From Phycisphaerae bacterium (lineage in GTDB: Bacteria; Planctomycetota; Phycisphaerae; UBA1845; PWPN01), in the NCBI GenBank assembly GCA_012729395.1, contig JAAYDF010000186.1, positions 1 to 34,231 on the forward strand: DNA of 34,231 nucleotides. The letters are read 5' to 3'. The translations under genes and the position numbers were made by a program. Positions 1 to 34,231 of this stretch are shown here, piece after piece; position 1 is the stretch's first letter, and each line of letters opens with the position of its first letter. The notes beneath the pieces are model-generated. The model was given only the letters and a program-made list of their open reading frames with translations. It had not been told where the DNA came from and searched no databases.

Positions 1-53
1 AAGTTGACTCGGTCCTCAGCGAATCGGCACCCCGCCGACTCTGTCGCGAACCC
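1..53. repeat. Copy 1 of a 53-bp structured dispersed repeat
   Basis: This segment matches 20110-20162 in the same orientation at 45 of 53 positions by hand alignment; it may continue beyond the left edge. A hairpin is visible: 21-28 pairs with 34-41 (8 pairs) around the loop ACCCC, with one A-C mismatch on the plus strand that becomes a G-U wobble on the minus strand. It lies downstream of the minus-strand gene at 100-1308. Function unknown; a dispersed intergenic element or a leader for a gene beyond the edge are both possible. Confidence 0.6.
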
Positions 54-99
54 GAGTATCGCCGCGGCAAGCGATCATGGGGATGGGCTGACACACACG

Positions 100-1308
100 C
101 TACAGCCGGATCCGGACAAGACGGACGATATCGGATGGAGAGCCGGTCGGATCAGGAGATTCGAGCACTCCCTTGACGAGGATGGTAAGCGTGTCGGCGT
201 CCGCGATCACGTCGATCGGCCATGACAGGATACCCGACAGCGGAACCCGCGTTTCCGCGAGCGGTTCACCCTCAGCCGAGATACGCGAGATCGACAGCCC
301 CTTGGACGCCCCGCCGATGGAGATGAGTTCGCCGCCTGGTCGGGCAACAAGCAGACTCCACATGCTGCCCGTGGGCGGATACTCCTTCTCCCACTGCGGC
401 CGAAGCTCCTGATCGAACACCGCAATGTGCCGGGTGAACGCGGGCCCACTTCCGCCGGCGTTGGTGATGCCGGGCAGACCGGAGCGACTGAACGCCAAAG
501 CATAGCCGTCACCGGTACCGACGAGTACCGGATGGCCACCGGGCATCAGCCGGCCGTCGGGCAGGACCGCCTCATGCTCCTTGCGACCCCTCGCGTCGCA
601 CGACACCAGCCACAACGTGGAGGGGCCCTGGCCAAACTTGTCGAACTTGCCGCTCGTGGCGAGGAACACAAACCCACCGTCCGGGCGGGCCACCATGGCG
701 TGCACGGCCTCATCCGCACCGTGATCGAAGGTCTCTTCCCAGATGACGCGGCCGTCGGCGTCTACCTCGCCAACCCACGCATCTTTGTAGCCCGGCGAGC
801 CGCCGACCAGGAACCGGCCTTGGGTGAGCGGCAGAAGGCAGCGAGGATGAATGAAGACCTTGGGTTCGCCTCTAAGCTCCACTTCACGCTGCAGCCGCCC
901 CTTGGCGTCGATCCAGCCGAGCCAACTGGTTTCGCCGGCAACGACCCAGCCATCCCCCACGACCACGGCATCGCGGACCTGCTCTCGCCGGCGGGGAATA
1001 CTCTCGAACGTCTCGAGCGCGACCTGGCGACCCTGCCGGTCCACGTCAAGCACGAAGAACTCAAACCCATAACGATCGTTCAGCTTGGCGGCCGAATCCT
1101 TGGTCCAGCTCGTCTTGCCAACAATGCGGTAGCCGCCGCCCGGCAACGTCGTGAGCCGCACGGGCTCCGGCCGCTCGCGAAGGGTGTAGGTCTGCTGCCA
1201 GAGGATGGAATCATCGCTCGGTCGCGTGGCGGACGGCTCTTGCGCCAACAACGGCCATGCGATAATGGGCAATACCGACCCGGCCAAGATGAACACTCTC
1301 GTGAACAT
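100..1308 (-). CDS. Secreted propeller-like hypothetical protein
   Basis: A 402-residue protein. The start at 1308 is chosen because AGGAG lies just upstream and the protein then opens with a signal peptide (MFTRVFILAGSVLPIIAW..., cleavage near residue 23, after LLAQ). The reading frame continues upstream to 1617 but those residues look non-coding. The mature part has recurring units in which a Gly-Gly-(Tyr/Phe) strand is followed by a Trp-containing strand and an Asp-x-x-Gly turn (for example PGGGYRIVGKTSW, DGGFVFLATSG, PGGELISIGG). Such spacing is typical of WD40/PQQ-like beta-propellers. No catalytic motif is visible, so the role is unknown; a substrate-binding or scaffold role outside the cytoplasm is only a guess. 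It follows the sulfatase at 1443-3089 by 134 bases and may be co-transcribed with it. Confidence 0.75.
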   Translation of the reverse strand: MFTRVFILAGSVLPIIAWPLLAQEPSATRPSDDSILWQQTYTLRERPEPVRLTTLPGGGYRIVGKTSWTKDSAAKLNDRYGFEFFVLDVDRQGRQVALETFESIPRRREQVRDAVVVGDGWVVAGETSWLGWIDAKGRLQREVELRGEPKVFIHPRCLLPLTQGRFLVGGSPGYKDAWVGEVDADGRVIWEETFDHGADEAVHAMVARPDGGFVFLATSGKFDKFGQGPSTLWLVSCDARGRKEHEAVLPDGRLMPGGHPVLVGTGDGYALAFSRSGLPGITNAGGSGPAFTRHIAVFDQELRPQWEKEYPPTGSMWSLLVARPGGELISIGGASKGLSISRISAEGEPLAETRVPLSGILSWPIDVIADADTLTILVKGVLESPDPTGSPSDIVRLVRIRL

Positions 1309-1442
1309 GAGACTCTCCTGCAACAGAGTGCCGTTCCAGCCGGTCGCCCAGTCCCTTGCAGGGTACCAAAGGATAGGGCCCCCACCTCGCCACGAAGCTC
1401 GACGACTTCGGGAACCGTCATCACAAGGCTTCTTCGTCCCGA

Positions 1443-3089
1443 TCAAGGCCCTGTCTGCGATGACGACGGCTTGCAGCGGGCGGCCCATTGCGCGTAGCGG
1501 TCCGCCAGGTCGCGTACTTTGTCGGGCATCTCGGCGGCCATGTCCTTGAGCTCGGTGCGGTCGGCTTCCATGTCGTAGAGCTCCCAGGGCGTCGCGCTGC
1601 AGCCGACGAGCTTCCATCGCCCAGCCCGCACGGCCCGATGCCCGCGGTGCTCCCAGAAGAGATGGTCGTGGCCCACACGCGGTCGCCCCTGGAGGGTCGG
1701 CAACAGGCTGCGACCTTCCATGGGCTGGATCGTCTCACCCTGAAACTCGCGTGGATAGGGCACGCCGGCCAGCTCGCACAGCGTCGGCATGATGTCGATG
1801 ACGTGGCCGATCTCCGTGCGCACCGCACCGGGGTCTTGGATCCTGCCGGGCCAATAGGCGATCAGCGGCGTGGCAATGCCCCCTTCGTGGACGAACATCT
1901 TGAAGCTGCGGAACGGCGTGTTGCTGACGTTGGCCCAAGGCGCGTCCACGGTACGGTACGATTCCATCGGGCCGGGCGGCACGTCGGGCGTGGCATGCAC
2001 GGCCTCGGCGCAGGCCCCGTTGTCCGAGAGGAACAGCACCAGGGTGTTGTCCGCGCAGCCCAGCTCGCGCAGCTTATCCATGACTCGGCCGATGTTCTGA
2101 TCCAGGCGGTCGATCATGGCCGCGTAGACCGCCATCGCCAGATCCCATGCGTCCTGATCTTCGACCTCTTGCCACGGGGGGACTTGCGGATGCCGGGGCG
2201 GGAAAGGCCATCGTGCGTCGATCAGCCCGAGTCGCTGGAGTCGTTCGTATCGCTGCCGCCGGAGTTCGTCCCACCCGGCGAGGTACCGGCCGCGATACCG
2301 GGCAATGTCTTCGGGCAGGGCGTGGATGGGGAAGTGCGGAGCGGTATAGGCTAGGTACAGAAAGAACGGGCGATCGTCTCGGGCATATTCATCGAGATAC
2401 TTCAAGGCCTGGTCGGTGAGCGCGTTGGTCGCGTAGAAGTCCGGGTTCTCGGGCGTGTAGGGGCGGATGACTTGGTCATCGATACCCCAGGGGCGGGCCT
2501 CGTTGGGCCGCTTGCGCCCGGGTTCGCCTTCACCGGGCCTGCGCAGGCCGGGGTTGAAGAAGTTGCAGCAGCCGCTCAGCAGGCCGTAGTAGCGGTCGAA
2601 CCCCCGCTCGACGGGCAGGTGGGCGCCATGCCATTTGCCGGCCATGAGCGTGCGGTACCCGGCGGATCGGAGCACCTCCGCGATGCTCACACAGTGCCGC
2701 GCGGGCTGGATCGAATCACGCGGGGGCATACCGGCATCGTCGGGATAGGTGCCGTACTCCCAATTGTCCTTCAGCCGCACGCAACTGGGAGCTTTGATCA
2801 TCGCCACGCCGGCCTGGTCGGGATAGACGCCATAAAGCAACGACGCCCGCGTCGTGACGCAGACCGCACAGTTGTAGAACTGCGTGAACCGCAGGCCCTT
2901 CTCGGCCAGCCGATCGAGGTTGGGCGTGCGGATCTCTCCGCCGTAACAGCCCAGGTCGGAGTAGCCCATGTCGTCGGCCATGATGAGGACGATATGGGGT
3001 CGCGATGGGGCCGGGGCCGATTGCGCGAGGCTGGCGGTCGCCCCACCGAGCAGGCAAATCCACAGGAAGGATGCCCCATTGTGTTTCAT
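1443..3089 (-). CDS. Secreted type I sulfatase with atypical CVTTR motif
   Basis: A 548-residue arylsulfatase-family enzyme, expected to hydrolyse sulfate esters outside the cytoplasm. A signal peptide covers residues 1-23 (MKHNGASFLWICLLGGATAS...). The metal-binding pair lies in IVLIMADDMGYSDLG (D39, D40), followed by TPNLDRLA, AGKWHGAH and FLSDNGA, all sulfatase hallmarks, and a C-terminal GRWKLV strand. The formylglycine site should read C-x-(P/A)-(S/T)-R; here it is C77-V-T-T-R81 followed by ASLLYG, so the Cys and Arg are kept but Pro is Thr. Maturation by the formylglycine enzyme may therefore differ. The start is fixed by AAGGAG 8 bases upstream and overlaps the stop of the upstream phosphoesterase as ATGA, which implies translational coupling. 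Substrate cannot be told from sequence. Confidence 0.92.
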   Translation of the reverse strand: MKHNGASFLWICLLGGATASLAQSAPAPSRPHIVLIMADDMGYSDLGCYGGEIRTPNLDRLAEKGLRFTQFYNCAVCVTTRASLLYGVYPDQAGVAMIKAPSCVRLKDNWEYGTYPDDAGMPPRDSIQPARHCVSIAEVLRSAGYRTLMAGKWHGAHLPVERGFDRYYGLLSGCCNFFNPGLRRPGEGEPGRKRPNEARPWGIDDQVIRPYTPENPDFYATNALTDQALKYLDEYARDDRPFFLYLAYTAPHFPIHALPEDIARYRGRYLAGWDELRRQRYERLQRLGLIDARWPFPPRHPQVPPWQEVEDQDAWDLAMAVYAAMIDRLDQNIGRVMDKLRELGCADNTLVLFLSDNGACAEAVHATPDVPPGPMESYRTVDAPWANVSNTPFRSFKMFVHEGGIATPLIAYWPGRIQDPGAVRTEIGHVIDIMPTLCELAGVPYPREFQGETIQPMEGRSLLPTLQGRPRVGHDHLFWEHRGHRAVRAGRWKLVGCSATPWELYDMEADRTELKDMAAEMPDKVRDLADRYAQWAARCKPSSSQTGP

Positions 3090-4081
3090 GGCGTAGCTCC
3101 TTTGCCATGCTCGCCCGGCCGCGAGTGGAGGTATTCCGTCGCGTGTCCGAGGAACCGCTCGACAACCTCGGTGAGCGGCCCGCGCATGCGGACACCGGCC
3201 GAGTAGGGATGCCCGCCACCGCCCAGTTGAGCGGCCAGGGGCAGGACGGGCGTGCCTTCTTCGCCGCGCAGGTTGATGCGGACGACGCCCGGCTCGGCTT
3301 CGGAGAGCAGCGCCGCCATGCGGATACCGGCCAAGGATCGTGGGATGGCAACTTGGTCGTCGACATCCGCGGGCGTGCAGCCGGCGGCCTCGATCTCCGC
3401 GAGACTTAGTGAACTGTAGGCGATGCCGCCATCGGGGGTCGTGCGGGTATTCTGGTAGACCGTGCGGAGCAGGGCGAACTCCTGCGGCCGTTGGGAGCGC
3501 CACAGTGACTGGCCGACGGCGGCGGGCTTGGCTCCCGCACGGACCAGAGCGACGGCGGCCTCGAACGCCTCGGCCGAGGTCGGCAACGAGAAACCGCAAG
3601 TGTCGGCATGGATGCCCGCGTAGAGTAGCGTCGCGGTGGTGGGATCCAGCGGCCATCCCGCCGCGATGATGAGGCGGCAAATCAACTCGCAGGTGCTCGA
3701 CGTGCCGGGCTCGACCCAGTTGTGACGCCCGAACCGCTCGTTGCTGACGTGGTGATCGATGTTGATCACCCGCAGGTCGGCGAGGGTTTCCCAACCGCCT
3801 TGGACGTTAATCCGGCCGACGTTGGCGGTATCGACCACCACGGCGAGGTCGGCTTGCCGGACGCGCTGTGCGTCGGCGGGTCGACAGTCGGCCCAGCGGA
3901 GCATCGCGGCCGGCCTGGGCCCCAGCGGCCGATTACCGAACGTGACCGCAGCCTCGCCCGGCAACGCTCGCGACAAACCGAGCATCGCACCCATCGCGTC
4001 GATGTCTGGGTTGATGTGCCCGATCACCACCGGCCGACCCGCGGCCGACAGAGCATCAATCACTTCCTGCGGCACCGCCAT
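3086..4081 (-). CDS. nrnA: DHH/DHHA1 phosphoesterase, NrnA-like (nanoRNase / pAp phosphatase)
   Basis: A 331-residue cytoplasmic DHH-family phosphoesterase. The metal-binding motifs appear in order: GHINPDIDAMG near residue 20, VVVDTANVGRI near 80, the signature IDHH near 107, HADTCGF near 157, and the DHHA1 substrate loop GGGGHPYSAG near the C terminus. NrnA homologues degrade 2-5 nt RNA and many dephosphorylate pAp, the by-product of PAPS-dependent sulfate transfer and assimilation. The start at 4081 (MAVPQEVIDAL) fits family length; an in-frame ATG at 4129 would add 16 residues, and neither has a strong SD. Its stop overlaps the sulfatase start as ATGA. The pairing with a sulfatase makes a pAp role attractive, but that is inference. 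Confidence 0.88.
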   Translation of the reverse strand: MAVPQEVIDALSAAGRPVVIGHINPDIDAMGAMLGLSRALPGEAAVTFGNRPLGPRPAAMLRWADCRPADAQRVRQADLAVVVDTANVGRINVQGGWETLADLRVINIDHHVSNERFGRHNWVEPGTSSTCELICRLIIAAGWPLDPTTATLLYAGIHADTCGFSLPTSAEAFEAAVALVRAGAKPAAVGQSLWRSQRPQEFALLRTVYQNTRTTPDGGIAYSSLSLAEIEAAGCTPADVDDQVAIPRSLAGIRMAALLSEAEPGVVRINLRGEEGTPVLPLAAQLGGGGHPYSAGVRMRGPLTEVVERFLGHATEYLHSRPGEHGKGATP

Positions 4082-4144
4082 GGCCTGAGCGTACAGAACT
4101 GACGCCACGCGGGCAATGCGGAACCACACATGTTCTCACGGCAG

Positions 4145-4180
4145 GGTTGTGTCGATACGCCGGCCGATAGACCCACAACC
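4145..4180. promoter_or_regulatory. 7-bp inverted repeat in a divergent promoter region
   Basis: GGTTGTG at 4145-4151 is matched by CACAACC at 4174-4180, between the divergent nrnA and second sulfatase genes. The placement would suit an operator or overlapping divergent promoters; TTGTGT and TTGTGG each occur on one strand as possible -35 elements, but good -10 boxes are not evident. Weak call. Confidence 0.22.
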
Positions 4181-4257
4181 GCAATAGCGGTAGAGTAACA
4201 CCGCGGCTGGAACTGACGCGAACATCCAGAAACACCATGTCATACAGGAAGCCAGCG

Positions 4258-6000
4258 ATGGCCAGGCAAACGGCATCAACGATTACCTTGGGCTCGATCG
4301 GAAGTGCGGTCTGGCTTGTGACGGCATGGCTGGTCCCGGCGATGGCGGCGGATGCACAGCGAGCGATGCCGAACATCGTCTTGATCGTCACGGACGATCA
4401 GGGCTGGTGGGACATGGGGGCGCATGGTAACGCGACGATCTCCACGCCGGTGATGGATCGCCTGACCGCCGAGGGAGTATCCTTCAGCCGGTTCTACGCG
4501 ACTCCGGTCTGCGCACCGACGCGGGCGGGCCTGATGACCGGCCGCCACCACCATCGCACCGGAGCCATCGACACCTACATGGGGCGTGACACGCTCGATC
4601 CGGCGGAGGTGACGCTCGGGCAAATCATGCAGCGGCGCGGCTACCGCACCGGATTGGTGGGCAAGTGGCACCTCGGCCGATACCGGCGCTATCACCCCAA
4701 CCTCCGCGGCTTCAGCGAGTTTTTCGGGTTCTGGCAGTACGGCTACGTCAACCGGTACGACGATCCGGATGAGCTATTCCATCAGGCCGAACCGGTCATC
4801 ACGACCGGCTACATCACCGACGTGCTGACCGAAGCGGCGACGGAGTTCATTCGGGCCGATCGCCTTCAGCCGTTCTTTCTGGCCCTCTGCTACAACGCGC
4901 CGCATTCGCCATACCTGGTGCCGGACCGCTACATCGAGCCGTACCTAGCCAAGGGGTTGCCGCTCTCGCAGGCTCGGGTATACGGCATGATCACCTGCCT
5001 GGACGACAACCTGGGTCGGCTGCTGGCGGTGCTGGATGAGACGGGTATCGCCCAAGACACGGTGGTCATCTTCATGAGCGACAACGGCGGGGTAAGCAGC
5101 TACTTCAAGGCGGGGCTGCGCGGGCAGAAAGGTACGGTGTACGAAGGTGGCATCCGTGTGCCGTTCATCGTGCGTTGGTCCGGGCGTCTGCCCGCCGGTG
5201 CTCGCATCGAGGGTATGGCCCAACACATCGACGTGCTGCCGACGCTCTGCGAGCTGACCGGGGCAGACCTGCCCAGCGACCGACCCATCGACGGTCGGAG
5301 CCTGTGGCCGTTGATCCAGCAGGGCAGCGGCGCCAGTCCGCACGAGTACCTGTTCCATCAGTGGTGCCGTGTCCGGCCGGATGCGTCGAAAGGGTGGGCG
5401 GTGCATCACGGCCGGCACAAGCTGGTCAACGGCGAGCTGTACGATCTGGAGGCCGACCCGGGCGAAAAGACGGACTTGGCGAACCAGCGGCCGGAGCTTG
5501 TCCGGCCATTGCGGGAAGCATTTCTCAAGTGGTTCGAGGAAGTCACCGCCGGTCGAGATGATGGCCCGCCCGCGATCCAGGTCGGCCGCGAGGATGAGAA
5601 CCCGGTGGAGTTGGATATCGCCTGGGCAAGGCTGATCGGCGAGTCGCCGGGCCTGCATTACCAGTTTCGCAGCTATTACCGCGATGTCATCATCGATTGG
5701 CGGAAAGCGGATGAGGGGCTGGCATGGTCGATCGACGTCACGCGACCCGGGGGCTATGAGGTCATCCTCCAGTACGCTTGCCCACCGCACGAGGCGGGCT
5801 CACTGGTGCGGGTTTCCGTTGGCGACGCGGCCTTGGATACCGTGATCGAGGCGACCGCGGCTCAAGATGTGTATCGCCCGGTGACCATCGGCACGCTCAC
5901 GCTGGCAGCGGGGCCGGCCACATTGGAGATGAGACCGGTCGCCGTCGCCGGCGGCGAATTGATGCGACTCAACCGGGTGTGGCTGCGGCGGGTGCCTTGA
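4258..6000 (+). CDS. Secreted arylsulfatase with C-terminal accessory domain
   Basis: A 580-residue type I sulfatase. I chose the ATG at 4258 because AGGAAG stands just before it; an ATG at 4237 would add seven residues and lacks an SD. A signal peptide covers about residues 1-31 (ends PAMAA). Sulfatase motifs: VLIVTDDQGWWDMG (metal-binding Asp pair), canonical formylglycine site C85-A-P-T-R89 followed by AGLMTG, VGKWHLGR, and FMSDNGG. The catalytic domain ends near residue 430. The remaining 150 residues, with GGYEVILQYACP and a final beta-rich part, look like a beta-sandwich accessory domain of the type often attached to carbohydrate sulfatases, possibly carbohydrate-binding. It is transcribed divergently from the nrnA-sulfatase pair. 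Unlike that neighbour, its active-site motif is standard. Confidence 0.94.
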   Translation: MARQTASTITLGSIGSAVWLVTAWLVPAMAADAQRAMPNIVLIVTDDQGWWDMGAHGNATISTPVMDRLTAEGVSFSRFYATPVCAPTRAGLMTGRHHHRTGAIDTYMGRDTLDPAEVTLGQIMQRRGYRTGLVGKWHLGRYRRYHPNLRGFSEFFGFWQYGYVNRYDDPDELFHQAEPVITTGYITDVLTEAATEFIRADRLQPFFLALCYNAPHSPYLVPDRYIEPYLAKGLPLSQARVYGMITCLDDNLGRLLAVLDETGIAQDTVVIFMSDNGGVSSYFKAGLRGQKGTVYEGGIRVPFIVRWSGRLPAGARIEGMAQHIDVLPTLCELTGADLPSDRPIDGRSLWPLIQQGSGASPHEYLFHQWCRVRPDASKGWAVHHGRHKLVNGELYDLEADPGEKTDLANQRPELVRPLREAFLKWFEEVTAGRDDGPPAIQVGREDENPVELDIAWARLIGESPGLHYQFRSYYRDVIIDWRKADEGLAWSIDVTRPGGYEVILQYACPPHEAGSLVRVSVGDAALDTVIEATAAQDVYRPVTIGTLTLAAGPATLEMRPVAVAGGELMRLNRVWLRRVP

Positions 6001-6088
6001 GTGGGGATGGATGAAGGAGGGGCGTCGGGATCGACGGCTGCGGGGATCGCACCGGCGGGGCCAAATGAGGACTGGCTCCGCCCTAGTG

Positions 6089-6256
6089 ATTCGGGCGTAA
6101 CTCGCCATCCGCGGGCGGAATGACCCATGGCGAAGCCCCAATGACCCATGAAGTCCGAATGACCCATAACCAATGTCCCCGCTCGCGGTTGGCGTTCTGG
6201 CTTTGGGCTTGGTTATTGATTGCTCATTGGGCCCTGGGCATTCGCCATTTTGCCCC
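6089..6256. repeat. Degenerate inverted-repeat element with three AATGACCCAT units
   Basis: The 307-base gap between the sulfatase (ends 6000) and the glycosidase (starts 6308) holds mainly this element. Identical decamers AATGACCCAT occur at 6119, 6140 and 6158. The right half (about 6200-6256) contains CATTGGGCCC and GGGCATTCGCCATT, roughly the reverse complement of the left half, so the whole could fold into a long imperfect stem. The first 30 bases (6089-6118) resemble 23901-23929. It looks like a non-mobile dispersed intergenic repeat. No gene is seen in 6001-6307; an in-frame upstream extension of the next gene through this element is rejected. Confidence 0.6.
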
Positions 6257-6307
6257 GGGAGCCATGCGGCCAGCGAGTTGCACGCTCGTGATTCGTGGAG
6301 GTCGTCC

Positions 6308-7432
6308 ATGCGGTGGAACAATGGTCGGGCGAGCGGTCTGGATCGTCGGGCGTTTCTGCGTTTATCGGGCAGGTCAGCCCTGGCTTGGGCTTTGAGTGCG
6401 GGGCGGACGGCGCGAGCGGACGAAGGCGGGGGCACGTCGGCCATCGAGTTCGAGGAAACACTGGCCAGCCAGCGCGAGCGATTCTACCGCGAACGCGAAG
6501 TCGACATCATCCAGACCGGCTTCCGCCCCATCGGCGGCAAGGTGGCCGACTTCGCCGTCGCTCACCTCGACGGCCGCGTGCATTTCTTCTACATCGAGCG
6601 CCGCCTGCAGGAGGGCACACCGTTCTACCCGGGCCACGAGACGTACTTCGGGCACGCCTCCACCGCTGACTTCACCCGGTGGCAAGTGCATGATCCCGTC
6701 CTGCTCATCCGTCCGGGAACGTGGGAGGGGGTACACGTCTGGGCCCCGTGCATCCTGCAACGAGGGCATCGTTACATCATGGCCTACACCGGCGTCAACC
6801 AGCATGTGTCGCAGAATATCGGCCTGGCGTCCAGCGACGATCTACTCGAGTGGAAGCGTTGGGACACCAACCCGATCTCACCGTGCCGCGACAGTGCCTG
6901 GGCTTTCTGGCGCGAAGACGGCATTGCCAGTTGCCGGGACCCGAATCTCATCGAGCACGACGGCCGCTTCTTGCTGACCTACACCGCCAATACAAAGGAG
7001 GGGGCGTCCTGCATCGCGATGACCTCCTCGCCGGACCTGGCCACCTGGCGCGACCAGGGTCCGATCTGTATCGGACCGGCCGGCGGGTATGAGCCGCGCC
7101 TCGAAGGCGGACATCCCCAGGGCAGCCTCGAATCCGCCAATCTGCTCACCCGCAAAGGCCGATGGTTCCTGCTAGTCAAAGCCAAAGTCCGCGAGGACAA
7201 CAACCGTTCGTGGGTGATCACCAGCGATCGTCCGAATCGGTTCGAGTTCGGCTTGCGGCAACCGTTCTGGCCGGGATCACTGGCCGTCGAGATCGTCGCC
7301 AACCGCGATCAGGAGTCGCTGGTGGCCACCTTCGTCGATGGCGGTATCCGTTTCGGCGTGACCGACTGGCGCAAGCCGAGCCCCACCGCTCGTTTCGTCA
7401 CGTCCACTAATGAATTGGCCGGCTGGCTCTGA
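6308..7432 (+). CDS. Tat-exported GH43/GH32-like five-bladed propeller glycosidase
   Basis: A 374-residue protein with a twin-arginine signal (LDRRAFLRLSGRSALAWALS, residues 11-30, then TARA). GGAGG seven bases upstream fixes the start at 6308, so the longer frame from 6173 is not used. The mature protein reads as a GH43/GH32-type propeller: blades with Asp/Trp strands such as STADFTRWQVHDPVL, VHVWAPCILQRGHRYIMAYTG, SSDDLLEWKRWDTNPI, CRDPNLIEHDGRFLLTYTA and SSPDLATWRDQGPI. The WAP and RDP stretches are where catalytic acids sit in such families. It probably acts on furanoside or related glycosidic bonds of plant or algal glycans in the periplasm. Family assignment is by pattern only; GH117 or GH130 relatives are alternatives. 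Its position after a sulfatase fits joint desulfation and hydrolysis. Confidence 0.78.
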   Translation: MRWNNGRASGLDRRAFLRLSGRSALAWALSAGRTARADEGGGTSAIEFEETLASQRERFYREREVDIIQTGFRPIGGKVADFAVAHLDGRVHFFYIERRLQEGTPFYPGHETYFGHASTADFTRWQVHDPVLLIRPGTWEGVHVWAPCILQRGHRYIMAYTGVNQHVSQNIGLASSDDLLEWKRWDTNPISPCRDSAWAFWREDGIASCRDPNLIEHDGRFLLTYTANTKEGASCIAMTSSPDLATWRDQGPICIGPAGGYEPRLEGGHPQGSLESANLLTRKGRWFLLVKAKVREDNNRSWVITSDRPNRFEFGLRQPFWPGSLAVEIVANRDQESLVATFVDGGIRFGVTDWRKPSPTARFVTSTNELAGWL

Positions 7433-7486
7433 ATCGCCAGGCGTATCCGGACTCATTCACCTTTTTACACTCCTGGAAGATTTTCC

Positions 7487-7516
7487 TTGACTTGCCGATC
7501 CCGGCAAACATAGAGT
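7487..7516 (+). promoter_or_regulatory. Sigma70-like promoter of the PEP-CTERM gene
   Basis: TTGACT at 7487-7492 is followed after 17-18 bases by ATAGAG/TAGAGT at 7510-7516. The -35 is a near match to consensus; the -10 is moderate. It would give a leader of about 85 bases before the ATG at 7609, containing a short stem (CCGCC...GGCGG near 7531-7550). It separates this gene from the glycosidase upstream. Confidence 0.5.
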
Positions 7517-7608
7517 CTTCTACAAATCGACCGCCAAGCCAAATGGGCGGCCGATGAACGGGGTCAAGGAAAACCTTACACCATCGCCGGAGAGAGGGAG
7601 AAAGAACA

Positions 7609-8448
7609 ATGTCCATTACCAAACTGTCTGTCTGTGCGCTCATTGTGAGCTTCTGTACGCTGTCCGCCCACGCCGGGCTGATCGTCGACGGCCGCCTCAA
7701 CGACTGGGGCGTCACCGTGGCCGATAACAACGGCAGCAACTTCACCACCTGGTCGTCTACCGTCGCACTGCTCGGGTCCCACGTCGATGATACCGATGAT
7801 TCCGCGGGCCATAGTTTCTTCCTGGACCCCAACTACGGCGGGCAGGATTTCGATGCCGAGATGATGGCCGTCGCCGTGCAGGGCAATCGGTTGTTCATCA
7901 GCATCGTCACCGGCCAGCGACCGGATAACGGCTTCAAGTACTTCGAGCCTGGCGATATCCGCATCGAGACCTCCCTGGGCACCTACGGCATCGAGGTCGG
8001 CGGCGGCAAGGGCGGCAAGGGCGGCTCGGCCATCAGCGACGGCGCTTCCGGATCCACCTATAAGATGAACAGCAACGGCGATGTCACCGATCATTACACC
8101 GCCAGCTCCCGTCAAGTGGCCGGCTCTATCTGGGCCGACCTGGACTGGCTTGCCGATCCCATTGCCCCCTATGGCCCGGTTCAGTTCAAGATCGACGGCG
8201 ACAGCACGTTGGTCGGCCAGGCTGACTACGTCTTCACCCGCAACTCGTATACCACGCAGCATGCGGTCATCGAACTCGCTTTCGACCTCGACGTGCTGGA
8301 AGGGGCGATGATCCAGTCGGTGCACTGGCGACCGACCTGCGGCAACGACGAACTCAATGTCCAGTTCGACGCGGTGCCGGAGCCGACGACAATCGCCTTC
8401 CTGGCTCTCGGTAGCGTGGCCTTTCTGCGGCGGACCCGTCACGCGTAA
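7609..8448 (+). CDS. Secreted PEP-CTERM sorting-domain protein
   Basis: A 279-residue exported protein with a signal peptide (MSITKLSVCALIVSFCTLSAHA, residues 1-22) and a C-terminal PEP-CTERM tail: the VPEPTT motif, a hydrophobic stretch (IAFLALGSVAFL) and a basic end (RRTRHA). PEP-CTERM tails are recognised by exosortase-type enzymes and send proteins to the cell surface or extracellular matrix. The central region starts with DGRLNDWGV, a strand pattern found in CBM9-like and other beta-sandwich surface domains, and has a Gly/Lys-rich turn (GGGKGGKGG) near residue 130. No catalytic motif is seen. GGGAG lies about 12 bases before the ATG. It has its own promoter and is followed by two hairpins, so it is probably expressed alone. 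Confidence 0.9.
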   Translation: MSITKLSVCALIVSFCTLSAHAGLIVDGRLNDWGVTVADNNGSNFTTWSSTVALLGSHVDDTDDSAGHSFFLDPNYGGQDFDAEMMAVAVQGNRLFISIVTGQRPDNGFKYFEPGDIRIETSLGTYGIEVGGGKGGKGGSAISDGASGSTYKMNSNGDVTDHYTASSRQVAGSIWADLDWLADPIAPYGPVQFKIDGDSTLVGQADYVFTRNSYTTQHAVIELAFDLDVLEGAMIQSVHWRPTCGNDELNVQFDAVPEPTTIAFLALGSVAFLRRTRHA

Positions 8449-8454
8449 GCCGCG

Positions 8455-8478
8455 GGGATGAGCCAACCGGCTCATCCC
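8455..8478. terminator. Perfect hairpin after the PEP-CTERM gene
   Basis: A 10-bp perfect stem (GGGATGAGCC / GGCTCATCCC) closes an AACC loop six bases after the stop at 8448. No T-run follows on either strand, so it may act as a 3' protective hairpin or as part of a double terminator with 8521-8557. Confidence 0.5.
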
Positions 8479-8520
8479 GGCCAATGACCGCTGACACAAC
8501 ATCCTTACCCAATGACTCCG

Positions 8521-8557
8521 GGATCACATCGGCAACCCGCCGATGTGATCCTGTTTT
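8521..8557 (+). terminator. Rho-independent terminator, 13-bp stem
   Basis: GGATCACATCGGC at 8521-8533 pairs perfectly with 8539-8551 around an AACCC loop, and TGTTTT follows on the plus strand. This suits termination of the PEP-CTERM transcript before the convergent cinA gene (ends 8600). On the minus strand the T-run would precede the stem, so it is less suited to terminate cinA. Confidence 0.72.
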
Positions 8558-8599
8558 ATGGAGAGGGTTCATGTCCTCCTCGGCTGGGCAGGGCTCGCG

Positions 8600-9847
8600 T
8601 CAATTCGCACCCAGCAGACGCAGTCGGAGCCGGTTGAGCGCGGTCCGGCAGGCACGCTCGCGGATCTCGTCACGGGCCAGGAACTCGCCGAAACGATGCT
8701 CGGTCACACGGCAGCCGGCCGTGTCGGCCAGCCCGATGTAGACCAGCCCGACGGGCTTGTGTGCTGTGCCCCCGGTCGGGCCGGCGATGCCCGTGACGCT
8801 CAGGGCGTAATCCGTGCCGGCAAACTGCCGACAAGCCACAGCCATGGCCTCGGCGACCTCGATACTGACCGCTCCGCACTTGGCCAGCACTTCAGTGGGG
8901 ATGCCCAGCAAACGCGTCTTGGCCTCGTTGGCATAGGTGACCAGCCCCTCGCGGAAATACGCGCTGCTGCCGGCGATATCCGTGAGCTCCTTGGCGATCA
9001 GGCCGCCGGTGCAGGACTCCGCCGTGGCCACGGTGCGCCCGGCCGCTTTGAGCAGCTCCGCCACCGCCGCCGCGACGCGATCGTCGTCGCGACCGTAGAT
9101 CAGCGAACCCAGTCGGCCGCGCAGCTCGGCGACCGTCGCCTCCAGCTTGGCCGAAGCATCATCGCGACGATCACCCCAGGCATGAACACGCACACCGATC
9201 ACACCCTGCTTCGCGGTCGTGCCCACGGCCGGGTTACGCCCCCGAGCCATCAAATCGCGAATCACCTCACCGATGTCGGACTCGCCCGCGCCGAAGCAAT
9301 ACAGCGTCGCCGCCAGCATGCACGCCCCGCCGGTGTGGCTCGCCAAGACGGGTCGCACGTCGCGCTCGTACATCACCCACATCTCGCGAGGCACGCCGGG
9401 CATGACGAACACCGTCGCCTCGCCAAGCCGAGCCCGGATCCCCGGAGCCGTGCCACAGGTATTCTCGATCGGCTCGCTGCCGGCAGGGAACAGGGCCTGC
9501 ACACGGTTCGCCTCGGGCATCTCGCGACCGCGGGCATCGAAGAATGCTCGAATCCGCTCCACATACTCCGCCCGCATTTCGAGCCCGACGCCCATCGCTG
9601 CCGCCAAAGCATCGCGCGTCAAATCGTCAGCCGTCGGCCCCAGCCCGCCGGTGACCAACACAAAAGCCGCCTCGCTCGCCGCACGCTCGAATGCCTCCCG
9701 GATCGGGGCCACCTCGTCCGGCACGGTCACGTGCCGCAGCACCCGCACCCCCGCCTCCGCCAGCCGCTGCGACAGCCATGCGCTGTTCGTATCCACCGTC
9801 TGCCCGGTGGTCAGCTCGCTGCCGATACTGATGATGATTGCGTCCAT
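8600..9847 (-). CDS. cinA: CinA family protein (nicotinamide-nucleotide amidase)
   Basis: A 415-residue cytoplasmic CinA of normal length with both domains. The N-terminal MoaB/MogA-like (COG1058) domain shows IISIGSELTTGQ at residues 5-16, VTGGLGPTADD at 65-75 and MPGVPREM. The C-terminal PncC domain starts with AESCTGG at 276-282 (S278 is the likely nucleophile) and has SVTGIAGPTGGT. PncC enzymes deamidate nicotinamide mononucleotide to nicotinic acid mononucleotide in pyridine-nucleotide salvage; the N-terminal domain has ADP-ribose pyrophosphatase activity in studied homologues. The SD is GGAAGGATCC directly before the ATG. It starts 12 bases after aroB ends and is the last gene of the minus-strand operon. 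Confidence 0.96.
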   Translation of the reverse strand: MDAIIISIGSELTTGQTVDTNSAWLSQRLAEAGVRVLRHVTVPDEVAPIREAFERAASEAAFVLVTGGLGPTADDLTRDALAAAMGVGLEMRAEYVERIRAFFDARGREMPEANRVQALFPAGSEPIENTCGTAPGIRARLGEATVFVMPGVPREMWVMYERDVRPVLASHTGGACMLAATLYCFGAGESDIGEVIRDLMARGRNPAVGTTAKQGVIGVRVHAWGDRRDDASAKLEATVAELRGRLGSLIYGRDDDRVAAAVAELLKAAGRTVATAESCTGGLIAKELTDIAGSSAYFREGLVTYANEAKTRLLGIPTEVLAKCGAVSIEVAEAMAVACRQFAGTDYALSVTGIAGPTGGTAHKPVGLVYIGLADTAGCRVTEHRFGEFLARDEIRERACRTALNRLRLRLLGAN

Positions 9848-9859
9848 GGATCCTTCCGA

Positions 9860-10978
9860 TCAGCGGAGCACCCGATCGAGCCCGGCCTCAACCCACGCCA
9901 ATTCGATCCCGCCGTAGAGGCCCGCCCGACCGATCTCGTCGGCGAGCACAAAGCGAAGCTGACCCGCGGCCACCTTCTTGTCCGCGTGCATCAGGGTCAT
10001 CAACTCCTCGCGGGCATCCGCCAGAGGCGCATCCACCGGCAAGCCGGTCCGCTCGACCACCGCGGCAATGCGCTGGGCCGAAGCCCGATCGAGCCGACCC
10101 GAGGCCACGCTCATCTCCGCCGCCGCGATCATACCCGTCGCCACCGCCTCACCATGCCGCCACGCTTGACCACGGCGGGCCATCGCCGACTCGATCGCGT
10201 GCCCGATCGTGTGCCCAAAGTTCAACAACGCACGCACCCCGGTCACCTCACGCTCATCCTGGCTGACGATGTCCGCTTTGATCCGCACGTTGCGCTCGAG
10301 TAACTCCGGCAACCGCTCGATCTGCCCGGCCTGGATGGCCTCGGCGTGCCGCTCGTGCCAGTCAAAGAACGCGGCATCACGAATCACCGCATGCTTGATG
10401 CTCTCGGCCAGACCGGCCACGAAGTCCCGCCGGCTCAGCGTGCTCAACACCTCCGGATCCATCAGCACGAAACGCGGCTGGTAGAAGGCCCCGACCATGT
10501 TCTTGCCGCTGGCGTGGTTGACCGCCGTCTTGCCCCCGACGCTCGCGTCAACGTTCGCCTCGACAGTGGTCGAACACTGAGCGAAGGGAATGCCCCGCAG
10601 CCAAGTCGCCGCCACGAACCCCGTCAAATCACCCACCACCCCGCCGCCCAGCGATACCGCCGGGCATGCCCGGTCGATCTTCGCCGCCGCCAGGGCGTCG
10701 TACAGCCTGCTCGCGGTCGCCAGCGACTTGGAACCTTCGCCCGCCTCCACGGTGAATACCGACGGCTCAAAGCCCGCCGCTTTGAGCGACGCGACGGCCC
10801 GGTCGGCATAGAGTGGCCCGACGTTGCTGTCGGTGATAATCATCGCCCGGTGGGCCTTGACGTGCTCGGCCAGCAAAGCACCCAGCGAGTCCAGCCCGCC
10901 CGGCCGAATGATCACCGGGTACGGCCGCGGTTGAACCTCCACCCAGACCACGCGTTCATCAGGATGCGAGTCGCTCAT
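9860..10978 (-). CDS. aroB: 3-dehydroquinate synthase
   Basis: A 372-residue enzyme that converts DAHP to 3-dehydroquinate, the second step of the shikimate pathway, using NAD and a divalent metal. Visible motifs: LGGGVVGDLTGF (NAD loop, residues 110-121), DASVGGKTAVNH (144-155), GLAESIKHA (metal ligand E192), LLNFGHTIGHAIE (H256) and WRHGEAVA (H275). The usual P-T-T-L-L-x-Q-V-D segment here reads S-T-T-V-E-A-N-V-D, a change in a normally well-kept loop, but the metal ligands and catalytic lysine are present. The start at 10978 overlaps the stop of the rhomboid gene as ATGA; a longer frame to 11074 runs inside that gene and is rejected. Confidence 0.95.
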   Translation of the reverse strand: MSDSHPDERVVWVEVQPRPYPVIIRPGGLDSLGALLAEHVKAHRAMIITDSNVGPLYADRAVASLKAAGFEPSVFTVEAGEGSKSLATASRLYDALAAAKIDRACPAVSLGGGVVGDLTGFVAATWLRGIPFAQCSTTVEANVDASVGGKTAVNHASGKNMVGAFYQPRFVLMDPEVLSTLSRRDFVAGLAESIKHAVIRDAAFFDWHERHAEAIQAGQIERLPELLERNVRIKADIVSQDEREVTGVRALLNFGHTIGHAIESAMARRGQAWRHGEAVATGMIAAAEMSVASGRLDRASAQRIAAVVERTGLPVDAPLADAREELMTLMHADKKVAAGQLRFVLADEIGRAGLYGGIELAWVEAGLDRVLR

Positions 10979-12243
10979 GTGGGCTCCTGGCCTTGGGATG
11001 AGTCGGATTCGGCGGCGTTGTTCGGCAACGGCCGGCCCAGGGCAACGCTGGCCACTTGAAGCCAGTGCAAACACTGCTGGCGACGCTTGTCGTCGTTCAG
11101 CCGGCCCAGTACCGCCAGCAGATGCCCCTCCGCCACTTCGTGCTGCTCGAGATCGCGGGCGTAGATGATCCCCAGCAGCAGGCGAACGTGGTCGGCTTCC
11201 GCCGAGCCGGAGTAGTGCCGCAAGTAGCGTTCGTAGGCCGCCGCCGCCTGCGGGATCCGATGCAACGTGTAGAGCTGGTTGGCGACGTCGAGCTGCTGCG
11301 GCCGGGGCAACACGTGTGCCGGGTCCATATCGATCAACCGCTCATACAACTCCGCGGCGCTGTCGCGATCCTGGCGAACCAGGGCCTCGGCGATGCGGGA
11401 CCGTAGGCCGGATACCGGATCGGACACAACCGCCGGTTCGCCCGACTCCGCCAGCCGATCCATCGACACCGGGCGGGCCACCCGTCCGTACCGGGCCCGG
11501 GCCTCGGCCGTCGGGTCGCTCATCGCCGATCTCATCTGTCGCCGCTGAAGCCCACGACGCCACAACGCCACGATGTCGTACTGGTCCCGAGGCAGAATGT
11601 GAACCGCCAATAACCCCGCCGTCGCCGCCAACCCGAACGCGTAGCCCGCCAGGTGGGCGTTGTACGCCACATTGCTTTCGCCGATCATGCCCGGAGCGAG
11701 CATGTTGTCCCACAGGATCAGCTTCGCTCCGATCATCCACATGCTGGGCAACTGGAACGTGCCGATGAAAAACCACCAGTACAGAACCGTGATCTGGCTG
11801 CGGGGAAACAGGGCCAGGTAGGCCGTGGTGACCGCCGCGATCGACCCCGAGGCCCCTACCAGCGAGTGGTTGTAGTACCAGCCGTGGCCCGTCGCCGCGA
11901 ACACGCCGCCCGCCAGGTAGAACAGCAGATAGCACCATTGGCCCATCTTGGCGTTCACCGCGTTACCGAAAACCCAAAGGAACAGCATGTTCCCGCCGAG
12001 GTGAGCGAAGCCCGGAGCGTGCAGAAACTGGTAGGTGATGAACTGGTACAGCCGAGGCGCGGACCCGTCCAGTACACCCAGCTCAAGCCAGCCATTGACG
12101 GTCTGGGCGAGGGCGCTCGGCGCACGCGATCCGCTGCCGACCAGCATGGGCAGCAGGTGAATCGACACGTTCGCCGTAATCAGGCCGTAGTTCACCCACG
12201 GCACGCGGCGAAACGAGGTATCTGTCGAGATCGGAATGAACAT
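10975..12243 (-). CDS. Rhomboid intramembrane protease fused to TPR-like domain
   Basis: A 422-residue polytopic membrane protein. The rhomboid core covers about residues 15-215 with HLGGNMLFLWVFG (H81, N85), the catalytic GASGS (S132) and the partner histidine in AHLAGYAFG (H197); this Ser-His dyad cleaves transmembrane helices of client proteins. A basic linker and a soluble region of about 180 residues follow, with helical repeats (SAAELYERLIDMDP, QAAAAYERYLRHY) that look like TPR units, probably cytoplasmic and for protein contacts. The substrate is unknown. It begins 37 bases after the DUF1844 gene and its stop overlaps the aroB start, so it is in the same operon. GCAGG before the ATG is a fair SD. 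Confidence 0.92.
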   Translation of the reverse strand: MFIPISTDTSFRRVPWVNYGLITANVSIHLLPMLVGSGSRAPSALAQTVNGWLELGVLDGSAPRLYQFITYQFLHAPGFAHLGGNMLFLWVFGNAVNAKMGQWCYLLFYLAGGVFAATGHGWYYNHSLVGASGSIAAVTTAYLALFPRSQITVLYWWFFIGTFQLPSMWMIGAKLILWDNMLAPGMIGESNVAYNAHLAGYAFGLAATAGLLAVHILPRDQYDIVALWRRGLQRRQMRSAMSDPTAEARARYGRVARPVSMDRLAESGEPAVVSDPVSGLRSRIAEALVRQDRDSAAELYERLIDMDPAHVLPRPQQLDVANQLYTLHRIPQAAAAYERYLRHYSGSAEADHVRLLLGIIYARDLEQHEVAEGHLLAVLGRLNDDKRRQQCLHWLQVASVALGRPLPNNAAESDSSQGQEPT

Positions 12244-12280
12244 CGCAGCCTGCGAGAATCGCGACGGAACGAGTGTGTCG

Positions 12281-12697
12281 TTACGCCTGCCCGGCAGGCG
12301 AGGCGCCCGGCGAAGGCGACGTGCCGAGCCCGGCTATCTGGACGAACACCATCCGCAACTCCTGAAGGGCTCCGTCGATCAGCCGCTTCTCCTGCTCGGT
12401 CACGTTGCCGGCCGTCTTCTGCTGCAAGACCTCCAGCAGATCGATGTAGTGCTTGGCCAGCGGAAGTTGCGCCGGGATACGCTGACCCGTTTGGGGATCC
12501 TGCATACCCCCAAGCCCGATCGAGGCCTGGATGATGATCAACTGCACGATCTCCGCGAGGCTCGGTGTCGGCAGGCCCCCTTCCTCCTCCTGCTCCTCGC
12601 GCGCGAGACGGTCCGCCTCCTCTTTCTCCCGCTGGGCCTGGGCCTTCCAGTCGTCGTCCACAATAATCCGGCCCTTGTCGTCCTGGGGCTCCGTCAT
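12281..12697 (-). CDS. DUF1844 family protein
   Basis: A 138-residue soluble protein. The start at 12697 follows GGGAGA; a frame open to 12760 is not used. Residues 1-45 are charged and probably coiled (KAQAQREKEEADRLAREEQ). The DUF1844 core follows: LAEIVQLIIIQASIGLG, PQTGQRIPAQLPLAKHYID, LLEVLQQKTAGNVTEQEKRLI and a final LQELRMVFVQ helix. Function of the family is not established. It is the first gene of the operon with rhomboid, aroB and cinA. The C-terminal tail is short, Ser/Pro/Gly/Ala-rich and probably disordered. Confidence 0.9.
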   Translation of the reverse strand: MTEPQDDKGRIIVDDDWKAQAQREKEEADRLAREEQEEEGGLPTPSLAEIVQLIIIQASIGLGGMQDPQTGQRIPAQLPLAKHYIDLLEVLQQKTAGNVTEQEKRLIDGALQELRMVFVQIAGLGTSPSPGASPAGQA

Positions 12698-12805
12698 GGT
12701 TGTCTCCCATGGGTTTCGCAACAGCGGCCTATCCCGCCGTTTCGCCTGCCGGGGTATCATAACACCCCGGGCGCCGTGTTCCTACCTTGGGTTGAGGAGC
12801 CCGGC

Positions 12806-12824
12806 CGAGATACGTAGTATCTCG
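12806..12824. promoter_or_regulatory. Perfect palindrome CGAGATAC-GTA-GTATCTCG
   Basis: Two 8-base arms around a 3-base centre in the divergent intergenic region, about 45 bases upstream of the probable -10 of the DUF1844 operon. Size and symmetry suit an operator for a dimeric regulator; a short hairpin is the alternative. Confidence 0.4.
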
Positions 12825-12852
12825 ACCACCGATGCCCGATCCTCCGTCGCGG

Positions 12853-12880
12853 CAGAAGTGGGGACAGGCACTTTTCTGCC
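12853..12880. repeat. REP-like hairpin with GGGGACAGGCACTTTT core
   Basis: GCAGAAGTG at 12853-12861 pairs with CACTTTTCTGC at 12870-12880 with a two-base bulge. The core resembles a short intergenic palindromic sequence I recall from many environmental bacterial genomes, sometimes near REP-associated transposases. It is a single isolated copy here, with no transposase in the window. Confidence 0.45.
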
Positions 12881-13057
12881 TTGAGGCCTTGCTGACGCGA
12901 GAGGGGCGATGTGCGGTCAGGTGACGGAGCCGCGAGGAAGGCCCTCACGTTGGCAAGAAAGAGCCAGTCCCCGCGCGGTCCCTCGGTCGGGAATGACACC
13001 CATCCCGCGTGAACGCACAACGCGGGCTAACCCCTGTGGCTTGTTCAGGTTACGCTC

Positions 13058-14872
13058 ATGATGGCCGGCGGCGACAACACGAAACACACGCTTCTTGCCC
13101 ACGGCCGGTGGACCTGGCACCTGGACCCCGCATGGCGGCACCTGCTCGACGGGCCGGCGTGCCCCGATTGGCTGGCCCTTGAGCGCGATGACCGGGCAAC
13201 ACTGGTCAAGCGAAACGATGACCGCGATGTCTGGCGGGTGAACTTGGCCAGCCGGACACTCTACGCCAAGATCAGCCGTCCGGGACAACGGGGGGCTCGG
13301 CTCGCTCAGTGGTGGTTCGGCTCGCCGGCCCGCCGCGAATGGAACGTCGCCCAACAGGCCGCCCGGCACGGCGTCGAGACCATCCGCCCGGTAGCCTGGG
13401 CCGAGGAAGCCATCCGCTCAGACCGCCCCACGAGCATCCTGCTCACCCTGGAAGAAACAGACGCCCACCCACTGGCGGAAAGCTGGCTCGCCCTGGACCC
13501 CGCCGAGCCGGGCGCACGCTCAACCCGCAACGCGATGATCGACGTTGTCGCCCGACTCGTTGCCCATGCACACCAAAGCGGGTTCGAGCATTCCGACCTG
13601 CACGCGGGCAATGTGCTCCTGCAGACGCGGGGCAATACCTTCCGGGCGGTGTTCGTGGATTTGCCGGGCATCCGGACCGGCCAGCGCGTCTCGGACGCCG
13701 GCGTCGTGCGCAATCTCGCCCAACTCAACCAGTGGTTCCAGATCCGCGGAACGCTCACCGATCGCCTGCGGTTCCTCGACCGCTACCTGCATTGGCGCGA
13801 TGCCGTGCAAAGCCAGTGCCCCTTCGGCCGCCGCTTGGGACTCGATCGCCCGGCCCTGCTGCAAGCCCTGGAGCGGGCGACCCACCGCCACGCCGAGGCC
13901 CTCTATGCCAAACGCGACCGCCGGGCGATGCGCGATGGACGGTACTTCACCCGATTGCGTCTGCCGGGCGGGTGGCGGGGGCACGCGTTCCTAACCGCCA
14001 AGCACGAGATCGCCGGCTCGCCCGCCGCCAGCCTGACCCTGAGTAGAACGCAATGGCAAGCCCTGCTTGCCGACCCGCAGCGATGGGTCGAACCCCAAGA
14101 CCGAAGCCGCGTCATCAAGGACTCAGCGTCGGGGATGATCTGCTGGGATTGCCTCGACGCCGGCGACGGCCGGCAACTCAAGGTGGTCTACAAGCGATCA
14201 CGGCCGAGAAACCCGCTCAAACTCCTGCTGCATAGCCTTTGGCGATCGCGACCGATGCTCACCTGGCGACGCGCCAACGCCCTGTTGAACCGGCGAATCC
14301 CCACGGCCCGGCCGCTGGCGGTGCTCGAACGCCGCCGCCTCGGCCTGCTCGCCGACAGCTTCATCATCACCGAGTACCTCGAACACGCCCGCGACCTCGA
14401 CACCGTGCTCACCGTCCTCCTGCGGAACGAGAAGCCCACGCGACAACGCACGGTCAAACGCCAGATCACCACCGCACTCGTCCGCGTGCTGCGCGACCTG
14501 CACGACCGCGGCTTCATCCACCGCGATCTCAAGGCCCCCAACGTGATGGTCCAGTGGAATCCCGCAGGCGAAGAGCCCGCGCGTGTGTTGCTCGTCGACC
14601 TCGACGGCTTGCGGCACAGAGGCTATGCCTCGCCCGCTTGGCAACGGCGGGCCCTGATGCGGCTCAACATCAGCCTTGAGCAGTGCCGGCGAGTCAGCGT
14701 GACCGACCGCCTGCGATTCCTGCAAGCCTACCTCGCCCGCACCGGCCATCCCCAGCCGGAGTGGAAGAGCGTCTGGCGGCAAATCGCCGTCGAGTCCGCC
14801 GACAGCCGCGGCTACTTCGCCCGCCAGCGGCAAAAAACCCTCCGCCGGTTTGAACAATCAGCAAAGGAGTAA
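13058..14872 (+). CDS. Tandem-domain lipopolysaccharide (WaaP/Kdo) kinase-like protein
   Basis: A 604-residue protein with two kinase-fold domains of the WaaP/KdkA/InaA type in one chain. Domain 1: ATP-binding Lys in TLYAKISR (K71), RREW motif (92-95), catalytic HSDLHAGN (178-185) and metal-binding Asp in VFVDLPG (D201). Domain 2: VVYKRSRPRN (K379), HRDLKAPN (488-495), LLVDLDG (D514). Both catalytic segments are followed by the same TDRLRFL...YL stretch (234-244 and near 566-576), supporting an internal duplication. The family phosphorylates lipopolysaccharide core sugars or Kdo at the inner membrane; normal members have one domain of about 230-280 residues. Start 13058 with CAGGT upstream; an adjacent ATG at 13061 is possible. 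Each domain keeps its catalytic residues. Confidence 0.88.
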   Translation: MMAGGDNTKHTLLAHGRWTWHLDPAWRHLLDGPACPDWLALERDDRATLVKRNDDRDVWRVNLASRTLYAKISRPGQRGARLAQWWFGSPARREWNVAQQAARHGVETIRPVAWAEEAIRSDRPTSILLTLEETDAHPLAESWLALDPAEPGARSTRNAMIDVVARLVAHAHQSGFEHSDLHAGNVLLQTRGNTFRAVFVDLPGIRTGQRVSDAGVVRNLAQLNQWFQIRGTLTDRLRFLDRYLHWRDAVQSQCPFGRRLGLDRPALLQALERATHRHAEALYAKRDRRAMRDGRYFTRLRLPGGWRGHAFLTAKHEIAGSPAASLTLSRTQWQALLADPQRWVEPQDRSRVIKDSASGMICWDCLDAGDGRQLKVVYKRSRPRNPLKLLLHSLWRSRPMLTWRRANALLNRRIPTARPLAVLERRRLGLLADSFIITEYLEHARDLDTVLTVLLRNEKPTRQRTVKRQITTALVRVLRDLHDRGFIHRDLKAPNVMVQWNPAGEEPARVLLVDLDGLRHRGYASPAWQRRALMRLNISLEQCRRVSVTDRLRFLQAYLARTGHPQPEWKSVWRQIAVESADSRGYFARQRQKTLRRFEQSAKE

Positions 14873-14963
14873 CTTAACCCTACCGATGCGGGCCAACGAA
14901 CCGCAGGCTTCCGCTCACGCGCTGCTTGTCCGCCAAGCGACCGTTGATCACGGCCATGGAATA

Positions 14964-15878
14964 CTACGGCCGCTGCTGTCCTCGCTGGGCCGCATGAGCA
15001 GACCCGCCTGGTGAGTCAGCCTCGGTGAGCCACCAGCTGGCAATGGGTCGCTGCGCGTCCGTGAGGCAGTCGGCCTGCTCCAACGCCCCCCACAAATCAG
15101 CGATGGCCTTCCGTAAACCCGTCCGCCGATCGAACACGCAATTGGGCTTCGACTCCAGCACAGCGCGTAGCGAGCGATCATGATCCGTCAGCATCGTACC
15201 AAGGAACGCCGCCCGGCCCTTGGCCAATGCTTGGATACTTCGAGCGGCCGTACTCCACATCTGCGATTCTACCTCATCGACATCCGTGCCAAGCAGCATC
15301 AGATTGCACGGGTTCTCGGGCGAGGCTTGCTTCAATGCCGTCACCGCTCCGCGAAACGCCGCGTAGCTGAACCGATCCTGCCTCCAGCGGGCATGGATCT
15401 CGGCAATCGCGAATCCGACATGGGCTTTCTCCATGGCCACGGCCCTTCTGAGGCGCTTCCCATAGTCCGCGAGGCGACCATCCCGAGCATCACGCCGCTC
15501 AGCGCGATCCTTCCGCAATCGCTCGTTCTCCTTCCCAATATCTTCGCGGCGGCCTTTCTCGCCACCGGATATGTAGAGGGCATTCCGGATCTGCCTCTTC
15601 CGCTCGCGAGCCGATTGCTCTCTTCTCTTGACGGACTGTTCGGCACTTTCGCGAAGTTGCGCCGCCGATCGCCGAAGGGACTCCTGCACCGGCCCATACA
15701 ACTCCCTGGCTTGCCGTCGGGTTTCCTGTAACTCCCGCTTGTATATCGCCTCCTGCTCAGTCAGTAAGGGGCAATTCGTATATTGTTCCGCTATCTCGGC
15801 GGCAGGTTGACTGGTGGGCGTCGCCTCGGCCGAGCCCACAGCGACGCAGAGTGCCAGAAGATGGCTGATGATGAACAT
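14964..15878 (-). CDS. Secreted coiled-coil hypothetical protein
   Basis: A 304-residue protein, not recognised. AAGGAAG precedes the ATG. Residues 1-19 form a signal peptide (MFIISHLLALCVAVGSAEA). Residues 40-150 are highly charged and helical, rich in Arg, Glu, Gln and Lys (ELQETRRQARELYG, LRESAEQSVKRREQSARERK), and should form a long coiled coil. The second half is mixed helical with Cys residues in NPCNLMLLG, PNCVFDRR and ADCLTD that could pair in the periplasm. The last residues are low-complexity. No enzymatic motif is seen. It stands alone, convergent with the tandem kinase gene (91-base gap). Confidence 0.72.
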   Translation of the reverse strand: MFIISHLLALCVAVGSAEATPTSQPAAEIAEQYTNCPLLTEQEAIYKRELQETRRQARELYGPVQESLRRSAAQLRESAEQSVKRREQSARERKRQIRNALYISGGEKGRREDIGKENERLRKDRAERRDARDGRLADYGKRLRRAVAMEKAHVGFAIAEIHARWRQDRFSYAAFRGAVTALKQASPENPCNLMLLGTDVDEVESQMWSTAARSIQALAKGRAAFLGTMLTDHDRSLRAVLESKPNCVFDRRTGLRKAIADLWGALEQADCLTDAQRPIASWWLTEADSPGGSAHAAQRGQQRP

Positions 15879-16352
15879 CGTTGCTTCCTTGGTGAGCGAG
15901 TCATGCTCCGCCTTCGTACTGATGAAGCCGGAACAACAGCCTGCAACCAGTGTACTCGCCAGGGATCGACCCGCAAGAGTCTATCTCTCGCTGGTGACCG
16001 TCAGTCGCCGCCCACGTCATCGGCGTCCTCAGGAAGGAGCATCGTTCGCATCACTGACGAAGACAGCCATACCTTCTGTGACCACCCAATACCCTACCCC
16101 CACGTTGTAACCGGAGCCTACGAAGTTGGATCTCTTTCTTGAAAACGGCACACGGAGAAACCGCCGCTGATCGACGCCAGGGACAAGCCACTGCCGACGC
16201 TCGGCACGCGCGGACTCAAGATCAGGGCACGTTCCGCTAACGACAGAAACCTGTGCCACGCTTGATCGGACGACACAGCTCCGCTAAGCTTTAATGGTTT
16301 GCGGTTCGCCTGGGTCGATTTGGACGTAACTCATTTTCATGAAGGGCATTAT
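15879..16352. other. Intergenic region with no recognised gene
   Basis: This 474-base gap between divergent genes is less GC-biased than its neighbours. A minus-strand open frame from a GTG at 16259 to 16029 (76 codons, containing GSGYNVGVGYWVVTEGMAVFV) has a protein-like hydrophobic end but no SD and no recognised family; it could be a decayed gene end. TTGATC at 16262-16267 and TAAGCT at 16285-16290 (17-base spacer) may be a weak transketolase promoter. Nothing else is seen. Confidence 0.35.
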
Positions 16353-18284
16353 ATGAATCGGGCCATACCGTCCCGTGCCATCCAGATGGGTAAGAACGTT
16401 GTTCGCATGACCACCGCGGCGGGATCGGGGCACCCATCGAGCGCGCTGTCCCTGGTCCATGTGGTGGCGGCCCTCATGTACAATCAGATGCGGTACGACC
16501 CGGCCGACCCGTGGCATCCGGGCAATGATCGCCTGGTCCTCAGTGAGGGGCATGCCGTTCCGGTGGTCTATGCCGCATACGCGGATCTCGGTGGAGTGGT
16601 CGGCAAGTCGCCTGAGCAGCGGCGGGCTCTGAAGCTCGAGGATCTGCTGACCCTGCGCGAGCTCGACAGTGTGCTCGACGGGCACCCGAACCCGGCCGAG
16701 GGCTTCCCCTTCTTCGATGCCGCGACCGGTTCGCTCGGGCAGGGGCTCAGCGTCGGGGCGGGGCTGGGGCTGGCCGCCCGGCTCAACGGCCTCGACAAGC
16801 GCGTTTTCGTCATCATCGGCGACGGCGAAGCCCGCGAGGGGCAGATCTGGGAAGCCCTCGACTTCATCGTGGATCACAACCTCACGCACGTATGCCCCAT
16901 CTTCAACTGCAACGGCCAAGGGCAGGCGGACTACGTCTCGCCGCAGCAGTCGGCCAAGGCGCTGGCCGCGAAACTCAAGGCCTATGGCTTCAAGGTGGAG
17001 GTGGTCGACGGGCACGACCTGGCCCAGGTCGGTAAGGCACTCAAGAAGGTCGGCAAGAAGGACAGGTTGACCGCCATCGTGGCCAAGACGGAGAAGGGCT
17101 GGGGGGTCAAATCGCTCAAGGCGCACACCAACCACGGCAAGCCCTTGCCCGCAGGCGAGGTCGACGCGGCCATCGAAAGCCTGGACCACACCGCTGCCAG
17201 ACTGGAGATCGTTTCCTGCGATGACGTGCCGCGACCGAAGGCTCCACGGCACAAGCCGGAACCCACACAGCCGGCCAAGATCGTCCTGGGGCCGTTCGCC
17301 GAGGCGATCGAGCGGGCGGGGATGAGCGGCGCCGTGGCCAAGAACGCGCTCTCCACACGACGGGCATACGGGGCGGCGCTGCTGGCCCTGGGCCACGCGG
17401 ATCAGCGGGTCGTGGCCGTCGACGGTGACGTGAGTAACTCGACCTTCGCCAATCTGTTCGGCAAGGCGTTCCCCGACCGGTTCTTCGAGTGCAAGATCGC
17501 CGAGCAGAACATGATCTCGGTCGCGGTAGGTCTGGCGGCGGGAGGTATGATCCCGTTCGCCAGCAGCTTCGCCAAATTTCTCTCCCGAGGCTACGACCAG
17601 ATCGAGATGGCGGCCATCACTCGGGCAAACGTGAACCTGGTGGGCTCGCACTCCGGGGCCTCGCTGGGCGCCGACGGCCCAAGCCAGATGAGTTTGCCTG
17701 ACCTTGGCTTCTTCCGCGGGTACACGCGGGCGGACGACGGTCGTGGCCGACCGGCGGCGGTCATCTTTCACCCAGCCGACGCGGTCGCGGCTTACCGGCT
17801 GACCGAGCTGGCCGCCAATACCCCGAACCTCTGCTACCTCCGCACGCATCGGCCCGACGTGCCGTTGATTTACGCGCAGGATGCGGGCTTCGCGATCGGC
17901 GGTAGCTGCCAGTTGACCGACGGCAACGGCCCCACGATCGTGTCCAGCGGCTACATGGTCACCGTGTGCATGCAGGCGGTCCGCGAATTAGAGTCCTCCG
18001 GTCTACGGTGCAGTCTGTTCGACGCCTACTGTCTGCCGCTGGATGCGGAGCCGATCCTGGCCACCGCCCGACGGGCCAATGGCAAGATCCTGGTGGTCGA
18101 GGACAACTTCGTCGGCGGGTTCTACAGCGCACTGGCGGAAGCCGCGGCCGAGGCAGGCGACGTCCGCGTGTTCGGCGCAACCTGTCCGCGAGTGCCCAAG
18201 TCAGGCAAGACCGGCGACGCGGTGCTGGCTTCGCTGGCGCTGGGACCACAGGACATCGCGGCCCGCGCGCGAGCATTGGCCTAA
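16353..18284 (+). CDS. tkt: Transketolase
   Basis: A 643-residue thiamine-diphosphate enzyme that moves two-carbon units between sugar phosphates in the pentose phosphate pathway. N-terminal ThDP-binding domain: SGHPSS (residues 25-30), LSEGHA (64-68), GSLGQGLSVG and the ThDP/Mg motif GDGEAREG (156-163) with the matching NCNGQG. Pyrimidine-binding domain: AVDGDVSNS and the catalytic glutamate in KIAEQNM near residue 385, then GSHSGASLGADGPSQM. The C-terminal domain closes with LVVEDNFVGGFYSAL. The sequence resembles the single-chain transketolase lineage close to archaeal and animal enzymes more than E. coli TktA. AAGGG upstream favours the ATG at 16353 over a frame start at 16299. It is a single-gene unit. 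Confidence 0.94.
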   Translation: MNRAIPSRAIQMGKNVVRMTTAAGSGHPSSALSLVHVVAALMYNQMRYDPADPWHPGNDRLVLSEGHAVPVVYAAYADLGGVVGKSPEQRRALKLEDLLTLRELDSVLDGHPNPAEGFPFFDAATGSLGQGLSVGAGLGLAARLNGLDKRVFVIIGDGEAREGQIWEALDFIVDHNLTHVCPIFNCNGQGQADYVSPQQSAKALAAKLKAYGFKVEVVDGHDLAQVGKALKKVGKKDRLTAIVAKTEKGWGVKSLKAHTNHGKPLPAGEVDAAIESLDHTAARLEIVSCDDVPRPKAPRHKPEPTQPAKIVLGPFAEAIERAGMSGAVAKNALSTRRAYGAALLALGHADQRVVAVDGDVSNSTFANLFGKAFPDRFFECKIAEQNMISVAVGLAAGGMIPFASSFAKFLSRGYDQIEMAAITRANVNLVGSHSGASLGADGPSQMSLPDLGFFRGYTRADDGRGRPAAVIFHPADAVAAYRLTELAANTPNLCYLRTHRPDVPLIYAQDAGFAIGGSCQLTDGNGPTIVSSGYMVTVCMQAVRELESSGLRCSLFDAYCLPLDAEPILATARRANGKILVVEDNFVGGFYSALAEAAAEAGDVRVFGATCPRVPKSGKTGDAVLASLALGPQDIAARARALA

Positions 18285-18354
18285 ACCGGTCGTGGAGTTC
18301 GGTACAGGCTACCGGCTGCCAGCGGCCTTGCTCACGAAGAATACAACGCACGCG

Positions 18355-18378
18355 AAAAACACTGCTCACGGGGCAGTG
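18355..18378 (-). terminator. Rho-independent terminator of the DUF5010-like gene
   Basis: On the minus strand CACTGC-CCCGTGA-GCAGTG (stem at 18360-18378) is followed directly by TTTTT (18359-18355). It lies 43 bases after the stop of the minus-strand gene at 18421 and so should end that transcript. The convergent transketolase gene ends at 18284. Confidence 0.65.
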
Positions 18379-18420
18379 CCACACGAGACACGCGACAGTG
18401 CCACGCGATGGCTTGCTCGT

Positions 18421-20211
18421 TCACTCGTTGATGCCCCGGCCGGGCAGGCGGCGGACAACGAGTTCACGGACGGTGAGTTGACGACGGTCGCCGTCGATGG
18501 CCAGGCGCAGGTCGGCGCCGTTGCAGCGGTTGCTAAGCAAGGCGTCGGGCAGTTGGCGTGTGATTGATCGCCACGTGCCGGTCTGGCCGACGGTTACGGC
18601 AGGGCTGGAACGGAACGCGCCCGCCAGCGCACCGGACTCGGGATCGCTGCTGTCGTACTCGATCCAGAACCGGCCACAGCCGCCGTCGTCGCGATAGACC
18701 ACGGTGACCTCGGCGGTCAAGCCCACATCGCCAAACACATAGGAATCATCCACGTCGAAGTACAGATAGCGTCCCCACTCGGGTCGTGCGCCCTCGATGC
18801 TGCTGACGGCCGGCGAGTCGTCGACGACCGTCCGGTGCCAGCGGCCGTCCCCGCCGCTCTCACGGAGATGGAGCCCGCCCACCCGTCGGCCCGACCACGT
18901 CACCCGGCTGGCGTTGACGAAGGAGCCTTGCGGATCGAGTCGCGCGCCGGCCCGGAAGGCGTCGGCGTATTTGGCGGTCGCCCGCATGTACAGATCGTTG
19001 GCGTCGTGCGAGCGGGCGATATCGGTGCCCTCGTGCCATTCGTTCCAGGTCTCGACGTGCACGATCCACGGTCGGCACACGGGGGCGATACGCAGCAGGC
19101 TCTCCCATTGCCGGTCGTAGAAAGCCCCGCGCTGGCGGCCGACGATGAGCGGAGGCCGGCGGCCCTGGACGGCGGATTCGTCGTAGCCGGGCCCCAGGGC
19201 CGCGACGTGCCGCCCGATCTTCAGCCCGGTCGCACCGCCCCAGAAGTACCAGGCATCTGCCCTACCGGGCCAGTCCATGTGATGCACCAGGAACAGGTCC
19301 GTGCCGAACTCCGCCTGGAACCGTGCCCGCAGGTCGGTGAACAGCTCCTCATCGACCGCGGCCGCGAAGGAGGCGGCATACAGGAACACGATCGGTCGGC
19401 CGTCGACGCGGGCCCACTGGTTCGGCGGGATCAGGCTCCAGAAGTCGCGGATGGTGACGTAAAACCACGCGCGGCCCTCGTCGGTGGTCAGGTCGATCGC
19501 TTCCTTGGTGTCCCGGCCGTGATGCCGGAGAGTCGAGGTATCGTAGAACATGCCGATGGCCGGTGGTCGAGGAGCGGCCGCGTTTGATGCCCTGGCCGCG
19601 GTCATGCGTTCGTGAGCTTGCACCAGGGCTCGCAGCCCGACGAAGCTCCACGCCTCATATTCGCCGGGCAGGCCCCAGTAGACCGGCATGACAAAGTCGA
19701 TGCCGGCGGCGGCGACGTCGAGCAACTGGCGTTCATGCCAACCGACGCTGCGATAGCTCAGGTCCGCCATGGCGTCGGCGGGCGGGCGGCGGGTCAAAGC
19801 GCTGGTGCCGTCGGGGTCGGTGATGTGCTCGCCGGTGTACACGTCGTACCAGTAGAAGTAGGTCGTGCCGACGATCGGTTGGCCTGTTCGCGACGACGGG
19901 CAGGAAGCGTGATCCTCGGCCGTCAGCCGGTGGTGAGGCCCGGGCGGTGGGCGATCCGTCAGCGAACCCGCATGCACCGCAGCGATCGCCGGACACAGCG
20001 CCGCCCAGCACACGAACAACAGACTGCGTGACAGGATCGGCGGGATCCGTTGCCAGGACCAAGGCAACTTGTTGCTGTTCGTCCCCCAAGCCTGGACACG
20101 TCCATCAACAAGTTGACTCCGTCCGCGGCGAATCGGCACCCCGCTGATTCTATCACGCACCCCGAACAACAAGTTGCACCGACGATCTCGCGACAAGACA
20201 CGATCCTCCAT
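18421..20211 (-). CDS. Secreted GH71/GH99-like (DUF5010-type) glycoside hydrolase
   Basis: Up to 596 residues. The catalytic-type region resembles DUF5010/GH71-GH99-like proteins: GTTYFYWYDVYTGEH, DPDGTSAL, WHERQLLDVAAAGIDFVMPVYWG, then HHMDWPGRADAWYFW and VHVETWNEWHEGTDIA, where the last Glu pair is the usual acidic cluster. The final 150 residues (RYLYFDVDDSYVFGD, VTVVYRDDGG) form a beta-rich accessory domain, probably carbohydrate-binding. It likely acts on an exported polysaccharide. The start is uncertain: the only ATG (20211) has AGGA five bases upstream, but the first 48 codons run through the repeat at 20110-20162 and the signal peptide (LLFVCWAALCPAIAAVHA) begins near residue 64. A TTG at 20067 would place that signal at the N terminus. 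It starts 47 bases after ptuB ends. Confidence 0.8.
   Translation of the reverse strand: MEDRVLSRDRRCNLLFGVRDRISGVPIRRGRSQLVDGRVQAWGTNSNKLPWSWQRIPPILSRSLLFVCWAALCPAIAAVHAGSLTDRPPPGPHHRLTAEDHASCPSSRTGQPIVGTTYFYWYDVYTGEHITDPDGTSALTRRPPADAMADLSYRSVGWHERQLLDVAAAGIDFVMPVYWGLPGEYEAWSFVGLRALVQAHERMTAARASNAAAPRPPAIGMFYDTSTLRHHGRDTKEAIDLTTDEGRAWFYVTIRDFWSLIPPNQWARVDGRPIVFLYAASFAAAVDEELFTDLRARFQAEFGTDLFLVHHMDWPGRADAWYFWGGATGLKIGRHVAALGPGYDESAVQGRRPPLIVGRQRGAFYDRQWESLLRIAPVCRPWIVHVETWNEWHEGTDIARSHDANDLYMRATAKYADAFRAGARLDPQGSFVNASRVTWSGRRVGGLHLRESGGDGRWHRTVVDDSPAVSSIEGARPEWGRYLYFDVDDSYVFGDVGLTAEVTVVYRDDGGCGRFWIEYDSSDPESGALAGAFRSSPAVTVGQTGTWRSITRQLPDALLSNRCNGADLRLAIDGDRRQLTVRELVVRRLPGRGINE
20110..20162. 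repeat. Copy 2 of the 53-bp structured dispersed repeat
   Basis: It matches 1-53 at 45 of 53 positions. Its hairpin is 20130-20137 with 20143-20150 around the loop ACCCC, with one pair a G-U wobble on the plus strand. The changes between copies mostly keep the stem paired. It lies in the proposed N-terminal codons or leader of the gene ending at 18421. Confidence 0.6.
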
Positions 20212-20221
20212 GTTATCCTAT

Positions 20222-20260
20222 CCGCCCGAGCGCATCATTTCGGGCGGACGCCCTGCGCTC
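20222..20260 (-). promoter_or_regulatory. Two mutually exclusive hairpins between ptuB and the DUF5010-like gene
   Basis: Hairpin A: CCGCCCGA / TCGGGCGG (20222-20229 with 20240-20247), 8 perfect pairs, 10-base loop. Hairpin B: 20228-20234 pairs with 20254-20260 (7 pairs), with an inner GGGCG/CGCCC stem (20242-20246 with 20249-20253). They share bases, so only one can form. B overlaps the ptuB stop codon; A ends just before the AGGATAAC that precedes the next ATG. No T-run follows. This could be an attenuator, a processing site or simply overlapping GC-rich palindromes. Confidence 0.4.
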
Positions 20261-20894
20261 ACGGACGAGCCAGGCGTTTGCGGAGCCAATACACAACCAC
20301 TTGGCAAAAGGGCTCCAGGTTGTTGGCGTGTGACTGTCCGCTCCAATCCGCCAGCCAGCGTTGCAGGGTGAGACGCGGCAGCATGCCTCGCTTCGCGAGC
20401 GTGTCTTTGAAAGCGTCCAGGACCGCTTTGCGGTTACTCTTCAGGAACGCCACGTTGAGGTTAAGCACATCGTTGAGCTCAGCATCAAAGGCAGCGGTGT
20501 CCGAAGCGATCGTGCCGTCGTTTTTGAAACGAATGAGGCTCTCGACGCCGTGTTGAGGATTGGCGGGGTTCCGAGAGAAGTCACGGTCGCCCTTTCTGGT
20601 GTCACAGTGTTGGTGCCTTGCGGGATGCCCCTCACCCCCCATACACGCACCGAGCAGGTTTGCGTAGTCGAGCTGTTCGTTCGGGTGTTTCTCGCGAGAA
20701 TGCCAATGCTCGATTTTCATCTCGGCGCCTGTCGGTCGGATCCGTGAAAGGCAGTAGCAGCACAAGCCCCGTTGCTCAGCCACCAGCGCCTGTCGAAGAT
20801 CATCCTTATTGCGATAGTTGTCGTAGTCCGCCTGCTGGGTAGCTCGATGCAAAGTAAGACTGTTGGGCTCCTGGCCCTTGGTGATCGTCCTCAT
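20259..20894 (-). CDS. ptuB: Septu defence HNH nuclease PtuB
   Basis: A 211-residue HNH-type nuclease of the TIGR02646/PtuB group. The core reads GLCCYC (C45, C48), then IEHW (E62, H63), DYANLLGAC (N79, C84) and HCDTRKGD (H96, C97, D98, K101), the Cys-x-x-Cys ... E-H ... N-L ... H-C-D-x-x-K-G layout of PtuB proteins; the cysteines probably bind a structural zinc and H63 is the likely general base. In Septu, PtuB acts with the ATPase PtuA and is the nucleolytic effector against phage. Its ATG overlaps the ptuA stop as ATGA, which implies coupled synthesis. The same pair occurs as the effector of Ec78-type retrons, but no reverse transcriptase is present here. Confidence 0.9.
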   Translation of the reverse strand: MRTITKGQEPNSLTLHRATQQADYDNYRNKDDLRQALVAEQRGLCCYCLSRIRPTGAEMKIEHWHSREKHPNEQLDYANLLGACMGGEGHPARHQHCDTRKGDRDFSRNPANPQHGVESLIRFKNDGTIASDTAAFDAELNDVLNLNVAFLKSNRKAVLDAFKDTLAKRGMLPRLTLQRWLADWSGQSHANNLEPFCQVVVYWLRKRLARP

Positions 20895-22204
20895 GCCTCG
20901 GTTTCCAGGAACTTCATCAGGGTGTGCGCCCGCGTGATCTCCGGGTCGTCCGGGCCAAGCTGTGCCTCCACTTCGCTCAGCAGTTGTCGAGCTTCGTCGA
21001 AGTTCTCCTCGTCCATCAGGTCAGCCAGCTTTCTCAGGAGTTCCGCGACGGAGGCATTTCGGGGCTCGGCATCCATCAGCTCTTCCAGAATACGGCTGGA
21101 ATCGACGCCGTAGGATCGAGGCGGGATCGTCACTTCCGGGGCATCCAAGAACCGCAGTTCCTCCGGCTTCAGTTCACCGATGACTTGCGGTGAATGCGAG
21201 GTGCAGACGAACTGGATGCCGGGGAAGGTGCTCTTGAGGTCGTTGGCGACACGCCGCTGCCAGTTGGGGTGAAGGTGCACGTCCAGCTCGTCGATCAACA
21301 CGACGCCGGGCGTTTCCCTGAGCACCCTGGGCCACGGCTCATCCTCCGGGCCAAGCTGGTCGGACGGGAGGAGGAACGCGTTCTGGGTGACCGCCTTGAT
21401 AGCCAAGTCCGCAACCAGGGCCAACATCATGCGTTGGCCAGCGCTCAGATTGCCAAACGGCTGGGCGTTCCCCGCAATCGAAAGAACGATCTGGTCACCG
21501 TCGGCATCGAACCACACGTCGCCGCCGTCGGGGACGCATTTGATCACCGCTCGGCGAACCACTTCGAACCCGGGTCGCCAGCGTCCTTCCCGGTTTCCGC
21601 GTTCGGTGGTTTCCCGTCGGAACCACTCCTGCAACTCGGCGAAACGAATGCGCTCGTTGAAGCAGTCGTAGAACGCCGCCCATCGCCGTGCGGGGCCGTT
21701 GCCTTTGGGCCTGGGTACCCGCTGATTAGAGGGTAACCACGCCCGTCCCGCGCCGTAGTAAGCCAGTACAGGACACGGCACACTCACTCCCGCGCCGTCC
21801 TTCCTGTAAACTTCCTCGACGAGCTGAAGCGCCTCTTTGGCGTCCGTATTGCTTGTCTTCTTGCCGGATGCTCGAATCTGGCGCGTCCAGGATACATGCT
21901 CATGATCACCGATTCTGCCCGTGGCCTTGACGACGACCGGGCGTTGCTCCTCGAATTGGACTCGGTCTCCCTTGAGCTTGGGCTCGAGTCGGATCTCGGC
22001 GGGAAGAATGGCTCTGCCGCTGTTGGCAAGTGTGGAATCGGGCGGCTTGACCAGCCAGATACCCGACGCCACCGCCAAAGCATCCAGGAAGGTCGTTTTG
22101 CCAGATCCGTTCTCGCCCACGAGCAAGGTGAACTGGGGGTGCAGGGTAAGGCCCTGTCGCTCGAATCGCTTGAAGTTCTGGAGCTCCAGTTGATCAATTC
22201 GCAT
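20891..22204 (-). CDS. ptuA: Septu defence ATPase PtuA
   Basis: A 437-residue SMC/RecF-like ABC-type ATPase. The start at 22204 is fixed by GGGAGG five bases upstream. It opens with IDQLELQNFKRFE, then Walker A GENGSGKT (residues 30-37), the signature-like NLSAGQRMMLALVADLA, Walker B VVLIDELDVHLHP (Asp-Glu pair), and the switch histidine in FVCTSHSPQVIGEL. The C-terminal part after about residue 350 is helical. This architecture, with an overlapping HNH gene downstream, is the definition of Septu type I: PtuA oligomers bind ATP and control PtuB. An unrelated OLD-like or RloC-like ATPase is the alternative, but the partner decides in favour of PtuA. No retron RT, TIR or other defence gene is adjacent. 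Confidence 0.9.
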   Translation of the reverse strand: MRIDQLELQNFKRFERQGLTLHPQFTLLVGENGSGKTTFLDALAVASGIWLVKPPDSTLANSGRAILPAEIRLEPKLKGDRVQFEEQRPVVVKATGRIGDHEHVSWTRQIRASGKKTSNTDAKEALQLVEEVYRKDGAGVSVPCPVLAYYGAGRAWLPSNQRVPRPKGNGPARRWAAFYDCFNERIRFAELQEWFRRETTERGNREGRWRPGFEVVRRAVIKCVPDGGDVWFDADGDQIVLSIAGNAQPFGNLSAGQRMMLALVADLAIKAVTQNAFLLPSDQLGPEDEPWPRVLRETPGVVLIDELDVHLHPNWQRRVANDLKSTFPGIQFVCTSHSPQVIGELKPEELRFLDAPEVTIPPRSYGVDSSRILEELMDAEPRNASVAELLRKLADLMDEENFDEARQLLSEVEAQLGPDDPEITRAHTLMKFLETEA

Positions 22205-22617
22205 AGCGGCCTCCCAGGCTTGCCTGGCCAGACACTGGTTCACGCAGCCATCAGGCGTGTCCAGTAGATGCGCTTGGGGGCAAGACGGAAGTCCAATTCA
22301 GCCCCTGGGCGGCCGAAGCCTGGTATGGCCATTGTACCTGTGGGCACACCCCACAGCCACCCTGCCCGAAGGTCTCACCGGCATGCACCGGCGTGGCCTC
22401 CCAGGTCGGCTGTGTCCGGAACACCTCTTCGCTTGCTTGCCCACCTCTGAGGAGCTGCCATAATGCACAGCGCGGCGAGTATGTGAAGGCGATGCACCAA
22501 GCCCCGGGGCAGAGTGCCCACAATAGCCACTGCGGATTGGCTTGAATGGTGCTCCGCCAACAGACACAGCTCGCCCGGCCAGGCCGTGGTAGCCAATCAT
22601 AACACAGGGAGCAGGCC
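22205..22617. other. Divergent intergenic region upstream of ptuA; no gene recognised
   Basis: The 413-base gap has overlapping open frames on both strands (for example 22251-22619 minus) but none with good start signals, typical codon use or a recognised family. A 7-bp stem with a CACAC loop (22338-22356) and the palindrome GCCCCGGGGC near 22503-22512 are visible. Possible ptuA promoter: on the minus strand TACAAT (plus 22331-22336), without a clear -35. It could hold an uncharacterised RNA or a decayed gene; neither can be shown. Confidence 0.35.
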
Positions 22618-23871
22618 ATGCGGGATTATCTCTGCCAAACGATCGTCGTCGCGGCCGTGGGGCTTACGTCGTGCGGGGTACTGCGGGCGGATTCGAGCAT
22701 GGTCAACGTGCGGGATCTCGGCGCCCGCGGTGACGGCCGATCGGACGATACGGCCCAGTTTCTCCAGGCGATCGGGCGAGCCAAGGCCCGGCAGGCAGGG
22801 GTTTTTGTGCCGCGTGGCCGCTACCTGCTCTCGAAGACCGTGCCGCTGGAGGGGATCGCGTTGACCGGCCTGGCCGTGGGCGCCTGGCCCGCCGACGTCG
22901 ACACCTTGCCCAGTATCATCCCAACGCACACGGACGGCCCAGCCTTTCAGCTTCTCGCGGGCGGCGCGATCTCGGGCATCGATATCACCTACCAGTGGCC
23001 CAGCGAACCCGAGGAAGGACCGGCCGCCGTCGTGATCAGCGGCATCGGCACCTGCATCCGCAACGTGCGCATCCGTTACGCATGGGACGGCATCATCGCC
23101 GACGGCGAGCAGAACGTCGGGCGAGCCAACATCGAAAACGTGTTCCTGGTCTCGATCCGCAACGTCGGCGTGCGGATGACCGGCACTCTGGACGTACCGC
23201 GGCTGGCGAACGTGGAGGTGTGGAACGCGGGGCCCGTGCCGCGCGGGCTTGCGCAGGGCATCGGGTTCCACCTCGGCCACAACGACCTCATCCGCCTGAC
23301 GGACTGCTTCGTGTTCGGGATGCACCATGGGTTCCTGCTGGAGGAGCGGATCGCGGGCTGCAAGGTCACCGGGCCGACGTGGGGCGTGATGAACGGTTGC
23401 GCCACGGATTTCTGCGTGGTGGGGATCGAGATCCAGGGCGGCCACACCTTGTCCGTCAGCGGGGGGACTTTCTGGAGCCACGAGGAGAGTCTGATCGTTG
23501 AAGGGACCGGCGGACGCATCCGACTGGCCGGGTGCGAGCTGAAGTCCAACGGGGCACCAGCCGTGGTGGTGCGCGGCGGCGACCATACGGTGCTCAGCGG
23601 CTGCACCCTGTTGCGAACCATGGAGGGCCTTGCCATCCCCGCCGTGGTGGCGGAGGCGGGCCGACTGGTGATCGGGGCCGGCTACATCGCCTCCCGCGGC
23701 GAGCCGGCGGTGATTATCGCGGAGGGCGTTCGCTCCGCGGCGATTCACGGCAACATCATCGCCACCGATGCCCTTCCCGCCGTGCGCGTCTCCGGGCAGG
23801 TAAACGAACAAGTCGCCTTGGCCGGGAACGTGATCGAGACGCCGACCGCTCCGCCGACCACACAGCCTTGA
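22618..23871 (+). CDS. Secreted right-handed beta-helix protein, pectate-lyase-3-like
   Basis: A 417-residue secreted protein with a signal peptide of about 24 residues (ends GVLRA). It opens with VNVRDLGARGDGRSDDTAQFLQAI, written here in part only, the N-terminal hallmark of the Pectate_lyase_3 superfamily, followed by VFVPRGRYLLSKTV. The rest is a parallel beta-helix: short turns with repeated Gly/Asn and hydrophobic strands (IRNVRIRYAWDGIIADGE, GGTFWSHEESLIVEG, LSGCTLLRTMEGL, IHGNIIATDALPAVRV). Members of the fold cleave or bind acidic polysaccharides, including phage-tail depolymerases; no catalytic residues can be named with certainty. GGGAGCAGG precedes the ATG. It is transcribed away from ptuA. 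Confidence 0.83.
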   Translation: MRDYLCQTIVVAAVGLTSCGVLRADSSMVNVRDLGARGDGRSDDTAQFLQAIGRAKARQAGVFVPRGRYLLSKTVPLEGIALTGLAVGAWPADVDTLPSIIPTHTDGPAFQLLAGGAISGIDITYQWPSEPEEGPAAVVISGIGTCIRNVRIRYAWDGIIADGEQNVGRANIENVFLVSIRNVGVRMTGTLDVPRLANVEVWNAGPVPRGLAQGIGFHLGHNDLIRLTDCFVFGMHHGFLLEERIAGCKVTGPTWGVMNGCATDFCVVGIEIQGGHTLSVSGGTFWSHEESLIVEGTGGRIRLAGCELKSNGAPAVVVRGGDHTVLSGCTLLRTMEGLAIPAVVAEAGRLVIGAGYIASRGEPAVIIAEGVRSAAIHGNIIATDALPAVRVSGQVNEQVALAGNVIETPTAPPTTQP

Positions 23872-23900
23872 ACGCAACGCGTTACCCCGTATCGAATCGT

Positions 23901-23929
23901 TTGGGCGCAACTCGCTGGCCGCAGGGCGG
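23901..23929. repeat. Short dispersed repeat, resembles 6090-6118
   Basis: The segment shares GGGCG(C/T)AACTCGC and the following CCGC(A)GGGCGG with 6090-6118. Both copies lie shortly after the stop of a secreted carbohydrate-active enzyme (30 and 89 bases). Probably part of a larger degenerate intergenic repeat family. Confidence 0.45.
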
Positions 23930-23962
23930 CAGGGAAGTAACCCAACGGCGGATCGTGGCCGG

Positions 23963-23992
23963 TTGTGGCCGGCGCGAATAACCGGCTATAAT
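23963..23992 (+). promoter_or_regulatory. Sigma70-like promoter of the serine acetyltransferase gene
   Basis: TTGTGG at 23963-23968 and a consensus TATAAT at 23987-23992 with an 18-base spacer. Transcription would begin near 24000 and leave a leader of about 300 bases before the ATG at 24305. Confidence 0.55.
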
Positions 23993-24304
23993 CCCGGGCG
24001 ATGAGAACGCGTCAACTGCCCAATGTGGTCGTCCTTGGCCCACATGCCGCCGTGGTGAGTGTCTCGCACGCGCCCGGTGCTCGCGGACCGGCCGTACGAC
24101 GAGCCGTGCTTTCTCGCGTCTCACTTCCCACGTCTCACTCTTCCCAAACCGACGCTTCACGAGGCGGCCGGGGCCTGTGCCTGTGTACCAGCGGGGCCGG
24201 CCTCGGCGGTGGCCTACCCCGTGGCTGAGTACCCCGCGTTCCCAGAATCGAATCCACAACCAGTACCGTTCCCGCATCGCGGATTTCCCGTTGGAGACGA
24301 CAAC
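23993..24304 (+). other. Long leader / degenerate repeat upstream of serine acetyltransferase
   Basis: No gene is supported in this 312-base stretch. It contains a degenerate tandem pair (TCTCACTTCCCACG and TCTCACTCTTCCCA, about 24119-24146) of the sort found in repeated intergenic DNA, and a GC-rich part (24160-24235) that can form several stems. The acetyltransferase frame is open upstream to 24059 but the encoded residues are not protein-like. I do not recognise a known riboswitch. Confidence 0.35.
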
Positions 24305-25276
24305 ATGTCCACAAGTTTCGAGATTGGCGAGCATTTGCCCGCCCTCGTCGACAAGATGGTTGAAAGCTACTACAGCGACGAACGCACGCGGCACATCGAC
24401 CGCACCTTCCTGCCCAGTCGGGCGGAAGTCGTCGAGATCATCCAACTGATGCTGGAACTCGCCTACCCGGGTCACTACGGCCGGCAGAACCTCACGCGGC
24501 ACAACGTGCAGTACCATGTCGGCGAGCTGCTACCCAAATTAGGCCAGAAGCTCTTCCGGCAAATCGACCAGGCTTTGTGCTATCAGGAAGAACTAAACGG
24601 TCGAGCCACCTCCGGCCGCCGGCCATGCGACGGCAAGGCCCGGCAGCTCACCCTCGACTTCCTGGAGCGCATGCCTCGCATCCGAGACTTGCTGGCCGGC
24701 GACGTGCAGGCCGCCTACGACGGCGACCCCGCCGCGGTCAATACCGACGAGGTCATCCTCGCCTACCCCGGCGTGCTGGCGGTCTCCGTGTACCGCTTCG
24801 CCCACGAACTCCACGAGATGGGCGTACCGCTCATCCCCCGCATGATGACCGAATGGGCCCATACCGTGACCGGTACGGACATCCACCCGGGCGCGCGCAT
24901 CGGCCGCAACTTCTTCATCGACCATTCAACCGGCGTGGTCATCGGCGAGACCACAGAGATTGGCGATCACGTCAAGCTCTACCAGGGCGTGACCCTCGGT
25001 GCCCTGTCCTTCCCCAAAGACGAACGTGGACGGCTGATCCGCGGCCGCAAGCGTCACCCCACCGTCCATGACCGCGTGACCATTTACGCCAACGCCATCG
25101 TGCTCGGCGGCGAGACGGAACTGGGCGAAGGGACGGTGGTCGGCGGCTCGGTGTTCCTCACCAAAACCGTGCCTCCGCACGCCACAGTGACCATGAAGGC
25201 CCCGGAACTTAAAGTGCGTCAGAATCTGAGCGACCAGCACGAGGCCGAATCAGATGAACATCAGGGAGAGCTGTAG
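24305..25276 (+). CDS. cysE: Serine O-acetyltransferase (EpsC/CysE type)
   Basis: A 323-residue cytoplasmic enzyme that makes O-acetylserine from serine and acetyl-CoA for cysteine synthesis. The start at 24305 follows GGAG eight bases upstream. An N-terminal helical region of about 185 residues leads to a left-handed hexapeptide-repeat beta-helix: GTDIHPGARIG, IDHSTGVVIGETTEIGD (catalytic His-Asp region), LYQGVTLGALSF, RHPTVHDRVTIYANAIVLGGETELGEGTVVGGS (written in part). The long N-terminal region is as in the EpsC-type subfamily. The last 20 residues are acidic and not conserved in appearance. A promoter with TATAAT is about 310 bases upstream. The link between cysteine supply and the sulfatases nearby is loose. 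Confidence 0.93.
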   Translation: MSTSFEIGEHLPALVDKMVESYYSDERTRHIDRTFLPSRAEVVEIIQLMLELAYPGHYGRQNLTRHNVQYHVGELLPKLGQKLFRQIDQALCYQEELNGRATSGRRPCDGKARQLTLDFLERMPRIRDLLAGDVQAAYDGDPAAVNTDEVILAYPGVLAVSVYRFAHELHEMGVPLIPRMMTEWAHTVTGTDIHPGARIGRNFFIDHSTGVVIGETTEIGDHVKLYQGVTLGALSFPKDERGRLIRGRKRHPTVHDRVTIYANAIVLGGETELGEGTVVGGSVFLTKTVPPHATVTMKAPELKVRQNLSDQHEAESDEHQGEL

Positions 25277-25316
25277 GAACGGCAGATCCGAATCACTGAG
25301 CACGGCATTCCGCGTG

Positions 25317-25344
25317 TTGCCGGGTCATAGGGCAGGCGTATAAT
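25317..25344 (+). promoter_or_regulatory. Sigma70-like promoter of the four-gene membrane operon
   Basis: TTGCCG at 25317-25322, a 16-base spacer and consensus TATAAT at 25339-25344. A small 6-bp stem (25350-25355 with 25359-25364) follows in the leader. The ATG used is at 25398. Confidence 0.55.
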
Positions 25345-25397
25345 GGCAACCCTGCCCAGCAGGGCGTGCGTGTGGCCCAATAATGGAGGATGCCGTG

Positions 25398-27245
25398 ATG
25401 CCGAAGCAACCCACCGAGCTTCGAGGAATCAACTGGTCCGAGTGTTTCCCCTTCACTCACTTGTTCCGCACCTTCAAGCTGGCTGTCCACCCGAACAAGC
25501 TGGTTCTGGCTCTGGCCGCGGTTCTGCTCACCGGGCTGTGGGGCTGGTTCCTCGACGCCATCTGGAGTGACAAGCACCAGGCACTCAACGGCGAAGTGAA
25601 CGCTTCCTGGCAGGTGCCCACCCTCGATGAATGGCGACAATCGACTCTGAGCAGTCAAGCCCGGCAGATCCGCATGGCCTGCACCAGCGTGGGCGTCGCT
25701 TTGGCTGCCGATTTCGAGGAGCGTTTCTGTGATCACCCCGCCGAGGCGAGCGGTCGCGTGCTCAAGGACATTCGCGACGCCCACGAGAAGGCCTTGGAGA
25801 GCCTCCAAGACACTCATCGCGAGCGCGACAAGAGCGGAGATGACAAGAGCAAAGATGAGGACGCCAGGCAAGCCGCGGAGATCGCCAACCTGGCCGGCAA
25901 ATACGGTTTCGCCTACCAAGAGGTCCGGGAAGCGAGCCCTCGGGGTGTGTTCCGCAGCTTCGCGGCGTTTGAGTGCGGCGTGGTTCAGCAGTTGTTCGCG
26001 GCCGCCCGTGGACTGAACCTGACCGGCGGGTTGCACGACGTGCTCGCCGGCCGGATGAGCGCCAGTGGCGGGGATGCCTCGGCCATGGCGCGGGCGTTGG
26101 TCAGGGCCGGGCGAGCGGATGCCGCCGGCATCCTGGCGCCGGCCCGAAGCGGGCCGGACGGCCTGGGTGTGCTGTCCTGCGTTGTGCTGGGTCTTCGCGG
26201 CAAGCAATGGCTCGTGACCCAACACTTCTGGTTCTTCCTGTTGTTCTCGTTGCCGGTGTTGGTCGTCTGGGCGCTGGCCGGCGGAGCCATCTGCCGAATC
26301 GCGGCCCTCAATGTCGCTCGCGAGGAGCAGATTTCGATCAAGGCGGCGCTCGCCTTCGCCCTGCAGAAGCTCGTCGGGCTGTTCGCGGCCCCGCTGTTCC
26401 CGGGCTTGGCGGTGGCTGGTCTCGGGGCACTGATGATCATCGGCGGCGCGATCGTGGCCGTCGTGCCTTACGCGGGCGAGATCATCTGGGGGCTTCTCTT
26501 GGGGCTGGCTTTGCCCGGCGGGTTCATCATGGCAGCCATCCTCATCGGAGCGGTGGCGGGCAGCAGCCTGATGTGGCCGACCATCGCGGTCGAAGGCTCC
26601 GACAGCTTCGACGCCATGTCCCGCAGCTACAGCTACGTCTACGCTCGACCGTGGCGGACGATCTTCTACGGGGGCGTGGCCTTGGTCTACGGGGCGATTT
26701 GCTACTTCTTCGCCCGGTTCTTCGTGCTCGTAGCCCTCAGGTCGCTACGATTCTTCTTCGGGTTGGGCATGATCTTCACCCCCCGGCCCGGCACCGGCAA
26801 CGTCGATGCCACCAAGATCGACACCCTCTGGCCGGCCCCGACCTTCGAGCACCTTCGCGGTGTCAGCATGCCGTTCGGGATGGAGGGTGCCGAGGCGGTG
26901 GGGGCTTTCCTGGTCTGTCTGTGGGTGACACTGGCGATCAGCCTGCTGTACGCCTTCGTCGCCTCGTTCTATCTGTCCGGGTCGACAGTGATCTACTACC
27001 TGCTGCGGCAGGTGGTGGACGGCACCGATTACGAGGACGTGTACACGGAGGAGGAGGAAGAGGAGGAATTCGCCGAACAGCCGGCAGGGCCGACAAGTCC
27101 GGAGGCAACCAGCGCGGCGGCGGCGCCCGCATCCCCGGCGCCAGCACCGGCCGAGCCGGCCGCACCACCGCCGCCGGCCCCAACCTCTGAGCCAAACACG
27201 CCCCCGGATCAGGATGCCGACGCGTCCCCGGAGGAGAAGCCCTGA
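25398..27245 (+). CDS. Polytopic membrane protein, function unknown
   Basis: A 615-residue integral membrane protein, not recognised. The ATG at 25398 follows GGAGG; the ATG at 25383 is upstream of that SD and is not used. One membrane segment lies near residues 33-55 (LVLALAAVLLTGLWGWFL), followed by a soluble, partly charged region of about 220 residues (KALESLQDTHRERDKSGDDKSKDED). From about residue 270 to 420 several hydrophobic segments follow (FWFFLLFSLPVLVVWALAGG, LMIIGGAIVAVVPYAGEIIW), then two more near 430-450 and 510-540. The tail after residue 550 is a run of seven glutamates and then Pro/Ala-rich, typical of a disordered cytoplasmic end. It is the first gene of an operon with the three genes downstream. 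The role may be transport or envelope assembly; nothing more can be said. Confidence 0.82.
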   Translation: MPKQPTELRGINWSECFPFTHLFRTFKLAVHPNKLVLALAAVLLTGLWGWFLDAIWSDKHQALNGEVNASWQVPTLDEWRQSTLSSQARQIRMACTSVGVALAADFEERFCDHPAEASGRVLKDIRDAHEKALESLQDTHRERDKSGDDKSKDEDARQAAEIANLAGKYGFAYQEVREASPRGVFRSFAAFECGVVQQLFAAARGLNLTGGLHDVLAGRMSASGGDASAMARALVRAGRADAAGILAPARSGPDGLGVLSCVVLGLRGKQWLVTQHFWFFLLFSLPVLVVWALAGGAICRIAALNVAREEQISIKAALAFALQKLVGLFAAPLFPGLAVAGLGALMIIGGAIVAVVPYAGEIIWGLLLGLALPGGFIMAAILIGAVAGSSLMWPTIAVEGSDSFDAMSRSYSYVYARPWRTIFYGGVALVYGAICYFFARFFVLVALRSLRFFFGLGMIFTPRPGTGNVDATKIDTLWPAPTFEHLRGVSMPFGMEGAEAVGAFLVCLWVTLAISLLYAFVASFYLSGSTVIYYLLRQVVDGTDYEDVYTEEEEEEEFAEQPAGPTSPEATSAAAAPASPAPAPAEPAAPPPPAPTSEPNTPPDQDADASPEEKP

Positions 27246-27285
27246 ACCGGGCCGGAGCCGCCGGTGGCCACAACACAGGACGACC

Positions 27286-27816
27286 ATGAGTAGCGACTGG
27301 GAATTCTCCAGACTGACGGGCCGATGTGCGGTCACCGGCCGAGAGTTCGCCGAGGGCGAGCTCTATTTCACCGCCCTGTTCGAGACGACCGAGGGCCTCG
27401 AACGACGCGACTACACGCCCGACGCGTGGTCCGGCCCGCCGGAAGGCAGCATCTGCCATTGGCAGGCACGCGTGCCGATGCGAGACAAAACCCCGCAGCC
27501 GCTCGCCGTCGATCAGGAGCTGCTGACCAGTCTCTTCCTGCGGCTCGAGGACGATGCGAGCGAAGTCCGCCAGCAGTTTCGCTTTGTGCTCGCCCTGCTG
27601 CTGATGCGCAAACGCCGACTGCGGCTCGAGGGCACCGTCCGCGAGACCGATCAGGAGTTCTGGCGACTGCGACTGGTCACCGACCAGAGCGAACATCGGG
27701 TGCTCAACCCGCGATTGACGGACGAGCACATCGAACGGCTCAGTACGCAGTTGACCGCCATCCTCAGCGGCGACGTCGAGGCGGTCGGCATGCTGGCCGG
27801 CCAGGACGAAGAATAG
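27286..27816 (+). CDS. Conserved hypothetical protein (planctomycete type)
   Basis: A 176-residue soluble protein. The ATG at 27286 follows AGGA, 40 bases after the membrane protein gene ends. The N-terminal block reads RCAVTGREFAEGELYFTALFE, given here only in part, then LERRDYTPDAW and GPPEGSICHWQARVP; the remainder is alpha-helical with LLTSLFLRLED and LALLLMRKRRL. I recall this block as recurring in unnamed planctomycete proteins but know no function. Only two cysteines are present, so a full zinc site is not supported. Its place in the operon suggests work with the membrane and lipoprotein products around it. Confidence 0.8.
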   Translation: MSSDWEFSRLTGRCAVTGREFAEGELYFTALFETTEGLERRDYTPDAWSGPPEGSICHWQARVPMRDKTPQPLAVDQELLTSLFLRLEDDASEVRQQFRFVLALLLMRKRRLRLEGTVRETDQEFWRLRLVTDQSEHRVLNPRLTDEHIERLSTQLTAILSGDVEAVGMLAGQDEE

Positions 27817-27826
27817 CGACGCCAAC

Positions 27827-28840
27827 ATGACGAATCGCACCCAATATCCCGACGCCGACGCAAAGGGAACGTTCCCGCACGGTCGCGGATCGCACCCGTC
27901 GGCCACGGAAACCGGACGCTCCCGGGCCCCGGCATGCGGCGTGCGCTGGGGCTGCGTCTGTCTGGCGGTCGCCTGCTGGAGCGGTTGCGCGGCGACGCCC
28001 AAGCCGACGTTTGATGAGCCGGACGACGTCCCGATGCGGCTGGTCATCGACCGTGTCAACCGCAACGCCGAGGCAATGGACTTCCTGCTTCGCGCGGGCG
28101 GCGTCGAGGCGACCGGCGAGTTCCTGCGCGGCGATCATCGGGAAACGTTCCAGTTGCACGGCGTGTTGCTCTACCGCCGTCCGCGCAGCCTGTACCTCAA
28201 GTTGGACCATCTCGGGCCGGCCATCGAGGCGGGCTCGAACGACGAGGAGTTCTGGTTTTGGGAGCGAGCCGGCCAAGGCGCCTACTCCTGGGGCCGACAC
28301 GATCAGATGGACTACCACGCGGACCCCGACCTGCCTTTTCGCCCGGATCTGCTGGCCGAGGTGCTCGGGCTCGGCGGCCTGCCCGACCACGACGAAAGCC
28401 AGGACCTTTTGATGTGGAAGGGCCGCGATCGCTACGAGCTGCTCTTCCAGGATCGCGACGCCACCGGGCAGGCCTTCCTGGCCAAGGTGATCAACGTCGA
28501 CCGTTACCCGCCCTTCCTGGTACGGTCGATCGTCTACTTCCGCCCGGACGGGCAGCCGCTGGTGCAAGCCAAGCTGTCGGACTACCAGCCTATTGCGGAC
28601 AGCCCGGCCCTCGCCCCGCGCCATGTACGCCTTGATTGGCTGTACGATCGCGGCTGGATGGAGTTGGAGTTCGGACGGGTGGAGCGCTTCGACAACCCCG
28701 CCGCCGAGTCACGATTCCGTTCGCCCCGCGAACGCGGGTTGCCCCTGGGTGACCACATTCGCCGGCTGGATCGTCCGGGTCTGCCGGCCCCCGTCGCCCC
28801 GCCGGCCACGCTTCCCGACACCACGGGGGAACCGGAATGA
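27827..28840 (+). CDS. Probable lipoprotein, LolA/LolB-like fold possible
   Basis: A 337-residue protein that starts 10 bases after the previous gene. After a long, polar N-terminal stretch there is a hydrophobic segment ending in VACWSGCAA near residue 50; the Cys with Gly before it suits a lipobox although Trp stands at -3. The long N-terminal region suggests the true start could be internal, but no better-placed ATG is seen. The mature part has LLYRRPRSLYLKLDHLGPAI, FWFWERAGQGAYSWG and LDWLYDRGWMELEFG, a run of amphipathic strands as in LolA/LolB-like lipoprotein carriers or DUF4292-like proteins. The fold call is weak. Its stop overlaps the start of the RDD protein as ATGA. Confidence 0.75.
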   Translation: MTNRTQYPDADAKGTFPHGRGSHPSATETGRSRAPACGVRWGCVCLAVACWSGCAATPKPTFDEPDDVPMRLVIDRVNRNAEAMDFLLRAGGVEATGEFLRGDHRETFQLHGVLLYRRPRSLYLKLDHLGPAIEAGSNDEEFWFWERAGQGAYSWGRHDQMDYHADPDLPFRPDLLAEVLGLGGLPDHDESQDLLMWKGRDRYELLFQDRDATGQAFLAKVINVDRYPPFLVRSIVYFRPDGQPLVQAKLSDYQPIADSPALAPRHVRLDWLYDRGWMELEFGRVERFDNPAAESRFRSPRERGLPLGDHIRRLDRPGLPAPVAPPATLPDTTGEPE

Positions 28841-30864
28841 ACGGTCGGACGTCGTCCTTTTGTCACAGCGGTCACCCTCGGCAACGACCGGTCTCCGATT
28901 TTCCAGCAAGACACGACCGCTCCCCGCAAACACTCAGAGCCGCGACCTTCAGGAAGCGGTTCTTCTCCGCAGCGAGCAACCGCTCCCTATCGGTCGCGGC
29001 TCTGATATGCCACGCGCTTCTCACCCATCCGCTCAGGTACGGGCGCGGCCCGGCAATCATGCTTCTGCTCACCGTGACCCTCGCAACGCACGCCACGGCA
29101 TGGGCACAGGATCCCGTACCCGCAGAGCGGCAACGCCTGGTTGTCGCTGGCAACGACGAAATCCTCTGGCTCATCGTCGGGCAATACGACGAGCAGGAGC
29201 GGGGTCTGATCAATCGTTTTGCGATACAGGACAAGACTTCGCCCCGGCCTCGACAGGCGGCGCACCTCCTGCCCCAGCGCGGTTCCATCGTGCGGGCGGC
29301 GGCTGTCGGGGATGAACTGCACGTTTTCTTCGGCCGTGACGGCAAGTTCGGGGCCGAGGGAGCCCATTACCAATACAGCCGATCGGCCGGCGGGCGGAGC
29401 GATGGAGGCGCGCGACGCGAGATGATGCTGCCCGGCCCGATCATGCCGGCCGCGGTGGCGAGCGAACCCGGCCAAGTGAAGGCCATGCTCTGGGCCATCG
29501 TGGACGGTGCAACCGCCCAACAAGTCCACCAGCAATGGCGGCAGCGCAATCAATCAACCAAGCCCGATGCCCAAGCCCCGGACACTGCCGCCGAAACCCA
29601 GCCTGCGGAAGGACCCACCGCGGCCTTGGACAGCGACATTGATACCAGCCTGCACCACCTCGTGGCTTATGAGCAGTCCACGTGGCGGCCCGGCCCGGCA
29701 GCCCCGGCGGAAAGTCGCGACGCAAGCCGATTCTGGCTCGCTTGCGGCGAGGGCCAGTCTCACCTGTTCTGGCAGTCGGATGCCCAGAGCCGCGAGGTGC
29801 ATTACGCACGCCACGCGGACGGAGAGTGGGTGGTCGGCCCGGCGATCGTGCTGGACTCGCCACTGACGGCGGCGGCGGCCCTGGTCGCCAACCGGCAGGT
29901 GGTGTTCGCCAGCTTGACCCCACACCCGTCCGTCGAGCAGGCTCTGCGGTGCACGCCCTGGGTCTGGCAGAGCGGCGAGGAGCAAGCGGGCGGCTGGCGA
30001 GCCGCGGCGAACCTCCACGCCCCGGATGGCTCCGCGGATGAACCACTCGCCCTGCCGGCCGACTGCGCCCTCGGCGGCTTCCTCGACAAGCTGGTCATCA
30101 TGCGGACCGGCCCCGACGGCGTCCAGGTGGCCTGTCACTCCGCCATCGCCGGCGGGCCGCCCGACGAGCCATGGCGCAACGTCCCGCTCGTCGAGCACAA
30201 ACCCATGTCGCGATCCCAGCGAACCCTCCGCGATTTCGCCGCGACCATGGTCGTCGCCCTGGTCCTTGTGCTGGTCTTCTGGCGAAGGCAGGAGAGCATC
30301 GCCTCGCCCGTGCTGCTGCCGGTCGGGTTCGGTCTGGCCGGCCCCATGAAACGAGCTGTCGGCGGGCTGATCGACCTGCTACCCGCTCTGGCGGTAACCG
30401 CTTTCCTCTGGGGTTACGCCAACGCCGAGGCACTCAACGAGTTCGCCAACCTCCTCCGCCAGTGGTACGCGACCGCGACCACCAGGCAGATGGACCCGCC
30501 CGAACCGCTCCCGTGGCCGCCAAGCCTGCCTTGGGCCTGGCTCGCCTGCCGCGTGATCTACGTACTCTACTGCACCGCCTTCGAGGTGACCGGCCGCGCG
30601 ACGCCCGGCAAGCGGCTCCTCGGCTGCGAGGTCCGCACCGAAACGCTCGAACAACCCAACGCCGTGCAGATCTTCATCCGCAACATCACCCGGCTCATCG
30701 AGCTCGAGCCCTACCTGCAAGTCTGGCCCTTCATGCTCGTCGTCTTCTTCACCCGCAACAACCAGCGGGTCGGCGACCTCCTGGCCCGCACCATCGTCAT
30801 CGAGCGCCAAGGCACCCCCGACGACGCCCCCAACCCCGACCCGCCGCCGGACGATCCCTCGTAG
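28837..30864 (+). CDS. RDD-domain membrane protein with extracytoplasmic propeller-like domain
   Basis: Up to 675 residues. The ATG at 28837 overlaps the previous stop and has GGGGGAA upstream. An N-terminal hydrophobic segment (IMLLLTVTLATHATAWA) lies at about residues 74-91; an in-frame ATG at 29059 would make it a standard signal peptide. Residues 95-455 are beta-rich with Trp-containing repeats (DEILWLIVGQ, DELHVFFGRDG, FWLACGEGQSHLFWQS) and may form a propeller sensor. A membrane segment (FAATMVVALVLVLVFW, near 465) leads to an RDD domain (about 505-660): MKRAVGGLIDLLPALAV, TGRATPGKRLLGCEV, FIRNITRL and NNQRVGDLLARTIVIE. RDD proteins are small membrane proteins of mixed or unknown function, some linked to ion transport. 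A fusion with a large sensor-like domain is uncommon. Confidence 0.85.
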   Translation: MNGRTSSFCHSGHPRQRPVSDFPARHDRSPQTLRAATFRKRFFSAASNRSLSVAALICHALLTHPLRYGRGPAIMLLLTVTLATHATAWAQDPVPAERQRLVVAGNDEILWLIVGQYDEQERGLINRFAIQDKTSPRPRQAAHLLPQRGSIVRAAAVGDELHVFFGRDGKFGAEGAHYQYSRSAGGRSDGGARREMMLPGPIMPAAVASEPGQVKAMLWAIVDGATAQQVHQQWRQRNQSTKPDAQAPDTAAETQPAEGPTAALDSDIDTSLHHLVAYEQSTWRPGPAAPAESRDASRFWLACGEGQSHLFWQSDAQSREVHYARHADGEWVVGPAIVLDSPLTAAAALVANRQVVFASLTPHPSVEQALRCTPWVWQSGEEQAGGWRAAANLHAPDGSADEPLALPADCALGGFLDKLVIMRTGPDGVQVACHSAIAGGPPDEPWRNVPLVEHKPMSRSQRTLRDFAATMVVALVLVLVFWRRQESIASPVLLPVGFGLAGPMKRAVGGLIDLLPALAVTAFLWGYANAEALNEFANLLRQWYATATTRQMDPPEPLPWPPSLPWAWLACRVIYVLYCTAFEVTGRATPGKRLLGCEVRTETLEQPNAVQIFIRNITRLIELEPYLQVWPFMLVVFFTRNNQRVGDLLARTIVIERQGTPDDAPNPDPPPDDPS

Positions 30865-30926
30865 CCCCAGCGCCTCGCTCCTCTCCCGTTGCCCATGAAA
30901 CCTGCGTCATAGCCGACCGGCGACCG

Positions 30927-32801
30927 CTACGGCCGCTTGGCACCGAGGAAGGCCCGGTCCGATCCCTCATCGTACAGCGGGTCGCCCTTGCGAAGGCTGT
31001 TGATCTTCACCCCGGGCGACGACGAGTGCACGAAATGCGTGGCCGAGATGGCGATCCCGGTATGGAAGATCTTGCCGGTCTCGTCGATGAAGTAGACGCG
31101 ATCGCCCGGCTGAAGGCCCTCGCGATACCACGCGGTGGCCACCAACTTGCCGCTGAGGAACTGCTGGGCCGCGTCGCGGGCCATGGGAATGCCTTCCTCC
31201 TCGCACACGTTGGTGATCAGGCCGCTGCAATCGACGCCCAGAGGCGACCGACCGGCAAACACGTAGGGCGTGTACAGCATGCTCAGCGCCGCCAACGCGC
31301 GCCGTTCGAGCACCCCTCGTGTGTCCATCAGCCGAACCTGACCACGCTGCACATCAAGCCCGTCGCCGGTCGGCAGAGCCAGCGTCGCCACACTGCCCTC
31401 GACGCCGCGAACCGGCAACCGCGATCCACGCAGGATCCAACCATCGGCGGTCGTCAGGTGACTCGTGAGCACCCCGTGCGGACTCGCCATGTAGCGGCCA
31501 AAGGCTTCACGATCCATCGGCTTGATCGCCTCCCGGCGAACCCAGCCGCAGTAGCCGTCCGACGCTTGCACCAGCAGCAGTCCATTCTCGGCATCGAGCA
31601 TGTAGACCGGCTCGCCGTACAGCAAGTGCGTCTCGCCACGAGTCCCCTCCTTCGGCTGGCTGAACGTCAAAGCCGACGGCGCGACGCAGGCCCCGAACAG
31701 CTCGCCGCCCAGCTTCTGCTCATCCGGCAACAACCGCATGCTGCTGCGAACCTCTTTGATCCCCAGGGCTTTGTACGCGTTCTCCAACGAGGTCAACAGC
31801 ACGGGCGCGTTCGTCGCTCCCTCGATGACCACCGCCCGGCCCTCGATCCGCACCTTCGGGTCGTAGTACACCGCGGTCCGGTCGCTCAGCGAAACCCGCC
31901 GAAAGATCCCGGCAAACCAGGCGGCCTTCTCCAGCGGCAGGTCGCCCTCCGGCCAAATCGCCCGGGCCGCCTCAAACTTGCGACGCTGCTCCTGCTGATC
32001 ACGGTCCTCCCAGGTCGGCTTGTCGGACTCGTTCGACGAGGCGGGCCATCGCTTATCCCGGTCGCCTTGCAGGGCCTGGCGGTGCGCCTCCACATACGCC
32101 TGCAACCCACGGTACAACTTCTCCCCCCGATCAATGTGCACCCGACGCAACTCGCCGGGCGGCATGTCCTCGTCGGGCATGGGCAAATGAACCACCACCG
32201 CGGGCAACACCGACGCAAGGCCCTCAAATGAACGCACCGTCGCCGCGTCGACCGCCTTGGCCAGCGCCTGGGCGAGCGGGTCATCGCTCGATGCCGATCC
32301 CGCCGGCGGCGCCGAGAAATCAATCGCCAGCATCAGATGCCCGCGACCCTCACGGCAACACTCGATCAACGCCTCCGTGGTCGGGCCGGCTGGACCCAGG
32401 GCCGGCAGATCATCGGCTCGCGTCAGGATGGGCTTACTGCCCCCCTTCGAGATCAGATGGAACAGGTGCTCCGCGGTCAGAAGGCCCAGCGTATCGCGAG
32501 CCCGCTGGTCTGCGTCCTTCGAGCCACCGCCGACCGGATGAATCACCACGACCAACCCGCGCAGTTCGCCTCGCGACGGAAGCCAGGCAGGTTTGTACTC
32601 CGCAATGGTCTGCTCGATCGTTCTTTCGTGCATGTCTTGCATCGTTTGATGAACCCTCAGCTCTATCGCCTGCTGGACCTCCTGCTGAACCGCGGGGTCC
32701 TGCCCCGTGCTCACCGAGACGGACGGGCCAATAGCCAAGAGAACCCATGCCGCACTCGTCGCCAGCACGCTGCCCGCCAACCCGATACGACTGCTTGTCA
32801 T
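30927..32801 (-). CDS. Secreted NlpC/P60 cell-wall peptidase with SH3-like domains
   Basis: A 624-residue exported protein; GAGG six bases upstream fixes the start at 32801. The signal peptide is residues 1-35 (GLAGSVLATSAAWVLLAIG). An N-terminal region (about 70-250) has strands such as LRGLVVVIHPVGGG and HLMLAIDFSAPP resembling an N-acetylmuramoyl-L-alanine amidase-type fold, but with no clear zinc triad. SH3b-like modules follow (LLYGEPVYMLDAENGLLLVQ, DGYCGWVRREAI). The C-terminal NlpC/P60 domain has catalytic Cys in GVDCSGLITNV (C525), His in IFHTGIAIS (H580) and a third polar residue near THFVHSS (about 590). Such enzymes cut the peptide stems of peptidoglycan. It follows the lipoprotein gene at 32986-33990 after 184 bases. 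Confidence 0.88.
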   Translation of the reverse strand: MTSSRIGLAGSVLATSAAWVLLAIGPSVSVSTGQDPAVQQEVQQAIELRVHQTMQDMHERTIEQTIAEYKPAWLPSRGELRGLVVVIHPVGGGSKDADQRARDTLGLLTAEHLFHLISKGGSKPILTRADDLPALGPAGPTTEALIECCREGRGHLMLAIDFSAPPAGSASSDDPLAQALAKAVDAATVRSFEGLASVLPAVVVHLPMPDEDMPPGELRRVHIDRGEKLYRGLQAYVEAHRQALQGDRDKRWPASSNESDKPTWEDRDQQEQRRKFEAARAIWPEGDLPLEKAAWFAGIFRRVSLSDRTAVYYDPKVRIEGRAVVIEGATNAPVLLTSLENAYKALGIKEVRSSMRLLPDEQKLGGELFGACVAPSALTFSQPKEGTRGETHLLYGEPVYMLDAENGLLLVQASDGYCGWVRREAIKPMDREAFGRYMASPHGVLTSHLTTADGWILRGSRLPVRGVEGSVATLALPTGDGLDVQRGQVRLMDTRGVLERRALAALSMLYTPYVFAGRSPLGVDCSGLITNVCEEEGIPMARDAAQQFLSGKLVATAWYREGLQPGDRVYFIDETGKIFHTGIAISATHFVHSSSPGVKINSLRKGDPLYDEGSDRAFLGAKRP

Positions 32802-32802
32802 G

Positions 32803-32985
32803 TTCGCCTCTTGCTTTCCCATTCCCTGCTCTCGATTCCCGAAGCTCGACCCGGGCCGCCGGATTCCCAACTCCGCTCCCCAGACACGCCCGGCCTCACA
32901 ATCCAGATCTGAAATCACAAATCTGCCATCTGCAATCCTCCCGATCCTCCCGCCGCACGCACTGGGCGTACCCGCTACCCAGAAT
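32803..32985. repeat. Degenerate intergenic repeat between two envelope genes
   Basis: The gap holds low-complexity, partly repeated DNA. The clearest part is at 32901-32938, where ATC-rich units (ATCCAGATCTGAAATCAC, AAATCTGCCATCTGCAATC) alternate. Strings of this sort recur in intergenic DNA of many Planctomycetota and Verrucomicrobiota as I recall. Other short pieces (TTTCCCATTCCC, GATTCCCGAAGC, GGATTCCCAACTC) look like eroded copies of one unit. It may contain the promoter for the NlpC gene, but none is clear. Confidence 0.45.
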
Positions 32986-33990
32986 TCACGACCCTCCCGC
33001 GGCACTCTCTCCGTGGCTCTCCACCGCGCGCGGCCACGGCTGCACCGGTGCGTACGCGTTACGCAACGGAACCTGCAGCCGGTCGAACGATTTGTAGTTC
33101 GCGATACTGCCCACACGCGCCAAGCGGGTCCACTTGCGAAGCAGCCCCCGGCCATTATTGCTGTCGGCAAACAATCCCTCGCCGTAGCCGGCTCCCTTGG
33201 TGCCCGACAGGTTCGACGAGAAGTACTTCATGCCGATGATCTTCTTGTCCGCGTCACGAATCCAGTCGATGAAGATGACCGAATGCCCGCCGCGAGGAGC
33301 ACTGCTGTAGTCGCAGAAGTCGCCCGGCCGGGCATCCTCCCAGTCCTCGATCGCCCGCCCCAGACCATACGCCACGATCCCACGCTGCGGACTGTCGCCC
33401 TTGCCCTCGATGTACCAAAGCTGCAGCAGGTTGAACAGATCATGAAAGCTCATGCCGTTGAAGTCGTCGGGGTCCAGCCCCTTCTGCACGTTCCGCAACT
33501 GCATCGCCCGCACGAAGATCTCGAACGTCAGCCCGCAGCAGTAACTGCACCGCGAGCCGTCCGGATAGGCCTTGGCGACCACCCGGCCCTTGTACCATAG
33601 GTCCTGCGTCACACCATTGTAGATGTCGTACTCCCAGGGATCCCAACTGCAATGGTACGGATAGCTGCCGTCCAGCGGATAGGCGGATATGACCTTCAGG
33701 ACGTAAGGATTGAGCGCCCCCTCGGCGTCGTCTTCGATCATCTCCTCGCGAGCGAACGCCTTCTGCAGAGCCCGATCGACCGGGGTGAAGCCGTAGTGGT
33801 CGACCGAGTACTGCGGCGGCGTGATCGTCTCGCGGCGGGGTCTGGGCTTGGCTGCTTCCTGCGTCGCCGGCGGCTCGACCTGTGCCTCTCGCTCGGCCTG
33901 ATTGCCCGCCGGTGGCACCTGGCACCCCAGCCACAGCAGACCGCACAACGTCATTCCACCAGCGCATCGGCCGATACTGCTTGATCGCAT
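32986..33990 (-). CDS. Secreted lipoprotein, possible papain-like hydrolase
   Basis: A 334-residue protein. The start at 33990 follows AGGAG; an upstream in-frame ATG (34026) is rejected. A hydrophobic segment ends in LLWLGC (C23), a lipobox-like site with Trp at -3. Residues 24-55 are a linker rich in Pro, Ala and Glu. The folded part has CSWDPWEYDIYNG, RCSYCCGLTFEIFVRAM (C151/C152 at the head of a helix, as in papain-like enzymes), RPGDFCDY and RGGHSVIFIDW (H236 on a strand), then YFSSNLSGTKG. The Cys-helix followed by Gly-Gly-His-Ser-Val strand suits a CHAP or NlpC-like hydrolase; function unproven. Next to an NlpC/P60 gene on the same strand, an envelope role is reasonable. Confidence 0.8.
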   Translation of the reverse strand: MRSSSIGRCAGGMTLCGLLWLGCQVPPAGNQAEREAQVEPPATQEAAKPRPRRETITPPQYSVDHYGFTPVDRALQKAFAREEMIEDDAEGALNPYVLKVISAYPLDGSYPYHCSWDPWEYDIYNGVTQDLWYKGRVVAKAYPDGSRCSYCCGLTFEIFVRAMQLRNVQKGLDPDDFNGMSFHDLFNLLQLWYIEGKGDSPQRGIVAYGLGRAIEDWEDARPGDFCDYSSAPRGGHSVIFIDWIRDADKKIIGMKYFSSNLSGTKGAGYGEGLFADSNNGRGLLRKWTRLARVGSIANYKSFDRLQVPLRNAYAPVQPWPRAVESHGESAAGGS

Positions 33991-34151
33991 GTCTTTGATC
34001 TCCTGAACATGTGCACCGGGGTCCAACCGGTCATCGCGCAGAATGCTATTCTACCTGCCCGCCCAGGCGACGGCGAGCGCCAACGTCCAGGCCGCGGATC
34101 CGCCGGGTGCATCCGCCGTTCAGTGGCAAGTTGCCAAAGGCGAAGTATCGA

Positions 34152-34227
34152 GGGTGGCATGGGTCGGTACTCCGACCCGTGGCCCAATGCGGACAGCCAC
34201 TGGTCTGGGTACAGACCAGTGCCACCC
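34152..34227. repeat. Nested double-hairpin (REP-like) element
   Basis: Outer arms GGGTGGCA and TGCCACCC enclose two inner stems: GGGTCGG/CCGACCC (around TACT) and CACTGGTCTG/CAGACCAGTG around GGTA. The result is a three-stem, cloverleaf-like palindrome of 76 bases, upstream of the lipoprotein gene. The rest of 33991-34231 shows no gene. It resembles a widespread intergenic palindromic repeat of Planctomycetota and relatives as I recall; it carries no transposase here. Confidence 0.72.
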
Positions 34228-34231
34228 AGTG

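Follow-up and report, generated by a model that had tools for sequence, protein, structure and literature searches.

Background

Phosphates on the lipopolysaccharide (LPS) core hold the outer membrane together in Pseudomonas, and the envelope of the Planctomycetes has been a matter of debate. The Pseudomonas heptose kinases WaaP, WapP and WapQ are described as separate proteins (PMC8005017). In P. aeruginosa, the waaP-wapP-wapQ-PA5006 set is reported to place within a single LPS operon several core kinases that serve several phosphate positions (PMC8005017, PMC8707732), with PA5006 described as a putative LPS kinase whose length is at least 493 aa (PMC8707732). Within P. aeruginosa WaaP, the stretch D223-F232 contributes R226, L228 and R229 to the acyl-ACP interface, and E78 is the alpha-C glutamate pairing with the lysine; the E78A mutant is viable but 128-fold more sensitive to EDTA (PMC6147952). 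Kinases with Phe at the position of this glutamate have also been described (E91-to-F; PMC1821047). A two-domain LPS kinase appeared in no title, abstract or passage covered by our literature search, for which most subscription papers were beyond reach.

The DNA analysed here, termed the window, is the 34,231 nt contig JAAYDF010000186.1 of a Phycisphaerae bacterium (assembly GCA_012729395.1). A reading of its letters and open reading frames, hereafter the sequence-only reading, had proposed that one polypeptide encoded in the window carries two complete WaaP/Kdo-kinase-like domains. Here we describe this protein, which we propose, with a probability of roughly 0.6, to be a bifunctional Kdo/WaaP-family sugar kinase of LPS or a lipid-linked core. 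What is new is that the two-domain pairing is old, that its halves are of two distinct types, that a repeated segment corresponds to the WaaP ACP helix, and that the gene is linked to glycosyltransferases outside the order.

Results

Two PF06293 domains in one protein

The features of the gene are collected in Table 1. Its GC3 of 0.82 is the pattern expected of a coding gene, and a promoter scan returned nothing. Two stretches of the 604 aa product match Pfam family PF06293 (1.1e-34, 120.1 bits against a cut-off of 21.3), bearing out the proposal of two domains in one polypeptide, and each half on its own exceeds the cut-off in a six-frame search of the genome (57.6 and 68.8 bits). Self-alignment, as recommended by the sequence-only reading, indicates that the halves are homologous yet diverged (BLASTP E 1e-10, 35% over 96 columns). 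Narrower models score lower than their cut-offs: 97.9 for the whole protein and 51.8 and 53.0 for the halves with the RfaP/WaaP equivalog NF011703 (cut-off 170); 66.1 for the whole, 20.1 for the N half and 51.0 for the C half with the KdkA equivalog NF002475 (142); and 20.8 for the N half with the InaA equivalog NF007383 (235). The protein is therefore filed within PF06293 but as none of RfaP, KdkA or InaA.

Table 1. Features of the kinase gene, in window coordinates
Feature	Position	Strand	Basis
Two-domain Kdo/WaaP-family kinase, 604 aa	13058..14872	+	ORF, Pfam, GC3
N-terminal kinase domain, residues 41-290, predicted WaaP fold	13178..13927	+	family HMM 342.6 bits; whole-protein model
K71, ATP lysine of N half	13268..13270	+	aligns with E. 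coli WaaP YFLK lysine; 25/25
E94, alpha-C glutamate of N half	13337..13339	+	alignment
N-half catalytic loop H178-SDLHAG-N185	13589..13612	+	H, D180 and N in 25/25
D201, metal Asp of N half	13658..13660	+	kept in 25/25
TDRLRFLDRYL, residues 234-244	13757..13789	+	P. aeruginosa WaaP acyl-ACP-docking helix D223-F232 by alignment
Conserved linker, residues 276-315	13883..14002	+	R286, D287, Y296, G305, W306 and K315 nearly invariant
C-terminal kinase domain, residues 347-599	14096..14854	+	family HMM 346.4 bits; own model
K379, ATP lysine of C half	14192..14194	+	24/25
T402 at the alpha-C glutamate position; C half without Glu	14261..14263	+	alignment
C-half catalytic loop H488-RDLKAP-N495, with D490	14519..14542	+	24/25
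D514-LDG, metal Asp and DxDG signature of C half	14597..14608	+	24/25
TDRLRFLQAYL, residues 549-559	14702..14734	+	second ACP-docking-helix equivalent

The only other Pfam match within the protein is a partial one to the protein kinase family PF00069, which covers part of the C half and only positions 74-132 of the 263 in the profile, at 42.0 bits against a cut-off of 31.7. The C half also carries an HRDxKxxN loop, which is the loop of protein kinases, and both observations would suit a Ser/Thr/Tyr kinase involved in signalling. Such a role is nevertheless very improbable, as the PF06293 score of 120 bits far exceeds the 42 for PF00069, no further domain is evident in Pfam, both halves have the WaaP-type C-terminal helix and the gene is linked to glycosyltransferases in its relatives. 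Similarly, WaaP itself is reported to have shown no protein phosphorylation by mass spectrometry (PMC6147952).

Structure prediction agrees with the family assignment to differing degrees in the two halves. The AlphaFold2 model of the whole protein, built from only four sequences, has a pLDDT of 78.2 and a pTM of 0.62; its best Foldseek match is P. aeruginosa WaaP (6dfl, E 1e-12), which VIA places at rank 4 with a Z of 18.6, tied with PRPK/Bud32. As the VIA list for this model mainly covers residues 12-293, the C half was modelled separately (pLDDT 67.5), and 6dfl came first in both Foldseek (E 4e-8) and VIA (Z 9.8, rmsd 7.5 over 229). The sequence-only reading had staked its case on neither half lacking a kinase fold, and both match 6dfl in these predictions, the C-half model being weak; a WaaP fold is thus clearly predicted for the N half, and weakly for the C half.

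Two types of half, both with catalytic residues

An ATP-binding Lys, an HxDLxxxN loop and a metal Asp had earlier been picked out in both halves, and these prove to be conserved among the full-length orthologues of the order, the window included. The N half retains Lys, H-x-D-[LM]-H-x-x-N and the metal Asp in 25/25, and the C half retains Lys, HRDxKxxN and DxDG in 24/25. The single exception, L040 (8454-10292, plus strand), has an intact N half and a C half without Lys, catalytic Asp, loop Asn or DxDG. Two residues past the catalytic Asp, N halves have H (27/27 in the order, 14/14 in the phylum) and C halves K (27/27 and 13/14, respectively). The alpha-C Glu is present in 26 of 27 order N halves, with a gap in the other, in all 14 phylum N halves and in 39/39 single WaaPs from LPS loci; it is absent from 26/27 order and 14/14 phylum C halves. 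As judged by these motifs the halves are distinct types, one with HxD[LM]HxxN and the alpha-C Glu, the other with HRDxKxxN and DxDG and without this Glu. NG86 estimates of dN/dS are about 0.15-0.28 in each half (four pairs), by which measure both are under purifying selection.

Both halves are apparently catalytic, and the two active sites envisaged by the sequence-only reading are probable on the basis of the residues and the two domains. The main reservation concerns the alpha-C Glu missing from the C half. Its absence from nearly every C half would suit an arrangement in which good catalysis is confined to the N half, with the C half weakly active or regulatory and serving to position substrate or ACP; likewise, L040 retains a C-terminal domain that has dropped its catalytic residues, and the N-type protein L058, from family f8, has a strongly degenerate second half. 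We consider this unlikely, given that Lys, HRD, Asn and DxDG persist under purifying selection in 24/25 order C halves, that stand-alone C-type genes exist and keep H, D, N and the metal D in 7/7, and that another residue at the Glu position has been described in kinases (E91-to-F; PMC1821047). On the preferred reading, in which both halves are active, the C half would represent a kinase lineage that has apparently been retained as a catalyst despite having no alpha-C glutamate.

The repeated TDRLRFL segment

The same TDRLRFL...YL segment had been noticed following both halves; its TDRLRFL part lies at residues 234-240 and 549-555. In a phmmer alignment to 6dfl, the numbering of which agrees with H161, D163, H168 and D188 as given in PMC6147952, the N-half copy falls on WaaP D223-F232. 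By alignment, then, the repeated segment corresponds to the helix with which WaaP docks acyl-ACP, and is not peculiar to the 604 aa protein. The R226 position and the basic K224 position are kept in the N half but R221, R222 and R229 are not, such that R226 is the only ACP-contact arginine of the helix matched by an Arg. The presence of this helix in each half suggests that both may bind acyl-ACP in the manner of P. aeruginosa WaaP, a role that the partial retention of these contacts leaves at the level of inference.

Distribution and history of the two-domain form

In the order sample, matches were found in 40/41 genomes, with none in G001, and match coordinates and ORFs place the two-domain form in 28/41; in G005 the C half is truncated. 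Eleven genomes of families f2, f6 and f8 have the N type alone or both types as separate genes. The N- and C-type genes lie on different contigs in G027, G030, G033 and G036, and about 0.98 Mb apart in G017, which is a single contig. Matches also occur in at least 15 of 198 other genomes of the phylum sample (E 1e-20) and at least 51 of 101 of the class sample (1e-15, the window's own included), these tallies being lower bounds, as at most 6 (phylum) and 13 (class) candidates were scored in each genome, and some of the matches cover less than both halves. The search across Planctomycetota that the sequence-only reading suggested therefore recovers the architecture in the order, class and phylum samples: it is ancient, and common in the phylum. 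The accompanying remark that a single domain is usual in the family understated the position here, as the two-domain form is both frequent and old in this phylum. The host genome is a draft of 370 contigs, which leaves room for the notion that chance or misassembly joined two genes, but the shared architecture of the 28 order-sample orthologues and of class and phylum relatives rules this out and makes its probability negligible.

Phylogeny of the halves, also suggested at the outset, was based on 88 domains of 150 aa or more from the window, 11 loci of the order, 9 of the 15 from the phylum and 10 of the 17 from the class, hand-picked for spread. L021-L023 were dropped from tree and neighbourhood counts, being the same places as L028, L043 and L030, and G022 was left out of the fetched loci. 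One clade (95/73, not starred) groups all 31 C halves with five C-type singles and contains no N half. The N rows do not all group together: a 22-row clade (96/89) unites the N halves of the order with half of those of the class, the N halves of class family f95 and most of those from the phylum lie outside the main N and C clades, and two from the phylum (L121, L122) are placed next to the C clade. Forcing all 35 N rows into a single clade comes close to rejection (p-AU 0.058). On this topology, the N and C types separated before the class diversified, and the separate genes of f2, f6 and f8 are most simply read, from these sequences, as the result of later fission.

A second kind of double kinase occurs within the LPS loci of the order (L070-L073, L097, L098), in which tandem WaaP genes accompany a fused two-Kdo-domain protein near GT9, GT4 and PlsY-type genes. 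In L070, L072 and L073, and similarly L097 and L098, the protein is about 575-621 aa long and, like the window kinase, has two PF06293 stretches in one polypeptide; it differs in being, by sequence grouping, an independent fusion, the L073 and L097 domains clustering with LPS-locus WaaPs in both trees.

Several relatives carry other additions. An 883 aa ORF in L034 (7343-9991, minus strand) combines an N-type kinase, a truncated C half and a GFO/IDH/MocA oxidoreductase domain, and a C-type kinase in L057 (8453-9724, plus strand) has an N-terminal match to the proprotein-convertase P-domain. In five loci of f2 and f8 (L051-L055), a Macro-domain gene is directly downstream of an N-type single kinase; these genes form one sequence cluster, with Pfam checked in L053.

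Gene neighbourhood

In the window, the kinase gene is divergent from minus-strand genes for CinA, 3-dehydroquinate synthase (AroB), a rhomboid protein and a DUF1844 protein, and is followed by a transketolase gene (GC3, Pfam). None of these neighbours is an LPS gene, as had been remarked from the sequence. The window also contains a 304 aa ORF (14964-15878, minus strand) with a signal-peptide-like start and a charged middle, which has no Pfam or NCBIfam match, and sulfatase, GH43/32-like, PEP-CTERM, GH99/DUF5010-like and pectate-lyase-like genes (4237-7432, 7609-8448, 18421-20211, 22618-23871), a set with a polysaccharide-degradation flavour.

Outside the order, 26 of 35 fetched loci have an adjacent glycosyltransferase gene (17/20 in the class, 9/15 in the phylum), which in 19 is a GT9 heptosyltransferase. 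The 20 class loci were outside-order matches, mostly covering both halves (L154, L157 and L158 are partial), selected without knowledge of their neighbours. The strict adjacency test excluded L058 and L070-L103; 14 of the 17 class loci passing the strict two-domain rule have a GT9 gene on the same strand, with its matched part starting 24-100 bases past the kinase. L156-L158 failed that rule owing to a weak N half, and were counted through an overlapping GT9 ORF downstream of the kinase. Families f93, f95 and f96 have a GT9 gene beside the kinase in every one of their 17 fetched loci, and the same holds for L050, L120 and L127, with Pfam confirmation in L050, L120, L127, L139, L149 and L157. 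Of the phylum loci, L120 and L127 have GT9, while L123-L126, L128, L130 and L131 have GT2 and/or GT4; in example loci, Pfam identified a GT4-type gene upstream and a DUF2062 gene downstream. Within the order, the strict adjacency test gave no adjacent glycosyltransferase in 27 of 28 loci (window included), several on short contigs or on ones that break off close to the kinase, L050 being the exception.

In L127, a single kinase, the double kinase, a GT9, an ABC exporter and a GT4-Kdo-kinase fusion lie close together on one strand. This last is a single 674 aa ORF (12291-14312, plus strand) in which a GT4 glycosyltransferase is joined to a Kdo-family kinase.

The host genome encodes LpxC twice (C260 and C176), one KdtA-type transferase and four GT9 proteins, as well as a separate single-domain kinase on C327 (L084) and a 561 aa one on C211. 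In a GT9 tree, the host copy on C312 nests with kinase-linked GT9s, next to those of L031 and L050 (17-row clade, SH-aLRT 87), and the copy on C94 groups with LPS-locus GT9s (100). By the position of the C312 copy, a partner-type GT9 persists in the host, unlinked from the kinase.

Discussion

The substrate, which the sequence-only reading had left open, is narrowed by the glycosyltransferases adjacent to the gene in 26 of the 35 loci outside the order. The kinase would work on the cytoplasmic side, at the inner membrane, where each half would bind ATP-Mg in a WaaP-like kinase fold and transfer phosphate to a sugar hydroxyl of nascent lipid A-core or another lipid-linked core oligosaccharide. 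Its partner would be a GT9 heptosyltransferase, the gene for which adjoins that of the kinase in many relatives but lies elsewhere in the host genome, and the repeated C-terminal helix could let each half dock acyl-ACP, as in P. aeruginosa WaaP. Some loci would also accommodate a target other than lipid A-core, namely another lipid-linked or surface glycan: f40-type loci pair the kinase with GT2, GT4 and a single kinase, with no GT9 next door, and order genomes also carry separate WaaP genes in LPS loci. We judge this improbable in view of the GT9 genes beside the kinase in L050, L120, L127 and every fetched locus (17/17) of f93, f95 and f96, which point to a heptose-containing core.

Assuming a core substrate, two diverged active sites would perform two phosphotransfers, for example at two heptose positions, or at heptose and Kdo. 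The early split between the lineages of the halves, before the class diversified, makes two different positions most likely, and the presence of the gene beside core sugar-transferase genes in phylum relatives makes it probable that phosphates are added at two places on the core. The sequence-only reading had allowed either for two positions or for regulation of one half by the other; the former is favoured, and against the latter, which is less likely, stand the catalytic residues and purifying selection seen in both halves and the occurrence of the halves as separate, unlinked genes in f2, f6 and f8. A more speculative extension, which we advance tentatively, is of a core kinase found throughout the phylum in which both halves dock acyl-ACP and phosphorylate different positions, with the C half compensating through some other interaction for its lost alpha-C Glu. 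A conserved two-domain core kinase and its linked heptosyltransferase offer a concrete handle on the core LPS of Planctomycetes, and the pair of kinases provides a natural experiment on why the two types remain coupled.

Comparison with known kinases

The window kinase resembles WaaP/RfaP, the heptose(I) kinase of the LPS core (P. aeruginosa, 6dfl; E. coli waaP), in its PF06293 assignment, predicted fold, Lys, HxD and metal Asp, and in a C-terminal helix of the DxLRFL type; heptosyltransferases also feature both among the waa genes and in the loci of its relatives. By contrast, WaaP/RfaP is a single domain of about 265 aa rather than two diverged ones, and has Y and H where the N-type half has H and N. 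Similarly, the Kdo kinase KdkA shares its superfamily and catalytic motifs with the C half, but consists of a single domain. The P. aeruginosa waaP-wapP-wapQ-PA5006 set, as reported, distributes its kinases over separate genes, whereas the window kinase is one polypeptide; PA5006, compared by its published description only, may hold two domains, and so is a possible known analogue. The best-supported reading, by analogy with the Pseudomonas enzymes as they are described, is that the two halves would carry out two phosphotransfers comparable with those of WaaP, WapP and WapQ.
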